Assembly (NCBI GenBank): GCA_003131315.1 | Contig: PKUV01000029.1 | Coordinates: 14,798-75,540, forward strand | Direction of reading: 5' to 3' | Source: Acidobacteriaceae bacterium | GTDB lineage: Bacteria > Acidobacteriota > Terriglobia > Terriglobales > Acidobacteriaceae | Length of the DNA: 60,743 nucleotides | Shown here: positions 1-60,743 of the stretch, piece by piece | Position numbering within the stretch: the first letter of the stretch is position 1 | Layout: each line of letters starts with the position of its first letter | Position numbers and translations under genes: made by a program | Notes under the pieces: generated by a model | Databases searched by the model: none | The model's input: the letters and a program-made list of their open reading frames with translations, nothing else | Told to the model about the DNA's origin: nothing

Positions 1-25
1 GACGGGCGAGGACGCCCGTCCCCAC
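1..25. repeat. GACGGGCG/CGCCCGTC palindromic repeat
   Basis: A short inverted repeat (GACGGGCG / CGCCCGTC) followed by a direct repeat of GTCCCCACAC. The same palindrome recurs in the window at 11261-11312, 12742-12800 and 38491-38520, always between genes, so it is one copy of a dispersed family. Confidence 0.7.
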
Positions 26-45
26 ACAACCTGTCCCCACACGAG

Positions 46-150
46 CTAAGCTTTCGACTTCTTGAACTCGTCGAACGCATCCAGGAACCGGTCAATGTCT
101 TGCTTCGACAGGGCGGGTGGCCCGTCCAAGCTCCGCTTGAGCGGGGCCTT
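46..150 (-). pseudogene. 3'-end remnant of a second class V aminotransferase copy
   Basis: Read on the minus strand, 111 to 46 encodes LSKQDIDRFLDAFDEFKKSKA and a TAG stop. The intact aminotransferase at 1074-2369 ends LSKQDIDRFLDALDEYKKSKV and TAG. The DNA of 43-111 matches 1071-1139 with about seven differences, including the CGAGCTA just after the stop. Upstream of position 111 the match fades (only a few shared residues to about 150), and there is no start or body of the enzyme. It is a truncated, diverged duplicate of the gene's 3' end, separated from the intact copy by the zeta-type toxin pair. Confidence 0.75.
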
Positions 151-266
151 TGACTTCTCGCACCGCCGCCAGCTATCCCACGCCGCTCTCGACCGTCCAA
201 GAGTCTCGGCTACCATTCCGGCGCAGCGAACTTGAGAAAAGTCCGCATCGGAGTATTCTAGTAATC

Positions 267-410
267 ATGGCTGGAAAGTGGCTGGAGATCGCGCAGAAGA
301 TGGCCCAGGCCGCCCGCGCTGGTCTGGCTATCGAAAGAAGGCGGCTGCAAGAAATTCTCGCAGAGCGGCAACGGAAGCAACTTCCACCGTCCAGCCAATC
401 GTCGCGTTGA
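267..410 (+). CDS. small antitoxin-like protein upstream of the zeta kinase
   Basis: A 47-residue protein starting MAGKWLEIAQKMAQ, basic and predicted mostly helical. Its stop (TGA 408-410) overlaps the TTG start of the kinase at 407, a TTGA overlap typical of translational coupling. Position and size suggest the antitoxin of the downstream toxin-like kinase. It does not obviously resemble the epsilon antitoxin, so the function is inferred from context only. The ATG at 267 is chosen because it opens the helical segment; a longer in-frame ORF from about 150 has low-complexity, unconvincing sequence. Confidence 0.6.
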   Translation: MAGKWLEIAQKMAQAARAGLAIERRRLQEILAERQRKQLPPSSQSSR

Positions 411-982
411 GCCCTCCAACGCTTACTTTTGTCGCTGGAGCGAACGGCTCTGGAAAAAGCACCCTGACGCGCTGGAATTCTGAGCTTTTCCGCGAGATTC
501 CAGTCCTCGATCCCGACGCGATTGCAAGGACGCTCCAGCCAACAGCGGCTGCGGCGTTTCCGATTGCTGGCGTCCGACAGGTTCTGAAGTCTGCGCACGA
601 GCATTTAAGAAGAGCCGAAAGCTTTGCTATCGAGACCACACTCGCTGGGAAAAACTACCTGCAAATGATGATCGACGCGCGACTGCTCGGCTTCGAGATC
701 GTGCTCGTTTACATCGGAACAGAGAACGTTGAAATCAATCTGGCGCGAATCAGAAATCGGGTGCTCGCGGGCGGTCACGATGTCCCGGAAGATGACGTGC
801 GACGCCGCTACAAACGGAGCCTCGCAAATCTACCGGTTGCCATAAAACGCGCAGACCATACCATCCTGTTCGATAACTCGGCAGAAAGCGGATATCGTCT
901 GATTGTGATTCTCAGTTCCACTGAAAATGAGTGGCTGGAAGCGCCACCAGCTTGGGCTGCGGCAGTAAAGCCCCAGATCTGA
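407..982 (+). CDS. zeta toxin-type P-loop kinase
   Basis: A 191-residue protein of the zeta toxin/AAA_33 kinase fold. The Walker A motif GANGSGKST is at residues 11-19, followed by a DPDAIA segment near residue 35 and the RVLAGGHDVPEDDVRRRY segment (around 120-140) typical of zeta-like proteins. Known zeta toxins phosphorylate UDP-N-acetylglucosamine and block peptidoglycan synthesis; whether this one does is not shown. The TTG start at 407 is preferred because it overlaps the stop of the 47-residue protein and sits just before the first beta strand (LTFVAGA). The pair lies between two copies of an aminotransferase 3' end. Confidence 0.75.
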   Translation: MSPPTLTFVAGANGSGKSTLTRWNSELFREIPVLDPDAIARTLQPTAAAAFPIAGVRQVLKSAHEHLRRAESFAIETTLAGKNYLQMMIDARLLGFEIVLVYIGTENVEINLARIRNRVLAGGHDVPEDDVRRRYKRSLANLPVAIKRADHTILFDNSAESGYRLIVILSSTENEWLEAPPAWAAAVKPQI

Positions 983-1073
983 GAAACGTGCCGACGATAT
1001 TTTTGACAGCTATAGGAGATAGATCCGGGCCACTTCACTTTATTCCGGAATTTATTGCCCACCCAAAACCGAG

Positions 1074-2369
1074 CTACACCTTCGACTTCTTGTATTCGTC
1101 CAAGGCATCCAGGAACCGGTCAATGTCTTGCTTCGACAGGTAGTAGGGCGTGGAGAGGCGCAGCTTGTGCGGGTCGGCTCCGCGGATGCGAATTTTCTTT
1201 TCCTTCCATAGCCAGTGCTCCAGATCCATCCGGACGATCGGCGGCACGTTCACGGTTGCAATTGCGCAGCGCATCGAGGCATCCGGAGAAGTCCATGACA
1301 CGGCGCCGCGCTTGATCATGGCCGCTAGAATGTAGTCGCAGAGCTGGCGGTGACGGCGTTCGATCCGGTCCATGCCGATGTCGTTAGCCAGTTGAATCGA
1401 GGCGCGCAATCCCCACAGGGCGGGGACGTTTGAACTGCCGATGCGCTGGAATCGTTCGGCGCGGATCTTCACGTCGTCCCAGCCTTCGGTGGCGATCGTG
1501 TTCCATATGCGGTCGATCATTTCGTCGCGGACGTAGAGAAAGCCCGAGCCTTTGGGCGATTGCAGCCACTTGTGCGGACTCGATGAATACAGGTCGCAGC
1601 CCAAGTCGTGCAGGTTCAGCCGCATCATTCCCGGAACGTGGGCTCCATCCACTGCGGAAATAATCCCTTTGCCGCGGGCCAGGGCACAAAGTTCCTTGGC
1701 CGGCAGCACCACTCCGGAAAATGTGCTGATGTGGCTAAAGAACAAAACTCGGGTGCGCGCGGTAATGGCGTCGCTGAACAGATTCAACACCTGCGCAGGA
1801 TTTTCGACCGGCCTCGGCAGCGTGATCTTCTTCACCACGATTCCGTAGCGCTTGGCGCGCAGATTCCACGGGTGCTCGCCTCCGGGATGCTCCTGGTCGG
1901 TCATCAGCACTTCGTTGCCGGGCTTCAGATCGACGCCGTTCGCGATGTAGCTGTTGGCCTCGGTGGCATTTCTTAGCAGCGCGATCTCGTCGCGGTTGCA
2001 GCCTACAAAGGCGGCCAGTGGATCGCGAAACTGGTTCCACGAGGCATATCCCCAGATCGGATAGTCCTCGGGATCGGACTCGTTCAGCTTCTCGCACGCC
2101 TCATAGCCTTCAAACACCGCGCGCAGCACGGGTGCCGGGCTCGATCCGACGGTGCCGTTATTGAGGTAGATCTCATCCGCGGGAATAAGGAACTGCTTGC
2201 GGAGTTCGCGCCAGTAGGCGTCTTCGTTCGAGTCGAAAAGGGAGTGCTCCGGCAGCTTTGAGGGCAGCGACTCAAGTTGCGCCCATAAATTTCCGCGCCA
2301 GGCCAAGCCGGCGCCTACGACGAGGGATGAAGCGAAAGACGACGAGAGAAAGCTGCGACGGTTCAACAT
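1074..2369 (-). CDS. Tat-exported class V aminotransferase family protein
   Basis: A 431-residue PLP-dependent fold type I enzyme (aminotransferase class V, isopenicillin N epimerase/cysteine desulfurase-like). The N-terminus MLNRRSFLSSS followed by a hydrophobic stretch is a twin-arginine signal peptide, so export as a folded holoenzyme is likely. NNGTVGSSP near residue 70, the DGAHVPGM segment (PLP-binding Asp region) and SSSPHKWLQSPKGSGF (Schiff-base Lys) are present. The substrate cannot be predicted. The 3' end is duplicated at 43-111. The ATG at 2369 precedes the Tat motif directly. Confidence 0.85.
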   Translation of the reverse strand: MLNRRSFLSSSFASSLVVGAGLAWRGNLWAQLESLPSKLPEHSLFDSNEDAYWRELRKQFLIPADEIYLNNGTVGSSPAPVLRAVFEGYEACEKLNESDPEDYPIWGYASWNQFRDPLAAFVGCNRDEIALLRNATEANSYIANGVDLKPGNEVLMTDQEHPGGEHPWNLRAKRYGIVVKKITLPRPVENPAQVLNLFSDAITARTRVLFFSHISTFSGVVLPAKELCALARGKGIISAVDGAHVPGMMRLNLHDLGCDLYSSSPHKWLQSPKGSGFLYVRDEMIDRIWNTIATEGWDDVKIRAERFQRIGSSNVPALWGLRASIQLANDIGMDRIERRHRQLCDYILAAMIKRGAVSWTSPDASMRCAIATVNVPPIVRMDLEHWLWKEKKIRIRGADPHKLRLSTPYYLSKQDIDRFLDALDEYKKSKV

Positions 2370-2507
2370 GCACGGTTCCGCCTTTCGAAAACGCTTTCCA
2401 AAATCGCGCCATAGTACACCGGCGGCGAGGGAAACGGAAAGGGAACTCGCGCGGGCGGTTCCGAGAAGAACCTCAGGGCTCGTGATGAAACTCCGGTCTC
2501 CAGCCCT

Positions 2508-2576
2508 CAGCGCCTGAAGGCGCTCTCATAACCCAGCATTTTCCGCATGCCTGAAGGCATGCCCTGATACGAACCG
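2508..2576. repeat. double-hairpin repeat (CCTGAAGG type)
   Basis: Contains GCGCCTGAAGGCGCTCTCATAAC and, after a spacer, GCATGCCTGAAGGCATGCCCTGATACGAACCG. The reverse complement of this arrangement occurs at 35176-35243 upstream of the EcsC-family gene. The CCTGATACGAA end is shared with the larger mosaic repeats at 22134-22256 and 48621-48771. Confidence 0.7.
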
Positions 2577-2723
2577 TACTCGGACCGCGGGCCGCTATGC
2601 ACAGACGCATGCGAAAAAGAACCTCAGCCGCTACTTTCTGTGAAAATAACGGGTAACTTTCCGGCGCGAGCCGGCGTCCAACTAGGTGGGAAACTCCGTT
2701 CGGTCTCGACTTGCTGTCGGGGG

Positions 2724-2729
2724 TATAAT
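2724..2729 (+). promoter_or_regulatory. probable -10 box (TATAAT) of the M48 protease gene
   Basis: A perfect TATAAT hexamer 35 bases before the ATG of the protease gene, in otherwise GC-rich DNA. No recognisable -35 lies at the usual spacing, so this is a tentative sigma-70-type promoter. Confidence 0.4.
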
Positions 2730-2764
2730 CGTGTCAGCCGACCGGGTTCCCACGGGGTGTCCAA

Positions 2765-4027
2765 ATGAAGTTCCATAAATTGTTGATTTCCTTGAGTTTA
2801 CTGGCGTTGATGGCGTTGCCGGCGCTGGCGCAGGATCAAACTTCCCAGACTCCAAACGCGCAGCCGCAAGCCTCGCAGCCGCAGACATCAAAGGATCAGA
2901 CCGCGCAGCCTCCGAGCACTCAGCCTTCAAGTGGCTCAACGACTGGCTCAACGCCGCCAGCCCCACCGCAGGATCCCTCGGCAACCCCCAGCTCGACTCC
3001 GACTCCGCCCGCGGACTCTTCGTCGAGCAGCAGCGACTCGGCCCCTAGTGGGCCGCCTCCCATCCAGGAGCCCGACGACAGCAAGGTCAAGCACAACGGT
3101 ACCAAGAGCGATGTGGACGCCATCGGCAACCGCAAGGTTGGCGGACGCGGCATGGGCAACTGGTACTCGCTCGAAACCGAAATCAGGATGGGCAAGCAAT
3201 ACGCGATGCAGGTCGAGCAAGGCGTGAAGCTCGTTCAGGACCCGGTCGTTACCGAGTACATCAACCGCATTGGCCAGAATCTGGTGCGCAATTCCGACGC
3301 GCAGGTGCCGTTCAGCATCAAGGTCATCGACTCCGACGAAGTGAACGCGTTCGCGCTTCCTGGCGGATTTTTCTATGTGAACTCCGGCCTGATTCTGGCG
3401 GCTGACGAAGAGGCCGAATTAGCCGGCGTGATGGCGCATGAGATCGCGCACGTTGCCGCCCGCCACATGACTCGTCAGATGACGCGCGCGCAGTGGGCGA
3501 ACATCGGCACCATTCCTCTGATCTTCATCGGGGGTGGCTTGGGCTACGGAATATACGAAGCTGCCGGCTTGGGCTTGCCGCTTACGTTCATGAAGTTCCA
3601 GCGTAATTTCGAAGCGGAAGCGGACTATCTGGGCCTGCAATACATGTATAAGACCGGATACGATCCGCAGGCTTTCATCAGCTTCTTTGAGAAAATTCAG
3701 GCGAAAGAAAAGAAGAAACCGGGCACGCTCGCCAAGGCCTTCGCTTCGCACCCGCAGACGCCCGACCGCATTGAGAAGTCGCAACAGGAGATCGCGACCA
3801 TTCTTCCGGCGCGCGCGCAATACGTCGTTTCCACTTCGGAGTTTGACGACGTAAAATCGCGGCTCTCCACCATCGAGAACCGGCACAAGGTCATCGAAGA
3901 GAAGGATGGGAGCCGTCCCAGCCTGCGCCGCACTTCAACCAGTGATAAGTCCGCCGGCACGGACAAGAGCGGCGACGACGATCGCCCGACGCTGAAGCGC
4001 CGGGACGATAATCCGAACCAGAATTAG
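2765..4027 (+). CDS. exported M48-family metalloprotease
   Basis: A 420-residue peptidase of the M48B (BepA/LoiP-like) type that probably works in the periplasm on outer-membrane protein quality control. Residues 1-22 are a signal peptide ending ALPALAQ. Residues 23-105 are a low-complexity Gln/Pro/Ser/Thr linker, unusually long for the family. The zinc motif HEIAH is at residues 225-229 and the third-ligand region FEAEADYLGL follows near 285. The C-terminal tail (from about 375) is charged, rich in Lys, Asp and Arg. The gene is monocistronic with its own terminator. Confidence 0.9.
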   Translation: MKFHKLLISLSLLALMALPALAQDQTSQTPNAQPQASQPQTSKDQTAQPPSTQPSSGSTTGSTPPAPPQDPSATPSSTPTPPADSSSSSSDSAPSGPPPIQEPDDSKVKHNGTKSDVDAIGNRKVGGRGMGNWYSLETEIRMGKQYAMQVEQGVKLVQDPVVTEYINRIGQNLVRNSDAQVPFSIKVIDSDEVNAFALPGGFFYVNSGLILAADEEAELAGVMAHEIAHVAARHMTRQMTRAQWANIGTIPLIFIGGGLGYGIYEAAGLGLPLTFMKFQRNFEAEADYLGLQYMYKTGYDPQAFISFFEKIQAKEKKKPGTLAKAFASHPQTPDRIEKSQQEIATILPARAQYVVSTSEFDDVKSRLSTIENRHKVIEEKDGSRPSLRRTSTSDKSAGTDKSGDDDRPTLKRRDDNPNQN

Positions 4028-4055
4028 CACCAACGGCAGATTGGGGAGATGATAA

Positions 4056-4085
4056 AAAACCGGCGGACAGCCCGCCGGTTTCTTA
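4056..4085 (+). terminator. rho-independent terminator after the M48 gene
   Basis: Stem AACCGGCGG / CCGCCGGTT with a short loop, flanked by an A-run before and TTTCTTATT after, 30 bases past the protease stop. Confidence 0.8.
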
Positions 4086-4102
4086 TTGGAGTCGTCATGC
4101 CA

Positions 4103-4254
4103 GTGTCGTGTCCCGTAAATCCGCGCCCTGAGTTTGGGCTGTCATCTTGAGCGAAGCGAAAGACCTGTGTATTACGAATTCAAGTACATAGGTCCTTCGC
4201 TTCGCTCAGGATGACAGTGTGGATTTATGCCTCGAACTTGCGGGACACTATACT
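4103..4254. repeat. nested long inverted repeat (TCATCTTGAGCGAAGCGAA type)
   Basis: Inner arms: CTGTCATCTTGAGCGAAGCG at about 4139 pairs with CGCTTCGCTCAGGATGACAG ending about 4218. Outer arms: TGTCCCGTAAATCC near 4110 pairs with GGATTT..GCGGGACA near 4221-4250. The ends face the convergent genes on both sides, so the hairpin could also stop transcription. No protein-coding content. Confidence 0.7.
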
Positions 4255-4268
4255 AGTCACCGCTGACG

Positions 4269-4619
4269 TTACGATCCCGCGGCCACCGACTTTACCGCGA
4301 TCGTGGTGCCGTCCACTTCTCCGGTCACCTTTGCCTTCGCTCCCGCCAGATCGTTCAGCTTATCGAGCGCAGACTTATCCGAGGTCTCCAGGGTGTAGAC
4401 TTTGTCCCCGACCACGAGCGCGTACTTCGATCCGTGCTTCATGCACGCGCGCGTACAATCCGCGGCCTTGCCGGCCATTTCATGTTTCGCCCCGCACATG
4501 GCGTCGCTCACTTCGCCGGTCAAGGTCTGGCTCTTACCGGCAGCCAGCGCTGGAACCGCCGCCAGCCCGACCAACATCTGCATTCCAAGAACCGCAGTCG
4601 CAATTCGATTAATTTTCAT
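4269..4619 (-). CDS. small exported protein, function unknown
   Basis: A 116-residue protein with a signal peptide (MKINRIATAV to LPALAAG). The mature part (about 90 residues) has a TLTGEVSDAMCGAKHEM start and a CTRACMKHGSKYALVVGDKVYTL core, resembling a small beta-barrel family often found exported in Acidobacteria. Three Cys and a His could bind a metal or form disulfides. The ATG at 4619 is chosen over an upstream in-frame ATG at 4685 because it begins the signal peptide. Monocistronic; role not known. Confidence 0.75.
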   Translation of the reverse strand: MKINRIATAVLGMQMLVGLAAVPALAAGKSQTLTGEVSDAMCGAKHEMAGKAADCTRACMKHGSKYALVVGDKVYTLETSDKSALDKLNDLAGAKAKVTGEVDGTTIAVKSVAAGS

Positions 4620-4776
4620 GGTGCTTTCTTCTCCTGTGAAACGGGGTAAGTTCAAAAAGTGATAGCCGCAAAGTGGACACTGCACGATCCCACGATCATC
4701 GTGTCAATATACAGATTCGCACGCAAGGCTCGGGTTACAAATATATTTTGTCCTTTCGGCCCCGCAGCGTTTAGCG

Positions 4777-6114
4777 CTACTGCTGCTTGAAACGGATCTC
4801 CACGTCCACGGTCTTGGCTTTCGCGTCCGGGGTTTCATGAATGCTCACGGCCCACCGCACGCCGCGGGGAACGAGTTGTCCGGTATCGTCCAAAAACTTC
4901 TTGGGATAGTCGGCGTTATAGGGCTGACCTTCGCGCAGGGTCCACGCGGCTCGCATGCGCGCTGTGGCCTGCGTGTCGAGTCCCAGGATCTCCAACTCTC
5001 CCATCCTGTAAAGGTCGCCTTCGACGACGTTCAGGTCGTAGTGCACGGTACTTTTCTCGTCGTCGAACTGGGTGTCGGGCTTGATCTGAACCGTCATGTA
5101 GCCGCGGCTGCGGTAAAGCTTGCTTACGTTTTCGATGTCGCGGAGAAGGCGCACGGCGTCGGCGGGCTGGCCGGGCGGCAAGTGGATGAGGGGCGCGACT
5201 TCGCTGGTGGTGATGGCGGAGGTGCCCTTCCAGTCGACGCTGGAAGTTGAATATATCTTACCCGGCCTTACAGGGACGATCGCATCCACCTTAAGTTCGG
5301 CGGGACCTTGCGCATCAGCCGCAGGAGAAGGTTGGGGCACCACACTCGCGTCTGACGACCCAAACGCGGCCTTCAAATATCCGCGCTGCAGATACACCGG
5401 CAGCAGGTCAAACTTAGCGAGGGCGCCGAGAGAAGAGCGCCCGTATTCTGCTCCCGTGATGCGGCGGGCTGCGGTTGTGAGTAGAGCCGTCTGCTCGGGC
5501 GAAGCTCCCGGGAATTCGAGGTCGCGAATCTGGATACTGACTTCCTCGACCCGATAAACGACTGCGGTCAGGGCGCCGCCCAATTCGTCTTCATTGCGCA
5601 GGAAATCTACCCGCCCTGGAAATTGCTTTTCGGTGAGGATGGCTTGCAGCGCCTCGGAAACCCGGTCTGGAAGATTGCCTGCAAGCGGCAGCAACTGCTT
5701 GAATAGCGGAACGCGGCGTTGCAAGGCGGTGCGGAGTTCGTCGTCGGTGAACCAGACGAAGTTTTCGAAGTGCGCGGGAACCAGCTTGCTCTTGTCGGTA
5801 TCCGCGAGCTGCAGTTCGAGTCTTACGCCCGTATCTGAAGAAGAATACGAATAGACAACGTTGCTGAACAGGCCGGAATCGCCCAGGCGCTGCACCGCCT
5901 CTTCGAAATCTCCGTCGGCGGCGTTCTGGCCGATCTGCAGGCCGCTCGCGGCGAGAATTTCTTTGTCGGTGTAGCGCGCCGTTCCCGTGACTTTCAGCGC
6001 GATGAGCTTGGAGGCGGCGCCGGAGGAAGCTTTGCCGCTGGTGGACTGCCTCTGGGCTGCGGCAGCCGAAAGAAGCAAGAACAAGAAGAGCACGAAACGC
6101 GTAACCCTGTTCAT
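4777..6114 (-). CDS. POTRA-domain outer-membrane assembly-like protein without a barrel
   Basis: A 445-residue protein with a signal peptide (MNRVTRFVLFLFLLLSAAAAQ). Repeated POTRA-like segments follow: LIALKVTGTARYTDKEI (about 37-110), a middle one near 195-290 and VEGDLYRMGELEILG near 360. BamA/TamA proteins carry POTRAs before a C-terminal 16-strand barrel, but this protein stops right after the last POTRA and has no terminal aromatic beta-signal. It probably acts as a periplasmic POTRA scaffold. Its ATG overlaps the LysR stop by 4 bases (6111-6114), so the two genes are translationally coupled. Confidence 0.75.
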   Translation of the reverse strand: MNRVTRFVLFLFLLLSAAAAQRQSTSGKASSGAASKLIALKVTGTARYTDKEILAASGLQIGQNAADGDFEEAVQRLGDSGLFSNVVYSYSSSDTGVRLELQLADTDKSKLVPAHFENFVWFTDDELRTALQRRVPLFKQLLPLAGNLPDRVSEALQAILTEKQFPGRVDFLRNEDELGGALTAVVYRVEEVSIQIRDLEFPGASPEQTALLTTAARRITGAEYGRSSLGALAKFDLLPVYLQRGYLKAAFGSSDASVVPQPSPAADAQGPAELKVDAIVPVRPGKIYSTSSVDWKGTSAITTSEVAPLIHLPPGQPADAVRLLRDIENVSKLYRSRGYMTVQIKPDTQFDDEKSTVHYDLNVVEGDLYRMGELEILGLDTQATARMRAAWTLREGQPYNADYPKKFLDDTGQLVPRGVRWAVSIHETPDAKAKTVDVEIRFKQQ

Positions 6115-7025
6115 TTGAATCGCTTCCCAGCCCCGGCCGTGGAAAAATTCTTTTGCTTTACCGCGATGTCCATAAAAGCCTTGGCGGCGCGGCTGAGCGA
6201 CTTGTCTTTGCGGAACACGATTGCGAGGTCGCGCCGGATTTGCGCGTCGGCGAACGCGATCGCAACCAGGACCTTGGCCCGAATGTCTTCCTCGATATTG
6301 GAGCGCGCGATAAATCCGACGCCAACATCGGCCGCCACAAAACGCTTCAGCAGTTCGCTCGAATCGAGTTCCATGGCGAAGTTCGGCTTCAAGTGGTGGT
6401 CATAGAACAGCGCATCGAGTGCGTCGCGGGTGTGGCCCAGTTTGGGCACGACCAGCGGATAGGTCGAGACTTCGGCCACGGTGACGCTCTTCTTCGCCGC
6501 CAGTGGATGACAGGGGGCTATGATCACGACGAGTTCGTCGCGATGAATCATCTGCGCTTCGAGCCGGTTGTCGGTTACGGGCAGCGAGACCACGCCAAAG
6601 TCCACCACGTTCTCGATGACCGACTCGAGAATCTTGGCGTAGTCGGAGCGCTTGATGCTCACGGCGACGTTCGGATAGTCGCGTTTGAATTGCGCGAACA
6701 CCTCAGGCAGGATGTGCAGGCAGGTGCCTTCATTTGCTCCCACGACAATTTCGCCGCGGGGCACGCGCTCGGTCTCGGCAATTTCGTTGAGGATTATCTT
6801 GCGCCGCTCCAGCGTCTCCTCGGAATACTTGAAAAACAATTTGCCGGACGCGGTGAGCGAAACGCGGCCTCCGGAGCGGTCGAGCAGGCGAGCGCCCACT
6901 TCTTCTTCAAGCGCCCGAATCTGGGAGGAGATGGCGGGCTGGGTGCGAAAACGCTTCTCCGCCGCGCGCGAGAAGCTGGAGAGGCGCGCCACTTCCAGGA
7001 AGATTTCGAGCTGATCGAAGTCCAT
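6111..7025 (-). CDS. LysR-family transcriptional regulator
   Basis: A 304-residue regulator. The winged HTH is at residues 1-60 (MDFDQLEIFLEVARLSSFSRAAEKR.. TQPAISSQIRALEEEVGARLLDR), followed by a periplasmic-binding-like effector domain from about 90. The helper helix and wing are intact. It overlaps the POTRA gene downstream by 4 bases, an unusual coupling for LysR genes, which normally diverge from their target. The 5' end and about 50 bases of upstream DNA are duplicated at 8131-8257 on the far side of a TA module. The effector is not predictable. Confidence 0.92.
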   Translation of the reverse strand: MDFDQLEIFLEVARLSSFSRAAEKRFRTQPAISSQIRALEEEVGARLLDRSGGRVSLTASGKLFFKYSEETLERRKIILNEIAETERVPRGEIVVGANEGTCLHILPEVFAQFKRDYPNVAVSIKRSDYAKILESVIENVVDFGVVSLPVTDNRLEAQMIHRDELVVIIAPCHPLAAKKSVTVAEVSTYPLVVPKLGHTRDALDALFYDHHLKPNFAMELDSSELLKRFVAADVGVGFIARSNIEEDIRAKVLVAIAFADAQIRRDLAIVFRKDKSLSRAAKAFMDIAVKQKNFSTAGAGKRFK

Positions 7026-7592
7026 CGTGTCGTCGGTTCATCACACTATCACGAGGGTGGCAGGATCGCCAAAGGCTCGGTCTTGGCTCTCAGCTCTTAA
7101 GAAAACAGATCACGCGTCGCAGGTTTTATGAAACCTCGACGCCGATTCGGAGAACGTCCTAGCCGTGGGGTGGCAGGGTGGGTAACCCCACCCCTCCCCC
7201 TTACCCCGGTCTATTGAAATCAATGCTTTAGCGGCATTTTCTTCGCAAAGTCTTGAGCGGTAAGATCTTACAGTCAAAGTCTTGAGCGCGTGGGACTTAG
7301 CCTCACGAAATCGTTGATTCTTTGGTCTCTCATTCGCAAAGTATTACGGATAAATGACTTATTTGCAAAGTATTCGGGAATAAGGGGTTAGGCGATAGCT
7401 GCGAGCTTCGGGCACCATATCCCTCTCTGCGATCACGGCCACGAAACGGCTACCGGAACCCGCTTCAAATTTTCAAAGAACGAGTCCTCTTGGAGCAACC
7501 CTTTGTCTGCTATGAATCTAGTTTAGCAGGCGGTGTCAAGACGTTAGGTTCTTGCGGGGGTGGAGGTCGGAGTCTAAACTGTGGGAGAGAGT
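7026..7592. other. 567-base intergenic region with imperfect tandem repeats
   Basis: No gene seen. Positions 7026-7075 are the LysR upstream region that is duplicated near 8209-8257. Positions 7228-7375 contain four spaced copies of a CAAAGT-centred motif: GCAAAGTCTTGAGCG, TCAAAGTCTTGAGCG, GCAAAGTATTACGG and GCAAAGTATTCGGG. The unequal spacing and absence of conserved repeats argue against CRISPR. Confidence 0.6.
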
Positions 7593-7853
7593 ATGGGGAC
7601 CAAGATCATAGAGGAACGGCAACAGGCGCACGCGCTGCTCGACATGCTGCCGCAGGAAAAGCTCACGGTTGTGCGCAGCTTGCTCGAAGTGATGGTGGAG
7701 CCGCTTTCACGCTCGCTGGCATCCGCACCCGTGGAAGAGGAAGAAGTCACGCCCGAAACAGCTGCCGCGCTTGACCGCGCCCGCGCTTCGCTGGCTCGCG
7801 GAGAGGGTATTGCGCACGAAGAAATCCTGCGCGAATTTGGCCTCGGTAAATGA
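7593..7853 (+). CDS. antitoxin of a RelE/ParE-type TA module
   Basis: An 86-residue acidic protein (MGTKIIEERQQAHALLDMLPQEKL..), helical at the N-terminus with an acidic middle (VEEEEVTPETAA) and the C-terminal helix GIAHEEILREFG seen in antitoxins that pair with RelE/ParE toxins. The ATG at 7593 follows a good GGGAGAG ribosome binding site; a GTG at 7581 is less likely. The stop overlaps the toxin ATG by 4 bases (ATGA), the classic TA coupling. Confidence 0.75.
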   Translation: MGTKIIEERQQAHALLDMLPQEKLTVVRSLLEVMVEPLSRSLASAPVEEEEVTPETAAALDRARASLARGEGIAHEEILREFGLGK

Positions 7854-8122
7854 CCCAACCGCAAGCGCCGGAGCGGATCGCCGTAGTGTGGTCCCCCGAA
7901 GCTCGCGCTGACCTTCGCGCAATAGTCCGCGACACCGCGATGCAAATTCTCCACTGTGTGGGTCGCTACCTGGCTAACCGCACGGGCGATGTGAAGAAGC
8001 TCAAGCCGCCGCTCAACGGTTTTCGGCTTCGCTGCGGCGACTATCGGGTGTTTTTCGACCAAAGGGACGAGCGCACAATCGACGTCACCGCTGTTCGCAA
8101 CCGCCGCGAAGCTTACCGGTAA
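7850..8122 (+). CDS. RelE/ParE-family toxin
   Basis: A 90-residue protein with the RelE/ParE fold: WSPEARADLRAI helix near residue 15, the strand GDVKKLKPP..FRLRCGDYRVFFD (about 47-72) and a C-terminal VRNRREAYR. RelE toxins cut mRNA in the ribosome and ParE toxins poison gyrase; the sequence alone does not separate them, although the R-GDYRV strand fits RelE-like members. The start overlaps the antitoxin stop. The module lies between the LysR gene and a truncated copy of its 5' end. Confidence 0.85.
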   Translation: MTQPQAPERIAVVWSPEARADLRAIVRDTAMQILHCVGRYLANRTGDVKKLKPPLNGFRLRCGDYRVFFDQRDERTIDVTAVRNRREAYR

Positions 8123-8130
8123 GCACTACT

Positions 8131-8208
8131 AAACGCTTCTCCGCTGCGCGGGAAAGGCTGGAGAGGCGCGCCACTTCCAGGAGGATTTTCGAGCTGATCG
8201 AAGTCCAT
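8131..8208 (-). pseudogene. 5'-end remnant of a duplicated LysR gene
   Basis: The DNA from 8131 to 8257 matches 6949 to 7075, the first 26 codons of the LysR gene and about 50 bases upstream of it. The remnant keeps ATG and MDFDQLE, then one inserted T shifts the frame. About 10 of the first 78 bases differ. Nothing of the rest of the gene remains. Together with the intact copy it brackets the RelE-type TA module. Confidence 0.8.
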
Positions 8209-8342
8209 CGTGTGCTGACCTCAGACACTATAGCGAGCCTGGGGCGATCACGAAAGGGAAATCAGAAGCAGGTAGGGGCCGCTTTGAATTTCGTGAGCGC
8301 TCCCACGAGCTTATGTCATAATTGGGCCGTCGGAGCAGCCGC

Positions 8343-8591
8343 GTGATACACAGGATTCTTGCAGCGATTTTGGGAACTCTGTCATTGTGCGCAGGAATAG
8401 TCGCACTTGTGGGATATGCCTATCCAGCGCTGCAAGACTTACTGCCTCTGCCTCCTGGAGTGGTGAGCTACGATGGTCCTAGTCTGCCTCAGAGATTGTT
8501 TGCAGCGTTAGTCGTCTGGAGTTTGACGATGGCAGCGTTCTATATGGGGTTCCGTCTCTTGCGATACCTCATTGTTCCGCGAAAGCCCTGA
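8343..8591 (+). CDS. small two-helix membrane protein, function unknown
   Basis: An 82-residue protein with two predicted transmembrane helices (ILAAILGTLSLCAGIVALVGYAY and LFAALVVWSLTMAAFYMGFRLL) and a short loop rich in Pro. It starts with GTG at 8343; a TTG at 8322 is an alternative. No family is recognised. It faces mdh convergently across a hairpin at 8613-8638. Confidence 0.5.
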   Translation: MIHRILAAILGTLSLCAGIVALVGYAYPALQDLLPLPPGVVSYDGPSLPQRLFAALVVWSLTMAAFYMGFRLLRYLIVPRKP

Positions 8592-8612
8592 ATTCCAAAA
8601 CAACCCACTCCC

Positions 8613-8638
8613 CAGAGACGCGCCAAGCTGCGTCTCTG
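8613..8638. terminator. hairpin between convergent genes
   Basis: CAGAGACG / CGTCTCTG with a 10-base loop lies between the small membrane protein gene and mdh. It resembles the AGAGACG-GTCTCT repeats at 11890-11921 and inside 48621-48771, and may serve as a bidirectional terminator. Confidence 0.5.
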
Positions 8639-8671
8639 CCCATGCCGTTTCCAGGCGTCTAGTGCCTTCAC

Positions 8672-9598
8672 TTAGACGTTGATTACCGCGATGAGTTCTT
8701 TCACGGCGGCGGCGCTTTTGTCGAGAGCGGCCTTCTCTTCCGGCGTCAGTTTGATCTCGATGATCTGCTCGATCCCCTTGGCACCGAGTTTCACGGGAAC
8801 GCCGACAAAAAGTCCGTGGATGCCGTACTCTCCGTTGAGATAAGCGGCGCACGGGAGGATCTTTTTCTTGTCTTTGAGGATGGCCTCGACCATCTCGGTG
8901 GCGGCGGCCGACGGGGCGTAATAAGCCGATCCGGTCTTGAGATATTTGACGATCTCGGCGCCGCCGTCGCGGGTGCGCTGGACGATGCGATCGAGAGTGG
9001 CCTTGTCCATGAGTTCGGTGATGGGAATGCCGGCGACCGTGGAATAGCGGGGAAGCGGAACCATGGTGTCGCCGTGTCCACCGAGGACGAAGGCGGTTAC
9101 GTTCTCGACGCTGACTTTGAGTTCCTGAGCGATAAAGGCGCGGAAGCGGGCGGAGTCGAGAATGCCAGCCATGCCGATGACGCGCTCGCGCGGAAAGCCG
9201 CTGAGCTTGTAAGCGGCCTGCGCCATGGCGTCGAGGGGATTGGAGACGATGATGAGGATGCAGTTTGGCGAGTGGTGCACGACCTTGCCGACTACATCGC
9301 TCATGATTTTGTAGTTGGTATTCAGGAGGTCATCGCGGCTCATGCCGGGCTTGCGCGGGATTCCGGCCGTGATGACGACAATGTCGGAGTTGGCGGTGTC
9401 GGCGTAGTCGTTCGTCCCGAGAATTGCGGAATCGCGCTTCTCGATTGGCATGGCCTCGAGCAGGTCGAGACCTTTTCCTTGCGGGACGCCTTCTATGATG
9501 TCGATGAGGACGACATCCGCTAGTTCTTTCGATGCGATCCAGTGAGCGGCGGTGGCGCCTACGTTTCCGGAACCGACTATCGTTACTTTATTGCGCAT
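8672..9598 (-). CDS. mdh: malate dehydrogenase
   Basis: A 308-residue NAD-dependent malate dehydrogenase of the LDH-like type, TCA cycle. The Rossmann GSGNVGA is at residues 9-15, the [18 protein letters not shown] segment follows, and the catalytic His is in [10 protein letters not shown] near residue 175. The substrate-loop region [15 protein letters not shown] contains the Arg expected for malate specificity. The start ATG has an AGGAAAGGAAC ribosome binding site. icd lies just upstream in the same orientation, so TCA cycle genes cluster here. Confidence 0.95.
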
Positions 9599-9611
9599 AA
9601 AAGTTCCTTTC

Positions 9612-9680
9612 CTCAGGGGCTAAAGCCCGCATTGTTTGATGCTCCGGGCGGCACGGCTGAAGCCGTGCCCTTCCCAAAAC
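9612..9680. repeat. GGCTAAAGCC / GGCACGGCTGAAGCCGTGCC repeat
   Basis: Two hairpins in the mdh-icd gap: GGGGCTAAAGCCC and GGCACGGCTGAAGCCGTGCC followed by CTTCCC. A variant of the same repeat lies inside the coding sequence at 21483-21552, and a related one at 18448-18500. Confidence 0.7.
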
Positions 9681-9739
9681 CTAACCAGAGTCATTTATGA
9701 GACCAGTTCTACCGTACAAGCAGCAAAGTCAAAGTCGTC

Positions 9740-11158
9740 TCAGTCAGCTGCGACTGCGACCCTCATGTTGTCGATCATACAAGTGGCAAACTCGCTGGTT
9801 TTTACTTTGGTGGCGCCTTCCATCAGGCGCTCGAAATCGTAGGTTACTTTTTTCTGTTCGATGGTACGCTCCAGGCTCCGCTCGATCAGATCGGCGGCTT
9901 CGGTCCATCCCAGGAAGCGGAACATCATGACGCCGGAGAGAATGAGGGAGCCGGGATTGATGACGTCTTTGTCGGCGTATTTTGGGGCGGTGCCGTGGGT
10001 GGCTTCGAAGATGGCGTAGCCGTCGCCGATGTTCGCTCCGGGAGCGATGCCGAGGCCGCCAACCTGCGCGGCGCAGGCGTCCGAGATGTAGTCGCCGTTC
10101 AGGTTGGGCGTGGCCAGAACGCTGTATTCGTCGGCCCGCGTGACAACCTGCTGGAAGATGGAGTCGGCGATGCGGTCGTTGATCATCAGCTTCTTCTTCC
10201 ACGCGCCTTTTCCGTGCGTGGCGTAGATGGAATCGAGACAGCCTTTTACTTCTTTGTAGATGGCCTGGCGGAAGTCGTCTTGGGCAAACTCAAGGCCGGG
10301 TTCGACGAGGTTCGCGTTCTCTTCGACAGTGAGATTGGGATTCTTGTCCTTGTTGTCGAGGATCCAGCTCTCGCGCTCAGTGACGACCTTGTCGCGGAAC
10401 TCCTCGGTGGCGAGTTCGTATCCCCACTTGCGGAACGCGCCTTCGGTGAACTTCTGGATGTTGCCTTTATGGACGAGAGTGACCGCTTTGTTTTTGTGTT
10501 CGAGAGCATGCAGAATGGCCATGCGCACCAGACGTTTGGTACCGGTGACGGACATGGGCTTGATGCCGATGCCGGAATCGAGGCGGATTTGCTTCTTGCC
10601 GCCTTTCAACATGTCTTTGTTGAGGAATTCGATCAGCCGGGCGGCATCGGGCGTGCCTTCTTCCCATTCGATGCCGGCGTAAACGTCTTCCGTGTTTTCG
10701 CGGAAGATGACGATGTTCATGCGCTCGGGATGCTTCACCGGCGACGGCACACCGGCGTAGTACTTCACGGGACGCACGCAGCAGTAGAGATCGAGGATCT
10801 GGCGCAGGGCGACGTTGAGGGAGCGGATGCCGCCTCCGACCGGCGTGGTCAGCGGACCTTTGATGGCGACGCGAAATTCGCGCATCGCGTTGACGGTGTC
10901 GTCGGGGAGCCAGTTCTGAAAGCGAGCTTTGGCTTTCTCGCCGGCAAAGACTTCGTACCAGGCTACGGCGCGTTTACCTTGGTACGCCTTTTCGACAGCG
11001 GCGTCGAAGACGCGGACGGAGGCTTTCCAGATGTCGCGGCCGGTGCCGTCGCCTTCAATGAAAGGGACGATCGGGCGATCGGGAACGCGGTACTTGCCGT
11101 TGCTGTATTCGATCTTCTGCCCATTGGATGGGACAGGGACTCCGTTGAACGACGCCAT
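9740..11158 (-). CDS. icd: isocitrate dehydrogenase (NADP type)
   Basis: A 472-residue NADP-dependent isocitrate dehydrogenase that converts isocitrate to 2-oxoglutarate in the TCA cycle. [11 protein letters not shown] near residue 35, the substrate loop with [21 protein letters not shown], the metal ligands in [17 protein letters not shown] and [10 protein letters not shown] for NADP are all visible. The length matches the longer bacterial type found, for example, in cyanobacteria. The ATG at 11158 has a GGAGGCGAG ribosome binding site 5 bases upstream, so it is preferred to a start at 11191. Confidence 0.95.
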
Positions 11159-11260
11159 GACACTCGCCTCCAGAAGCGGGGAAGGAACCAATCATTATAA
11201 AGAATATTGAGGGAAGGGAAAGGATTGGTTGAATCGCTGCCCGTCGTATTGCGCGCCTGT

Positions 11261-11312
11261 GGAGCACCGGGCGTCCCCGCCCGGTTGGACGGGCGAGGGC
11301 GCCCGTCCCTCC
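11261..11312. repeat. CGGGCGTCCCCGCCCG / GACGGGCGAGGGCGCCCGTC repeat
   Basis: A GC-rich double palindrome bounded by GGAGCAC and CCCTCC, related to the copies at 1-25, 12742-12800 and 38491-38520. Located in the gap between icd and a cyclophilin gene. Confidence 0.75.
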
Positions 11313-11323
11313 ACCGAATTGCA

Positions 11324-11848
11324 TTAGCGCTCGATTTTTACTGACTTCACTGCTACGTCTTTGTTGGGGCGGTCCTGACGGTTGCGCGCGACTTTCGAGA
11401 TTATTTCTACGACATCGTATCCCTCGACTACTTCGCCGAAAATTGTGTGTTTGCCGGTGAGCCAGTCGGTGTTGCCGACGGTGATGAAAAACTGCGATCC
11501 ATTGGTATTGGGGCCGGAGTTGGCCATCGCCAGCTTTCCCGTCTTGTCGAAACGATGCGGCGAACCTTTGGTTTCGTCTTCGAACTGGTAGCCGGGACCG
11601 CCGAAACCGGTGCCCATCGGGTCGCCGCCCTGGATCATAAAGTCGGGGATTACGCGATGGAAAATGGTTCCGTGGTACAGGGGATCGGAGGTCTTCTTGC
11701 GGGTGGTGGGATGCGTCCACTCGCGCTTGCCTTCGCTGAGGTCGACGAAGTTGGCGACAGTCTTGGGGGCGTCCTTTTCAAACAGGCGGCAAACGATGGT
11801 GCCCTCGCTGGTTTCGAACACGGCATAGATTCCGGGTGTGCGGGTCAT
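11324..11848 (-). CDS. cytoplasmic cyclophilin-type peptidyl-prolyl isomerase
   Basis: A 174-residue cyclophilin with no signal peptide. Conserved elements: NFVDLSEGKREW, FHRVIPDFMIQGGDPMGTGFGGPGYQFEDE (active-site Phe/Arg region), ANSGPNTNGSQFFITVGNTDWLTGKHTIFGEVVEGYDV and ISKV. It catalyses proline isomerisation during folding. The ATG at 11848 has GGGAGAC just before it. The next gene upstream encodes a second, exported cyclophilin. Confidence 0.93.
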   Translation of the reverse strand: MTRTPGIYAVFETSEGTIVCRLFEKDAPKTVANFVDLSEGKREWTHPTTRKKTSDPLYHGTIFHRVIPDFMIQGGDPMGTGFGGPGYQFEDETKGSPHRFDKTGKLAMANSGPNTNGSQFFITVGNTDWLTGKHTIFGEVVEGYDVVEIISKVARNRQDRPNKDVAVKSVKIER

Positions 11849-11889
11849 AGTCTCCCTTCGAATTCTTAAGTTGATCTTCTTACTCTTGC

Positions 11890-11921
11890 TGTAGAGACGA
11901 GGCTTGCCTTGTCTCTACGAT
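11890..11921. repeat. GTAGAGACGAGGC / GTCTCTAC hairpin repeat
   Basis: TGTAGAGACGAGGC pairs with GCCTTGTCTCTACGA around a 2-base loop. A near copy is embedded in the repeat at 48621-48771. It lies between two cyclophilin genes and may terminate or separate their transcripts. Confidence 0.65.
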
Positions 11922-11970
11922 CTAGACTTCATTTCGTAAACTTGATGATGGCTGCAACAGCATTGGTTTG

Positions 11971-12681
11971 CTACATAGGTTTCTTCACGCCCGCCGATGG
12001 TTTGGGAGCTGCCGGCTTAGCGGTGGATGCACCGGCGCGATGGATGTCGATGTGCGTGATCTTGACGGGCCGAAGCGGGCGCTCGCCGTTCGTAGCCGTG
12101 CGAGCGATTTTCTTAACCAGTTCGACGGCGGCGTCATCGCACTGGCCGAAGATGGTGTATCCGCCATTGAGGCTGGGGTAGGGAACCTCAGTGATGAAAA
12201 ACTGCGAGCCGTTGGTGCCGGGTCCGGCGTTAGCGTACGCGAGACGGCCGGGGCGATCGAAGGTGACAGTAGGCGAAGTCTCATTCTTGAATTTGTAGCC
12301 GGGATCGCCGGTGCCGTTTCCGGCGGGATCTCCACCTTGAATCATGAAACTGGGAATCACGCGATGGAAGATCGTGTCGTCATAAAGCGGGACGCCGTGC
12401 TTCTTGCCGTGAGACACGGGGTTGGTCCAGTCTTTGGCGCCGCTGGCAAGGCCGATGAAGTTCTCAACTCCGATTGGGGCTACCTTCGGAAACAGCGTGC
12501 AATGGAGGTCGCCGGCACTGGTGTGGATGATGGCGGTGGGCTCGGCGGCAGCAACTGGGGCTGAAGTGGCGGGCTTGCGGACGGGCGGCATTATCGCCGG
12601 TTGCGGAGTTGAGGCTGCCTGTGCGGCGGCGAGCAGGGACGTGGAGATTATCAGGACAAGCGTATGCATTAGAGTTCGCAT
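11971..12681 (-). CDS. exported cyclophilin-type peptidyl-prolyl isomerase
   Basis: A 236-residue cyclophilin with a signal peptide (MRTLMHTLVLIISTSLLAAAQA) and a Pro/Ala linker to about residue 45. The core has FIGLASGAKDWTNP, FHRVIPSFMIQGGDPAGNGTGDPGYKF, ANAGPGTNGSQFFITEVPYPSLNGGYTIFGQCDD. It probably isomerises proline bonds in periplasmic proteins. The C-terminal tail is Pro/Ala/Lys rich. The ATG at 12681 is preferred over 12708 because of the AGGAG 6 bases before it. It is a tandem paralogue of the neighbouring cytoplasmic enzyme. Confidence 0.92.
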   Translation of the reverse strand: MRTLMHTLVLIISTSLLAAAQAASTPQPAIMPPVRKPATSAPVAAAEPTAIIHTSAGDLHCTLFPKVAPIGVENFIGLASGAKDWTNPVSHGKKHGVPLYDDTIFHRVIPSFMIQGGDPAGNGTGDPGYKFKNETSPTVTFDRPGRLAYANAGPGTNGSQFFITEVPYPSLNGGYTIFGQCDDAAVELVKKIARTATNGERPLRPVKITHIDIHRAGASTAKPAAPKPSAGVKKPM

Positions 12682-12741
12682 GGATGCTCCTGTAGGGTGT
12701 TTTTGCAATCTTTGATTGTACGACAGTCGATCCTAGCTTGC

Positions 12742-12800
12742 TGGTGGAGATTCGGGCATCCCCGCCCGGCGGGACGGGCGAGACGCCCGTCGCTCCACCA
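12742..12800. repeat. palindromic repeat with TGGTGGAG / CTCCACCA ends
   Basis: Outer ends TGGTGGAG and CTCCACCA enclose CGGGCATCCCCGCCCGGCGG and GACGGGCGAGACGCCCGTC. Same family as 1-25, 11261-11312 and 38491-38520. It occupies the gap between the exported cyclophilin and the dipeptidase. Confidence 0.75.
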
Positions 12801-12832
12801 GGACTCATCACTCGGTCGCGCTACCGATCATT

Positions 12833-14068
12833 TCATTTGCTGGCTTGCATTTCGCGGCTGACTCGTTCGGCTTCGCGGAAGACGCGGAGCAGGTTGCCGC
12901 CCAGAATCTTGCGGATATCGTCGGCGCTGTAGCCGCGGTCGAGCAGGGCTTGCGTGATTTTTGGCAGGTCGGCGGCGGAGTCGATGCCTTCGGGAGTAGC
13001 GCCGCTGACTCCGTCAAAATCCGAGCCCAGGCCAACGTGATCAACGCCAGCGACTTTGGCGATATGGTCGATGTGGTCGATCAGCGACTTCAAGGGCGGG
13101 CGCGGAATCTTGGCGGCCCACTCGCGCTCGATGCGGTCGGCATCGACGTAGGTAACGGTCCTTCCAGCAGCCTTGAGCTGGTCGGTGTAGGCCTTGACGG
13201 CGGCGTCGCGGTCTTTGGCTTGCGCTTCGGCGGCCTCGCGGTAGTTTTCGTCGATGAAGGCGTTGTAGAAATTTGCCTGGACGACGCCACCGTTCTTGGC
13301 GACGGCGCGGAGCATGTCGTCGGTCATGTTGCGGGGATGGTTGGTGAGGGCGCGCGCGCAAGAGTGCGAGGCGATGAGCGGTGCTTTGGTGACGGCGATC
13401 GTGTCGTAGAAGGTCTTGTCGGCAACGTGGGAGATATCGACCAGCATGCCGAGCCGGTTCATCTCGATGACGATCTGCTTACCACCATCGGTGAGGCCGT
13501 TGTGGTGCTCGACTTTGGGATTATTGATGTCTCCGGAAGAGTCGGCCCACTCGTTGGTGTTCGACCAACTCAGGGTCATGTAGCGCACGCCGAGGCGGTA
13601 AAAGTCGCGAAGCAGGCGGACGTCGTTTTCGATGGAGTGGCCGCCTTCAATGCCGAGCAGGGCGGCGAGCTTGTGCTCGTGGTGGGCGCGCTCGATGTCG
13701 CTGACACTGAAGGCCATCATCATGCGGTCGGGATGGCGGGCAGCCTGCTCGTAGACCGAATCGATGAGATCGAGCGTGTGGCGGGCGAAGTGGCCCTGGT
13801 TGGTTTCCGGTTCCACCCAGATGGAAAAGAACTCAGCGCCCAGGTTTCCGGCCTTAGCCTTGTCGAGACTGATGTGGCCGTGATCTTTGGGATCGGTCGA
13901 TCCGAGGTCGTAGTTTTCGTCGAGGAAGCGCTGCGGGGTATCGGCGTGCGTGTCGATGACGATGGCGGAGTTGTGGATCTCGCGGGCATTCTCGCTGACG
14001 GCGGTCTGCGCGTAGACGGGAACGGCAAAGGCGAGGGAGAGTGCGACGGCAAAAATTCGCTTGTTCAT
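12833..14068 (-). CDS. exported membrane dipeptidase (peptidase M19)
   Basis: A 411-residue zinc dipeptidase of the renal dipeptidase family, with a signal peptide (MNKRIFAVALSLAFAVPVYAQ). Metal-site residues are in VIDTHADTPQRF (HxD near 40), the EGGHSIENDVRLLRDFYRLGVRYMTLSWSN segment (bridging Glu near 160), DISHVADKTFYD and SHSCARALTNHPRN, and the late DHVGLGSDFDGV. It hydrolyses dipeptides, possibly from cell-wall turnover. No operon partner is clear. Confidence 0.92.
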   Translation of the reverse strand: MNKRIFAVALSLAFAVPVYAQTAVSENAREIHNSAIVIDTHADTPQRFLDENYDLGSTDPKDHGHISLDKAKAGNLGAEFFSIWVEPETNQGHFARHTLDLIDSVYEQAARHPDRMMMAFSVSDIERAHHEHKLAALLGIEGGHSIENDVRLLRDFYRLGVRYMTLSWSNTNEWADSSGDINNPKVEHHNGLTDGGKQIVIEMNRLGMLVDISHVADKTFYDTIAVTKAPLIASHSCARALTNHPRNMTDDMLRAVAKNGGVVQANFYNAFIDENYREAAEAQAKDRDAAVKAYTDQLKAAGRTVTYVDADRIEREWAAKIPRPPLKSLIDHIDHIAKVAGVDHVGLGSDFDGVSGATPEGIDSAADLPKITQALLDRGYSADDIRKILGGNLLRVFREAERVSREMQASK

Positions 14069-14106
14069 GGTTGAACAAGGATTCTATACGAGACCGGCGG
14101 TTTCGC

Positions 14107-14619
14107 TCAGCACAAGGCGGCGAGTGCCTGCTTCGTGCACTGCTCAAGCGGCTGATCAGTGGTGATTGTCGTTTTGGGATACGTGATCGGTTCGAAGCGG
14201 GCTTTCACTTCGAGGTAAAGTGCGAACGTTCGATTGTGCGCTGGGTGCGAGGGGTCGGGTTCGAGGTCGAGACGCCGGCGAGCGGATTCATCGGAACAGG
14301 TGCACTCGATCATCGTCCAGGGCTGAGCGAGTTCGCGGGCGAACTTGAGAACGCGGTCGATCTGGTAGCAGCGGGAGAAGGTGCGGCCGTCGAGGAAGAT
14401 TTTGCGATTAGGAGTATTTAGCAGCAGGAAGCGGGCAGTGTCGAGCATGACCTCCATCACGAAGTCGTCTTGCTGGACGGAGTATTCGATATCTTCCGGC
14501 GAGAATAGGGCGGCGCGGATCTCGTCTTTGCCGAGGAGCGCGCCTTGAGTGCGGTGAGCCAGTTCGCGAGCGAGCGTGGTTTTACCGGTTCCGGGAAGGC
14601 CTGCCATCAGGACGATCAT
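14107..14619 (-). CDS. P-loop kinase of the AAA_33 type
   Basis: A 170-residue ATP-binding protein. Walker A GLPGTGKTT is at residues 7-15, and GKDEIRAALFSPEDIEYS and FLDGRTFSRCYQI follow. The family includes gluconate kinase-like, zeta-like and chloramphenicol phosphotransferase-like enzymes; the substrate is not predictable. It is not paired with a small antitoxin-like gene. The ATG at 14619 is chosen because the residues upstream are not conserved-looking and Walker A follows at once. Confidence 0.8.
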   Translation of the reverse strand: MIVLMAGLPGTGKTTLARELAHRTQGALLGKDEIRAALFSPEDIEYSVQQDDFVMEVMLDTARFLLLNTPNRKIFLDGRTFSRCYQIDRVLKFARELAQPWTMIECTCSDESARRRLDLEPDPSHPAHNRTFALYLEVKARFEPITYPKTTITTDQPLEQCTKQALAALC

Positions 14620-14680
14620 TTTCTGGGGTGACGATTTAGGGTGACGATGCGGGAAGGATGGTTCACTTGGAGCGGATCGT

Positions 14681-15478
14681 TCAGTTGGAGGCGCCCATGG
14701 CGGTGAAAGATTCTTCCGCTGGCGGACGCGGGAAAATCGTCTGGGTCTGGCGCCAATCACTATAGCGCTCGGAGACCATGATGTGGAAGCACCAGTGGCG
14801 GCGCTCTTCTTCGGGCTCGACCAACCCGAGGGCGTTCAAATAGAACAAGTAGCGCTCGACGAAGCGGATCTCGTCTTTCGTCAGGCCGCGGCGCTGCAGA
14901 TCGACCGTGACGCCGGCGAGATGAGACGACGCGGTGTCGCCATCCGCGGGCGCCGCGTTGCGATTGTGGCGGCGAAGTTTTTTCTGCACCTTGACGGTGC
15001 GGACAGCGGAGTTCACCTGGATTTGATCGTGAAACTGCCGGTAATAAACTTCGGAAAGGTCCTGCACAAAATCGCGGGTCCAGGGGCGGCAATAGCGGCG
15101 CGAGGGATCAAGTCCACGCTCAATCTTTAGAGACTCGCTCTCCTCGATGGGCACCAGATCGCCCGAGGCTTTTAACGCTTCCAGTTCGTCGTCATCTTGA
15201 ATGCGTGGCAGATCGAGGCGGTCGATTTCTTCGTTTTGCCGGAGCAGGGAATCGTGCGACGGACGAAACATTGGGTTCCAGAGCAAGCGGCGAATACCGC
15301 TCAAGTGCAATGCGTGGAGGATCCGGTGGTGGTGATGGTCGACGCGGTGCAGGGCAAAGGCGGTTCCTGGCGCCGCGACCGTCACAAGCATGATCAGCGC
15401 AACCACCAGCGCCCGCGGCGGTTTGGAGCTGTTCAGGCTTCGCGTTATGAATCTCGGCGTTGTGAATCTTCGCGTCAT
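14681..15478 (-). CDS. DUF5715-type protein, possible M15-like peptidase fold
   Basis: A 265-residue protein with an N-terminal membrane or signal segment (LVVALIMLVTVAAPGTAFA) after a basic start. The core has QVNSAVRTVKVQKKLRRHN, ASSHLAGVTVDLQRRGLT and HWCFHIMVSERY, a Ser-X-His...Asp...His arrangement like the D-Ala-D-Ala carboxypeptidases of family M15. A peptidoglycan role is inferred, not shown. It is typical of Acidobacteriota. Its ATG is 62 bases before the next gene in the same direction. Confidence 0.6.
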   Translation of the reverse strand: MTRRFTTPRFITRSLNSSKPPRALVVALIMLVTVAAPGTAFALHRVDHHHHRILHALHLSGIRRLLWNPMFRPSHDSLLRQNEEIDRLDLPRIQDDDELEALKASGDLVPIEESESLKIERGLDPSRRYCRPWTRDFVQDLSEVYYRQFHDQIQVNSAVRTVKVQKKLRRHNRNAAPADGDTASSHLAGVTVDLQRRGLTKDEIRFVERYLFYLNALGLVEPEEERRHWCFHIMVSERYSDWRQTQTIFPRPPAEESFTAMGASN

Positions 15479-15834
15479 TGCGATGGCATCATTGCGTCAC
15501 TTGAAACAACCCCCGGGGCTGTGGAAAAGTCTCCATTTTCCAAAGAGGTTCTGTGATTGTAAACCACGGATGAACAATTCTGTGAAGCAATCCGGGTAAG
15601 CCCCATTACTTAAGGGAGTTAGGGGTGGTTACCGGATGGTAATCCGCTGATTTCAGGTGCCCGTATTGGGAAAAACACCGTTTGGGGAATGGCAAAGTTG
15701 TGCTCTGACAGATTGCGGAAAAAGTCGGGTTTCGTATCAGGGAGCTTCATATCAGGGCATCGCTTTAGCGATGCCTCAAGTTCTCCGTAATCAGGCCCCT
15801 TTAGGGGCTGGGCACCGGGAGTCGCAAACCGCCG
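15479..15834. other. 356-base intergenic region upstream of the DUF5715 gene
   Basis: No coding content. Positions 15601-15700 look like an upstream promoter region of the DUF5715 gene. From 15706 to about 15830 lies a mosaic hairpin repeat that ends against sdhB. Confidence 0.6.
15706..15830. repeat. mosaic hairpin repeat, CAGATTGCGGAAAAAGTCG type
   Basis: Begins CAGATTGCGGAAAAAGTCGG, then TTTCGTATCAGGG, a hairpin GCATCGCTTTAGCGATGC, then CCCCTTTAGGGG with GGCTGGGC. The same building blocks occur at 22134-22256, 42102-42150 and 48621-48771. It abuts the 3' end of sdhB. Confidence 0.75.
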
Positions 15835-16587
15835 TCACTTGCGCAATAGGTCGCCGAGCGCTTGCTTCATGACTTGGCCACCGACTTCGGCAATCGACGT
15901 GGTCAGTGGGATTTCCTTCGGACAAATCTCGACGCAGTTTTGCGCGTAGCCACATTCCTGGATGCCGCCGTCGCCCATGAGTGCGGACAGACGCTCGCGC
16001 TTCAGAGCCTGGCCGGTGGGATGTGTGTTGAACAGGCGCACTTGCGAAATGGTGGCCGCGCCGACGAATCCTGTGTCCTCATTGAACTGCGGGCAGGCTT
16101 CCATGCAGCAGCAGCACGAGATGCAGTGCGATAGCGGATAGGTTTTTTCCTGGTCCTCCATGGTCATGCGCGGCCCCGGACCGAGGTCGTAAGTGCCGTC
16201 AACCGGCACCCAGGCTTTCACTTTCTTCAGGTTCTCGAAGAGCACGCTGCGATCGACGGAGAGGTCGCGCACGACGGGAAATTTCGAGAGCGGCTCGAGC
16301 TTGATCGGCTGATCGAGGTTGTCGAGCAGGGAAGAGCAGGCCATGCGGGCGCGTCCATTGATCAGCATGGCGCAGGAGCCGCAGATTTCTTCGAGACAAT
16401 TCGAGGTGTAGGTGATGGGCGTGGTCTGCTTGCCGTCGCGAGTGACGGGGTTGGCCGCGATCTCCATCAGCGCCGAAGTGACGTTCATGTTCGGCTTGTA
16501 AGGAATCTCGAACTCTTCCCACGACGGCTTGGCGTCGGGGGTGAGTTGGCGTTTGATCTTGATGATTACGGACTTGCTGTTAGCCAT
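15835..16587 (-). CDS. sdhB: succinate dehydrogenase iron-sulfur subunit
   Basis: A 250-residue SdhB/FrdB. Cys residues for the [2Fe-2S] centre are in CLEEICGSCAML, and those for the [4Fe-4S] and [3Fe-4S] centres in HCISCCCCMEACP and ECGYAQNCVEICPK. It carries electrons from SdhA to the quinone site. It is the last gene of sdhC-sdhA-sdhB (all minus), 44 bases from sdhA. ATG is clear. Confidence 0.95.
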   Translation of the reverse strand: MANSKSVIIKIKRQLTPDAKPSWEEFEIPYKPNMNVTSALMEIAANPVTRDGKQTTPITYTSNCLEEICGSCAMLINGRARMACSSLLDNLDQPIKLEPLSKFPVVRDLSVDRSVLFENLKKVKAWVPVDGTYDLGPGPRMTMEDQEKTYPLSHCISCCCCMEACPQFNEDTGFVGAATISQVRLFNTHPTGQALKRERLSALMGDGGIQECGYAQNCVEICPKEIPLTTSIAEVGGQVMKQALGDLLRK

Positions 16588-16631
16588 TAGCTCTTAGCCT
16601 TTAGCGATCGGTTTGCGATTTGAGTGGCGCA

Positions 16632-18401
16632 TCAGTACTTCCTCGGCCGTGGCTGAATCAGCGATGCATCTACCGGCTCGAACTCGAACTTTGGCTCATC
16701 CAACTCGGGCGCATAGACTGCCTTCGTGGTCTTCATCCAGTTCTTGTCGTCGCGGTCAGGAAAGTCTGGCTTGTAGTGCGAGCCGCGAGATTCGTCGCGC
16801 ATGGCCGCTCCCTGCGCGATTACTCGCGACAACTGCAGCATGTTGTAAAGCTGACGCGTGAAAGCGATGGTGGTGTTGGCCCACTGCGAGCGATCGCTCA
16901 GATTGACCTTCTGGTAGCGCTGCAGCAGTTCCACCACCTTGGCGTCCGCTGCCTCACACTTCTTGTTGTAGCGGATGACCGTGCAGTTTGCAGTCATGGT
17001 TTCGCCGAGTTCGCGCCAGAGCAGGAACGGGTTCTCGTTGCCGTCGGCGCTCATGAGGCGAGCGTTGATTTCCTGCTGGCGTTTGCGCTCGGCGTCGAAG
17101 TGGCCGTTGCTGGGCGCGGCTTGCAGATTCTTGGCGTACTCCACTGCATTCGGACCGGAGACGAAGCCTCCGTAGATGCACGACAGCAGCGAGTTCGCGC
17201 CCAGCCGGTTGGCGCCATGGTATTGGTATTCAGCTTCTCCTGCCGCGAAGATTCCAGGAATGTTCGTGGACTGTTTGTAATCCACCCAGAGTCCGCCCAT
17301 GGTGTAGTGCATGCCGGGGAAAATCTTCATGGGCACGTCGCGCGGATCGTCGCCGACAAACTTCTCGTAGATTTCGAGAATGCCTTCCAGCTTGCGGTCG
17401 AGGGTCTTGCGGTCGATGTGGGTGAGGTCGAGGTAAACCATCGGCTTGCCGTCGATGCCGAGGTTGTGCTCGTACACCACCTTGAAAATCGCACGAGTGG
17501 CCACATCGCGCGGGACGAGGTTGCCGTATTTCGGATACCACTCTTCGAGGAAGTACCAGCGTTCTTTCTCAGGAATGGATTTGGGATCGCGCTTGTCGCC
17601 CTGCGTCCTGGGAACCCAGACGCGTCCGCCTTCGCCGCGGGCCGATTCCGACATGAGGCGCAGCTTGTCTTCGCCGGGGATGCAGGTGGGATGCACCTGG
17701 ATGAGCTCGCCGTTCGCGTAATAGCAGCCCTGTTGGTAGAGCGCGGACTGCGCCGACCCGGTACAAACAACCGAGTTCGTGGACTTGCCGAAGATGGCGC
17801 CAACACCGCCGGTTGCAATGATGATGGCGTCGGCAGGGAAGGTTCGCACTTCCATTGTCCGCAGGTCCATCGCACAGATGCCGCGGCAAACGCGGTTTCC
17901 GTCGAGCACGGCCGAGAGAAATTCCCAGTGCTCGTACTTCTTCACCTTGCCTTCGGACTCGTAGCGGCGGACCTGCTCGTCGAGTGCGTAGAGAAGCTGC
18001 TGGCCGGTAGTTGCTCCGGCGAACGCGGTGCGGTTATAGAGCGTGCCGCCGAAGCGGCGGAAATCGAGCAGACCTTCGGGAGTGCGATTGAACGGAACGC
18101 CCATGCGGTCGAGCAGATCGATGATGCCGGGAGCGGCCTCGCACATAGCCTTGACCGGCGGCTGGTTGGCGAGGAAGTCGCCACCGTAGATGGTGTCGTC
18201 GAAATGGATCCAGGTGGAATCGCCTTCGCCCTTCAGGTTCTTGGCGGCGTTGATGCCACCTTGCGCGCAAACCGAGTGTGAGCGTTTTACGGGGACGATG
18301 GAGAACAGGTCAACCTCACCGCCCATCTCAGCGATCTTAATGACGGCGGCGAGGCCTGCCAGTCCGCCGCCCACTACGATGATTTTCGGAGTTGCTGCCA
18401 T
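16632..18401 (-). CDS. sdhA: succinate dehydrogenase flavoprotein subunit
   Basis: A 589-residue FAD enzyme. The FAD-binding GGGLAGLAA is at residues 11-19 and the flavinylation His region HSVCAQGGINAAKN near 42-55. HPTCIPGEDKL and GMHYTMGGLWVDYKQSTNIPGIFAAGEAEYQYHGANRLGANSLL are present with the catalytic Arg/His residues. It oxidises succinate to fumarate; the operon is the B-type (Wolinella/Bacteroidetes-like) form. The long minus-strand open frame is real; the antisense one is a shadow. Confidence 0.95.
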   Translation of the reverse strand: MAATPKIIVVGGGLAGLAAVIKIAEMGGEVDLFSIVPVKRSHSVCAQGGINAAKNLKGEGDSTWIHFDDTIYGGDFLANQPPVKAMCEAAPGIIDLLDRMGVPFNRTPEGLLDFRRFGGTLYNRTAFAGATTGQQLLYALDEQVRRYESEGKVKKYEHWEFLSAVLDGNRVCRGICAMDLRTMEVRTFPADAIIIATGGVGAIFGKSTNSVVCTGSAQSALYQQGCYYANGELIQVHPTCIPGEDKLRLMSESARGEGGRVWVPRTQGDKRDPKSIPEKERWYFLEEWYPKYGNLVPRDVATRAIFKVVYEHNLGIDGKPMVYLDLTHIDRKTLDRKLEGILEIYEKFVGDDPRDVPMKIFPGMHYTMGGLWVDYKQSTNIPGIFAAGEAEYQYHGANRLGANSLLSCIYGGFVSGPNAVEYAKNLQAAPSNGHFDAERKRQQEINARLMSADGNENPFLLWRELGETMTANCTVIRYNKKCEAADAKVVELLQRYQKVNLSDRSQWANTTIAFTRQLYNMLQLSRVIAQGAAMRDESRGSHYKPDFPDRDDKNWMKTTKAVYAPELDEPKFEFEPVDASLIQPRPRKY

Positions 18402-18447
18402 GCTGTATGAATCCGATCTGCCGGGCTGGGCCCGGGCCTGCTCGTGA

Positions 18448-18553
18448 CCTCAGCGGCTAAAGCCGCATTCAAGATATTGCAGTTACCGCAGCGCTAAAGC
18501 GCTGCGCCACCCAAAAACTGCGCCACCCAAAAAACTGTGCTACCCAAAAAAAG
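18448..18553. repeat. hairpin repeats followed by a short tandem repeat
   Basis: CGGCTAAAGCCG and GCAGCGCTAAAGCGCTGC hairpins, then three tandem units of about 17 bases (CTGCGCCACCCAAAAA, CTGCGCCACCCAAAAAA, CTGTGCTACCCAAAAAAA) from 18501 to 18553. It lies in the sdhC-sdhA gap, inside the transcribed operon. Confidence 0.75.
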
Positions 18554-18578
18554 CACAACATCGAGTTTTTCCAACCCG

Positions 18579-19310
18579 CTAGCGCATCACTATATTTTCC
18601 GAAGCATTCGAATCCAAAGGCTGGTACGGCGTCCTCAGGAATCCGTACATGCTGGCCGCGCCGATCGAAACCAGGCCGAGAGCGAGCGCGAGGCAGAGGT
18701 AGCCAAAGCGGCGGCGCGCCGTTTCTCCGGTCGTAATACCCCACTTGGCGGCGAACAACCACAGGCCGTAGCTGAAATGCCAGGAAGCGGCAACGATGCC
18801 GACGGCATAGAAGGCGACCATCCAGGGATTCTGAAATTCTCCCTGGACCTTGGCGAACGACTGCATGGGATGTGTCGGCAGGTGCACGCCGGTGAAGCGC
18901 AGGTAATAAGTGTGCTGCACCATGTAGACGAGCGCGATGATGCCGGTCCAGCGCTGCGAGGTGTAGAGCCAGTTGCCGGTCCAGGGATAATCGCCGACGT
19001 TGGTGTCGCCTTGATACCAGATGTAGATGCCGTAAAGGCCGTGGTAGAGAATCGGAATCCAAATGAAGAACAGCTCCAGCAGAAAAACGAAGGGCAGGCT
19101 GTTCAGAAACTCGACTTGCTTTCCGTAGGCGAGTGGGCCTTTGAAGGCTTCGGCGTTCGAGATGAAGTGTTCGAGAAGGAAGGCTCCGATGGGGACGACG
19201 CCGCTGAGGGAATGCAGACGGCGCAGCAGGAACGAGGTTCCCTCGCCAGCGCGCAGTGGAGCGACGCCCGATTTGATTCTGGGAGCGACCGGATTGGCAG
19301 TTGACGCCAC
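18579..19310 (-). CDS. sdhC: succinate dehydrogenase cytochrome b subunit
   Basis: A 243-residue membrane protein of the single-subunit diheme cytochrome b type (sdhC_b558 family). About five transmembrane helices. Candidate heme-ligand histidines are in LLEHFI, LYHGLYG, VQHTYYL and ASWHFSYG. It anchors SdhAB and reduces quinone. It starts with GTG at 19310, preceded by AAGGAG. First gene of sdhCAB, with no SdhD, as expected for type B. Confidence 0.9.
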   Translation of the reverse strand: MASTANPVAPRIKSGVAPLRAGEGTSFLLRRLHSLSGVVPIGAFLLEHFISNAEAFKGPLAYGKQVEFLNSLPFVFLLELFFIWIPILYHGLYGIYIWYQGDTNVGDYPWTGNWLYTSQRWTGIIALVYMVQHTYYLRFTGVHLPTHPMQSFAKVQGEFQNPWMVAFYAVGIVAASWHFSYGLWLFAAKWGITTGETARRRFGYLCLALALGLVSIGAASMYGFLRTPYQPLDSNASENIVMR

Positions 19311-19397
19311 GATGACTACTCCTTACGTGGTCCGATGTGCAAACTGGCTATTATCGTTTTGCGGGGGAAGGGAAGTCAAGGAAAGCTTGAAAGATTG

Positions 19398-19516
19398 AAC
19401 CGCAGAGGTCGCGGAGTTCGCAGAGGAAAACTAGAAATTAACGCCCGAGCTGCGGAGTTCGCCGCAAACAAGTGGCTGTGCTTAATTCCTCTGCGATCTC
19501 TGCGTACTCCGCGGTT
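19398..19516. repeat. long hairpin repeat (AACCGCAGAGG ... CCTCTGCG..GGTT)
   Basis: Arms of about 30 bases (AACCGCAGAGGTCGCGGAG / CTCTGCGTACTCCGCGGTT) around a 50-base loop. The right arm reaches 2 bases into the rdgB stop codon. Same type as 20171-20246, 30224-30312, 36284-36347, 39257-39380 and 60617-60696. Confidence 0.75.
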
Positions 19517-20147
19517 AAAGCTCTCGACCGTTGGCTCCCCGATACCATTCCAGGAATGCGCGAAAGGCTGCGCCACGATGGCTGTACTGCGCTTTTTCTA
19601 CCGCGCTCAGTTCGGCAAAGGTCTTGCCGCTTTGCGGGAAATAGAACAGTGGATCGTATCCGAATCCGTGCTGGCCCCGGGGCGTGTCCAGAATGACGCC
19701 TTCAGCGGTGCCGCGGAAGGTGTGCAGCGTCTGGCCGTCACGGGCGACGGCCAGGACGCAGACGAATCGCGCGGCGCGTTTTTTTTCTTCAACGCCGTTT
19801 AGTTCGCGCAGCACTCTCGCGTTGTTGGCTTCGTCATCCGTGTTGCACTCTGCCGTGTGCGGTTCGTCGGCAGCGTAGCGCGCGGAATGAACGCCGGGTG
19901 CTCCACCGAGAGCATCAATCTCCAGGCCGGAGTCGTCGGCTAGAACCAGTTCGCCGGGAACGGTGAGACTGTAGGACTCAGCTTTCTTGCGCGCGTTCTC
20001 CTCGAAAGTGGCTCCGTCTTCGATAACCTCGGGCAGAGAAGAAAAGTGCGGTATGTTGGCGATCGTGATGCCGTAGGGCGCGGCGGCTCCGGCGAAGTCG
20101 CGAAGTTTGCCGGGATTTGAGGTTGCCAGCAGTACGCGACGTTGCAT
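19515..20147 (-). CDS. rdgB: non-canonical purine NTP pyrophosphatase
   Basis: A 210-residue Ham1/RdgB enzyme that removes dITP, XTP and ITP from the nucleotide pool. TSNPGKLRDF opens the protein, DDSGLEIDALGGAPGVHSARYA and GFGYDPLFYFPQSGKTFAELS are family signatures, and the catalytic Asp is in ADDSGL. Slightly longer than the E. coli enzyme (197). The stop lies within a long hairpin repeat. Confidence 0.95.
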   Translation of the reverse strand: MQRRVLLATSNPGKLRDFAGAAAPYGITIANIPHFSSLPEVIEDGATFEENARKKAESYSLTVPGELVLADDSGLEIDALGGAPGVHSARYAADEPHTAECNTDDEANNARVLRELNGVEEKKRAARFVCVLAVARDGQTLHTFRGTAEGVILDTPRGQHGFGYDPLFYFPQSGKTFAELSAVEKAQYSHRGAAFRAFLEWYRGANGREL

Positions 20148-20170
20148 CTCGTGTGCTCTCCGATAGCTTT

Positions 20171-20246
20171 TCCCTGTGTTCCCCTGTGTCCTCTGTGGTT
20201 AAGCCAAAAAGCCGATAACCACAGAGGACACAGGGGAACACAGGGA
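20171..20246. repeat. perfect 30-bp-arm inverted repeat
   Basis: Positions 20171-20200 and 20217-20246 are exact reverse complements over 30 bases, with a 16-base loop. The arm starts TCCCTGTGTTCCCC and ends CTCTGTGGTT. It sits between rdgB and the PTPS-related gene and abuts that gene's stop codon (20247). Confidence 0.9.
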
Positions 20247-22109
20247 TTACATATTCTGCCCTAGCGGGGGCTTTGGCTGCGTCATGATCCACGCGGCGAT
20301 CAGTAGACTGAAGCTGACCAGCGAGACGATGTTTCCGATGAGACGATCGATCGTCCGGCGGAAATGGATGTGTACATCGCTGTTTCCGGCAGCAATGGGA
20401 ATGACGATCAGCCCGGTGACATCGGTTGTCCGCGTTTCGGTGGGCTTGCCGTTCACGACGACGTCCCACGCCGGGTAGCTGAAGACGCGAACGGTTAAAT
20501 CTTGCGGTGCGGCAGCGTGCACCGTGAAGTGTTTTTCCGTTTGCTCCCACGCCAGCATCTCGCTGCGCACCGGTGCTCCCGTGTCGTCGCTGACGCGGGG
20601 CAGACTTTTGTTCAACTCGTAGGCGTCGGCTCCGGCTGGGACGTATTCGTCGGTGCCCTCATAGCCGGTGCCATCGGCGACGGCATCGCTCATCTCACGG
20701 ATATCGACGGCCGTGTCCCACCAAGGGGCCTGGATGCGATAGCCGGCGACGATAACCGTGGCCAGCAGAACGGCAGACGCCAGCAAGCGCGAGGTCCAGC
20801 GTTTGGCGGCCAGGGTTAGAAGCATCGCTAAAGCGGCGTTCATGCAGAGCAACCAGCGGAAGGGAAGTTGCACGAAGCGGAATTTGGGCAAGTGTTGCCA
20901 GAGCAAATTGCTCGCGGGAAGCATGAGGAGCACACTGACCGCACCCCAGGCGGAGAGCAGCATCCACGGGCTTTGGCAGGTCGCCGCTCCGGTCGCGCTG
21001 CGCGCGACTGGACAGCCGAGGGCGGCTGTCCCTACGCGCTGCTTCCGCCAGTTGCGCGAAAAGCAGATCGCTAATGCGAGGACGCCAATTTCGGCCAGGG
21101 CTACGGTCGAGACCAGAAGATTGAAGCGGTTGTGATCGGGATCGGCAATGGTGGTGAAAAGAAAATTCTCCTGCGGCCGGACGCCCGGCGACAGCACTTG
21201 GCTGAGGTTGATCCATCCTTGTTCGTAAATTGCCGGTAGCAGATAAAACGAAGCGAGGCCGGCTCCCATGAGCATCGCCAGTGCCGTCCGGATGAGAGGA
21301 CGCCAGATCTGTGGACCCCACGATCGTGTACGGGCGGCCTCACGCGCGGCAAAAACCAACGCCAGCCCGGCCGTTGAGTAATGGATCATCACGGCGGCGG
21401 GTACGTTTGTCAGCCAGGCTGCGGCCAGCGTGAGACTCAACCACAGCGTCGGGCGAAAGCTATGGTGGCTAGACAGATTGCAGTTGCCCTCAGCGGCTAA
21501 AGCCGATGCTTTTGCCGGACTTATGGCACGACTGAAGTCGTGCCCTTCCCCAAACCCGCGTGACTTGCGAGTCTCTCCGCAGTCTGCGGAATCAGGCTGG
21601 CCCAAAGCGGGCTCCTTGAGCCGCAGGAGACAAAGCAGCACAAGCGGCAGCAAGGGAGCGGCCAGTAGTTCGGCGTATGCGCTGCGCCAGTAAACGATCA
21701 ACAAGTGGTAGGGATTCAGCGCATAGAACATGGCCGCAAACAACGCATCCGGAGCCGCGAGCCAGTCGCGGGCGAGCCGGTACATGGCCGCCCCGGAAAG
21801 CGTGAGCACGATCCAGCAATACGCGCCCGGCACCATCTTCCAGGGCAAAATAGAACCGAGCGCGGCGCCCAGAGTCCAGGAAGCGGGGGGATAAAACAGG
21901 AATCGAGCCTCGCCGTATCCCCAGTGCGCCAGCGCCGCCCAGCGCGGATATGCGATGCCATCCTTCCATTGGCCGAGAACTTCCATCCACGAAAACATGT
22001 GGAACTCGAAATCATGCCCGGAGGGACTGCCCCACCAGAAAAACGGAGTGATGGCCACGAGACAGGCGCCAGCCAGCACCAACGCACGCGAGATCGGAGT
22101 TCTGAGCAA
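20247..22109 (-). CDS. large membrane protein, PTPS-related/GT-C-like
   Basis: A 620-residue protein with about 11-13 predicted transmembrane helices. The first loop GHDFEFHMFSWMEVLGQWKDGIAYPRW and the FYPPASWTLGA segment match the 6-pyruvoyl-tetrahydropterin synthase-related membrane family, thought to resemble GT-C glycosyltransferases. Start is TTG at 22109. Two intergenic-type palindromic repeats are translated in frame: residues about 186-209 (FGEGHDFSRAISPAKAS..) and about 355-375 (GTAALGCPVARSATGAATC), both in predicted loops. The lipid-linked sugar function is inferred. Confidence 0.75.
   Translation of the reverse strand: MLRTPISRALVLAGACLVAITPFFWWGSPSGHDFEFHMFSWMEVLGQWKDGIAYPRWAALAHWGYGEARFLFYPPASWTLGAALGSILPWKMVPGAYCWIVLTLSGAAMYRLARDWLAAPDALFAAMFYALNPYHLLIVYWRSAYAELLAAPLLPLVLLCLLRLKEPALGQPDSADCGETRKSRGFGEGHDFSRAISPAKASALAAEGNCNLSSHHSFRPTLWLSLTLAAAWLTNVPAAVMIHYSTAGLALVFAAREAARTRSWGPQIWRPLIRTALAMLMGAGLASFYLLPAIYEQGWINLSQVLSPGVRPQENFLFTTIADPDHNRFNLLVSTVALAEIGVLALAICFSRNWRKQRVGTAALGCPVARSATGAATCQSPWMLLSAWGAVSVLLMLPASNLLWQHLPKFRFVQLPFRWLLCMNAALAMLLTLAAKRWTSRLLASAVLLATVIVAGYRIQAPWWDTAVDIREMSDAVADGTGYEGTDEYVPAGADAYELNKSLPRVSDDTGAPVRSEMLAWEQTEKHFTVHAAAPQDLTVRVFSYPAWDVVVNGKPTETRTTDVTGLIVIPIAAGNSDVHIHFRRTIDRLIGNIVSLVSFSLLIAAWIMTQPKPPLGQNM
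20986..21046. repeat. in-frame palindromic repeat inside a coding sequence
   Basis: Contains GGTCGCGCTGCGCGCGACT and GGACAGCCGAGGGCGGCTGTCC, two hairpins of intergenic-repeat type, read in frame by the PTPS-related gene and encoding about 21 residues without a stop. The residues are Ala/Gly/Thr rich and fall in a loop. Confidence 0.6.
21483..21552. repeat. in-frame palindromic repeat inside a coding sequence
   Basis: CTCAGCGGCTAAAGCCGATGC, then GGCACGACTGAAGTCGTGCC and CTTCCCC. This is the same repeat type as the intergenic copy at 9612-9680, but here it lies in frame in the PTPS-related membrane protein gene, adding about 24 residues (GHDFSRAISPAKASALAAEG) between two membrane helices. Confidence 0.75.
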
Positions 22110-22508
22110 ATGACCTTTAGCTTACCTTGAAGTAGCAGCCTGCGGAAAAAGTCCGATGTCGATGCCCAGCCCCTAAAGGGGCAGCTGATTTCGAAAACCG
22201 GCGGCACCGCTGAAGCGGTGCCCTGATACGAAACCCGAATTTTTCCGCAGCCTGCTGGGGCGCGTCGCGCTGCCTCGATCGGACTGCCACGGCGTCGGCG
22301 GCGCGCAGAGCAATTCTATTGCATCGGAAAATTCTCGGAAAATTAACCGAACCGAAATCATTCAGGAGGGGGTGTCGAGGTAGTCTGCGATCAACGAGGT
22401 GGAACAGACCACCGGGGACTGGGCCGACACCAAAGACGGGGTGTCGATCTGGTTCCCGGTTTTTGCTGGGATCAGGACACTATTGGGCGAACGCCGATTG
22501 GCTGGCTT
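22110..22508. other. 399-base intergenic region
   Basis: Holds the complete mosaic repeat 22134-22256 and then about 250 bases without a credible gene. A weak purine-rich stretch near 22365 (ATTCAGGAGGGGG) has no ORF of note behind it. Confidence 0.55.
22134..22256. repeat. mosaic repeat with inverted AGCAGCCTGCGGAAAAA ends
   Basis: Left end AGCAGCCTGCGGAAAAAGTC and right end TTTTTCCGCAGCCTGCT are inverted copies (17 bases). Between them lie CCAGCCCCTAAAGGGGC and GGCACCGCTGAAGCGGTGCC hairpins with CTGATACGAAAC. The two matching ends make it look like a small non-autonomous mobile or REP-like element. Confidence 0.8.
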
Positions 22509-23648
22509 CTATTGGCTAACAGCCGCCGGAGTTCGCTGGCGGTGCAGTTCTGCGAGAAACGCTTCTTCCTCCAGCGCATTGCCGGTCCGGAGCAATTCCA
22601 GGAGTGGATCCTCCGCGTCGGTCGCGGCGCTGCTGGTGTGGCTCAAGTCGACCACGTTGGCGACGAGAGAACGAGGAGAAGTTTCCAGTTCCGGAGTCGC
22701 GCCGGGCTGGCCGGTGAGGAACTCGATGAACTCGCCGACGCTTTTGCGCTGTTCCTCTGTGCGGGCAGGGAATTCAATCCCCATGCCATGTCCGGGATGC
22801 ATGATCCGGACCAAACCTTCGGTGTGAATCTCCATTCCGGCGGCGCGCAGGCACAGGTCGACGGCTGAGGACTGAGGGAAGGGAGATTCGGTCTGCACAT
22901 AGCAGCCGCCCAGACTAAGGTCCGTCAGTTTACATTGGCTGACCGCGTCGGGTTCTTCGGGCAAGGCATCGTGCGAACGGGCAGCCAGCCACTCGCTCAT
23001 TTCCTCGCGCATCTTGGCGTCCATGTCGAGAAAGCGCAGGCCGGTTTGACCGTTGGCGGTACTCCAGGCAACTTCCGCCTCACCTTCAATGCCAGCAGCG
23101 CCGTCGGGGAGCTCGAAGGAGACGCGAACGAGAGCCGCGGATGGAAGCGGCTTCGCCGCCAGCACATCCATGCCGCCGGTGCTCAGGTCGAGCAGGATGC
23201 CTTCCACAGTATTGCTCTCGTCGATACGAATCGAAACCGCCGCCTGGACAGCAACCCGCAACGATTGCCGCCTTTCGCGCTTCAGCAGCGCCGTGGCGGC
23301 GCGCAAGGTGTTTTGAGCCTGCTCGGGAGTGATCGGCTTGGTAAGGATGAAATGAGCTCCCGCGCCGAGGATCGAGCGGATCTGCGAGACATCGTGTAGC
23401 AAGGCAACGGTGACGGGCGGATTACGGTCGGGGCCGGCGAGGCGGCGGCAACCGTCGAGCAGCAGAGGCGCCGTTTCGGGATCGTCGAAGTCGACGATGA
23501 CCTGATCGAAGCGCTCCTCCGCCAGTCGCGTCACGGCGACATCGGCCGCGTTCGACCGATCCACCGCAACACCGAGCTGCGCCAAGACCTGAATCAGCGT
23601 TTCCGCAGTCAGGTCGTCCTTTGACACCAGCAGTGCCTGCAATATCAT
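22509..23648 (-). CDS. receiver-like and double PilZ-domain protein
   Basis: A 379-residue protein. Residues about 1-125 form a receiver-like domain with VIVDFDDP near 50-55 (possible phospho-acceptor Asp) and the conserved TKPITPEQ Lys near 105. A PilZ domain (about 130-220) has RRQSLRV and DLSTGGMDV, the two c-di-GMP-binding motifs. A second PilZ-like domain (about 235-330) keeps TDLSLGGCYV but lacks the RxxxR. The C-terminal 50 residues are Glu/Leu rich. The role is probably c-di-GMP sensing; the partner is unknown. Confidence 0.8.
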   Translation of the reverse strand: MILQALLVSKDDLTAETLIQVLAQLGVAVDRSNAADVAVTRLAEERFDQVIVDFDDPETAPLLLDGCRRLAGPDRNPPVTVALLHDVSQIRSILGAGAHFILTKPITPEQAQNTLRAATALLKRERRQSLRVAVQAAVSIRIDESNTVEGILLDLSTGGMDVLAAKPLPSAALVRVSFELPDGAAGIEGEAEVAWSTANGQTGLRFLDMDAKMREEMSEWLAARSHDALPEEPDAVSQCKLTDLSLGGCYVQTESPFPQSSAVDLCLRAAGMEIHTEGLVRIMHPGHGMGIEFPARTEEQRKSVGEFIEFLTGQPGATPELETSPRSLVANVVDLSHTSSAATDAEDPLLELLRTGNALEEEAFLAELHRQRTPAAVSQ

Positions 23649-23679
23649 GGGACCGAGCCTCCCGCCTCGCTCTGCGCTT

Positions 23680-23940
23680 CTACGGCCAGCGCGGAGTTAC
23701 GCTACGCGCTGGCTTGGGCGCGGCAGGCGAGGATTGAGCGCTGGCCTTGGCAGCCATCGCATTGGAGTTTTCGTCGTCCACTTCCGCCAGCACTGCGCTA
23801 TCGTCCTCGTTGTCATTTTCGGCAAGCAAGGGCGCGACTTCGCGCAGTTTCTCGGCAGCCTGCTGCAGCATCTCGATCTGCTTACCCAACTGCGTGTACT
23901 GCGCCTGCTTGCGGCGCAAAACCTCATGGATATCCTTCAT
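23680..23940 (-). CDS. small coiled-coil protein, function unknown
   Basis: An 86-residue protein (MKDIHEVLRRKQAQYTQLGKQIEMLQQAAEKL..), predicted coiled coil over the first 40 residues and then a disordered acidic/Ala-Pro tail. It ends 31 bases before the REC-PilZ gene, so the two are probably co-transcribed. It might assist the PilZ protein. ATG at 23940 has a GGGGG stretch upstream. Confidence 0.65.
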   Translation of the reverse strand: MKDIHEVLRRKQAQYTQLGKQIEMLQQAAEKLREVAPLLAENDNEDDSAVLAEVDDENSNAMAAKASAQSSPAAPKPARSVTPRWP

Positions 23941-24167
23941 ACAACCCCCTGCGCCTGACTGTAGGTTTGGACCAAGGTAAGGTCAACGGCAAAGCCGTTG
24001 CGGGCCGTTACCGCAGTAACCGAGGAAAAGGACATGGGGGCAAAGCGGTGTTCGAGTCAGGCAGGGCTCAGGACACCCAGCAGTTCAGACGGTCCTGAGG
24101 AGGGGCCGGTTCGACGCGGAATCGAACTTTCCCTGCAAAGGCCAGCAAGCCGATCAGGTAGCTTGTA

Positions 24168-24201
24168 CTCAAAATCAAAAGCCCCGCCTTGCGGCGGGGC
24201 T
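24168..24201 (-). terminator. rho-independent terminator of the PEP-CTERM gene
   Basis: Stem AGCCCCGCC / GGCGGGGCT with a TTGC loop; read on the minus strand it is followed by TTTTGATTTT. It lies 37 bases past the PEP-CTERM stop. Confidence 0.85.
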
Positions 24202-24238
24202 ATGAGTTGAGTGTTCTGGGCGAACCAACAAACTTAGG

Positions 24239-24856
24239 TTATGCCCCGATCAGCTTGCGACGGAACATTCCAGCGATACCCACAAGCCCTGTTCCTAGAA
24301 GACCCAAAGTTCCGGGTTCCGGGACGGTGAGGTTCGTGGTGCCCACACGGATGTGCCCGATACCCTGGATGAGCTGTCCGTTAACGGTAAAGATGTTCTG
24401 GGTTGTCGTTCCAGTCACGCTACGACCGTCCCACAGCGTGCCTTGGATCGTGCCGCTGAGAGTGTAGGTCAGGTTTGCGCTGCCCGGCCCGCTAATCGGG
24501 CTAGTCAGAGTCCAATTGATCGGACCGACGAAGCTGCCGGTGAAGAGCGTTGTGTGGTGTCCATGTGCCCAGTTGCCAACGCCAATCACGACAAATGTCG
24601 AACCCGTGGAATCAAACGTTCCGCCCCATCGGACTGAGCCGCTGGTCAGAGCCCCGGTCGTGAAGCTGACCGAACCGAGAGCGTGTCCCTTCGTAGCTGT
24701 GATTCCGTTGAAGCTCTGCAGTTGCGATCCCTTAGAAGTGATGCCCGCGTTCGAAATCGAAATGCTGCCATACTGGTTTGTGAGAGTAATACCGTCCGCC
24801 CAAGCGGCAATCGGCAACGCCAATGCCAGAAATGCTAAAACTACCACTCGCCTCAT
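24239..24856 (-). CDS. PEP-CTERM sorting-signal protein
   Basis: A 205-residue exported protein. Signal peptide MRRVVVLAFLALALPIAAWA, then Gly/Ser/Thr-rich beta-type repeats (SISISNAGITSKGSQLQ, TTGALTSGSVRWGGTF). The C-terminus is VPEPGTLGLLGTGLVGIAGMFRRKL: a PEP motif, a hydrophobic segment and a basic tail, the exosortase-recognised PEP-CTERM signal. It is probably an extracellular matrix or surface protein. No exosortase gene is in the window. Confidence 0.92.
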   Translation of the reverse strand: MRRVVVLAFLALALPIAAWADGITLTNQYGSISISNAGITSKGSQLQSFNGITATKGHALGSVSFTTGALTSGSVRWGGTFDSTGSTFVVIGVGNWAHGHHTTLFTGSFVGPINWTLTSPISGPGSANLTYTLSGTIQGTLWDGRSVTGTTTQNIFTVNGQLIQGIGHIRVGTTNLTVPEPGTLGLLGTGLVGIAGMFRRKLIGA

Positions 24857-25480
24857 TTTAATTCCCTCCCCAAATTTTTTCTCTTCCTGAGTTTCACCTT
24901 GAACTTTGTGTCCAAGGTATAGGTCGCCTGTTGTGGATAGAGCATTTGTCGTTCCAAAACTACAGCAACTTGTTTCTTGTTACGTATCAACAACTTAACA
25001 ATATTTACCGTGACTATTCCGGATCTCGGAATGCAATCTGCTGCACACTAGCAACAATTACCTTCCGTAGATCGTCCAGAGGCTCAATCCCGCAGGCGGT
25101 CAGACCGACTACGAAACGGAAAACCTGTGGGTTCGGAATCGGCAGGGGAATCTCGCCACGAAAAGGAAAACCTTAACCTTGGGAGACCGCTTCCAGAACC
25201 CTTGGTGCGACTGGTAGTAACCAGTCGCAAGGTGACCGATGTTAGCACAGACCCGGCGTTTGGCAAGTGGCCCGTTCGTGCCATCCAATCGCTCAAGAGT
25301 GGGATTCCGCTCTCCGGGCCAGCTGCCATATCTTTGGGGTGAGCAGTTCTGGGGGAGGGCTGTTCGGGCGTCCCGTGATCCTTTGGATCCGGGGCGCCCT
25401 TTAATTTGTACCGAACTTCCCCCCTGCAAACTATTGAATCATTGAATCATTTAGTCATCTCAATTAGCTGTCTCAATACC
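24857..25480. other. 624-base intergenic region
   Basis: No gene. 24940-25030 is relatively AT rich (likely promoter of the PEP-CTERM gene). A hairpin GCGACTGG-TAGTAA-CCAGTCGC lies at 25206-25227. 25432-25503 has near-palindromic short repeats built from ATTGAATCATTGAATCA and TCAATGATTCAAT. Confidence 0.55.
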
Positions 25481-25503
25481 TCAATGATTCAATTCCTCAA
25501 TGT
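25432..25503. repeat. TTGAATCA/TGATTCAA repeat region
   Basis: Alternating ATTGAATCATTGAATCA and its reverse complement TCAATGATTCAAT, with CTCAAT units. AT-rich in a GC-rich setting. It overlaps the end of the oxidoreductase gene by about 20 bases. Confidence 0.6.
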
Positions 25504-26497
25504 CTCTCGGTACCTCTTCACTTTTTCCCGAGGACAGGCTGCGGTAGGCAGCGTCCAGAATGAGTTGGTTCTGCCAGCCTTGCTGGCCAGGCACTGGAAA
25601 TACTTCCCGACCTTTGACTGCGGCAGCGAAGGAGTCTACCTGCCTCGCGTATGCAAGTTGGTTGGAAACGGTTTCTTCGGCGACGCGTTGTCCGTCGCGC
25701 CACAGTTCCAACTTAACCGGCCGTTCAACATTCAGCGCATCTTCGGCCCGGAGAACGCCGGCGTCACCGACAATCTCCAACGGCGTGCGATAGTGGGCAC
25801 GAGTTGAAACCAGCACCGTGGCCAGAGTGCCGCGCTGAAACTCCAGCGTCACGACGGCCGCCGCTTCTACGTCGCCCGATTGTTCGTCTGGGCGGCCGAG
25901 AGCGGTCACGAGCCGGGGTTCATCCTGCAGGATGTAACGCAAGGCATCGATGCAGTGGACGCCAACGTCGGCGATGGGACCGCCTCCCCCTATCGAGCGG
26001 TTGTAGAGCCAGGTGCGGGCATGGCCTGAACCGGGATACGAGAACTCCGCCCGCGCCAAGATCGGGCGGCCGATGTCACCAGCGGCGACGCGTTCGCGAA
26101 ATCTCGCCGTGCTTTCTTCAAAGCGAAAGACCTGGGCGACGCCGAGGAGAACGCCGGCGTTGCGCGCCGCTTCAACCATCCGGCGGCATTGTTCCGCGTC
26201 CATGCCCATCGGTTTCTCGCAAAGCACCGGCTTGCGGGCAGCAACCGCGGTGAGGACGTCCTGCAGGTGGCAGGCATTGGGAGTGGTGACCAGCACGGCG
26301 TCGACTTGGGGGCAGTGGCAGAGTTCTTCGGTGGAGGCGAAGACATGCGGAATCCCATACTGCGCGGCGGCTTCGCGTGCCTTGTGAGAGTCTCGCCGCG
26401 ATAGAGCGACCACTTTGCAATTCTGAGCGAGAGCGAAGCCCGGCATCAGACGCCGCACGGCGTGCAAACCGAAACCTGCGATGCCAAAGCGAATCAT
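25481..26497 (-). CDS. Gfo/Idh/MocA-family oxidoreductase
   Basis: A 338-residue NAD(P)-binding oxidoreductase. N-terminal Rossmann start MIRFGIAGFGLHAVRRL, the EKP motif in CEKPMGMDAEQCRRM near residue 95, and the C-terminal alpha/beta domain with IGGGGPIADVGVHCIDALRYIL around 175-195. It probably oxidises or reduces a sugar or inositol. The ATG at 26497 has GGGGA before it; an upstream in-frame extension overlaps the neighbouring permease gene and is not credible. Confidence 0.88.
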   Translation of the reverse strand: MIRFGIAGFGLHAVRRLMPGFALAQNCKVVALSRRDSHKAREAAAQYGIPHVFASTEELCHCPQVDAVLVTTPNACHLQDVLTAVAARKPVLCEKPMGMDAEQCRRMVEAARNAGVLLGVAQVFRFEESTARFRERVAAGDIGRPILARAEFSYPGSGHARTWLYNRSIGGGGPIADVGVHCIDALRYILQDEPRLVTALGRPDEQSGDVEAAAVVTLEFQRGTLATVLVSTRAHYRTPLEIVGDAGVLRAEDALNVERPVKLELWRDGQRVAEETVSNQLAYARQVDSFAAAVKGREVFPVPGQQGWQNQLILDAAYRSLSSGKSEEVPRDIEELNH

Positions 26498-26538
26498 GTG
26501 AATTTCCCCGGCTTCTCTAAAGCGCCTTCTCTTAACTA

Positions 26539-27885
26539 TTACGTGTATGGATAAAAGACGAAAAACAGCAGCGACAAGGCGGTCAACGCCCAGAGCGCTG
26601 GGCGAACTTCCCGCAAGCGCCCCGAAACCAGTTTGCAGAAAGGATACAAGATAAAGCCTGCCGTCATGCCAATTCCCACGTTGTAAGTGAAGGCCATCAG
26701 GACGATGACGCCGAAGGCTGGAACCAGTTCGGTGAGGTCGTCGAAGGGAATACGGGTGATCGGAGTGAGCATCAGCAATCCAACGAAGATGAGCGCCGGT
26801 CCGTATGCCTGTGGCGGGATGGCGGAGATGAATGGCGCGAAGAATAAAGTCCCGACAAAACACAGCGCCGTGATGACCGCGGTCAGACCGGTTCGGCCAC
26901 CGGCTTCTACTCCAGTGGCGGACTCGATATAGGCGCCGGATGTGGTGGTTCCAATCACGGCGGCGAAGGTTGTGGCCAGCGCGTCGGCCATCATCGGGCG
27001 CTCGATCTGCGGCAGGTTGCCGTCTTTGTCGAGGAAACCGGCGCGCGCCGACACACCAATGAGCGTGCCCATGGTGTCCACAAATGCCATGACAAAAATC
27101 GTCAGGACGACAGGAAAAAATCCCCAGGTGAACAGACTGTGCAGATCGAACTGGAAAAAGACGGGCTGCAGGCTTGGCGGACGGCTAATCCAACCTGTCG
27201 GCGCCGGAGCGACCCGGGTCACAAAACTGAGAACAGCGGTGGCGAGAACTCCGCTAAGAATCGCGGCCGGGAAACGGCGAATGGTGAGCACCGTCATCAG
27301 CAGGAAACCGAAGATGGAAAGCAGGACCGAAAGCGAGGTGAGATGGCCCGGCCGAACCGGTGCTCCGGGAAATCCCATGGTAACGATGCCGGTCTGATTC
27401 AGTCCGATGAAGGTGAGGAACAATCCGATGCCGACGGCGTAGCTGTAGCGGAGCGTGGCGGGAATGGCGTCGACCATCCACTGGCGGAGGCGGAAAAGAG
27501 TCATCAGAATAAACAGGATCCCGGCCAGGAACACGGCGCCCAGAGCGCTTTGCCACGAGTAGCCGAGCACGTGAACAACGGTGAAGGCGATGAAAGCGTT
27601 CTCGCCCATGTACGGACCGATGGCGAAAGGGCGGTTGGCATAGAAGCCCATCAGCAGCGTTCCGAAAATGGCGGTGAGAATGGTGGCTGTTAGCGAGGCG
27701 CCAGCCGGCATGCCGGCAGTTTTCAGGATGGCGGGGTTGACGGCCACGATGTAGGCCATCGTAAAGAAGGTGGTGAGTCCGGCGACGATTTCGCGGCGGA
27801 CGGTTGTCTGGTGGTGAGAGAGTCCAAAGAACTGATCTATCCAGCGGTTCAAGTTGCCCTCGGGTGGGAACTCAGGATTGTACAT
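26539..27885 (-). CDS. NCS2-family purine permease
   Basis: A 448-residue transporter with about 12 helices of the AzgA/PbuG type (adenine, guanine, hypoxanthine). AYIVAVNPAIL, GENAFIAFTVVHVLG and the NBD-like segments FVDTMGTLIGVSARAGFLDKDGNLPQ and ATTFAAVIGTTTSGAYIESATGVEAGGRTGLTA are the family motifs. The ATG at 27885 is preferred; further upstream the frame runs towards the IS element. The IS1-family element starts 36 bases upstream of this gene and may have changed its promoter. Confidence 0.9.
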   Translation of the reverse strand: MYNPEFPPEGNLNRWIDQFFGLSHHQTTVRREIVAGLTTFFTMAYIVAVNPAILKTAGMPAGASLTATILTAIFGTLLMGFYANRPFAIGPYMGENAFIAFTVVHVLGYSWQSALGAVFLAGILFILMTLFRLRQWMVDAIPATLRYSYAVGIGLFLTFIGLNQTGIVTMGFPGAPVRPGHLTSLSVLLSIFGFLLMTVLTIRRFPAAILSGVLATAVLSFVTRVAPAPTGWISRPPSLQPVFFQFDLHSLFTWGFFPVVLTIFVMAFVDTMGTLIGVSARAGFLDKDGNLPQIERPMMADALATTFAAVIGTTTSGAYIESATGVEAGGRTGLTAVITALCFVGTLFFAPFISAIPPQAYGPALIFVGLLMLTPITRIPFDDLTELVPAFGVIVLMAFTYNVGIGMTAGFILYPFCKLVSGRLREVRPALWALTALSLLFFVFYPYT

Positions 27886-27913
27886 TCGCCGCGCTCGAAG
27901 GACGAATCGAGCC

Positions 27914-27921
27914 GGAGGCTT
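27914..27921. repeat. target site duplication, left copy
   Basis: GGAGGCTT, identical to 30221-30228 on the other side of the element. An 8-bp duplication is within the range made by IS1-family transposases (8-9 bp). Confidence 0.85.
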
Positions 27922-27940
27922 GGTAGTGGCTGAATTTGAA
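27922..27940. repeat. left terminal inverted repeat of the IS1-family element
   Basis: GGTAGTGGCTGAATTTGAA, the exact reverse complement of 30202-30220. Its GGT..TG beginning is typical of IS1-family ends. Confidence 0.9.
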
Positions 27941-27988
27941 TTTAGAAGTTTTCCACAGACGTAAGCCAACCGAAAAGGAGTTGAAAAC

Positions 27989-28060
27989 ATGAATACTCAA
28001 GCTGTAAGCAGGACGGCTCGTGAAAAGGATGCCGCCGCCACCACTGACAAGCGCAAATGA
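27989..28060 (+). CDS. 23-residue leader ORF of the IS element
   Basis: MNTQAVSRTAREKDAAATTDKRK, a basic peptide with a strong ribosome binding site (AAAAGGAG, 8 bases before the ATG). It precedes a 14-bp stem-loop (28112-28153) and then the transposase. It may be an expressed leader that regulates the transposase, or merely a cryptic ORF; the excellent binding site argues for translation. Confidence 0.45.
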   Translation: MNTQAVSRTAREKDAAATTDKRK

Positions 28061-28111
28061 CAAGAGCCGATAGAGACGCGAATCTCTAACGGCCCTTAAA
28101 ACCAACAATCC

Positions 28112-28153
28112 GGCAAGCCGAAATGCCAGTCCTCAAGTTCATTTTGGCTTGCC
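28112..28153 (+). promoter_or_regulatory. stem-loop ahead of the transposase start
   Basis: GGCAAGCCGAAATG (28112-28125) pairs with CATTTTGGCTTGCC (28140-28153), 13 of 14 positions plus a G-T pair, with a 14-base loop. Followed by TTTACC and the transposase binding site AAGGATAAA. It could attenuate read-through from outside promoters, as known for several IS elements. Confidence 0.55.
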
Positions 28154-28177
28154 TTTACCAGAAAGGTCAAGGATAAA

Positions 28178-28993
28178 ATGAACACTCTCTCTGCTGAAAA
28201 GAAACTCGCCGTTATCTCCGCGCTAGTCGAAGGCAATTCCATCCGATCCATCAGCCGCATGACCAATGTTGACCGGAACACTATCGCATCGCTGCTACTG
28301 CGAACTGGCGACCGCTGCGCCGAGATCATGGACAGTAGTATGCGAAACCTCCGCTGTGGATTCGTACAGGCGGATGAAATCTGGTGCTACGTCGGCAAGA
28401 AAGATAAGCGCATCCGCCAGGGTGATTCGCTCGAACTGGGCAGTCAGTGGGTTTTCGTGGCAATGGATGCGGAAACGAAGCTGGTGCCTGTCTACACGGT
28501 CGGCAAGCGCACAGAAGAAACTACTTGGTATTTCGTCAACGAACTTGCCGAGCGCATCTCGACGCGGATTCAATTGACCACGGATGGTTTTGTGTTCTAT
28601 CAGCGTCACGTCGAGGATGCCTTCGGGTCAGACGTAGACTTCGCGCAACTGATAAAGCTCTACGGCCAATATGGACAGCATGACGCGGATGCGAAATACT
28701 CCCCAAGCCCAATCGTCGAGGTTATCTCCAAGGTACGAAACGGCGATCCCGATCCGGCCCGCATCTGCACTTCGCACATCGAACGGCAGAACTTGACCAT
28801 GCGTATGCAGATGCGGCGATTCACGCGGTTGACGAACGCTTTCTCGAAGAAGTTGCGGCACCTGAAAGCGGCTTGCGCTTTGCACTTCGCGCACTATAAT
28901 TTCTGTCGCGTGCATTCATCGTTGCGCGTGACCCCTGCAATGGCTGCTGGTATTGCTTCGGAAATTTGGCCGCTTCAGATGCTATTAGCTTAA
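28178..28993 (+). CDS. IS1-family transposase
   Basis: A 271-residue single-frame DDE transposase. An HTH segment is at residues 12-45 (ISALVEGNSIRSISRMTN..). Candidate catalytic residues: Asp66 in ADEIW, Asp136 in LTTDGF, Glu202 in HIERQNLTMRM; the IERxNLTxR..FSKK block is the IS1 signature. Unlike IS1 of E. coli no frameshift between InsA and InsB is needed. Good ribosome binding site. Confidence 0.92.
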   Translation: MNTLSAEKKLAVISALVEGNSIRSISRMTNVDRNTIASLLLRTGDRCAEIMDSSMRNLRCGFVQADEIWCYVGKKDKRIRQGDSLELGSQWVFVAMDAETKLVPVYTVGKRTEETTWYFVNELAERISTRIQLTTDGFVFYQRHVEDAFGSDVDFAQLIKLYGQYGQHDADAKYSPSPIVEVISKVRNGDPDPARICTSHIERQNLTMRMQMRRFTRLTNAFSKKLRHLKAACALHFAHYNFCRVHSSLRVTPAMAAGIASEIWPLQMLLA

Positions 28994-29005
28994 GGAGGTC
29001 ATTGG

Positions 29006-29302
29006 ATGCCTGCTTCAAACCCTTCAAACGATCCGGTCGTGCAAATAATGATGGGAATGTTTGACATGATCGAGCGATACCGAAAGGAAAGTGACGCTTT
29101 GCAAGAGATGCTGCTACGCCGGGGTCTAAAGCGGCGACAGCTCCGTAAAGAAATGAACGAGATTCTAGGACATCCAAAGCCTTTATCTCGTGCCCATCAG
29201 CAATTTCGAGAATTGTGCGAAGGAATGAGAGTCTTTTTGGAGCAGAATCAAGCGAACCAAGCACTCCTAGCAGAAATTCCTGTACTTGGAAAACCTCAGT
29301 GA
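29006..29302 (+). CDS. IS passenger gene, hypothetical protein
   Basis: A 98-residue, mostly helical, charged protein (MPASNPSNDPVVQIMMGMFDMIERYRKESDALQEMLLRRGLKRRQ..). Preceded by a perfect TTAAGGAGGT binding site 12 bases past the transposase stop, so translated from the same mRNA. No family recognised. It could be a transposition helper or an unrelated passenger. Confidence 0.75.
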   Translation: MPASNPSNDPVVQIMMGMFDMIERYRKESDALQEMLLRRGLKRRQLRKEMNEILGHPKPLSRAHQQFRELCEGMRVFLEQNQANQALLAEIPVLGKPQ

Positions 29303-29378
29303 CAGATACGTGCGTCTGTGGCATAATCCTCCTCAGACGCGGCTGAGAAGGACGCGACGATAAATTCCAAGTTGTGAG

Positions 29379-29408
29379 AAAAGGCCCGCCTGCCAGCGGG
29401 CTTTTCTA
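29379..29408 (+). terminator. rho-independent terminator within the IS element
   Basis: Stem GCCCGC / GCGGGC in AAAAGGCCCGCCTGCCAGCGGGCTTTTCTA, preceded by A's and followed by TTTTCTATTT. It ends the transposase-98 aa transcript. Confidence 0.8.
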
Positions 29409-29445
29409 TTTCCCGTTGTATCATGCCTGTCAAACGGAGGCATGT

Positions 29446-29553
29446 ATGGAGATCGGTTTTAAAATTATCCTGATACTGTTCCTGTGCGTGATTGGCGTCA
29501 AAGTGCAACGCATTGACAAAAACGTAGAGGCATTACTTCGAGATCGGAAATGA
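29446..29553 (+). CDS. 35-residue single-helix membrane peptide
   Basis: MEIGFKIILILFLCVIGVKV followed by a basic/polar tail (QRIDKNVEALLRDRK). A GGAGG binding site lies 5 bases before the ATG. It sits just after a terminator and is followed 6 bases later by another small membrane gene. Too short for homology detection. Confidence 0.6.
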   Translation: MEIGFKIILILFLCVIGVKVQRIDKNVEALLRDRK

Positions 29554-29559
29554 GGCTCT

Positions 29560-29754
29560 ATGCCGCTCTGGTTTGAAATTGCCGTGCTGATCTTTTTAGG
29601 ATTGATAGCCTTAGCTCTGATTGATCTGTGTTTTGCCATGGAAAACGTGACTCGGAACATGTCGAATTTCGGCATCCGGTTTGAAGAGGAAATCTTGCCG
29701 CGCCTAGAAACGGCTATCCGAGGCAATTCCGATACCACTCTCAGTGACGATTAA
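29560..29754 (+). CDS. 64-residue single-helix membrane protein
   Basis: N-terminal helix (LWFEIAVLIFLGLIALALIDLCFA) followed by a cytoplasmic-like tail of 40 residues (NVTRNMSNFGIRFEEEILPRLETAI..). Paired with the 35-residue peptide just upstream; both resemble small holin-like or accessory proteins but no assignment can be made. Confidence 0.6.
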   Translation: MPLWFEIAVLIFLGLIALALIDLCFAMENVTRNMSNFGIRFEEEILPRLETAIRGNSDTTLSDD

Positions 29755-29762
29755 CGCCAAAG

Positions 29763-30113
29763 TCAAGCGGCTGGATTGGCGATTTTCCAGCCCACGCTCG
29801 TCTGGACTATTTGCTTCTTTTTGGCCAAGCGTTTCAGGCATCCCATCACTCGGCGGGGTTTCATCCCGGTTGCCGAAGAGATAGAAGAAATTGATTGCGG
29901 AACCGCCCGTGGGACCGGGCCAAAATTTCCTCCCTTCTCTACCCGACTCTCCAAGTAGTCTCTCACCTTGTAATCGAAGAACCTGTCCATGTACCAATCC
30001 CACGTTTCCAGCATTTTCCTTGCTCCATAATACGCAGCGAGAAGGAGGGTCACGCCAGCAGCCAACCAACCTTCTACGGTTCGGGCGTAGGGCCACAAGT
30101 CGCGCCATTTCAT
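29763..30113 (-). CDS. IS passenger gene, membrane-anchored winged-helix-like protein
   Basis: A 116-residue protein on the opposite strand to the other genes of the element. One helix near residues 15-30 (GWLAAGVTLLLAAYYGA), then a basic domain with SISSISSATGMKPRRVMGCLKRLAKKKQIVQ, which reads like a winged-helix DNA-binding segment. The ATG at 30113 is preferred to a TTG at 30206. Convergent with the two membrane peptides; it could regulate the element. No family recognised. Confidence 0.6.
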   Translation of the reverse strand: MKWRDLWPYARTVEGWLAAGVTLLLAAYYGARKMLETWDWYMDRFFDYKVRDYLESRVEKGGNFGPVPRAVPQSISSISSATGMKPRRVMGCLKRLAKKKQIVQTSVGWKIANPAA

Positions 30114-30201
30114 AGGGAGCGATTCTACGCCGTAGATTTTAGTTTTGAAGGGTCGAGTGGCAACCAAGGCAATCTGATTGCCACTCAATAGCGGCCTAAG
30201 T

Positions 30202-30220
30202 TTCAAATTCAGCCACTACC
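30202..30220. repeat. right terminal inverted repeat of the IS1-family element
   Basis: Reverse complement of GGTAGTGGCTGAATTTGAA, exact over 19 bases. Confidence 0.9.
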
Positions 30221-30228
30221 GGAGGCTT
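30221..30228. repeat. target site duplication, right copy
   Basis: GGAGGCTT, identical to 27914-27921. Confidence 0.85.
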
Positions 30229-30312
30229 TCCTCCGTGTTCCTCTGTGTCCCCTGTGGTTCCCGCTGTTCGCAGCGTCAAAAGCGAAACCACAGAGGACAC
30301 AGAGGAAAGCCT
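30224..30312. repeat. long hairpin repeat at the IS insertion site
   Basis: GGCTTTCCTC..TGTGTCC..GTGGTT pairs with AACCACAGAGGACACAGAGGAAAGCC. It belongs to the AACCACAGAGG hairpin family; the IS inserted at its left edge, so part of the target duplication comes from this repeat. Confidence 0.7.
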
Positions 30313-30337
30313 GGACTTCGGGTGCGTTCCTGAGCGA

Positions 30338-31312
30338 TCAGCGATTGCGCAACTCGGCGAGCAACTTGGGGTCGATGTTGCCGCCGCTGATCACGGCTAC
30401 GTTGATCTTTGTGTTGGGCAACTCGTCGGCGTGGAAAAGAAATGCGGCAGGGGCTACGGCGCCACTCGGTTCGGCCAGTGTTTTCACGTTCGCGCTTAGA
30501 GCGCGCATGGCCTCGCGAATCTCGTCTTCGGTCACGCTGACGATGTCGTCGACATAGGCGCGGATGTGTTCGAAATTGATCGCGCCGATGCTCTGCGTGC
30601 GAAGACCGTCGGCCAGCGTCTGCGAGACTTGCTCAGCCGGGAAGGAAACGATGCGGCCGGCGCGCAGGCTGGCTTGCGCGTCGGCAGCAAGTTCGGGCTC
30701 GACGCCGATCACCTTCACCCTGGGTTGGCCAAGCTTGGGATTGCTGAGCTTGATCGCGGCCGAGATGCCGCTGATCAATCCACCTCCGCCGACGGGGACC
30801 AGCACGGTTTCAACGTTGGGGAGGTCTTCGAGGATTTCGAGCCCGACGGTTCCCTGGCCGGCGATGATCTTTTCGTCATTGTAGGGTGGCACGATCGCGT
30901 AGCCGTGCTCGGCGGCCAGTTGCTCGGCGCGCAGGCGGCGCTCCTCGCTACTGGGTCCGACGGCGACGATCTCCGCTCCGAGGGCGGCGGTGGCTTCGAG
31001 CTTGTTCTTCGGAGCATTGCTGGGCATGACGATGATGGCCTTCACGCCCAAGGCCCGCGCTGCATAGGCCACGCCCTGCGCGTGATTGCCGCTGGAATAG
31101 GAGATGACTCCGCGGCGGCGTTCGTCGTCGCTAAGAGATGCGACCTTGTTGTAAGCGCCACGCAGTTTGAAGGCGCCAATGGGCTGCAGGTTTTCGAGCT
31201 TGAGGAAGAGCTTGCGTTGATCCGCTGCGTCCGTCCATTCGAACAGGGGGGTGCGGACGGCGATGCCGTCGAGCAGCGCGCGGGCTTGCTGAATGTCGTG
31301 GAGAGAAACCAT
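30338..31312 (-). CDS. threonine/serine dehydratase
   Basis: A 324-residue PLP enzyme of the threonine dehydratase family, without a C-terminal ACT domain (catabolic/TdcB-like or serine racemase-like). The PLP-binding Lys is in IGAFKLRGAYNK near residue 52, the SSGNHAQG substrate loop and PVGGGGLISG phosphate-binding loop are present. It deaminates threonine to 2-oxobutanoate or serine to pyruvate. The ATG at 31312 is chosen; a GTG at 31327 is also possible. Its first 10 codons are mirrored by a diverged copy at 32129-32159 beyond VapBC. Confidence 0.9.
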   Translation of the reverse strand: MVSLHDIQQARALLDGIAVRTPLFEWTDAADQRKLFLKLENLQPIGAFKLRGAYNKVASLSDDERRRGVISYSSGNHAQGVAYAARALGVKAIIVMPSNAPKNKLEATAALGAEIVAVGPSSEERRLRAEQLAAEHGYAIVPPYNDEKIIAGQGTVGLEILEDLPNVETVLVPVGGGGLISGISAAIKLSNPKLGQPRVKVIGVEPELAADAQASLRAGRIVSFPAEQVSQTLADGLRTQSIGAINFEHIRAYVDDIVSVTEDEIREAMRALSANVKTLAEPSGAVAPAAFLFHADELPNTKINVAVISGGNIDPKLLAELRNR

Positions 31313-31377
31313 ATTGGTTAATAGCACACTACTTGAGGGTGCCCGGTTCCTGCGTTATTTGCAAGAGACTGCCGCCG

Positions 31378-31413
31378 TTGACATCATGATGAGTGTTACT
31401 TGACATCATGATG
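31378..31413. promoter_or_regulatory. tandem palindromic operator of vapBC
   Basis: TTGACATCATGATG occurs at 31378-31391 and again at 31400-31413, 22 bases (about two helical turns) apart. Each contains the perfect palindrome CATCATGATG. It lies 22 bases before the vapB start and is the likely binding site of the ribbon-helix-helix antitoxin. Confidence 0.75.
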
Positions 31414-31435
31414 CCTAATGAAATAGCATCACAAT

Positions 31436-31678
31436 ATGCGAACCACCCTGTCACTCGACGACGATGTCGCCCGTCTCCTCGACAAAGAGAGCCGACGCTC
31501 CGGTGCCTCATTCAAGGAGGTCGTCAACCGCTTCCTTCGCCTTGGCCTGATGGCTTCGAAGCAGCCGCCCCGCAAGCCATTTGTTGTCGCTCCGCGAAAA
31601 CTGGGGTTACCTGCTGGGCTCAACTACGACAACGTCGCACAGTTACTGGATGAATTGGAAGGTCCGGCGCACCGGTGA
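31436..31678 (+). CDS. vapB: VapB-like ribbon-helix-helix antitoxin
   Basis: An 80-residue protein. The N-terminal MRTTLSLDDDVARLLDKESRRSGASFKEVVNRFLRLGL is a ribbon-helix-helix DNA-binding domain; the rest (residues 45-80) is a toxin-binding tail. It represses its own operon through the repeats at 31378-31413 (inferred). Its stop overlaps the GTG of vapC by 4 bases. Confidence 0.85.
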   Translation: MRTTLSLDDDVARLLDKESRRSGASFKEVVNRFLRLGLMASKQPPRKPFVVAPRKLGLPAGLNYDNVAQLLDELEGPAHR

Positions 31679-32103
31679 TTATTCTCGACGCGAACATTCT
31701 TCTCTATGCCTATGACAGCGCATCGTCTCACCACGCGAAAGCCCGCTCTTGGATCGAGAGCGTGTTCTCGGGAGCCACACCCATAGGATTGCCGTGGCAA
31801 ACGGCCGGCGCATTTCTGCGGATCATGACCAATCCGAGACTGCCGGGGGAACGGTTCAGCCTTCAGGAAGCCGTGCAAATTGTGGACCGCTGGTTGGAGC
31901 AACCGAACGTTCGGCTACTGGCGCCCGGGGACGATCACTGGCCGCTTTTTCGACAGATGATCGTCGAAGGACAAGCTCCAGGAGCGCTCATCACCGACGC
32001 GCAACTGGCCGCCTTGACGATCGAATATGGCGGCGTGCTCTACACGACGGACCGCGACTTCGCCCGCTTCCCAGGTCTGCGCTGGAAAAACCCGCTTACC
32101 TAG
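31675..32103 (+). CDS. vapC: VapC PIN-domain toxin
   Basis: A 142-residue PIN-domain ribonuclease toxin. The acidic active-site residues are in MIILDANILLYAYD (Asp5), LITDAQLAAL and YTTDRDFARF near 100-127, with a Glu/Gln in the middle. VapC toxins cut tRNA or rRNA; the target here is unknown. GTG start, coupled to vapB. Confidence 0.9.
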   Translation: MIILDANILLYAYDSASSHHAKARSWIESVFSGATPIGLPWQTAGAFLRIMTNPRLPGERFSLQEAVQIVDRWLEQPNVRLLAPGDDHWPLFRQMIVEGQAPGALITDAQLAALTIEYGGVLYTTDRDFARFPGLRWKNPLT

Positions 32104-32159
32104 GGCGAAGCAAGGTGTCGATGGGCTGGAGCTTCGCGGATGTCGTTAAGGGTGACCAT
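32103..32159 (-). pseudogene. 5'-end remnant of a threonine dehydratase gene
   Basis: On the minus strand, ATG at 32159 encodes MVTLNDIREA, close to MVSLHDIQQA of the intact threonine dehydratase (31312). DNA identity is about 21 of 31. An AGGAG binding site lies before it. After about 10-11 codons the similarity stops and a stop codon follows at 32103, where vapC ends. The match is short, so it is less certain than the other two remnants in this window. Confidence 0.5.
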
Positions 32160-32264
32160 CCACTCCTGTTCTCCTAATGCCTCGTGAGACCTTCGAAGTC
32201 TATTATAGGGGCCTGCTCCGCCAGCGGGCGCGGCAAAGGAATCACCCGGGAAGGTGGAGTCAAA

Positions 32265-32492
32265 ATGGGCGAAACTAGACATGAAGTAAGGGTCTGCAAA
32301 TGTGGCGATGTTTGGAAACTCATACTAAAACGGAGCGATGCTGGCCTAATAGAATTGCCAGCTGTCTATGCCGAGGAGGCACAGGCGATAAAGGCAGCCC
32401 ATAAGTTCATTCGCTCCAGACGAGCAGACTCACGTTTTGCTCACGAGGTATGGTTCTGTCTAGCTCCCCAAGAACCTTGTACCGCTCCGTGA
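32265..32492 (+). CDS. hypothetical protein
   Basis: A 75-residue protein (MGETRHEVRVCKCGDVWKLILKRS..) with an AAGGTGGAG binding site before the ATG. A CKCGD segment might bind metal. No family recognised. First of three unknown + genes in a lower-GC stretch. Confidence 0.5.
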   Translation: MGETRHEVRVCKCGDVWKLILKRSDAGLIELPAVYAEEAQAIKAAHKFIRSRRADSRFAHEVWFCLAPQEPCTAP

Positions 32493-32532
32493 TCTTACGG
32501 GGTGGGAGCCATTTTCTCTGAAAAGAGCAGCC

Positions 32533-32748
32533 ATGAAAAAATACGTATTGAAGACCGATGAACGCATGCCTTCTAAGAGCAATCTTTGGGGGATCGAGGC
32601 AGGCAGCAGTCCTGAGGAAGCAAAAAGTGCTTTCCGAAGGAAGATCGAAGGATGGCACTCTTCCTCCAAATTTCACCACCTCCTTTCCATGGAGGAGGAT
32701 CGAAAGCGGCGACTGCGAGAAGATGATTTCGATGTTGAGCTTCTCTAA
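32533..32748 (+). CDS. hypothetical protein
   Basis: A 71-residue charged protein (MKKYVLKTDERMPSKSNLWGIEAGSSPEEAKSAF..). Only a weak binding site. Probably helical. No family recognised; it may be spurious. Confidence 0.4.
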   Translation: MKKYVLKTDERMPSKSNLWGIEAGSSPEEAKSAFRRKIEGWHSSSKFHHLLSMEEDRKRRLREDDFDVELL

Positions 32749-32815
32749 AATACGTTGGAGGGTGGCACTGGCTCCCGCGATGGCTGGGCAGCCCGCCAAA
32801 TGGCGCTAGGTAGAA

Positions 32816-33403
32816 ATGGCGCATGTGCCACTTCTATTCATGGAAGTGCTATGCTCTGGCTCAGAGGTAAGCTCACAAGTGCCTTGTGACTGGCTGAATC
32901 TCGCAGGTTTCGGTATTCAATGCTTACTATTCGCGGGGTTGGTCTGGTACACATTGGAAACGCGGAGAATGAGAAAAGAAGGGCAACGACAAGCCGATGC
33001 TGCGATGGAAAGCCTTAAACTCCTGAAGGTACAGTCTGAACAAAAGGATGCACAAGAATTAGCTCGCGTCCTTTTTATACTCAATGACATGCAATCTAAC
33101 CTGATGTTTTGGATGCCAATTGCCAAGGACCAATGGGGGACGGCACCCGAGACCGTGAAACTTTTGCCCGACGACTGGTCATCCGTGTTTTATCAAGCTG
33201 GAAAAGCCTCAATAGAATTGCGAACGGAAGTGCAAACGATTCAAAAACACCTTACGGAAGCCAACCTTCAGATCGCGCGATTTCTGAGCAAGCCACCGAA
33301 CTGTCGCGATCCTAGTCTAATGCCCACTGCGTACGCCAATCTACAAAAGGCCGCTCCGCTACTGTCCAAAGCCATCAGCCGATTTGAAGCGAAATTGGGG
33401 TGA
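32816..33403 (+). CDS. membrane-anchored coiled-coil protein, function unknown
   Basis: A 195-residue protein with one transmembrane segment (GFGIQCLLFAGLVWYTLE) and a coiled-coil/helical body (RRMRKEGQRQADAAMESLKLLKVQSEQKD..). Codon use is less GC rich than in the neighbours. Similar single-helix helical proteins are often cargo of accessory regions. Convergent with rnj. Confidence 0.55.
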   Translation: MAHVPLLFMEVLCSGSEVSSQVPCDWLNLAGFGIQCLLFAGLVWYTLETRRMRKEGQRQADAAMESLKLLKVQSEQKDAQELARVLFILNDMQSNLMFWMPIAKDQWGTAPETVKLLPDDWSSVFYQAGKASIELRTEVQTIQKHLTEANLQIARFLSKPPNCRDPSLMPTAYANLQKAAPLLSKAISRFEAKLG

Positions 33404-33430
33404 TAGGCCACCTCGCCAAATCGGCAAACC

Positions 33431-35095
33431 TCAAATCTCCAGTATCACCGGCATAATCAGCGGCCGGCGTTGCGTCTGCCGGGAGATGTAGCGCTTCAGG
33501 TCGGTGCGGATTTTCTCTTTGATCACGCCATAGTCGGCTTTCTCTTCGGTGCTGGAGGAATCGAGGGTCTCCATGACGATCTCCCTCACGCGTTCGATCA
33601 CTCCGTTTTCGCCGGGCGAGAATCCGCGCGTCACAATCTCGGGGGAGGTTTCGACGCGTCCGGTGAGCTTGTTGATGGCGATGATCGGCATTACGAATCC
33701 GTCTTCGCTGAGGTGGCGGCGGTCTTTGATGACGATGTCTTCGACCACGTCGGTGCGCGAGCCGGAATCGATGCAGACGCGGCCTACGTTGATGCGTCCG
33801 GCCTTGCGGGCGCCGAGCTCATCGATTTCGAGGACGTCTCCACTCTCGATCAGCATCACGCTGCCGACCGAGCCTTGCATGGACGCGGCCAGCTCGGCAT
33901 GTAACTTGAGCTGCCGGTATTCGCCATGGATGGGGACGAAATACTTGGGCCGCACCAGGTTGATGATGAGCTTCAATTCTTCCTGGCTGGCGTGTCCGCT
34001 GACGTGGATCGGCGGGTAAGAACCGTCGTCGTAGATGACGTGCGCTTCGCGACGGAACAGGTGATCCACCATGCGGAAGATAGCTTTTTCGTTGCCGGGG
34101 ATGATGCGCGATGACAGGACGACGGTATCGCCCTTTTCGATTTTCGCGTGCTTGTGGTTATCGACTGCCGCCCGTGACAGCGCCGACATGGGTTCGCCCT
34201 GCGTGCCGCTGATGAGGACGCACACTTTCTCAGGCGCGAAGTTCTTCATTTCCCCGGGATGGATCATCATGCCTTCGGGGATCTGGATGTAACCCAGGTC
34301 TTCGGCGATCTCGGAGGAATTCTCCATGGAGCGGCCGATGAAACAGATTTTGCGGCCGTGGTCGCGTGCCATGTCGACCGTCAGCTTGATGCGGTGAATG
34401 GAGGACGAGAAGCAGGAGATGAACAGACGCCGCTGGGTGCGGGCAAACACTTCATCGAACTTGCGGCGGACAGCGCGCTCGCTCGGAGTGTAGCCCTTGC
34501 GCTCGACGTTGGTGGAATCCTGCAAGAGCGCCAGCACTCCCTCTTTGCCGTACTCGGCGAAACCGTGCAGGTCGAAGAGGCGGTTGTCGGTGGGCGTCGG
34601 GTCGACCTTGAAGTCGCCGGTATGCAGCACCACGCCGAGCGGCGTGTGGATGGCGAGCGCGACACAATCGACAAGGCTGTGCGTTACTTGCAGCGGATGA
34701 ACGGTGAAAGGTCCAACCTTAAAGCGTTCTCCGGGACGGATCTCGCGCAGGTCGGAGTCGTCGAGAAGCTGATGTTCGTCGAGCTTATCTTCGACGTAGG
34801 CCAGCGTGAACTCGGTGCCCCAGACGGGAACGTTCAGTTCGCTGAGAATCCAAGGCAGGGCGCCGATGTGGTCTTCGTGGCCGTGCGTAAGGACAATGCC
34901 GCGCACATGCTTGCGATTTTCGAGCAGGTAGGAAATGTCGGGGACGACGATGTCGACGCCCAGCAACTCGGCTTCGGGGAACATCAGGCCGGCGTCCACC
35001 ACGATGATGTCATCGCCAAAGCGGATGGCCATGCAGTTCATACCGAACTCGCCCAGCCCGCCTAGCGGAATAATATGCAGTTTTCCTGTTGGCAT
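33431..35095 (-). CDS. rnj: ribonuclease J
   Basis: A 554-residue beta-CASP metallo-beta-lactamase ribonuclease for RNA processing and decay. The metal-binding HGHEDH is at residues 71-76; GMNCMAIRF..VVDAGLMFPE precedes it, and beta-CASP motifs follow (SCFSSSIHRIKL, SGTQGEPMSAL, HVSGHASQEELKL). The ATG at 35095 is used; an upstream in-frame extension is rich in Pro/Ala and not conserved. Confidence 0.93.
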   Translation of the reverse strand: MPTGKLHIIPLGGLGEFGMNCMAIRFGDDIIVVDAGLMFPEAELLGVDIVVPDISYLLENRKHVRGIVLTHGHEDHIGALPWILSELNVPVWGTEFTLAYVEDKLDEHQLLDDSDLREIRPGERFKVGPFTVHPLQVTHSLVDCVALAIHTPLGVVLHTGDFKVDPTPTDNRLFDLHGFAEYGKEGVLALLQDSTNVERKGYTPSERAVRRKFDEVFARTQRRLFISCFSSSIHRIKLTVDMARDHGRKICFIGRSMENSSEIAEDLGYIQIPEGMMIHPGEMKNFAPEKVCVLISGTQGEPMSALSRAAVDNHKHAKIEKGDTVVLSSRIIPGNEKAIFRMVDHLFRREAHVIYDDGSYPPIHVSGHASQEELKLIINLVRPKYFVPIHGEYRQLKLHAELAASMQGSVGSVMLIESGDVLEIDELGARKAGRINVGRVCIDSGSRTDVVEDIVIKDRRHLSEDGFVMPIIAINKLTGRVETSPEIVTRGFSPGENGVIERVREIVMETLDSSSTEEKADYGVIKEKIRTDLKRYISRQTQRRPLIMPVILEI

Positions 35096-35175
35096 TAGAC
35101 GAATTGATGCTAGCACAGGGAGGGCCGGCGATGGAGTGACGCGCAACCATGGCTAGCAGTCTTGGGTGCAATTAC

Positions 35176-35243
35176 GGTTCGTATCAGGGCATGCCTTCAG
35201 GCATGCCGTCAGTGCCGCGTTATGAGAGCGCCTTCAGGCGCGG
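35176..35243. repeat. double-hairpin repeat, inverted relative to 2508-2576
   Basis: GGTTCGTATCAGGGCATGCC..GGCATGCC and GTTATGAGAGCGCCTTCAGGCGC. Lies in the promoter region of the EcsC-family gene, so it may affect its expression. Confidence 0.7.
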
Positions 35244-35314
35244 AGGCAGGAGAGCCGAGTTTCACCGCGGGCTCCGAGTCAACGCAAGGCTGGCTGATAA
35301 ACTCATACTCGACA

Positions 35315-36010
35315 ATGGCGGACGAGAAAAAATCGTGGCTGCGGCGGCGCGTCGAAGGCGCAATCCGTGGAGGCCTGACCCGCACCTACGACACGATCAA
35401 GGTTGATCCGGGACGGTTCCTGATGCAACTGCGCGTGGCGCACGGGTTACCGCTCGCTACATTTCATGGCGTTTATACGCTGCCGGTGGAACGCCTCGAC
35501 GATGTGGCGGAGTCGGTGATCCGCGGCGGCATGAAGCTGGCGGCGGCAGAGGGAGCGGGGTTTGGTCTCGGCGGAATTCTCACCATCGTGCCGGACCTTG
35601 GCATTCTTTCTGCCATTACCATGCGCACCATCCAAAAGCTCAGCCTGATTTATGGGTTCGAATTGAACACCGACGACGAAATCGCTGAGCTTTGGATTGC
35701 AGCGGCCAGCGCCGCCGGGGTCGACATCAGCCGCGAATTGCTGGAAAAAGAAGTGGTCAACCGCTTTGTGCCGCGCGTGATCCAGCGGATCGCGGTCAAG
35801 GCCGGCGCCGATGTAGTGGAGAAGTGGGCGGGACGCCTGATTCCGATTGCCAGCTCGGCCATCGGATGCGCGCTGAATTATTACTTCGTGAGGGCGTGGG
35901 GCGAGCGGGCGCGGGCTCATTTCCGCGGGAAGCACATGGAAGCGCGGCGCAGGTTCGCGGAGGAACAATTGCAGCTTCCGGGTGCGGCGTCGCCGACGTT
36001 GCCGTCGTGA
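35315..36010 (+). CDS. EcsC-family protein
   Basis: A 231-residue protein with hydrophobic central helices (GAGFGLGGILTIVPDLGILSAITMRTIQKLSLIYGF) matching the EcsC family, and a helical C-terminus. In Bacillus EcsC accompanies an ABC exporter; here no exporter is near. ATG at 35315 follows the repeat and a TATACTC-like box. Convergent to the AbrB gene. Confidence 0.75.
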   Translation: MADEKKSWLRRRVEGAIRGGLTRTYDTIKVDPGRFLMQLRVAHGLPLATFHGVYTLPVERLDDVAESVIRGGMKLAAAEGAGFGLGGILTIVPDLGILSAITMRTIQKLSLIYGFELNTDDEIAELWIAAASAAGVDISRELLEKEVVNRFVPRVIQRIAVKAGADVVEKWAGRLIPIASSAIGCALNYYFVRAWGERARAHFRGKHMEARRRFAEEQLQLPGAASPTLPS

Positions 36011-36017
36011 TCGGGTT

Positions 36018-36239
36018 CTAATCCCAACTCTGGCGTTCCTTTTGAAGATAAGTCTTGGAATAAGCGCCGCGAGCCAGACCTCGAATCTCGGCATGATAGG
36101 ACTTTGGTTTTTGCAGGACGAGGACTTTCCCGCCGCGAACCACCACAAGAATCTTGTCGCCGGGTTTCACGCGCAACGCTTTGCGAGCTTCACGCGGGAC
36201 TACGATCTGGTTCTTCGCCGAAAGAGTTGCTTCCGTCAT
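36018..36239 (-). CDS. orphan AbrB/MazE-type antitoxin-like protein
   Basis: A 73-residue swapped-hairpin DNA-binding protein: MTEATLSAKNQIVVPREARKALRVKPGDKILVVVRGG, then YLQKERQSW at the end. Such proteins normally precede a PIN or MazF toxin; none is found here (the next gene is on the other strand). It is probably an orphan antitoxin or regulator. Alternative starts at 36257 or 36275 would run through the palindrome at 36241-36267. Confidence 0.75.
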   Translation of the reverse strand: MTEATLSAKNQIVVPREARKALRVKPGDKILVVVRGGKVLVLQKPKSYHAEIRGLARGAYSKTYLQKERQSWD

Positions 36240-36240
36240 C

Positions 36241-36267
36241 GCTTTACTTTGCAGCATAAGGTAAAGC
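36241..36267. promoter_or_regulatory. palindrome next to the AbrB-type gene start
   Basis: GCTTTAC (36241-36247) and GTAAAGC (36261-36267), arms 7 bases, 13-base spacer, directly before the start codon at 36239. A likely autoregulatory operator. Confidence 0.5.
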
Positions 36268-36283
36268 AAAACCAAAAATCCTC

Positions 36284-36347
36284 ACCACAGAGGAACACAG
36301 GGGACAGCTCAAGGTCACTCGCTCTCCTCTGTGTTTCCTTGCGGTTA
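36284..36347. repeat. ACCACAGAGGAACACAGG hairpin repeat
   Basis: ACCACAGAGGAACACAGGG pairs imperfectly with TCTCCTCTGTGTTTCCTTGCGGT over about 20 bases. Member of the AACCACAGAGG family; between dapD and the AbrB gene. Confidence 0.7.
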
Positions 36348-36377
36348 GCTCCCAGGCTCCCGGCAGAGGCTCGGTTT

Positions 36378-37223
36378 TTACCGCAGCCACTCTTCCAGTT
36401 CAATCCCGCGCTCGGTTTTCTCGTCGCGATACTTCACGATCACCGGCGTGTAGAGCGACAGGTTCCACTCCGCGCCCTTGCCTTTTTTCACGGCGCGCGA
36501 GCCGGGGACGACTACGGCGTTTTCCGGGACTTCCAGCGGTTGCTCGGCTGACGCTCGGTAGATTTCGCCGCGCACCAGGTCATAGAGCGGCGTGGATCGG
36601 GTCAGAATCGTTCCCGCTCCCAACACCGCGCGGGCCCGGACCAGCGTGCCTTCGTACACTCCGCAATTGCCACCGACCAAAACATCGTCTTCGATGATCA
36701 CCGGGGCAGCGTTGACGGGCTCGAGCACGCCTCCGATCTGCGCGGCGGCGCTCAGGTGCACGCGCTTGCCGATTTGCGCGCACGAGCCGACCAGGGCATG
36801 CGAGTCGATCATCGTGCCTTCACCCACATAGGCGCCGACGTTGATGAACATGGGAGGCATGCAGACGACCGACGGCGCAACGTAGGCTCCTTCGCGGATG
36901 GAAGATCCACCCGGCACCAGGCGAACACGATCGGCGAGGGTTAGACGGCGGGCTGGGAAAGTGTCCTTGTCAACAAAGGAGAGTACGTCTCCGTCCGACA
37001 CTTGTTGTAACTCGCCAAGACGGAAGCCGAGCAGGATGCCTTGCTTCACCCAGGCATTGACTACCCAGCGTCCGGCGACTTTCTCAGCAGCGCGAACCTC
37101 GCCGCGAGTCAGAGCGGCGCGGAAGTCGAAAAAAGTGGGACGGGCTTCGTCAGGGTTGCCGATCATTTCGCGCGTCGATAAGCGCTCAATGGCCAACTTC
37201 AAAGTGAGTAGCGAGTCTGGCAT
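36378..37223 (-). CDS. dapD: tetrahydrodipicolinate N-succinyltransferase
   Basis: A 281-residue left-handed beta-helix (hexapeptide repeat) succinyltransferase of the succinylase route to meso-diaminopimelate and lysine. Hexapeptide repeats run through [41 protein letters not shown] to [16 protein letters not shown]. It succinylates the product of dapB, with succinyl-CoA as donor. ATG at 37223 is chosen over a TTG at 37250. Last gene of the asd-lysC-dapB-dapA-dapD cluster. Confidence 0.93.
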
Positions 37224-37273
37224 AGGAAGGCTGGTGAAACAAAAGGCCAAGTGCTAAGAGCTAAGAGCTGCTT

Positions 37274-38404
37274 TTACGCCACGCACTTGCATTCGCTGCG
37301 GATCAGCACCCCGGGCATCTGATGGGTCGCCTCGCGTGCCTCGGCGAGATTGCCGTACGGTCCGTGCCAGCGCGAATGATTGGGATCGTGCCCGGCGGGG
37401 CGTCCTTTTCCCGAACTGCACTGTCCACAGGATGCGCGGTGCAGAATCGCTTTGTGCGGGCCCGCTGCCCAATTTTCGTAAATATAGAATTCGGCGGCAG
37501 CGGCCGGCGGAGCCGCAGGCCGGGTAATCAATCCGGCGTCGGTCGCGATCTTCTGCAGCTTCGATCGCGTGTCGCGGCGCATCGGAAGCAAGGGCAGGCG
37601 ATAGACTTCTTCGATCTTACCCATCATCGCAAGGACGGCCTTCACGGGCAGCGGACTCGATTCGATGAAGTTGGCCAGCATCAGCGGAAGATATTTGCGG
37701 TGGATGGTGCGCGCCGTGTGCCAATCGTTGTTCAGAGCGGCGCGCGTCATCTCCGCCATTTCGCGGGGAATTTCGTTGGACGCAACCGAAATCACACCCA
37801 CGCCGCCGAGCGCGATCACCGGCAAAGTGACGGCGTCGTCGCCAGACAGTACGAGGAAGTGCTCCGGCACCGAGTTCAGCACCTCGGCGATCTGCGCCAT
37901 GTTTCCGCTGGCTTCCTTCACGCCCGCGATATTCGAGACCTCGGTCAACCTCGCCAGGGTCGCGGGTTCGAGATTGGCGGAGGTGCGGCCCGGCACGTTA
38001 TAGAGAATGACGGGCTTATCCACCGCCTCGGCGATTGCACGGAAGTGCCGGTATTGGCCTTCCTGTGTCGGCTTGTTGTAGTACGGCGAAGCGGTGAGGA
38101 TGGCGTTGACGCCCGGCCGCGCCGCCACTTCTTTCGCTTTGGCCACAGCCTCCTGCGTCGAGTTGGATGTGGCGCCGGCGACGATCGGCACGCGTCCGGC
38201 GACGACTTCGATGGTCACGTCGATGACGCGCAGCCACTCATCGTGGGTGAGCGTAGGAGTTTCTCCCGTGGTGCCGCAGGGAATCAGGAAGTCGATGCCC
38301 GATTCGACCTGCCAGGCGACCAGATTACGCAGTGCGTTTTCGTCGACAGCACCGTCCTGAGAGAACGGTGTGACCAGAGCGGTACCACAGCCTCGCAGTT
38401 GCAT
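37274..38404 (-). CDS. dapA: dihydrodipicolinate synthase with a fused C-terminal domain
   Basis: A 376-residue protein. Residues 1-295 are a normal DapA (class I aldolase): TTGETPTLT loop, the YNVPGRTSA Tyr motif and GVKEASGN with the Schiff-base Lys. After a Pro/Ala linker, residues 305-376 form a separate domain (EFYIYENWAAGPHKAILHRASCGQCSSGKG..) with two CxC/CxxC pairs, probably a small metal- or ligand-binding module known as a stand-alone hypothetical protein. It condenses aspartate semialdehyde with pyruvate. The start ATG at 38404 is preferred; the upstream in-frame part is Arg/Ala rich and not conserved. Confidence 0.92.
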   Translation of the reverse strand: MQLRGCGTALVTPFSQDGAVDENALRNLVAWQVESGIDFLIPCGTTGETPTLTHDEWLRVIDVTIEVVAGRVPIVAGATSNSTQEAVAKAKEVAARPGVNAILTASPYYNKPTQEGQYRHFRAIAEAVDKPVILYNVPGRTSANLEPATLARLTEVSNIAGVKEASGNMAQIAEVLNSVPEHFLVLSGDDAVTLPVIALGGVGVISVASNEIPREMAEMTRAALNNDWHTARTIHRKYLPLMLANFIESSPLPVKAVLAMMGKIEEVYRLPLLPMRRDTRSKLQKIATDAGLITRPAAPPAAAAEFYIYENWAAGPHKAILHRASCGQCSSGKGRPAGHDPNHSRWHGPYGNLAEAREATHQMPGVLIRSECKCVA

Positions 38405-38490
38405 GTCCCAAGGATAACTCTTATCGCACGTGCTTGCATTTGCCAACTGTGATGCTGGCGGAGGGTCGGATGCGTACAAAACTGCTCGTG

Positions 38491-38520
38491 TGGGGACGGG
38501 CGCCCTCGCCCGTCCAAGCC
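38491..38520. repeat. GACGGGCGCCCTCGCCCGTC palindromic repeat
   Basis: A compact copy of the family found at 1-25, 11261-11312 and 12742-12800, with CCAAGCC after it, in the gap between dapA and dapB. Confidence 0.7.
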
Positions 38521-38568
38521 GAGCGCAGCTCGGCGGTTGCCTGCGGTCACAGCAACTCTGGATTCGCT

Positions 38569-39249
38569 CTAAAGCTCTCGCCAGACGTTGCGGAACTCGA
38601 AGAAACCGGTTTTCGCCGCCAGCCACTCGGCTGCGCGCACGGCGCCTTCGGCGTATCCGCGGCGCGACTTGGCGTCGTGGCACAAATAGATTCGATCGCC
38701 GGGAGAATTGAAGACCACCTCGTGCATGCCGACCGCGTCACCCTCGCGAAAAGAGACGATCTCGACTTCCTGGCCTCCGGACTCGCGCACGATTTTCTGG
38801 ATTGTGATCGCAGTTCCCGAAGGAGAGTCTTTTTTTTGGGCATGATGACGCTCGAAAACCTGACCCGAGTAATCGTATTTCAGGGCGGCCCCTGCGGTCG
38901 CGACAATCTCGAAGAACAGGTTCACGCCGATGGAAAAGTTCGATCCGTAGAGGAAGCCCGTCTTTGCGGAGAGCACCATTTCGCGCAAGCGCGGCAATTG
39001 GTCATACCAGCCAGTGGTTCCGACTACAAGGTTTTTCTTTGCGAGGATGCAGGCTTCAGCATTGGCGATGGCCGCCGCGGGCGTGGTGAAGTCGATGACA
39101 ACGTCGGTGGCGGCGAGCGAATCGGGCGTAAGAGCGCTGGCGCCGGCGTTTTCAGCAGCTGAGAGAACTCGCACATGATGGCGCCTTGAGCGCGCCACTT
39201 CTGCGACGAGCGATCCTGTCTTACCACGGCCGAGAATTAGAAGATTCAT
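38569..39249 (-). CDS. dapB: dihydrodipicolinate reductase
   Basis: A 226-residue NAD(P)H-dependent reductase in the diaminopimelate pathway. N-terminal GRGKTGSLVAEV near residue 7, DFTTPAAA, VVGTTGWYD and the signature ERHHAQKKDSPSGTA (catalytic His pair and Lys). A little shorter than E. coli DapB (273). ATG at 39249. Confidence 0.93.
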   Translation of the reverse strand: MNLLILGRGKTGSLVAEVARSRRHHVRVLSAAENAGASALTPDSLAATDVVIDFTTPAAAIANAEACILAKKNLVVGTTGWYDQLPRLREMVLSAKTGFLYGSNFSIGVNLFFEIVATAGAALKYDYSGQVFERHHAQKKDSPSGTAITIQKIVRESGGQEVEIVSFREGDAVGMHEVVFNSPGDRIYLCHDAKSRRGYAEGAVRAAEWLAAKTGFFEFRNVWREL

Positions 39250-39256
39250 CGTGAAA

Positions 39257-39380
39257 CCTTAAACGCAGAGAACGCAGAGTTCTCGCAGAGAAAATCTGAA
39301 AAACAAATGTTTAGCTCTCGTTCTGTTTTTTCTCCGCGTCCTCTGCGTTCCTTGGTTTTCTTCGCGTCCTCTGCGTTGAA
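39257..39380. repeat. AACGCAGAGAACGCAGAG hairpin repeat
   Basis: The left AACGCAGAGAACGCAGAG arm and several right arms (CCTCTGCGTTCC, CCTCTGCGTTGA) in the dapB-lysC gap, with an imperfect internal loop. Member of the AACCGCAGAGG family. Confidence 0.65.
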
Positions 39381-39386
39381 AAGAAC

Positions 39387-40760
39387 TTACGCGAAAACTT
39401 CCGGATCAGCCTCGGCAAAGAATGCGTGGTGCAAGCGCCGGACCACCTCGGCTGCGTCGTCCTCTTCAATTACGAAGGTCAGGTTAATTTCTGAGGCGCC
39501 CTGGGAAATCATGCGGATCTTCACATCCTCAAGAATGCCAAAGACCTTGGCGGCGATTCCGGGTGTGTCACGCAAATTCTCGCCCACCAGACAGACGATC
39601 GCCTTCCGCCCCTCGTACTTCACGTCCGCGAGCTTCGCCAGATCGGCGGCCAGCGCCGGGATGGCTTCGTTGGTCTCGGCCGTCACCGAGACGCTGACTT
39701 CGGAGGTGGAAACCACGTCCACCGCTACGTCGTGGTGATCGAAGGCCTCAAAGATGGACTTCAAGTATCCGCGCACCAGCAGACGGCGCGGCGCGGCGAC
39801 CTCTACCAGCGTGATCTTTTTCTTGAGCGCGATGGCCTTGAAAATATTCGTGCAACGCGGGGCGCGCGCAGTGACCTTCGTCCCTTCGCAGGTCGGGTTC
39901 AGCGAGTTCAGGACATAGACCGGAATGTTTTGCTGAATCGCGGGCAGCACGGTTGCCGGATGCAGCACCTTGGCGCCGAAGTAGGCAAGTTCGGCGGCTT
40001 CATCAAAGCTGATGACCTTGATGCGGCGGGCATCGGGACAAAGGCGGGGGTCGGTGGTCATCATGCCATCGACGTCGGTCCAGATTTCGATGCGCTCGGC
40101 ATTGAGGCCAGCGCCAAAAATAGCTGCGGAAAAATCCGATCCTCCGCGGCCGATGGTGGTGGTGATGCCGGCACGATTGGAACCAATGAACCCGCCCATC
40201 ACCGGAACCTTGCCGGAGTCGACCAGCGGTTGGACCTTCTTGCGCAGGCGCTCGTTGGTTTCTTCCATCTGGGGAACCGCGCGGGTATAGCTGCTGTCGG
40301 TTAGCAGACATTGGCGCGAATCCACGTGCGCACCCGGCAATCCGCGGGCGGCGAAAGCGGCCGCCACGATCTTGCTCGAAAGCACTTCGCCAAAAGACGC
40401 AACGTAATCGTAGGTGCGGGGAGTGATTTCACCGACCGCGCCAATACCGCGCAGCAATTCGTCCAGATCTTCGAAGTCGGCGCCCAGGTCGCCGTGGAAT
40501 TCAGTGAACAGGGCGGTGCCGAGCAGTTCTCCGGCGGTGTCATAGTGGCGTTCGCGCAAGGCGCGCGCCATTTTGAGAGCGGTCTTGCGATCGCCGCCAC
40601 CGGCAGCCTTTCCCATGGCGAGCAGGGAATCGGTGACTTTGGCCATGGCACTGACCACCACCACGGGACGGTCCGCCAACCGGCCCTGGACGATGTGGGC
40701 TACGCGGTCAATCGCTTTCGCGTCTTGTACGGAAGTCCCGCCGAACTTCATAACGATCAT
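39387..40760 (-). CDS. lysC: aspartate kinase
   Basis: A 457-residue aspartokinase. KFGGTSV at residues 5-11, then the kinase domain (GAVGEITPRTYDYVASFGEVLSSK, GRGGSDFSAAIFGAGL, DVDGMMTTDPRLCPDARRI) and two ACT domains from about 320 (GYLKSIFEAFDHHDVAVDVVSTS.. and GVAAKVFG..). The ACT domains imply feedback inhibition by lysine or threonine. It starts the pathway to lysine, threonine and methionine. Confidence 0.95.
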   Translation of the reverse strand: MIVMKFGGTSVQDAKAIDRVAHIVQGRLADRPVVVVSAMAKVTDSLLAMGKAAGGGDRKTALKMARALRERHYDTAGELLGTALFTEFHGDLGADFEDLDELLRGIGAVGEITPRTYDYVASFGEVLSSKIVAAAFAARGLPGAHVDSRQCLLTDSSYTRAVPQMEETNERLRKKVQPLVDSGKVPVMGGFIGSNRAGITTTIGRGGSDFSAAIFGAGLNAERIEIWTDVDGMMTTDPRLCPDARRIKVISFDEAAELAYFGAKVLHPATVLPAIQQNIPVYVLNSLNPTCEGTKVTARAPRCTNIFKAIALKKKITLVEVAAPRRLLVRGYLKSIFEAFDHHDVAVDVVSTSEVSVSVTAETNEAIPALAADLAKLADVKYEGRKAIVCLVGENLRDTPGIAAKVFGILEDVKIRMISQGASEINLTFVIEEDDAAEVVRRLHHAFFAEADPEVFA

Positions 40761-40780
40761 GGGCGGGGGTGCTCCTTGGA

Positions 40781-40884
40781 ACAGTGGGCAGTGGGCAGTG
40801 GCTGGTGGTCAGTTGCCAGCAAAAGCGGTGCCGACGAAGGTTTATCCGGCCACTGGCCACTGACCACTGACCACTGACCACTGT
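40781..40884. repeat. CACTGACCA / TGGTCAGT repeat
   Basis: GGGCAGTGGGCAGTGGC on the left and CACTGGCCACTGACCACTGACC at the right; the right part has tandem ACTGACC units of 10 bases. The two sides are loosely inverted. It lies in the lysC-asd gap. Confidence 0.65.
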
Positions 40885-40890
40885 TGTTCA

Positions 40891-41943
40891 TCACCCTAGG
40901 TATCCTTTCGCTTTCAGCAACTCGGCATTGAGCAGGGCAGCGCCGGCGGCGCCTCGAATTGTGTTGTGCGATAGGACGGTGAACTTCCAGTCGAGGACGT
41001 TGCACTTGCGCAAGCGGCCGACCGCTGTGGTCATGCCTCCGCCGAGGTCACAGTCGAAGCGCGGTTGCGGACGGTCCGCCGCGGTCATGTACACGACAGG
41101 TTGCTCGGGTGCGCTCGGCAGGCGCAGTTGCTGCGGTTCGGCACGAAAATCGTTCCAGACGGCGATGATCTCCTCCGGCTGCGCCTTCTGTTTCAGCCGA
41201 ACCGCAACCGACTCGGTATGGCCGTCTTCCACGGCGACGCGATTGCATTGTGCGCTCATCGCAAAAGGAGCAAGGTCGACGCGCGAACCGTTCAGCGTCC
41301 CCAGCAATTTTTGCGTCTCCTCTTCCATCTTCTCTTCTTCTTTGGCGATGTAGGGGATCACGTTGCCGAGAATATCGAGCGAAGGCACTCCGGGATATCC
41401 GGCGCCGCTGACGGCCTGCATGGTGACCGCCATCACCGTCTCCAGCGTGAAACGACGATGCAACGGAGCCAGGGCCAGCACCAGTCCAATGGTCGAGCAG
41501 TTGGGGTTGGTGACGGCAAAGCCACCGGACTTGCGCCGCCAGGGTTGGGTTTCGATGAGCTGGATATGATCGCCGTTGACTTCGGGAATCACCAGCGGAA
41601 CGTCGGCCTGCATGCGCAATGCGCTCGAATTGGAGACGACCGCACAACCGGCGGCGGCGAACTGCGGCTCCAGTTCGCGGGCGATCGAGGCGTCGAGGGC
41701 GGCGAAGATAATTTTCGGGGCGCCGTCGGGCTTGGCGGGTGCAACCGTCATCTTGGCGACTTCAGCGGGGATGGGAGTTTTCAGACGCCAGCGCGCAGCT
41801 TCGGCATAGGGCCGGCCTTCCGAACGATCGGAAGCGGCAAGCCATGCGACTTCGAACCACGGATGACGCTCCAGCATCTGGATGAATCGCTGGCCGACGA
41901 TGCCGGTGGCACCGAGGATTCCTACAGGAAGTTTGTTCGACAT
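40891..41943 (-). CDS. asd: aspartate-semialdehyde dehydrogenase
   Basis: A 350-residue enzyme of the archaeal/fungal-like type (similar to those with EQPVVY.. tail). GATGIVGQRFIQML at residues 9-22 binds NADP; the catalytic Cys is in VTNPNCSTIGLVLAL near 145; SGAGYPGVPS follows. It makes aspartate semialdehyde for dapA. Together with lysC, dapB, dapA and dapD it forms a five-gene unit. Confidence 0.95.
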   Translation of the reverse strand: MSNKLPVGILGATGIVGQRFIQMLERHPWFEVAWLAASDRSEGRPYAEAARWRLKTPIPAEVAKMTVAPAKPDGAPKIIFAALDASIARELEPQFAAAGCAVVSNSSALRMQADVPLVIPEVNGDHIQLIETQPWRRKSGGFAVTNPNCSTIGLVLALAPLHRRFTLETVMAVTMQAVSGAGYPGVPSLDILGNVIPYIAKEEEKMEEETQKLLGTLNGSRVDLAPFAMSAQCNRVAVEDGHTESVAVRLKQKAQPEEIIAVWNDFRAEPQQLRLPSAPEQPVVYMTAADRPQPRFDCDLGGGMTTAVGRLRKCNVLDWKFTVLSHNTIRGAAGAALLNAELLKAKGYLG

Positions 41944-42272
41944 GATAAGTTGTGATTTTATACCAGCGAAATTTCTTAGGGGGATGCCGCCGCTGATCCA
42001 CGGGCGAATTCGATGCGCGTGGCCGCCGTTTCGCTCGCCGAGATGCAGGAATACGACCCTCGGTGACTTTTCGACTCCCGAGCGGGGATGTACGCTTTGT
42101 CTAGCAGATTGCGGAAAAATTCGAATGTCGATGCCCAGCCCCGGCTCGAATCGGGTGATCTGGCCATCGGGTGATCGGGTGATCGAAACCCAAGTTCCCA
42201 GCGGGTTCTTGATGACCAGATAACCCGATCATCCGATGACCCGATTGCCACCGCCGCTTGCCAGGAGGGACT
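41944..42272. other. 329-base divergent intergenic region (asd/galT)
   Basis: Contains a promoter-like region for both genes and a repeat block at 42102-42245: AGCAGATTGCGGAAAAATTCG (the mosaic-repeat end), CCAGCCCCGGC and then short direct/inverted TCGGGTGATC units (GGGTGATCGGGTGATCG and CCGATCATCCGATGACCCGA). No gene. Confidence 0.6.
42102..42245. repeat. partial mosaic repeat with TCGGGTGATC units
   Basis: Left end CTAGCAGATTGCGGAAAAATTCG like the repeat at 15706; the right half has ATCGGGTGATC direct units and an inverted CGATCATCCGATGACCCGATTGCC. It resembles a decayed or composite copy. Confidence 0.6.
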
Positions 42273-43307
42273 ATGTCCGAACTACGCCAGAATTTTGCTA
42301 CCAAGGAATGGGTTGTGATCGCAACGGAGCGAGCCCGCCGTCCGGAAGAAATGGCGCGCCACAACGAGCGCAAGCCGGTGGCATCGTTTGTCGCGAACTG
42401 CCCTTTTTGCCCTGGAAACGAGAAGCTGACTCCGCCGGAAGTTCTGCGGGTACCCCCCTCGATGGATCTTCCGTGGCACGCGCGAGTGGTGCCGAATAAG
42501 TTTGCGGCTCTTGCACGCGAAGCGCAGCCGACCCGCACTGTACACCGGTTGCGCCGGACGGTAAACGGCTTCGGTGTTCACGATGTGATCGTTGAGACGC
42601 CCGACCACTCTCAGGTTATGGCCCTGATGGCCGATTCCTACGTGACTGAAATCCTCCACGTCTATAAGACTCGCTACGATGAACTCAGCCTCGACCCGCG
42701 GATCGCGCTCATTACAATCTTCAAGAACCACGGGCCCGACGCCGGCACGAGCCTGGAACACCCGCACTCCCAGATCATCGCGACTCCAGTGATCTCGCTA
42801 CAGGTGCGCGAGCGCTTCCAACAGGCTTTGCGGCACTTTGACGACTATGGCGAGTGCATGTTCTGTCAGATGCTCGAAGAGGAATTACAAGAACAAACCC
42901 GCATCGTCGCGGTTTCCGAGCACTTCGTCGCGCTCGAACCGTATGCCTCGCCGGCTCCGTTCTGTACCCACATCTATCCGCGGCGGCACATGGCGAGCTT
43001 CGGAGATGTAAGCACTTCGGAGATGAACGATCTAGCGCGTATGTTGCGCTCGACGCTGGCCAAGCTCTACCACGGACTGGCGGACCCGGATTTCAACTTT
43101 ACGATTCGAAGCGCTCCCGCCGAGAGCGTCGGCGTGAAGTACTTTCACTGGTATCTGAGTGTGATCCCACGACTGACGCGAGTGGCCGGATTTGAGCTGG
43201 GCTCGGGAATGTTCATCAACACGGTGCTGCCGGAAGCAGCGGCCGAGTTTCTACGCAAAGTCGATGTGGAAACCGTGAAGAACACAGCCAGGGCGGCCAC
43301 GTCGTAG
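42273..43307 (+). CDS. galT: galactose-1-phosphate uridylyltransferase
   Basis: A 344-residue HIT-superfamily nucleotidyl transferase of the Leloir pathway. Zinc ligands Cys43 and Cys46 in CPFCPG, active-site HPHSQ at residues 163-167 (catalytic His and Gln), and a second half with HIYPRRHMASF. It exchanges UMP between UDP-glucose and galactose-1-phosphate. ATG at 42273 has an AGGAGGGACT site. Other gal genes are not here. Confidence 0.93.
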   Translation: MSELRQNFATKEWVVIATERARRPEEMARHNERKPVASFVANCPFCPGNEKLTPPEVLRVPPSMDLPWHARVVPNKFAALAREAQPTRTVHRLRRTVNGFGVHDVIVETPDHSQVMALMADSYVTEILHVYKTRYDELSLDPRIALITIFKNHGPDAGTSLEHPHSQIIATPVISLQVRERFQQALRHFDDYGECMFCQMLEEELQEQTRIVAVSEHFVALEPYASPAPFCTHIYPRRHMASFGDVSTSEMNDLARMLRSTLAKLYHGLADPDFNFTIRSAPAESVGVKYFHWYLSVIPRLTRVAGFELGSGMFINTVLPEAAAEFLRKVDVETVKNTARAATS

Positions 43308-43315
43308 AGGCTCTG

Positions 43316-43347
43316 GAGCCCGGGGTGGCAGCAGTCACGCCGGGCTC
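43316..43347 (+). terminator. hairpin after galT
   Basis: GAGCCCGG / CCGGGCTC arms of 8 with a 16-base loop, 9 bases past the galT stop. No T-run follows, so it is a weak terminator. Confidence 0.5.
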
Positions 43348-43400
43348 GGACGTGCTAGATAAAGGCTGAGATAAAGGCAAACGGAGCGAATAGCGAAGAG

Positions 43401-44513
43401 CTAACTTCTTTCCCTTCCCAACTCTTGCGGGAACGAGTACTCGTTGAGAGGTCCGAACTTGCGTTTTTCGGCGTAGATGCGCCAGCGGCGCCAGACGATG
43501 CGTAAACTGGCCATCACCGGGATGGAGAGATAGACGCCGAGCACTCCGGCGATTTCGCCGCCCGCGAGAATGCCGAACAAAGCCGCCAGCGGATGCAATT
43601 CCACACTGACTCCCATGACGCGGGGAGAGATTATGTAGTCCTGAACCATTCGCCAGACTAACAAAAACAACAGCAGGAAGGGCCAGTGCTGGTATCCCGC
43701 CAGAACGGCGACGATCATCATCGCAGCGCCTGCCAGCAGCGGTCCGGCAAGGGGGACGAACTCCAGCGCGCCTCCGGCGGTACCGAGCATCAGGGCGTAC
43801 GGAACGCGCATCGCACTCAAAATTGAGGTGTAGGCCACCAGGGATAGCGCCGCCAGGGTCAACTGGGCGCGAATGAATTGGGCGAGCATCTGGTTCAGAT
43901 CCTGGAACACATCCTGCAGAAACTCACGCTGCGTGCGCGACTGCACCAGCGCAAGCAGGACTTCATGGAAGCTGCCACCATCGCGCAGAAAAAAAATGGC
44001 AAGGATAGGTACCAGAAACAGTAACCACACTTGCTGCGCCGCTTCGGCCGCGCGAACACCGATACGCTGCGCCAGGCTGGATAAGTCTTCCCGGCGACTC
44101 ATCAAAAAGCCCTTAATACGTTCTTGGGTCGGGACGCTCCAGCCGTGCTGGCTTCCGATCCGTGCGGTAAGCTGGGTGATCTGGCCGGAGAGCTGGCCGG
44201 TGCTGGCCTTATCCATCAGCTCGGGCAGCGACGCTCCCAGGCGGGCGCTTTGCCGGGCAATCCTCGGGCCTACAAGAAGACCGAACAGCCCCAGACCAAG
44301 GAGAAGCAGGAGGTAAATGATCGTGATCGCCCAGACGCGGCTGCGAAACAGTTTCTCCAATCGCCCCACTGCGGGATTAATGAGGTAGGCAAAAAAAATG
44401 GCGAAAAGAAAGAGAATCAACGTTCGCCGTGCCGCATAGAGAAAGCCCAGCCCCACGGCGAACAGGAGAGCCGTGAACAGAACGCGCGACGTGCGTGAAT
44501 CAAGAATCGTCAA
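43401..44513 (-). CDS. AI-2E-family membrane transporter
   Basis: A 370-residue protein with about 8 helices of the AI-2E (TqsA/PerM-like) family: YLINPAVGRLEKLF, TGQLSGQITQL and FVPLAGPLLAGA, VSVELHPLAALFGILAGGEIAGVLGVYLSIPVMASL near the C-terminus. The substrate is unknown (AI-2 export has been proposed for TqsA). TTG start at 44513. Convergent with galT. Confidence 0.85.
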   Translation of the reverse strand: MTILDSRTSRVLFTALLFAVGLGFLYAARRTLILFLFAIFFAYLINPAVGRLEKLFRSRVWAITIIYLLLLLGLGLFGLLVGPRIARQSARLGASLPELMDKASTGQLSGQITQLTARIGSQHGWSVPTQERIKGFLMSRREDLSSLAQRIGVRAAEAAQQVWLLFLVPILAIFFLRDGGSFHEVLLALVQSRTQREFLQDVFQDLNQMLAQFIRAQLTLAALSLVAYTSILSAMRVPYALMLGTAGGALEFVPLAGPLLAGAAMMIVAVLAGYQHWPFLLLFLLVWRMVQDYIISPRVMGVSVELHPLAALFGILAGGEIAGVLGVYLSIPVMASLRIVWRRWRIYAEKRKFGPLNEYSFPQELGRERS

Positions 44514-44651
44514 GAGTTATCCCAACCGGTCCGGTCCCGCTTGCGAACGATTTCTTCTCAAGCGCCAACCCTATCGTATCGCCTGAAATAGAGAGCGATC
44601 CAATTCCGAAAGGGGCTGACCTTCAGCGGGCTGTGCTTTTGCTCGCCCCGG

Positions 44652-45422
44652 CTAATCGCGGACCACTTCGGTATTCTCTCCCACAACGGACATCCGCATA
44701 ACCTTGAATTGATCGTCGAGCCAGAGTTGCCACGTCCCCGCGTCGTTCTTCAGTTCCACGTTGAGCAATTCCTGCTGCCCACTCTTCAGGCTCACCTTTT
44801 CCCTGCCGAGGAACTCCGCGCTGAGCGGCGCCGAAGAATGTTGGTGCGGGTTCATGGTTCCGAACTGGGCGCGCTGCTTCAGTGGGCACTGCACTTGCCC
44901 TTTTTCCTGTTTGCAGGCTGCGCCTAGAAACTTCCAGGCCAGCACTTCGCGGTGAACAAAGAAATAGTCGTCCAGGATGGTGGTCGACGCCGGCAGCAGG
45001 TAGGGCTGTTCCTGTTCTTTCTCCTGCGGTCCAGTGCTCCACTTCTGAGTCAGAAAATCAGAATTAGGAAGCACCACCGATTCCGCTTTCCCCGGGCTCA
45101 GCTCCTTCCACTCGTAACGCCGGATTTCTCCGCTCACGGTAAGCTGCATCTCGGAAGTTTGCACGGCCTGGGTGGGAGCATTCTCCGTCTTGAACTCGGA
45201 CTGGATGACGCTGCCGTTCGCAGTCTGATAGATCGAAAACGTCTCGGTTCCTACACGATGGCCATTCTGGAAGACGCCGAAGGAACCGGAGTCGACGTTC
45301 TTGCCCTCGTGTTCCTTCTCCTTCTCTCTTGGCATGGGCGCAGCGCTCGCCAAGGAGCCCGATGCCGCAATGCACCAAACCAGCGCCATCATGAAAGCGA
45401 GCAGCCGATAAGACAACTTCAC
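44652..45422 (-). CDS. exported hypothetical protein
   Basis: A 256-residue protein with a signal peptide (MKLSYRLLAFMMALVWCIAASGSLASA), then a charged stretch and a beta-rich domain (DSGSFGVFQNGHRVGTETFSIYQTANGSVIQ). The beginning resembles periplasmic proteins of the DUF6134/lipid-associated type; not assigned with certainty. GTG start overlaps the aroK stop by 4 bases, so it is in the aroK operon. Confidence 0.6.
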   Translation of the reverse strand: MKLSYRLLAFMMALVWCIAASGSLASAAPMPREKEKEHEGKNVDSGSFGVFQNGHRVGTETFSIYQTANGSVIQSEFKTENAPTQAVQTSEMQLTVSGEIRRYEWKELSPGKAESVVLPNSDFLTQKWSTGPQEKEQEQPYLLPASTTILDDYFFVHREVLAWKFLGAACKQEKGQVQCPLKQRAQFGTMNPHQHSSAPLSAEFLGREKVSLKSGQQELLNVELKNDAGTWQLWLDDQFKVMRMSVVGENTEVVRD

Positions 45423-46000
45423 TGTGATTCTCCTGTTCCGAAACTTGTCAGATCAATCCGGGATAAACCCGACCCCGCGTCTTCCGGAGTTCTAAGTTGC
45501 AATGCACCTTCGATCTCGACGCAAATGGAAGCCAACGGCTTGCCCGTGGTCTCTACCACCACGCTCGCCTGGCGATAGAAGGGAAGGCGTTCCGCGTACA
45601 GTTGGGCGAACTGGTCTGGATCTTCTCGCAGCGGGCGTTCCACGCCATCCAAAAGGCTCCGTTGCCAGAGTTCGGATGCGGGTGCTTCCAGGAAAACCGA
45701 TGGCCACTGCCGAAGCAATTCGCGGTTCCCTTCCTGTACGAAAGCCCCGCCGCCGAGAGCGACCACGCGGTTCGGTTGCAGCGACTCGGTCAGCAGATCG
45801 CGAAGCGCGCTGGTTTCGGCGAGCCGAAACCCGGGTTCCCCTCGGTCCCGAAAAATCTCGGGAACGGTTTGCCGCTCGCGGGACTCGATTCGGGCATCCA
45901 GATCCACAAAATCCCAGTCCAGCCGCCGGGCAAGTTCCTGCCCCACGCTACTCTTGCCGGAAGCCATGAATCCCACCAGAAACACCGCACGCACTCCCAT
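45419..46000 (-). CDS. aroK: shikimate kinase
   Basis: A 193-residue shikimate kinase. Walker A GFMASGKSS at 10-18, DLDARIESR (shikimate-binding Asp, Arg), IFRDRGEPGFRLAET (Arg), GGGAFVQEGN and RPLREDPD. It phosphorylates shikimate in aromatic amino-acid synthesis. ATG at 46000 is used. Downstream of the DUF4097 protein and upstream of an exported protein in the same operon. Confidence 0.93.
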   Translation of the reverse strand: MGVRAVFLVGFMASGKSSVGQELARRLDWDFVDLDARIESRERQTVPEIFRDRGEPGFRLAETSALRDLLTESLQPNRVVALGGGAFVQEGNRELLRQWPSVFLEAPASELWQRSLLDGVERPLREDPDQFAQLYAERLPFYRQASVVVETTGKPLASICVEIEGALQLRTPEDAGSGLSRIDLTSFGTGESQ

Positions 46001-46090
46001 GGCGCTCCCGGGCACGTAAGGGGCGATGTTGTCAGGCGATGTTGTCAGCCCAAGGTCCGCGCCCATCTGCCCCTATTGATTTTCTGTGGT

Positions 46091-46939
46091 TCAGCGTTGC
46101 TTGAGGCGGATTTTACCACTGAAAGAGCGCAGCACGACTTCCGATGCTGCCTTGCCGACCGTGCCAAAGAAGGAACGTCCCGCTTCCACGGAAAACCGGG
46201 AGTGCTTGGGTTGGAGAGGAAAATCGTTTTGCACCCGGCCTAGCACCGAGTGCGCGCTGAAATCGGCCGAGACGTCCGCTGGCACCAGGGCCTCGATATC
46301 ACCGGTGTGGGTGGTGAATTTATAGTCGCCGCCGGAGCCGAAATCACCATCGTAAAAAATCTTTCCGCTGCCGGAATTCGCCTGAACCAGCGGTCCAGTG
46401 ACCGACTTCAAATGGACGTCGCCGCTGATGGAAGCGATTTCAACGTGGCCGTTGCGAACATCGGTCAGCGTGATCGGCCCGCCCATCGTCCGAACGTGCA
46501 CACGACCATTATCTACGTTGCGAATATTCACCACGGCATCCGTGCCTTCCAGGGTTAAGTCTCCCTGCAAGTGCTCCGCCGATAGCGGACCGGTGGAAGA
46601 ACGGAGATTGAGGGTGGCGTCGGGCGGAATCAGCAGTTCATAGTCAACCCGGCCCGTTTGCTGGTCCGCGCCCTGCAGCAGGTATGACGCGATTTCAATC
46701 CGATTGCCATTTTGCTGCTTGTCGACTTCCACTTTGTCCGACTTGAGCGTGGCCGTCACCACGACCTGATTGCCGCTCCCTGGCTTCACCGAAATCGCCC
46801 CGTACTGCGTATCCACGGAAACATTGGCGTTGGGGCCCACCGTGAAACGGTATTCCTTCTTGGTCTCGGCGAAGGCCGCCGACGCCAGACAGGTTGCCAG
46901 AACCAGAGTTACGACCGTGGTGTGCTGAAGACTCTCCAT
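46091..46939 (-). CDS. DUF4097-family exported protein
   Basis: A 282-residue protein with a signal peptide (MESLQHTTVVTLVLATCLASAAFA) and a repetitive beta-strand domain (GPLSAEHLQGDLTLEGTDAVVNIRNVDNGRVHVRTMGGPITLTDVRNGHVEIAS) of the DUF4097 beta-helix type. Often next to anti-sigma factors and thought to sense or modify the envelope. It lies 41 bases after the anti-sigma gene. Confidence 0.8.
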   Translation of the reverse strand: MESLQHTTVVTLVLATCLASAAFAETKKEYRFTVGPNANVSVDTQYGAISVKPGSGNQVVVTATLKSDKVEVDKQQNGNRIEIASYLLQGADQQTGRVDYELLIPPDATLNLRSSTGPLSAEHLQGDLTLEGTDAVVNIRNVDNGRVHVRTMGGPITLTDVRNGHVEIASISGDVHLKSVTGPLVQANSGSGKIFYDGDFGSGGDYKFTTHTGDIEALVPADVSADFSAHSVLGRVQNDFPLQPKHSRFSVEAGRSFFGTVGKAASEVVLRSFSGKIRLKQR

Positions 46940-46980
46940 AAAAACGCCCCTGCGGCCGGGAACGCCGGTCCGCCCTTCCG

Positions 46981-47757
46981 CTATTGAATACGATCCAACG
47001 CGATCTGGTAAAGAAGTGCTTTCTGTTGATACGCATCCATCAGATGCTGCCGTGCGTCCGCATCCCCCGGATTCCGATCCAAGTACGCCTGCGATTCGCG
47101 GATGTCGGCATTCACCGCTTGCAGTTGATTTTCATACGTGGCCCTCATCGAAGGGGCACGCGTGGAAACTACACTCAGAAACTGCTGATCTTCCGCGCTC
47201 GGCTCGGGTTCTACCGCGGGTCCTACCGCAGATCCTACTAGGTCCGTCGACTTAGCGGACTTCTGCGCCAGTTGTTGAGGAGCCGGGGTAGGCACTGCCG
47301 CCGAGGTGACCGCAGGAGTCTCTGGAACCGGGGACGCCACTGGAGTTGCCGGAGCTTGCTGCTTCGCTACTTGCGGGGCTGGCTTATAGCTCACCACGTA
47401 CGAGCCTGCCGCCAGCAGCGCCGCCGCGACTGGCGCCAGCCACCACGCGCTCCATCGCCGGCGTGGAGAAGTTGGGACAAGGATGGGCCGGGTGGGCGCG
47501 GACTTTGGCGCGGACTCGGGCTCACGGATCATCCCTTCGGCGCGCAATTCAGCGGCAATTCGCACCCACACCCTCGGCGCCGGTTCTTCGGTTGCTGCCA
47601 GTTGCCGGGCCTGGCTCGCGATCAGCTTCAGGTCCGACAACAGATCCGAGCAAGCTGGACAGGCGTTCACATGAGTCTCAAAGTCAGTCTGAAACGCACT
47701 GTCTGGCGCACCGTCGAGGAGCTCCGGCAGAACTCGCTGTACATCTGAACACGTCAT
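46981..47757 (-). CDS. zinc-finger anti-sigma factor
   Basis: A 258-residue membrane protein. The N-terminal zf-HC2/ZAS motif has His29, Cys33 and Cys36 (HVNACPAC) and Cys3. A transmembrane helix (WSAWWLAPVAAALLAAGSYVVS) is near 105-125, followed by a Pro/Ala/Gln-rich periplasmic linker and a helical C-terminus. It binds and holds the ECF sigma factor upstream. ATG at 47757. Confidence 0.85.
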   Translation of the reverse strand: MTCSDVQRVLPELLDGAPDSAFQTDFETHVNACPACSDLLSDLKLIASQARQLAATEEPAPRVWVRIAAELRAEGMIREPESAPKSAPTRPILVPTSPRRRWSAWWLAPVAAALLAAGSYVVSYKPAPQVAKQQAPATPVASPVPETPAVTSAAVPTPAPQQLAQKSAKSTDLVGSAVGPAVEPEPSAEDQQFLSVVSTRAPSMRATYENQLQAVNADIRESQAYLDRNPGDADARQHLMDAYQQKALLYQIALDRIQ

Positions 47758-47788
47758 AGCCAACCCTCTCCCCAATACCGCAACTCCG

Positions 47789-48379
47789 TTACCCAGTCTT
47801 GGCCTTTTCGGCTCTCATGAACTTCAGATAATCCCGCAGCTTCAATCGTGCCTTGTGGAGCTGCGACTTGCTGTTGCCAATCGAGCATCCCACCATTTGG
47901 GCAATTTCGTTATGCTCGAACCCTTCCACATCGTGCAACACAAAAACCGTTCTATAGCCCGGCGGCAGCCGGTCAATCGCCCGCTGCAATTGCAGACGAT
48001 CGATGGAGCCCGTCAGCCTCACGTCCTTGGCGCCAAACTCTTTCCTGGGAGCTTCGTCGTCGGCTTCCAGAGTCTCTTCGAGCGACACCACCGGCAGGCC
48101 CTTCTTGCGCAATTGCATCAGGACGACGTTGACCGTCATGCGGTGCAGCCAGGTGGAGAAGGCGGACTCGCCGCGAAAGGTGCTGATCTTGCGAAATAGC
48201 TGAAGAAATGCTTCCTGGGCCAGATCCTCGGCCTGCACGGGATTGGAGACCATGCGCAAACATAGCGAGTACACCCGGCGTTTGTGCAGGTGATACAAGA
48301 CTTCGAATGCTGCCTCGTGGCCCTGCTTCGCCTGCTCAATCGCTTCTGCTTCGGTGATGCCTTGCTTCGGGTCGGTCAA
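47789..48379 (-). CDS. ECF-type RNA polymerase sigma factor
   Basis: A 196-residue sigma-70 group 4 factor. Region 2 ([59 protein letters not shown]) and region 4 ([48 protein letters not shown]) are intact. Probably initiates its own operon with the anti-sigma factor and the DUF4097 protein. TTG start at 48379, with GGAAAAGG before it. Confidence 0.9.
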
Positions 48380-48768
48380 GTCGCCTTTTCCGGCCGCTAC
48401 TGCTTCAGATGCGGCTTCGAACTCTTTTCGTTGTACAAATTTGCCGAGGCCGTCGCGGAAGCGCTCTCGACCGTTCCTAAGTCGTCAGAATACCAAAAAC
48501 CGTAGCTTGCGGAATGCTCTATCCGACCAAAGTGCCCGGTTAAGCACGGCCCACAGATCACTTTCGTAACGTTTGCTCGTCCCGGCGCTGGCACTAGGGC
48601 CGCCTCGGCTGCTCTCTCGCAGCCTCTCCGGAAAAACTCCGGTTTCGTATCAGAGCATCGCTTTAGCGATGTTCCTCCGCCCGTAGAGACGGGCTTGCCC
48701 CGTCTCTACGGGAAATCAGATGCCCCTTTTGGGGCTGGGCGTCGTATATCGACTTTTTCCGCAGCCTG
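48380..48768. other. 389-base intergenic region upstream of the ECF operon
   Basis: Contains the mosaic repeat 48621-48771 and, between 48380 and 48600, the probable ECF promoter region. No gene seen. Confidence 0.55.
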
Positions 48769-48771
48769 CTA
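48621..48771. repeat. mosaic repeat ending inside the MFS gene stop
   Basis: Left end TCTCCGGAAAAACTCCGG, right end ACTTTTTCCGCAGCCTGCT; between them TTTCGTATCAGAGCATCGC, GCATCGCTTTAGCGATG, CCGTAGAGACGGGCTTGCCCCGTCTCTACGG, GCCCCTTTTGGGGC. Its right end includes the MFS transporter's stop codon (48769-48771). Combines parts of three repeat families. Confidence 0.75.
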
Positions 48772-50190
48772 CGCCTTTCCGGCCGTGATCGTCTCCAGCC
48801 CATGCCCGTGTGGGCCGGTTTCGCGAATCCTCAACAGAATGGCGAAGGCAAGCCCGACAAACCCGAGGATCGAGAAGATCCACATGCCGAGCCCGTATCC
48901 TCCCGGGTTATCCAGCCCGGCGTGGGCGTAGTCGTTGGCTCTGCCAATCAGCAGGTTCATGATGAAGAAGCCGATCTGCTGAATCAGGGTCATCAAAGCG
49001 TAAGCGGTACCCAGCCGGTTCTGGTCCACGATATAGGCCACCGAAGGCCACATGACCGCCGGAATCAGCGAGAAAGCCACCCCCATCATGCAGACAGGCA
49101 CAAAGAGCGAAACATTCGAGTATCCCATCATCAAATAAACCGGCATCAACAGGATCGAGGCGAACATCATCAAGAACGCGCGCTTCCCGATCTTGTCGGA
49201 GAGCAATCCGAAAAGAGGGGTCGCAACCATGGCCGAAAGGGGAAGCAGGCTGTTGAAGAATCCCGCCCGCTCGTGCGCCAGTACCCGCATTGCTTCCGAA
49301 GCGCTTATGCCGCCGTGGGTCGCCAGAATCTTATTGGTAAAGAAGTCGATGGCAAATGTACGGAAGGGAAAGATCGCGGAGTAAAAAGTGAAACAGAGAA
49401 TCACGACATACCAATATGGTCGGTTGAAGCCAAAAAACTCTTTCAGAGCCCGCCAAATCTTAACGACAGCTTGCCAGGGCGGCAGTCCACGGATCCGAAA
49501 ACTCTGCCCGAACTCCAGCTTGTCAATGGAACTGGCCTGTCCAAGCTCATACCGCCCCTCTGCCCGGCTTTCGAGCACCCAGTAGGCGGCCGAGCAAACT
49601 ACCGCCAGGACGCCAGCGCCGACTGCCAGCAAGAGGGGTCCTTGCCAGCTTGGCTCGCCGGATGGTCCATTGGGATAAAACACTTTATGCGCCCAAGTCG
49701 GCGAGTTGTCCGCCGCTACTGAGGCCAGACGGGCAATGGTAAGGTTGATCCCGAAGGCAAAGCTCAGCTCTTTGCCCTTAAACCACTTGGCGAGCACGGT
49801 CGTAACCGCAACGATCATGGATTCAGCGCCCAGCCCAAGCACAGTGCGGCCGGCGATCATCACGCCAGGACGCCCGCGCGCGGCGGTGAGCGCGGCTCCC
49901 AGCAGGCAAAGTACGGCAAAGAACGTTATCGCCTTCTTGGTGCCAATTCGGTCAATGATGATGCCGCCGATGAGCAGGGTTGCAACCGCGGCGACGCTAT
50001 AGGCCGAATTCAACCATCCGAACGCGGTGGCGGAAAAACCCAGCTTGTCGATAAAAATGCGTTCCAGCGGGTTGATGCTGTCGTAAATGTAGTAGTTGCC
50101 GCCCATCGCCACGCTGACGAACAGCAGCACGGCCCAGCGGTAAAGACGAGACGGTTCCGGTCGAGCAGTGTCAACCATCGAGGCACTCAT
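48769..50190 (-). CDS. MFS transporter
   Basis: A 473-residue, 12-helix transporter. The MFS loop motif GGIIIDRIGTKKAI is between helices 2 and 3 and LFGLLSDKIGKRAFL between 8 and 9. The N-terminus YRWAVLLFVSVAMGGNYYIYDSINPLERIF resembles the ACS/hexuronate-type group. Substrate unknown. ATG at 50190. Confidence 0.85.
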   Translation of the reverse strand: MSASMVDTARPEPSRLYRWAVLLFVSVAMGGNYYIYDSINPLERIFIDKLGFSATAFGWLNSAYSVAAVATLLIGGIIIDRIGTKKAITFFAVLCLLGAALTAARGRPGVMIAGRTVLGLGAESMIVAVTTVLAKWFKGKELSFAFGINLTIARLASVAADNSPTWAHKVFYPNGPSGEPSWQGPLLLAVGAGVLAVVCSAAYWVLESRAEGRYELGQASSIDKLEFGQSFRIRGLPPWQAVVKIWRALKEFFGFNRPYWYVVILCFTFYSAIFPFRTFAIDFFTNKILATHGGISASEAMRVLAHERAGFFNSLLPLSAMVATPLFGLLSDKIGKRAFLMMFASILLMPVYLMMGYSNVSLFVPVCMMGVAFSLIPAVMWPSVAYIVDQNRLGTAYALMTLIQQIGFFIMNLLIGRANDYAHAGLDNPGGYGLGMWIFSILGFVGLAFAILLRIRETGPHGHGLETITAGKA

Positions 50191-50372
50191 CCTCGGCGCC
50201 GACCGGCGCCTGCATGGTATATTTGGAGAGAATCAACCGACGAAGATAGCAGATTGAAGAAGAGAATGGCTCACCAAACGACGGGGGCTGTGTAAAGGTG
50301 GTTAAGGACGCAGTTTTGTGCCGGCGGATGACGCGGAGTAGAATCTCATTGGAAGTCCAAGAAAATTAGACG

Positions 50373-50591
50373 ATGCTTACCGTGAACGAAGTCATTGCGA
50401 GAGATCCGGAAGTGCTCGGTGGGACCCCCGTCTTTCGCGGCACGCGCGTCCCATTTCAGGCGCTGCTGGACTATCTGGAAGGGGGGCAGATGCTGGTCGA
50501 GTTTCTGGATGACTTTCCCACCGTCACCCGCGATGCTGCCATCTCTGCCCTGGAACAGGGAAAATTGCTTCTTGTTAGCCAACTGGGATGA
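50373..50591 (+). CDS. DUF433-family antitoxin
   Basis: A 72-residue protein: VNEVIARDPEVLGGTPVFRGTRVPFQALLDYLEGG..LVEFLDDFPTVTRDAAISAL, the DUF433 (VapB-type) fold. It ends with the ATGA overlap of a DUF5615-like toxin gene, but that toxin is truncated. So the antitoxin has lost its partner in place. Confidence 0.85.
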   Translation: MLTVNEVIARDPEVLGGTPVFRGTRVPFQALLDYLEGGQMLVEFLDDFPTVTRDAAISALEQGKLLLVSQLG

Positions 50592-50640
50592 AAATTCTCT
50601 TGGACAAGTGCCTTCCTTCGAAAGATGAAAGGCCCTTGGC
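50588..50640 (+). pseudogene. truncated DUF5615-family toxin remnant
   Basis: MKILLDKCLPSK matches the conserved N-terminus of DUF5615 (PIN-like, Mut7-C) toxins that follow DUF433 antitoxins, with the same ATGA overlap. After residue 12 the homology ends in a low-complexity tail near repeat sequence (GAGCCAAAAGCTAAGAGCC). The catalytic residues are lost. Confidence 0.7.
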
Positions 50641-50693
50641 CTCCACGGAACGTGGTGACCAAGAGCCAAAAGCTAAGAGCCAAGAGCCGCTTC

Positions 50694-51272
50694 TTACATC
50701 TTTTCCGTCTTGCCGCCGTATTTCACGGTGCCGTTTTTGTCATTCTGGCGCGCGACATCGTCGTTGTTATAGACGTGAGCGGCCTTCCTGAAACCCTTCG
50801 CTTCACTCGCCACTAGCGCCGCGTCCGCGGTGTGCTCCCGTCCCGTGAAATACATCCAGCCGCCGCGGGCTTCTCCGCGTGGGCCATGCTCTTCATGCAA
50901 ACGCCCTTCACGCGAACGTTCTTCATGAATCGCGTCGTGCATCGGACGACCTTCGCGTCCAATCGGCTCGGGCCACAGGTGAACCTGCGGCGTCGTCAGC
51001 GGAGCGTCGCCGCCCTGGTACCACACGGGCACGGTATAAACCGAACTCGTCGATCCCTGAATCTGCGAAAGAGTCGAGTTGGTCGCGCCGGCAATCAATC
51101 CCGTGGTGGCGTTGCTCGCGCCCACCGGATTCGGCGAAACTGTTTGCAGAGATATCTCCGGCGTGGTCACAAGCGGGATAAACGGGCCGTAGGTTGGGTG
51201 AGGGAAGGGCTGTTGCCCAAAAGCCGCTGCTGCCATCAAAACTACCGCCATCAAAACCAAATAGGGTCGCAT
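50694..51272 (-). CDS. exported hypothetical protein
   Basis: A 192-residue protein with a signal peptide (MRPYLVLMAVVLMAAAAFGQ). Middle region is neutral (TPEISLQTVSPNPVGASNATTG) and the C-terminus is rich in Glu, Arg, Gly and His (HDAIHEERSREGRLHEEHGPRG), then a YFTGREHT stretch. No family recognised. ATG at 51272 follows GGAGGCAG. Confidence 0.65.
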   Translation of the reverse strand: MRPYLVLMAVVLMAAAAFGQQPFPHPTYGPFIPLVTTPEISLQTVSPNPVGASNATTGLIAGATNSTLSQIQGSTSSVYTVPVWYQGGDAPLTTPQVHLWPEPIGREGRPMHDAIHEERSREGRLHEEHGPRGEARGGWMYFTGREHTADAALVASEAKGFRKAAHVYNNDDVARQNDKNGTVKYGGKTEKM

Positions 51273-51497
51273 AACTGCCTCCACAGGGGACTAACACATC
51301 CCCCGTTCAAGTGCAGTTTGCTGGCCAGTTCGTGCTGCGTCGAAGACAGGCAGAATATTCGGAGATTCGCGGCGCTATCGGCCAAACAACCGAGATTCGG
51401 GCGAGTCCCGTCGTCGCGGCTGGTGAAAATCGGTGCGCACAACCTGCAATCGATTGGCGCTGCCGCAATTCTCAACTGCCGATTTCGACCGCCGATC

Positions 51498-52505
51498 TTA
51501 ATTACCTACGTAGCGGGCATACAGACTGCGCGCAATGGCAGTGTCGGTCGTTCCCTTGATGATTGCCCGGCCGTCGGGAAACAGCGTCATTTCGTACGGC
51601 TCGCGCCAGAACTTCAATACAAACTCGTTATGGCGAACGTTGCCGTGAGGCTGAAGGCGGGCGCTCAGTTCTACAAAATCCACCGGGCGCTGCCGCTCGT
51701 GGATCTGCACGGAATTCCTGCCGCACAACGTAATGTGAGGCCGCCCTTCGCCCGCAAGATGAACAAAGTCTCGCAAGCAGGCTCGGCATCCCGCCCGCGG
51801 ATGGATCGTCGCCAACTCCGCCCGTTCGTTACTCCAGACATCCCAGGAAAGCAGCGTCCGCCGCATTTTCGAACGGGCACCCACCAGAAACTTCAACGCC
51901 TCGGTCGCCGCAAGCGACGACACCAGGTTCACGGCAGAATTCAAAATGCCGGCGGTCTCACAGGTCTCCACAGTCCCACGGGGAGATTCGGGAAAAATAC
52001 AGGCCAGACATGCCGTCTCGCCGGGCAGGATGTTCATGGTCACGGCATAGCTGCCGACTGCGGCGGCGTAAATCCAGGCCACGGAGTTTTTCACCGCATA
52101 GTCGTTGATCAGGTAGCGGGTTTCGAAATTGTCGGTACCATCCAGGATCAGGTCAGAGGCTCCGAGCAGGGAGTCAACATTCGCCGGAATCAGGTCGGCG
52201 ACATGGGGCTCGACGACGATCTGCGAGTTGAAGCGCGCGATTTGCCGCGCCGCCGCGATCGCCTTGGGCACAGATTCGCGCGCATCGTTCTCATCGAACA
52301 GCGATTGCCGCTGCAGATTGCTGGGCTCGACGTAGTCGCGGTCGAGAATCCGCAGCCTCCCGATGCCCGAACGCGCCAGCAACGAGGCTAGGGCAGAACC
52401 GGTAGCGCCACACCCGACGATGACCACGCGGGACTGTGACAGCTTTTTCTGGCCCTCCGCTCCGATCTCCTTAAACAACACCTGCCGCGAGTAACGGTCG
52501 TCCAT
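51498..52505 (-). CDS. ThiF/MoeB-family adenylyltransferase
   Basis: A 335-residue E1-like enzyme. VVIVGCGATGSALASLLARSGIGRLRILDRDYVEPSNLQRQ near 24-65 holds the ATP-binding site, and DGTDNFETRYLINDY the magnesium site. Two CxxC pairs (CLAC and CRAC) form the structural zinc. It adenylates the C-terminus of a ubiquitin-like sulfur carrier for thiamine or molybdopterin synthesis; no carrier gene is near. ATG at 52505. Confidence 0.88.
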   Translation of the reverse strand: MDDRYSRQVLFKEIGAEGQKKLSQSRVVIVGCGATGSALASLLARSGIGRLRILDRDYVEPSNLQRQSLFDENDARESVPKAIAAARQIARFNSQIVVEPHVADLIPANVDSLLGASDLILDGTDNFETRYLINDYAVKNSVAWIYAAAVGSYAVTMNILPGETACLACIFPESPRGTVETCETAGILNSAVNLVSSLAATEALKFLVGARSKMRRTLLSWDVWSNERAELATIHPRAGCRACLRDFVHLAGEGRPHITLCGRNSVQIHERQRPVDFVELSARLQPHGNVRHNEFVLKFWREPYEMTLFPDGRAIIKGTTDTAIARSLYARYVGN

Positions 52506-52597
52506 TTCCAAAGCGCTTACCTTAGCGATTACCTTTCCCGGCCTTTCCAACCAGTATTATAGGTTCCGGTCGTCAAACTTGTTCTTGCGAGCAACTT

Positions 52598-55500
52598 GTG
52601 CCGTTTCGCGATTCATCGAACCCGGAAGGTTTCATCGTTCACGAGCCTGAGTCTCGGGAGGGAGTTCTGCGGCTAAGCGGCGCCGCTCGGGTTGTGTTGA
52701 TAATTCTGTTGATGCTCGCGCACCGGGCAAGTTGGGCGGCTGGTTCGCCACCCGCCGGGCAGCAACAACCCCCCGAATCGCCCCCGCAGTTCGGAGCAAA
52801 GTTCGGGACCATCACGCCCTATCTTGGTTTAGCGATGGATCAGATCGAGTTGCCGGGCGTTCCGCCGGAAGAGGCGGCTGTGCTGCTGGCGGCCACGCCG
52901 CTCAAGATTGGCGAACCTCTCACGCGCGAAACCCTGCACGACGCGATGCAGGCTCTTTTTGCCACCGGACGGTTCTCCGATATTCAGGCCGAAGCGGATC
53001 GCACCGACACAGCCGGCGTCAGGCTGCGCTTTCTGACGGTTTCCAATTTTTTCGTGGGCATAGTGACGATCGAAGGCGTTTCCACCAATCCGTCCGCGAA
53101 CCAACTGGCAAGCGCCACCCGCTTACAACTCGGCGAACTCTACGCTCGGGAGAAAATCGACCGCGCTCTGACAGGCATCCAACGAGTGATGGAAGAAAAC
53201 GGATTCCACCAGTCAAAAGTGACGATCTCCGAACAGCGCGACCAGCAGCAACACCAGGTCAACATGACCTTCCATGTCGTCCCCGGGCCGCGTGCTGTAG
53301 TCGGAGAGATCGCTCTGGAAGGGGACGCCGGCTATTCCAAGGAAGAAATCAAGGAGATCGCCAAGCTGCATTCCGGCGATCCGGTCGTCTCGAATCGCAT
53401 CACGCGCGCTCTGCAACGAATTCGCAGTCGCTACCAGAAGCAGGACCGTCTGCTCGCCCAAGTCTCGGTGGCCAGCCGCACCTACCATTCCGAGCGCAAC
53501 ACCGTGGACTACGTCTTCAAAGTGGACCGGGGTTCGGTGGTGGAGATTGCCGCCGAGGGTTTTAGACTCAGCCAGCGCGTGCTGCGTAAGCTGGTGCCAA
53601 TCTATGAAGAAGGCGCGGTCGACGATGATTTACTCAACGAAGGCCGGCGCAACATCACGAACCATATTCAGACCCTTGGTTACTTCGAGGCCACCGTCAG
53701 CGTGAGCCAGCACAGCGCGCAGGACGGCAAGAATTTGCAGGTGGTGTACGCCGTCAATCCCGGGGACCGCCACAAACTCGCTGCCATTCGTATTTCGGGC
53801 AATCGATATTTTCCCGACGACCTGATTCGCTCACGCATGCAGGACCAATCCGCCGGACGCCTGTTCAGTCACGGGCGCTACAGCGAAGTGTTCCTTGAAG
53901 AGGATGTGCGGAGTATCCAGGGTCTCTATCGGGCGAGTGGTTTCCGGCAGGCCGAAGTCACCGGCAAACTGGTTGACAAGTACCAGGGTGATCCGTCGCA
54001 ACTTGCCATCGAGATAGTCGTCAAAGAGGGCCCGCAGACGCGCGTGGCATGGGTCCGCATCGAGGGCAGTTATACCCTTCCGCAGGAACAGCTTCCCGAA
54101 ATTTCCACTGCCGAAGGGCAGGGCTTTGATGAATCGAGTCTGGCGGACGACCGCGACACGATCCTGGGAAAGTATTTCAATAATGGTTTTCCCAATGCCA
54201 CCGTCGACGTCGCCTATGTTGCTGTTCCGTCACCGGACAGCTTGCCGCGCGTCGGCGTGACCTTCTCGATTCATGAAGGCGAGCAATTTTTTGTCAATAG
54301 AGTTTTTCTCGATGGGCTGCACCACACCCGCCCCGGAGTCGCCCACCGCGAAATGCGGGTGCAGCCTAACGCGCCGCTGAGCCAGCAGGACATGCTGGAG
54401 AGCCAGCGCCGCTTGTACGACCTCGGCCTTTTCAAGCAGGTGGACACGGCCATCCAGAACCCGGACGGCACCGAGTCGCGCAAGAACGTGCTCGTCACTG
54501 CGCGCGAGGCGGATCGGTATACGTTCGATTACGGCATCGGTTTCGAGTTCCAGACCGGACAGCCCTCAGTCGAAACCAACCAACCACTCGGGCGGACCGG
54601 CGTCAGCCCCAGAGTGTCCTTCGGGGTCAGCCGCATCAACGTGGGCGGTCGCCATCAGACCCTCACCATGAAGACCAACCTCAGCCGCCTGCAGCAGAGA
54701 GGGCTCGTCAATTTCGACGTTCCCAAACTGCTGAACCGGGACCTTCGTTTCTCGGCCACTGGGTTTTACGACAACACCGTAGACGTCTCCACCTTTACTT
54801 CGGAACGTCTGGAGGGCACTCTGCAAATATTGCAAGTACTGTACAAAGTGCCCGACCGCGAACTAACGACGATCTCCTACCGTTTCAGTTATCGCCGCGT
54901 ACAGGCCAGCAAGATTCAGGTCACCGACAACCTCATTCCGCTCCTCTCGAAGCCAACCCGGGTAGGAACTCCCAATTTTCTCTACGTGCGTAACCGGCGC
55001 GATAACGATCTGGAAAGCACGCGCGGGAGCTACACCACCGTCGAAGGCGGTGTTGCCGCTAGCTATTTTGGCTCCGAGGCCGACTTCAGCCGGTTAATGG
55101 TCAAGAACGCCACCTATCACACGTTTTCGCGAAATCGCAGCACGGGACAAGGATTCGTCTTCGCCCGCTCCACCAGCGTCGGGATTGAGAATCCTTTCGG
55201 AAGCACGGTTCTACTGGATCCGGCGGAAGCGGTGCCAACCGGCCACACCCTTGTTCCTCTGCCGGAGCGGTTCTTCAGCGGCGGGGGCAACTCCCATCGC
55301 GGGTTTGGGTTAAATCAGGCAGGACCACGCGACCCGTTCACCGGATTTCCCGTCGGTGGCAGCGCTGTGTTCCTCAACAATCTGGAGCTGCGTTTCCCAA
55401 ACGTTACTGTGCCTTACCTTCTGGACAACATCGGCTTTTCGATTTTTCACGATATGGGCAATGTTTTTGCGCGGCCACAGGAAATGGTCCGCAGCCTGGG

Positions 55501-55777
55501 GCGCTTTCACCAGCCCGACCAACAGCTCTGTTTTCATGAGGACACGCACCTGAAGTGCAACTACAACTATGTTTCGCATGCCGTTGGCCTGGGAGTGCGC
55601 TATCAGACTCCGATCGGACCGTTGCGCTTTGACTTCGGATACAATTTAAATCCGCCGGCCTTTCCCAGCTACACTAACATCACGACTAACACGGTGACTG
55701 GGCACTCGGTCGGGCAGTTTGGGGTACAACGCGCCGGGCATTTTAACTTTTCGTTCAGCGTCGGGCAGTCTTTCTGA
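52598..55777 (+). CDS. BamA/TamA-family outer-membrane assembly protein
   Basis: A 1059-residue protein. N-terminal hydrophobic signal (VVLIILLMLAHRASWAA) at about 32-48, several POTRA domains (about 70-600), and a C-terminal Omp85 barrel (about 620-1059) ending FNFSFSVGQSF, with a terminal Phe. It probably folds proteins into the outer membrane, acting with the downstream TamB homologue; BamA and TamA cannot be told apart with certainty. GTG start at 52598. Confidence 0.88.
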   Translation: MPFRDSSNPEGFIVHEPESREGVLRLSGAARVVLIILLMLAHRASWAAGSPPAGQQQPPESPPQFGAKFGTITPYLGLAMDQIELPGVPPEEAAVLLAATPLKIGEPLTRETLHDAMQALFATGRFSDIQAEADRTDTAGVRLRFLTVSNFFVGIVTIEGVSTNPSANQLASATRLQLGELYAREKIDRALTGIQRVMEENGFHQSKVTISEQRDQQQHQVNMTFHVVPGPRAVVGEIALEGDAGYSKEEIKEIAKLHSGDPVVSNRITRALQRIRSRYQKQDRLLAQVSVASRTYHSERNTVDYVFKVDRGSVVEIAAEGFRLSQRVLRKLVPIYEEGAVDDDLLNEGRRNITNHIQTLGYFEATVSVSQHSAQDGKNLQVVYAVNPGDRHKLAAIRISGNRYFPDDLIRSRMQDQSAGRLFSHGRYSEVFLEEDVRSIQGLYRASGFRQAEVTGKLVDKYQGDPSQLAIEIVVKEGPQTRVAWVRIEGSYTLPQEQLPEISTAEGQGFDESSLADDRDTILGKYFNNGFPNATVDVAYVAVPSPDSLPRVGVTFSIHEGEQFFVNRVFLDGLHHTRPGVAHREMRVQPNAPLSQQDMLESQRRLYDLGLFKQVDTAIQNPDGTESRKNVLVTAREADRYTFDYGIGFEFQTGQPSVETNQPLGRTGVSPRVSFGVSRINVGGRHQTLTMKTNLSRLQQRGLVNFDVPKLLNRDLRFSATGFYDNTVDVSTFTSERLEGTLQILQVLYKVPDRELTTISYRFSYRRVQASKIQVTDNLIPLLSKPTRVGTPNFLYVRNRRDNDLESTRGSYTTVEGGVAASYFGSEADFSRLMVKNATYHTFSRNRSTGQGFVFARSTSVGIENPFGSTVLLDPAEAVPTGHTLVPLPERFFSGGGNSHRGFGLNQAGPRDPFTGFPVGGSAVFLNNLELRFPNVTVPYLLDNIGFSIFHDMGNVFARPQEMVRSLGRFHQPDQQLCFHEDTHLKCNYNYVSHAVGLGVRYQTPIGPLRFDFGYNLNPPAFPSYTNITTNTVTGHSVGQFGVQRAGHFNFSFSVGQSF

Positions 55778-56484
55778 TGAAACTCCGCCGGATCAAACTC
55801 GGAACGATCAAACTCGGGAAGCATTGCGCGGTTGCGATGGCGGTGAGTATGGCGCTGGCGACCTCATCGCTGGGCGGTCAGATCGTCGATCGTGTGGTTA
55901 CCAACGTTAACGGCCACGTGGTTTTGCAGAGCGATTGGGAACAGGAAGTGGCCTTCGAGGCCTTTTCGAATGGCCGCGATCCAGACTCGTTCACCTCGGC
56001 CGAGCGCAACGCTGCCCTCGATCGCCTGATTGATCGGGAACTGCTGCGGGAGCAGGTTCGGCCGTCTCAACCAGCTCCCGCCGAGCAGGTCGCTGCCCGC
56101 GTTGCCGAAGTCCGCAAGCTCCATCCGGATTGCACAACCGACGACGGATGGCACGCCACGCTGCAACGTTATGGGCTGACCCAAAGCTCACTTGAGAAAC
56201 GTCTGAGCGACGAGATCCAGCTCATGAAGCTCGTGGAAGACCGTCTGCGTCCCTCGATCCAGATTGATCAGCGGGCGGTGGAGACCTACTACAACGATCG
56301 GTTGCTGCCGGATATGAAACGGGCCGGCAGTCGCGCAACACCGTTGCCCGAAGTCTTTGGCCGAATTAAGGATTTGCTGGCTGAGCGAAAAATGAACGAA
56401 CTGCTCTCTGGGTGGCTGGCGAGTCTGCGCTCTGGAAGCCATATCTTCACTCCTGAATCCAGTGCCGGAGAGCGGAACCGTTGA
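55777..56484 (+). CDS. SurA-like periplasmic chaperone without a PPIase domain
   Basis: A 235-residue protein with a signal peptide and the SurA N-terminal domain (QIVDRVVTNVNGHVVLQSDWEQEVAFEAF, LIDRELLREQV, ..LTQSSLEKRLSDEIQLMKLVEDRL). The parvulin domains of SurA are missing. Its ATG overlaps the stop of the BamA/TamA gene by one base. Likely a chaperone for the barrel protein. Confidence 0.75.
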   Translation: MKLRRIKLGTIKLGKHCAVAMAVSMALATSSLGGQIVDRVVTNVNGHVVLQSDWEQEVAFEAFSNGRDPDSFTSAERNAALDRLIDRELLREQVRPSQPAPAEQVAARVAEVRKLHPDCTTDDGWHATLQRYGLTQSSLEKRLSDEIQLMKLVEDRLRPSIQIDQRAVETYYNDRLLPDMKRAGSRATPLPEVFGRIKDLLAERKMNELLSGWLASLRSGSHIFTPESSAGERNR

Positions 56485-59400
56485 GCGAGCCGTCTCCTCC
56501 CCAGCGCCGGCGCATTCTGTGGAAGCTCTTTCTGCTGTTCTGCGTTTTCAGCCTGATTGGATTCGGGCTGCTCGGCTGGTACGTCACTACGGATTCCTTT
56601 CAGCAGATGGTCCGCCGCCGGGTGGTCGAGTCGGTTGAGAAAATCACGGGCGGCCGCGTCGAACTCGGGGAACTGCACACCATTCCGTTCCGCCTGCGCG
56701 TGGACGCTCGCAACCTCACCATCCACGGTCGCGAAGCTTCGGACCAGGTCCCATTTCTGCGGGTCGACCGCCTGCAAGCGGAAATGAAAATCATTTCGCT
56801 CTTCAGCACCACGATCGGATTGCATTCTCTGGTGCTCGAGCATCCCGTCGCCCATGTCATTGCCTATCCCGATGGCACCACCAACGTTCCCGCGCCGCAA
56901 GTGAGTCTTTCCTCCGACCAGGGGCCGGTGGAGCAACTCATCTCGTTTTCGGTTTCGCGCATCGAGGTGCAGCGGGGCGAGCTTCTGTGGGAAGACCAAA
57001 AAATGCCGTTCGATTTTGACGCCCGCGACCTGGCGCTGCTTTTGAATTACTCCTTGCTGCGGCGGCAATACGAAGCCCGACTACTTGCGGGAAGCGTCGC
57101 CACGCGCTTTCAACAATATCCCTCGTTTGTGTGGCGGGCGGATGCTTCGCTGGTTCTGGCCCGCGGACGCGCCGACATCAGCAGTTTGACGGTGACTTCC
57201 GGAAAATCTGAAATTCACTTCGCGGGCCGCCTGCAGGACTTTCACAACCCCCAGGTGAGCGGTGATTATCATGGCCTCGCGGATCTCGGCGAACTCGCGT
57301 CCCTGTCGCGGCAGGTGCAAGTTCGCAAAGGTACGGCCCAGTTCGAGGGCAAAGGTTCCTGGAGCCTGCAGAATTTTTCCACCCAGGGAACCGTGCAGGC
57401 CAAAGACATCGAATGGTCGAACGGGAAGCTGTCGATGCGGAATGGCCGCATCACCGCAGGGTTCTCCGTCACCCCGGAGCGCTTCCGCGTTTCCTCGATC
57501 AAGGCGAACCTGCTCGGCGGCGACCTGCTGGGCGATGCCGACGTGACGAACTGGCAGAGTTCGCTCCAAGGCTCGCTCGAACCGTCGCCGGCTCCAGGGC
57601 GGCGCCATGTGATTGGACGAGTCCCGCCGGGCAGTCTTCAGCGCGGTTCGGTGCGCCTGCAATTGACGGGCTTCCCGCTGCTCCCGGCCCTGGAGATACT
57701 GAGCTCAAAAAGACTTCCACTGGATCGCCTCGATCTTTCCGGAAATGCGAGCGGCAATGTTGAGATGCTCTGGGTTGGCTCGATCCGTGACGCGGAAACT
57801 CGCCTGAACCTTAGCGTTGCGCCACCGCTAAAGCCGACGCCGAGCGAGATTCCAGTGCGCGGCCAGATTGATGGCATCTACCGCGGATCGCGCGACGAGT
57901 TGGAAGTGAGCCAACTTCACCTAACAACACCAGGCTCTGAAATCACCGCCGTGGGCAATCTGGCCGCGACCTCATCGCTTCGATTCTCGTTCACCAGCCA
58001 CAACCTGAAGGAGTGGACACCGCTGATCGAAGCAGCCTACGGATCCAGGAATTTGCCCTTCACCGTTCACGGCTGGGCGAGCCTTACCGGCAACGCCAGC
58101 GGCAGGCTCTCTGCGCTTTCCGTCAGCGGAAACCTCGAAGTCTACGACTTTGACACTACCTTGCCGGCGACCGAACGAGTCTCCTCTCGAGTTGTTCACT
58201 GGGACGCACTCTCCACCGTCATCCAGTACTCCAGCAATCGTTTAGCCGCGCGCAATGGGTCGCTCATTCATGGCCACACCGCGGCGCACTTCGACGCCAG
58301 TGCCGCACTTACGGGGGGTGCACTTCAGGAGAGCGATCCTTTTACATTGCACTTTGACGTCCGCAACGCTGACGTCGCGGAGCTCGTTCAATTGGCCGGA
58401 GTTGCTCAGCCGTTCGCTGGCACTCTCGATATGTCCGCCACCATTTCGGGCACGCGCACCAATCCCCACGGGGATGGACACCTCGATCTTCACAATGGCA
58501 TGGTCTACGGAGTGGGCGTTCCTTTGTTGAAGAGCGATCTCCGCCTCGCCGGTGGCGAGCTTCAGTTCAACAACATCGATGCCAGTGCCTACGATGCTCC
58601 ACTTTCCGGGAGCGCCGCCGTCAGCACGTCGAGCAAGGAGTTTCGCCTGAATCTTTCCGGACGTAACCTCGATCTCGCCCGTTTGCCGCGCCTGCAGACC
58701 AGCCGGCTCACAGCGGATGGCGTCGCCGATTTCACGGTGCGAATCAGCGGCACTCCCGAGCAGCCTTCGATCGAAGCGCACGTCCATCTCAAGGACCTCG
58801 CCTTGGACAAGGAGCGCGCCGGAGATTTCTACATCGACGCGGTCACTCACGGACGGCAGCTCGATCTCAAGGCACACTCGGACTTCGATAAAGCTGACTT
58901 GACCATTCTGGGCAGCGTCGGATTAGAGCATGACTTTCCTGCGGATCTGAACCTGGCCTTCCATCATCTGGATGCCGATTCGCTTCTTCGCATTTACTTG
59001 CCGGGAAAGATCACGGGACACTCTTCTCTGGAAGGGACGCTCCACGTTCGCGGTCCCCTGCGCACTCCACGCGATTTAAAAGCGGCCGCCGAACTCCAGT
59101 CGTTCAGCGCCGAGGTCGGGCACGTGCAGGTACAAAATGTCGATCCCATTCGCTTCGAGGTCGCGAATCAAATCCTGCTGGTCGAAAACCTCCACCTCGC
59201 AGGAAGTGGAACCGATTTCACCGCCCACGGCCGGGCGCATTTGACCGGCGCGCAAGAGCTCGACATCCGTCTGGACGGCTCGGTCAATATGACGCTCTTG
59301 CAGTCTCTCAACCCCAAAATTCTGGCGCGTGGCACCTTGGGCGTAAACCTCAACGCAGGCGGTACGCTCTCGCAGCCCGTGCTGCAAGGACGTCTGGAAG

Positions 59401-60551
59401 TGAAGAACACCTTCGTCAGTCACAACGACTTTCCCAGCGGCCTTAGCGGCCTGAACGGCGTCTTGCTGTTCGATCGCAACCGCATACAGATCGAGAGCCT
59501 CCGCGGCACCACCGGCGGTGGCACCGTGGCGCTCACCGGCTCCGCGACCTACCAGAGCGGCGTGCTTCTCCTCGATTTTGGTGCGACGGCGCACGATGTT
59601 CGCCTGCGTTATCCCCCGGGGGTAAGCTCCACCGCGAACGCGGATCTCCGGCTGACCGGCAGCACCAATTCCGCTCTGCTGAGCGGGGACGTGGTGGTCA
59701 CCAAGCTGGCCGTCACTCCAGGATTTGACTTCGGCGCCTATATCGAGAAAAGCAGACAGGCGGTCGTCCTGACGCAGAGCGATAGTCTGCAGAGCCGCCT
59801 CAAGCTCGATGTTCACGTGGTGACGACCCCTGAACTGCAGATGCAAACGGCCACCGCCAGGCTCTCTGGTAACGCGGACCTCAGGGTGAGAGGCACCGCC
59901 GACCGTCCGGCAATTCTGGGAAGGGTGGAAGTTCTGGAAGGAGAAATCTCTTTCAACGGGACCAAGTACAAGCTCGAGCGTGGCGATGTTACCTTCGCGA
60001 ATCCGGCCAAGACTCAGCCCATTATCGACCTGCAGGCTACCACGCGAGTGCGCGATTACGACATCACGGTGCAATTCCGCGGTGACGCCAGCGTTACCAA
60101 TGGCTTGAAAGTCACCTGGCAATCCGAGCCTCAGCTTCCCGAAGCCGATGTCATCGCCCTGTTGGCTCTCGGCCGCACACGGGAAGAGTCGGCTGCCGCG
60201 GGGTCAAGCGGATCCTTTGGGTTTGGCGGAGAGGCCTCCAACCTGCTAATCAATCAGGCTCTCAACAGCACCCTCAACAGCCGCCTGCAGCGCTTGTTCG
60301 GAGCGAGTCGCGTAAAGATCGATCCCCAGGGACTGGCCAGTGCAACCAACGTGGTTCGAGGACCGCAGGTCACCGTCGAGCAACAAGTGGCCAGCAATCT
60401 CACCCTGACCTACAGCACCAACGTCTCAGTTTCTACCCAGCAGATCATCCAGGTGGAGTACAACGTAACGCGGAATATTTCGATCGTGGCGCTGCGCGAC
60501 CAGAACGGAGTGGTCAGTTTCGACTTCAGGATACGGAGCCGGAAGAAGTGA
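56481..60551 (+). CDS. tamB: TamB-like translocation and assembly protein
   Basis: A 1356-residue protein. N-terminal helix (WKLFLLFCVFSLIGFGLLGWYV) anchors it in the inner membrane; the rest is long, repetitive beta structure of the AsmA/TamB type, and the C-terminal region from about 1080 is the TamB domain (LARGDVTFANPAKTQPIIDLQATTRVRDYDITVQFRG..). The family spans the periplasm and moves lipids or proteins to the outer membrane. TTG start at 56481 overlaps the SurA-like stop (TTGA). Ends with the RSRKK stop at 60551. Confidence 0.9.
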   Translation: MSEPSPPQRRRILWKLFLLFCVFSLIGFGLLGWYVTTDSFQQMVRRRVVESVEKITGGRVELGELHTIPFRLRVDARNLTIHGREASDQVPFLRVDRLQAEMKIISLFSTTIGLHSLVLEHPVAHVIAYPDGTTNVPAPQVSLSSDQGPVEQLISFSVSRIEVQRGELLWEDQKMPFDFDARDLALLLNYSLLRRQYEARLLAGSVATRFQQYPSFVWRADASLVLARGRADISSLTVTSGKSEIHFAGRLQDFHNPQVSGDYHGLADLGELASLSRQVQVRKGTAQFEGKGSWSLQNFSTQGTVQAKDIEWSNGKLSMRNGRITAGFSVTPERFRVSSIKANLLGGDLLGDADVTNWQSSLQGSLEPSPAPGRRHVIGRVPPGSLQRGSVRLQLTGFPLLPALEILSSKRLPLDRLDLSGNASGNVEMLWVGSIRDAETRLNLSVAPPLKPTPSEIPVRGQIDGIYRGSRDELEVSQLHLTTPGSEITAVGNLAATSSLRFSFTSHNLKEWTPLIEAAYGSRNLPFTVHGWASLTGNASGRLSALSVSGNLEVYDFDTTLPATERVSSRVVHWDALSTVIQYSSNRLAARNGSLIHGHTAAHFDASAALTGGALQESDPFTLHFDVRNADVAELVQLAGVAQPFAGTLDMSATISGTRTNPHGDGHLDLHNGMVYGVGVPLLKSDLRLAGGELQFNNIDASAYDAPLSGSAAVSTSSKEFRLNLSGRNLDLARLPRLQTSRLTADGVADFTVRISGTPEQPSIEAHVHLKDLALDKERAGDFYIDAVTHGRQLDLKAHSDFDKADLTILGSVGLEHDFPADLNLAFHHLDADSLLRIYLPGKITGHSSLEGTLHVRGPLRTPRDLKAAAELQSFSAEVGHVQVQNVDPIRFEVANQILLVENLHLAGSGTDFTAHGRAHLTGAQELDIRLDGSVNMTLLQSLNPKILARGTLGVNLNAGGTLSQPVLQGRLEVKNTFVSHNDFPSGLSGLNGVLLFDRNRIQIESLRGTTGGGTVALTGSATYQSGVLLLDFGATAHDVRLRYPPGVSSTANADLRLTGSTNSALLSGDVVVTKLAVTPGFDFGAYIEKSRQAVVLTQSDSLQSRLKLDVHVVTTPELQMQTATARLSGNADLRVRGTADRPAILGRVEVLEGEISFNGTKYKLERGDVTFANPAKTQPIIDLQATTRVRDYDITVQFRGDASVTNGLKVTWQSEPQLPEADVIALLALGRTREESAAAGSSGSFGFGGEASNLLINQALNSTLNSRLQRLFGASRVKIDPQGLASATNVVRGPQVTVEQQVASNLTLTYSTNVSVSTQQIIQVEYNVTRNISIVALRDQNGVVSFDFRIRSRKK

Positions 60552-60616
60552 TCGCAGACGCGTTCTGGTGATTAGGCCGCGCGGTCATCAATATCTGGTA
60601 GGTCCTAAAAATCAAC

Positions 60617-60696
60617 AACCACAAAGGGCACGAAGGAACACAAAGGTGTGAATCCACTGAGGGTTTCCTTCGTGTTCCTTTGTGTCCTTGGTGGTT
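60617..60696. repeat. long hairpin repeat (AACCACAAAGG type)
   Basis: Arms 60617-60646 and 60667-60696 pair over 30 positions with about four mismatches. A member of the AACCACAGAGG family with AAAGG variants, following the tamB stop. Confidence 0.75.
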
Positions 60697-60743
60697 AATT
60701 AAGGACACTACCCAAGATCTGCCTGTTCTTAGCAAATTAAAAT

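Follow-up and report, generated by a model that had tools for sequence, protein, structure and literature searches.

An IS1-like transposon of an Acidobacteriaceae bacterium with passenger genes and a structured leader RNA that may control its transposase

IS1 is the textbook minimal transposon. Its classical members encode InsA and InsB with a programmed frameshift, and the family also has single-frame members. IS1 is defined by GG-NNN-TG ends and a target duplication of 8-9 bp. IS elements that carry passenger genes are called transporter IS (tIS) (PMC7986276, PMC3129680). In ISPpu9 of Pseudomonas putida, the start region of the transposase is hidden by a 5'-UTR fold, and two sRNAs act (PMC8450116). 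EF-P-sensitive leader peptides with proline codons and an attenuator stem-loop are described for mgtL and mgtP of Salmonella (PMC6460261), and cargo that includes defence genes for Tn7-like transposons (PMC8649781).

We describe an element in the window, the whole stretch of 60,743 nucleotides of an Acidobacteriaceae bacterium that was analysed. It is complete and probably represents a single insertion from a widespread group of IS1-like cargo carriers, with synthesis of its transposase set by a leader-RNA switch. The element occupies 27922-30220 (2299 bp). Its 19-bp inverted ends match exactly, and the 8 bp duplicated at either side are identical; repeat comparison bears out these ends, duplication and length as given in the original prediction.

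27914-27921, no strand: left copy of the target-site duplication, GGAGGCTT (repeat comparison; empty site in relatives)
27922-27940, plus strand: left terminal inverted repeat of 19 bp, GGTAGTGGCTGAATTTGAA (repeat comparison)
30202-30220, minus strand: right terminal inverted repeat of 19 bp, the exact reverse complement of GGTAGTGGCTGAATTTGAA (repeat comparison)
30221-30228, no strand: right copy of the target-site duplication, GGAGGCTT (repeat comparison)

The ends do not match further past base 19. Within 27000-31200, they are the sole pair flanking the transposase that starts with GG, matches at 13 or more of 20 positions and is accompanied by a duplication in which no more than one base differs. 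Ends nearer to the transposase, which the original prediction had named as an outcome speaking against it, were not found with a duplication in this interval. The empty site that it proposed to look for is present in relatives: of 23 other genomes searched, 17 had a match, and in all 13 same-genus loci that were returned from these and compared, the two flanks lie near each other without the element, with a single alignment spanning the join in eight. The duplication and the empty site imply one past insertion event. The element, first suggested to be possibly active, is present as one copy in its own genome at the DNA level. Other copies had also been proposed as a check; relatives with 8-9-bp duplications exist, and the genomes searched yielded no further copy carrying this gene set. 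The element is a complete IS1-like transposon with passenger genes between its ends, as had been predicted.

28178-28993, plus strand: IS1-like transposase of 271 aa in a single frame, with D66, D136 and E202 (Pfam and NCBIfam profiles, comparison with IS1A)

The transposase matches PF03400 (DDE_Tnp_IS1) with 40.2 bits, above the cut-off of 24.1, and the NCBIfam IS1 equivalog NF033558 with 65.4 bits, below the cut-off of 100. Compared with IS1A of E. coli (NC_000913), it shows 24.5% identity across 163 aa (E 3e-7). The two share the TDG and IERxN motifs and GGT...TG-type ends, which are GGTAGTG in the window, and the 8-bp duplication falls within the 8-9 bp of IS1. Unlike IS1A, which is 768 bp long, the element carries cargo and a leader RNA, and it has one frame of 271 codons in place of InsA/InsB with their frameshift. 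The D-E spacing is 65, as opposed to 24 in InsB of IS1A, so the DD24E arrangement is absent; among 75 transposases of the clade, 49 allowed a measurement and gave spacings of 61-68. On this difference we class the transposase as IS1-like, in a separate subgroup. The original prediction of all IS1 signatures in one frame therefore holds for the single frame and fails for "all". The closest relative found has a transposase that is 81% identical and lacks the window's passenger genes. Sequence search recovered no PDB relatives of the transposase up to E 0.1. It is very improbable that the transposase belongs to the IS1595 family instead: PF03400 is matched above its cut-off, several plasmid relatives are annotated as IS1 family transposase (2 of 24 plasmid records were examined), and no model named IS1595 appears among the Pfam and NCBIfam matches up to E 1, on which ground this membership was rejected.

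A transposase relative is encoded in 189 of 397 genomes, the element's own included. Inverted ends of the GG-NNN-TG type or GGTA with an exact 8-9-bp duplication were found at 73 of 103 distinct places encoding such a relative, as against 0 of 338 controls, in which the same search (13/20 ends plus exact 8-9-bp duplication) was given left and right halves from different loci; 17 viral-contig loci were set aside. The delimited elements (n=73), the window's among them, span 1655-5150 bp. As judged from sequence, they belong to a clade of IS1-like transposons that carry cargo and occur in multiple phyla. The view that IS1 elements normally carry only the transposase, from which the original prediction had started, does not extend to this subgroup, in which passengers are the rule and all 73 delimited elements measure at least 1655 bp. 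Like tIS, the window's element combines IS ends and a transposase with genes unconnected with transposition: four passenger frames are enclosed by its ends, and relatives have the empty site. Unlike tIS, its subgroup has cargo as a rule, and of the 73 elements 47 have it both left and right of the transposase (left only in 23, right only in three including the window's, with at least 300 bp required per side). The portions of the tIS sources used here make no mention of a leader switch (PMC7986276, PMC3129680). In the relative L034, 78% of bases agree with the window over element bases 108-1032, the leader-transposase block, and beyond this block BLAST found 31 identical bases only. By such comparison, the leader-transposase block is the part common to the relatives.

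The scan of cargo elsewhere in the clade covered 142 of the 168 ORFs that reach 100 aa, a set that may include spurious frames; the window's proteins were scanned apart. Among the first 25 of 53 families listed for Pfam, of 160 for PADLOC and of 79 for PHROGs, the matches include defence- or phage-type families, such as restriction, Abi-like, antitoxin-like and ImmA/IrrE, and several of the PADLOC matches are generic domains. In its defence-like cargo, the clade resembles Tn7-like transposons (PMC8649781). The window's element differs from them in its one transposase gene and IS1-type ends. Its own cargo comprises the following features.

29006-29302, plus strand: helical protein of 98 aa with no family (ORF, profile searches, single-sequence fold)
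29299-29327, plus strand: promoter-like site GTGACA-17-CATAAT (sequence inspection)
29383-29405, plus strand: terminator-like hairpin GCCCGC..GCGGGC TTTT, 5' of the small membrane genes (sequence inspection, comparison with L076)
29446-29553, plus strand: protein of 35 aa with one hydrophobic, membrane-type stretch (ORF; relative 69% identical in L076)
29560-29754, plus strand: protein of 64 aa with one hydrophobic, membrane-type stretch (ORF; 45% identical over 42 aa in L076)
29763-30113, minus strand: protein of 116 aa (ORF, homologue, single-sequence fold)
30136-30186, minus strand: promoter-like site TTGCCA-16-TAAAAT upstream of the 116-aa gene (sequence inspection)

The 98-residue protein and the two tiny membrane proteins are encoded as first proposed; the 98-aa gene starts 12 bp past the transposase stop, behind the ribosome-binding site AAGGAGGT. 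The minus-strand frame is also present, and its start moves: it is most likely ATG 30113, close to the point at which a homologue in another genome begins, and not TTG 30206 at the element tip. The 116-aa protein is predicted to begin with a long helix that includes a hydrophobic stretch and to end in a winged-helix-like domain, the single-sequence folds of this and the 98-aa protein being modest models. A 7-bp inverted repeat (29312-29318/29334-29340) lies at the plus-strand promoter-like site, and L034 carries the stretch 29311-29341 without change. A 9-bp inverted repeat (30155-30163/30178-30186) overlaps the promoter-like site of the 116-aa gene. The stretch 29299-29405, the 9-bp repeat at 30155-30186 and the leader at 28029-28183 had been missed by the original prediction.

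The passengers might be accidental host DNA devoid of function, which we consider improbable. No passenger convincingly matches a known family in Pfam, NCBIfam and further profile searches. Whole-genome searches covered the passengers other than the 35-aa protein and gave weak matches only for the 98-aa and 64-aa proteins (280 genomes each); the sole 64-aa match outside the own genome is probably spurious, since it sits in a 1060-codon frame. One other genome encodes a homologue of the 116-aa protein that is not part of any detected element, and a left gene may have been reduced to a remnant. All of this would fit such a history. Against it, the frames with ribosome-binding sites are still open, clade cargo matches defence- or phage-type families, and a 76% alike stretch that runs from the tail of the terminator-like hairpin through the 35-aa gene into the first part of the 64-aa gene adjoins another IS1-like transposase in L076, on the opposite side and strand; ends of the L076 element were not found. 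Since relatives of the tiny membrane genes thus stand beside a different transposase, the cargo is, on sequence grounds, partly modular. The original prediction had counted passenger genes outside an element as evidence against it. The genes lie inside the ends, and the one free-standing 116-aa homologue hints at a possible cargo source and does not conflict with the transposon reading. On this preferred reading, the cargo would move as a unit with the element and may serve host or element fitness, for example by defence-like functions.

The structured leader before the transposase (28029-28183) was new to us.

27989-28060, plus strand: ORF of 23 codons with a good ribosome-binding site, a possible remnant of a left cargo gene (sequence comparison)
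28029-28073, plus strand: leader peptide ORF MPPPPLTSANDKSR* (ORF comparison among leaders)
28063-28096, plus strand: leader hairpin H1 (covariation)
28112-28153, plus strand: leader hairpin H2, GGCAAGCCGAAATG / CATTTTGGCTTGCC (covariation)
28137-28183, plus strand: alternative hairpin H3, GTTCATTTT (28137-28145) with AAAATGAAC (28175-28183) (folding, shuffles)

The 23-codon ORF may be what survives of a cargo gene deleted from the left side, because its last codons match the C-terminal tail of left genes (L115, the same place as L007, and L117, the same place as L014) in frame and composition. H1 and H2 covary. In a 6-row MAFFT alignment, 92.0% of cells are paired and 7 of 27 pairs show double changes, versus at most 3 when slid. 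In a 13-row alignment fitted to the model (A2), the values are 92.9% and 17 of 27, versus at most 5, and its shuffles reached 0/500 on four of five measures and 4/500 on the fifth. Related left genes accompany 4 of the first 6 leaders, so leader conservation is partly tied to left cargo. In nine of ten distant leaders considered (L044 left out), with a structure drawn from one of the rows (A4), H1, H2a and a start-burying H3 covary (13/27 pairs versus at most 6 when slid). An anti-sequestor helix in these leaders was unsupported as drawn. The leader model R1 matches in 12 of 397 genomes, as against 189 with a transposase relative (own genome in both), and many relatives have operator-like promoters in its place. 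For the window's element, Rfam gave no family that reaches its gathering score (the seven matches with E up to 5 fall below their cut-offs), and for the L055 leader only matches below cut-offs; the four gathering-score hits in 17 loci, namely 6S (L010), cobalamin (L044) and tRNAs (L056, L063), all lie outside the elements.

The predicted H3 pairing would bury the transposase start codon, and H2 and H3 are not fully formable together since they overlap. With the H2 5' arm removed in silico, the region -10..+3 was equally closed in at most 2/200 shuffles in 10 of 12 leaders. A narrower test (short 3' arm of H2 only, dinucleotide-preserving shuffle, CAAG-type site only) separated only L119 (1/100) and L120 (0/100) and showed no excess in the other 10 of 12 rows; region and shuffle were broadened after this result was seen. 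Of the 13 rows of A2, both tests took 12; L123, whose transposase is missing, was left out. With H2 intact, 7 of 12 leaders have an open AUG (at least 0.74 unpaired), L124 and L125 an intermediate one, and L118, L121 and L046 one that is mostly closed. With the 5' arm removed, the AUG is fully paired in nine, the exceptions being L117, L119 and L120.

In its predicted fold over the transposase start region, the leader resembles that of ISPpu9, for which the consulted parts describe two sRNAs and neither a leader peptide nor passenger genes (PMC8450116). This likeness suits the rival reading of the same transposon, in which the leader is a plain RNA roadblock that sequesters the start, perhaps relieved by antisense RNA or by a polymerase moving through, and the proline peptide either is incidental or matters only through its sequence. 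The start of the window's peptide is poorly spaced (AAAAGG touches the ATG; GTG 28020, giving VKRMPPPP..., is an alternative), and distant relatives have other leader ORFs, of the MSNVLKII type in L052, L056, L087 and L044, or none by scan. In a count over eight leaders, CCA occurs without exception at two of the four proline codons, which are invariant as DNA, and the first codon encodes Arg in one row. The coding constraint therefore rests mainly on one codon. That codon speaks against a roadblock: all four third bases are used and proline is kept. So does the run of 3-4 prolines that 10 of 12 leaders keep in the same position, the exceptions being L118 and L121 (transposase trace only). We regard the roadblock as rather unlikely.

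A short proline-rich ORF within a leader RNA with a stem-loop is what proline-run attenuators such as mgtL / mgtP have; there, Mg transport genes are controlled by transcription attenuation (PMC6460261), whereas here the target is the transposase and the step probably translation. The stop codon of the leader peptide lies within the 5' arm of H1, and the host genome has three PF01132 (EF-P family) loci above cut-off. In the switch that we favour, ribosomes on the proline-run peptide, or on the tail of an upstream cargo gene, would run into H1, and the downstream RNA would then pick H2, with the start codon open in the window's leader, or H3, with the start codon buried. The leader RNA would thereby set the synthesis of a single-frame DDE transposase that would move together with its cargo between GGTAGTG-type ends and leave 8-bp duplications. 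We infer both that leader translation governs the hairpin choice and the direction of this control; the observed covariation would then reflect a leader-peptide/RNA switch.

Every delimitable element of this large, multi-phylum IS1-related group has additional DNA, which in part is defence-like. As gene carriers, these elements are therefore likely to be under-annotated. If the leader works as read, transposase synthesis would be a readout of ribosome behaviour that is open to simple reporters. More tentatively, and with more doubt than belief, a pan-phylum class of IS1-like cargo carriers may use a leader peptide together with a two-state RNA to gate its transposase, the window's subgroup employing a proline run that stalls ribosomes, while ferrying small defence-type modules. 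If true, transposition would follow the translational state of the cell, such as EF-P, prolyl-tRNA, stress or infection.

The inverted ends are exact across 19 bp, GGAGGCTT stands in both flanks, and the element measures 2299 bp, in agreement with the coordinates of the original prediction. Ends nearer the transposase, which would assign the passengers to the host, are not seen: within 27000-31200, no second GG-end pair with a duplication encloses the transposase. The empty site was found as well. A search of the genus matched 18 of 24 genomes, including the window's own, and both flanks lie close together in all 13 loci compared besides the latter (loci in other genomes carry L-numbers). A single alignment crosses the join in eight of them (L143, L144, L145, L148, L150, L151, L153, and L154), and in the remaining five it breaks in a variable stretch adjoining the insertion site. 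With the flanks together in all 13 relatives, the element would most simply have inserted in the window's own lineage.

Features of the element and its flanks (window positions)
27885, minus strand, likely start of a permease-like gene (named by eye)
27922-30220, the element
28029-28183, leader, with a proline-run leader-peptide ORF at 28029-28073 (or from GTG 28020)
28063-28096, leader hairpin H1
28112-28153, leader hairpin H2
28137-28183, alternative hairpin H3, which overlaps H2 and would bury the transposase start codon
28178-28993, plus strand, transposase
29006-29302, plus strand, 98-aa protein
29446-29553, plus strand, 35-aa protein
29560-29754, plus strand, 64-aa protein
29763-30113, minus strand, 116-aa protein
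30338-31327, minus strand, threonine dehydratase-like gene (named by eye)

At the DNA level, the element is single-copy in its own genome. Two further transposase matches occur there: one, 43% identical, belongs to another element, which has 20/20 ends and lies at a contig edge, and the other is partial. The element lies right beside one of the palindromic CACAGAGGACACAGAGGAA-type repeats, which occur at 30229-30310 and about 20168-20240. A 16-mer scan of the window also revealed exact inverted repeats at about 2510-2578 with 35173-35241 and about 15725-15814 with 22163-22238.

A single frame of 271 codons encodes the transposase. It scores 40.2 bits against PF03400 (IS1), above the cut-off of 24.1, and 65.4 bits against the NCBIfam IS1 model, below the cut-off of 100; no IS1595-named models from Pfam or NCBIfam were listed for it. 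It is 24.5% identical to InsB of E. coli IS1A across 163 aa and has the TDG and IERxN motifs in common with it, but 65 residues separate the D of the TDG motif from the E, compared with 24 in InsB. Across 75 transposases of the clade, counting the window's, D66 is present in 74, D136 in 74, and E202 in 75. An N-terminal zinc-finger-like motif, as in InsA, is found in six of the 75 and is absent from the window's transposase. ISfinder presumably already holds long single-ORF IS1-family members (the ISMhu11 group), and the cargo part of our finding may be better known than the literature searched shows.

Of 397 genomes in the order, 189 encode a relative of the transposase, the window's own genome among them. 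A scan of genome contigs confirmed 137 relatives, and the record titles of the best 80 of these 137, which were used, name Acidobacteria, Ignavibacteria/Chlorobiota, Bacteroidetes, Myxococcota, Alphaproteobacteria, Verrucomicrobiota, Nitrospirae, Chloroflexi, and others. When 113 loci (103 distinct places) were surveyed together, inverted ends (13/20 matches or better) together with an exact duplication of 8-9 bp were found at 77 loci (73 distinct places), compared with 0 of 338 controls that joined left and right halves from different loci. Several of the 30 places with no ends detected reach contig edges. The delimited elements are 1655-5150 bp long (median 3059), with none below 1200 bp. 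Of the 73, 47 have 300 bp or more to both sides of the transposase, 23 to its left only, and three to its right only. Of 24 matching plasmid records, two were opened, and each carries an element of this kind flanked by an exact duplication (Hoeflea, 4224 bp; Acidiphilium, 2634 bp). The element is real, complete, and not unique. Passenger-bearing insertion sequences are termed transporter IS (tIS) in PMC7986276 and PMC3129680.

The cargo is partly modular. The L034 transposase is 81% identical to the window's, and the two elements share a single homologous block (element base 108-1032, 78% alike) that runs from the leader-peptide ATG to near the transposase end; outside it, BLAST matched only 31 identical bases (29311-29341). 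The shared block begins at element base 101-111 with L007, L037, L014, L134, L135, and L138, and at 131 with L011. The stretch 29391-29589, which covers the end of a terminator-like hairpin, the 35-aa gene, and the start of the 64-aa gene, is 76% alike in L076, where both its strand and its side of the transposase (48.5% identical) are reversed; a search for element ends in L076 found none. Among 280 family genomes, a 46%-identical homologue of the 116-aa protein occurs in one other, with no element ends found around it. In 280 genomes searched for each, the 98-aa protein has two weak matches besides its own (E 3e-5 and 9e-4) and the 64-aa protein has one (E 5e-4).

The cargo scan of the clade covered 142 of the 168 ORFs that are 100 aa or longer. 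The matches listed include PF06114 ImmA/IrrE-type (8 ORFs), P63C (5), NYN (3), proteasome-like (3), and two each of DNA methylase, SocA/Panacea, dCTP deaminase-like, ClpP-like SDH protease, and Abi_2, with one each of BglII, MvaI/BcnI, and Mrr-type endonucleases, as well as a kinase and a Schlafen-like protein. PADLOC matches among those listed include the RmrA, capP, MTase, and HEC-09 models. Of the 53 Pfam families, 14 were matched by two or more ORFs, so the lean towards defence is a tendency rather than a rule.

IS1-like elements from Acidobacteria repeatedly carry proteasome-subunit-like proteins (L020, L079, L098, and, by eye, L076 5731-6516). On the left side of many elements lies a small basic protein with the motif GGxxxARAxxLTxEQRxEIAxKAAxxRW (e.g., L090 element 61-312 and L109 element 316-555). 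It forms one BLAST cluster of 32 ORFs, of which five are P63C-type by eye, three of these with the motif fused N-terminally, and is a candidate regulator of operator-like transposase promoters. Several elements also contain tRNA or tRNA-like genes, some with stop-type anticodons, and L078 4730-4801, likewise within an IS1-like element, matches the tmRNA family at 30 bits, below the cut-off of 47.

tRNA-like genes
L038 4628-4717 (same place as L012 1155-1244), CTA anticodon by ARAGORN
L103, CTA anticodon by ARAGORN; element ends not found in this locus
L112 4755-4830, Ser-GCT by ARAGORN
L057 3309-3397 and L075 4116-4206, by eye only, CTA or TTA in the anticodon position; 39 and 37 bits against tRNA-Sec, below the cut-off of 47
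L045, L048, L051, and L060, upstream of the transposase, CTA or TTA anticodon by eye only

About 160 nt before the transposase is common to six leaders, including the window's, with a mean column identity of 76%, and DNA similarity to the window begins only at the leader, the ends of L011 excepted. Four of the six (L034, L036 = L007, L011, and L039 = L014) have related left genes, so the upstream cargo is not wholly independent. H1 and H2 covary: both sides changed in 7 of 27 pairs in a MAFFT alignment of the six (slid controls, at most 3; this count was reached in 2 of 500 shuffles), and in 17 of 27 in a 13-row alignment fitted to the leader model (slid, at most 5; 0 of 500 shuffles). This model matches 12 of the 397 genomes of the order, own included. 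Of the 12 leaders, nine stand before a full-length transposase; L120 is followed by the first 74 codons of one, L121 by no more than a trace, and L123 by no transposase. Decayed copies keep the leader RNA with no detectable transposase (L123/L135) or only a trace of its start (L121/L138). Nine distant leaders (Ignavibacteria, Chlorobiota, Kryptoniota, and Bacteroidetes; L044 was left out of the alignment) have H1, H2a, and a start-burying hairpin, and 13 of 27 pairs changed on both sides (slid, at most 6; 0 of 500 shuffles). A different short leader ORF, MS(N/K)(V/I)LK.., is found in L052, L056, L087, and L044, and many other relatives have a promoter-like stretch overlapping a palindrome instead of a leader. 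No Rfam family reaches its gathering score at the leader.

The 3' arm of H2 can pair with the start region instead (H3), which was tested in 12 leaders (11 of the model-matched set, without L123, plus L046). When the H2 5' arm was removed in silico, no more than 2 of 200 shuffles closed positions -10 to +3 to the same degree in 10 of the 12 leaders, compared with 15 and 16 of 200 in L117 and L119; the AUG was fully paired in nine. Keeping H2 leaves the AUG open in seven (0.82 in the window's), intermediate in two, closed in L118 and L121, and mostly closed in L046. An earlier, narrower shuffle control gave no separation in 10 of the 12. In ten of the 12 model-matched leaders, M, MK, MR, or MARR begins a peptide that continues with three to four prolines (three in L115); L118 and L121 have no such run. 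In the eight leaders counted, the third base of one proline codon takes all four values, two of the codons are CCA throughout, and one leader has Arg at the first. In the window, the leader-peptide stop falls inside the H1 5' arm; in the other leaders where it was located, it falls in H1 or shortly before it.

From what is known of IS1, the transposase would bind the 19-bp ends and move everything between them, and its message would carry the leader. We hypothesize a leader switch: a ribosome translating the leader peptide, or the end of the left cargo gene, would open H1 or stall at the prolines, after which the leader RNA would settle as H2 or H3, with either sign of control. The tail of the left gene overlaps the leader peptide in another frame in L115, L117, L122, L124, and L125. 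In the window, this gene may have been deleted to a 23-codon remnant, so that the leader may be read from the remnant or from GTG 28020. The transposase stop and the start of the 98-aa gene are separated by 12 bp, so the two proteins are likely translated together. Ahead of the two membrane-peptide genes lies a promoter-like site followed, 56-78 nt downstream, by a terminator-like hairpin; such sites are weak evidence here as a class (six promoter-like found, 2.2 in shuffles; four terminator-like, 2.8). The 116-aa protein is predicted to have a long N-terminal helix with a hydrophobic stretch, followed by an H-H-E-E winged-helix pattern (best model pLDDT 74.7, other four 47-53). Against the PDB it has no match at E 0.001; the best is at E 0.03, and many top ones are winged-helix regulators. 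An inverted repeat overlaps the promoter-like site of its gene, so the protein may be a membrane-bound autoregulator.

The transposase of ISPpu9 is reported to be controlled by its 5'-UTR, and mgtL/mgtP are described as leader peptides with proline codons. Among the titles listed, mostly of non-subscription literature, none dealt with an IS1-type transposase preceded by a leader peptide or an attenuator. The start codon being open in only 7 of 12 leaders with H2 intact, and the ends not found in L076, slightly lower our confidence in both of the following readings. We consider it fairly probable that this is a complete member of a widespread clade of IS1-like cargo transposons, with a leader-RNA switch of transposase synthesis. 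More tentatively, and with doubt prevailing, it may represent a pan-phylum IS1-like class in which a leader peptide and a two-state RNA would gate transposition to the translational state of the cell, ferrying defence-type modules.
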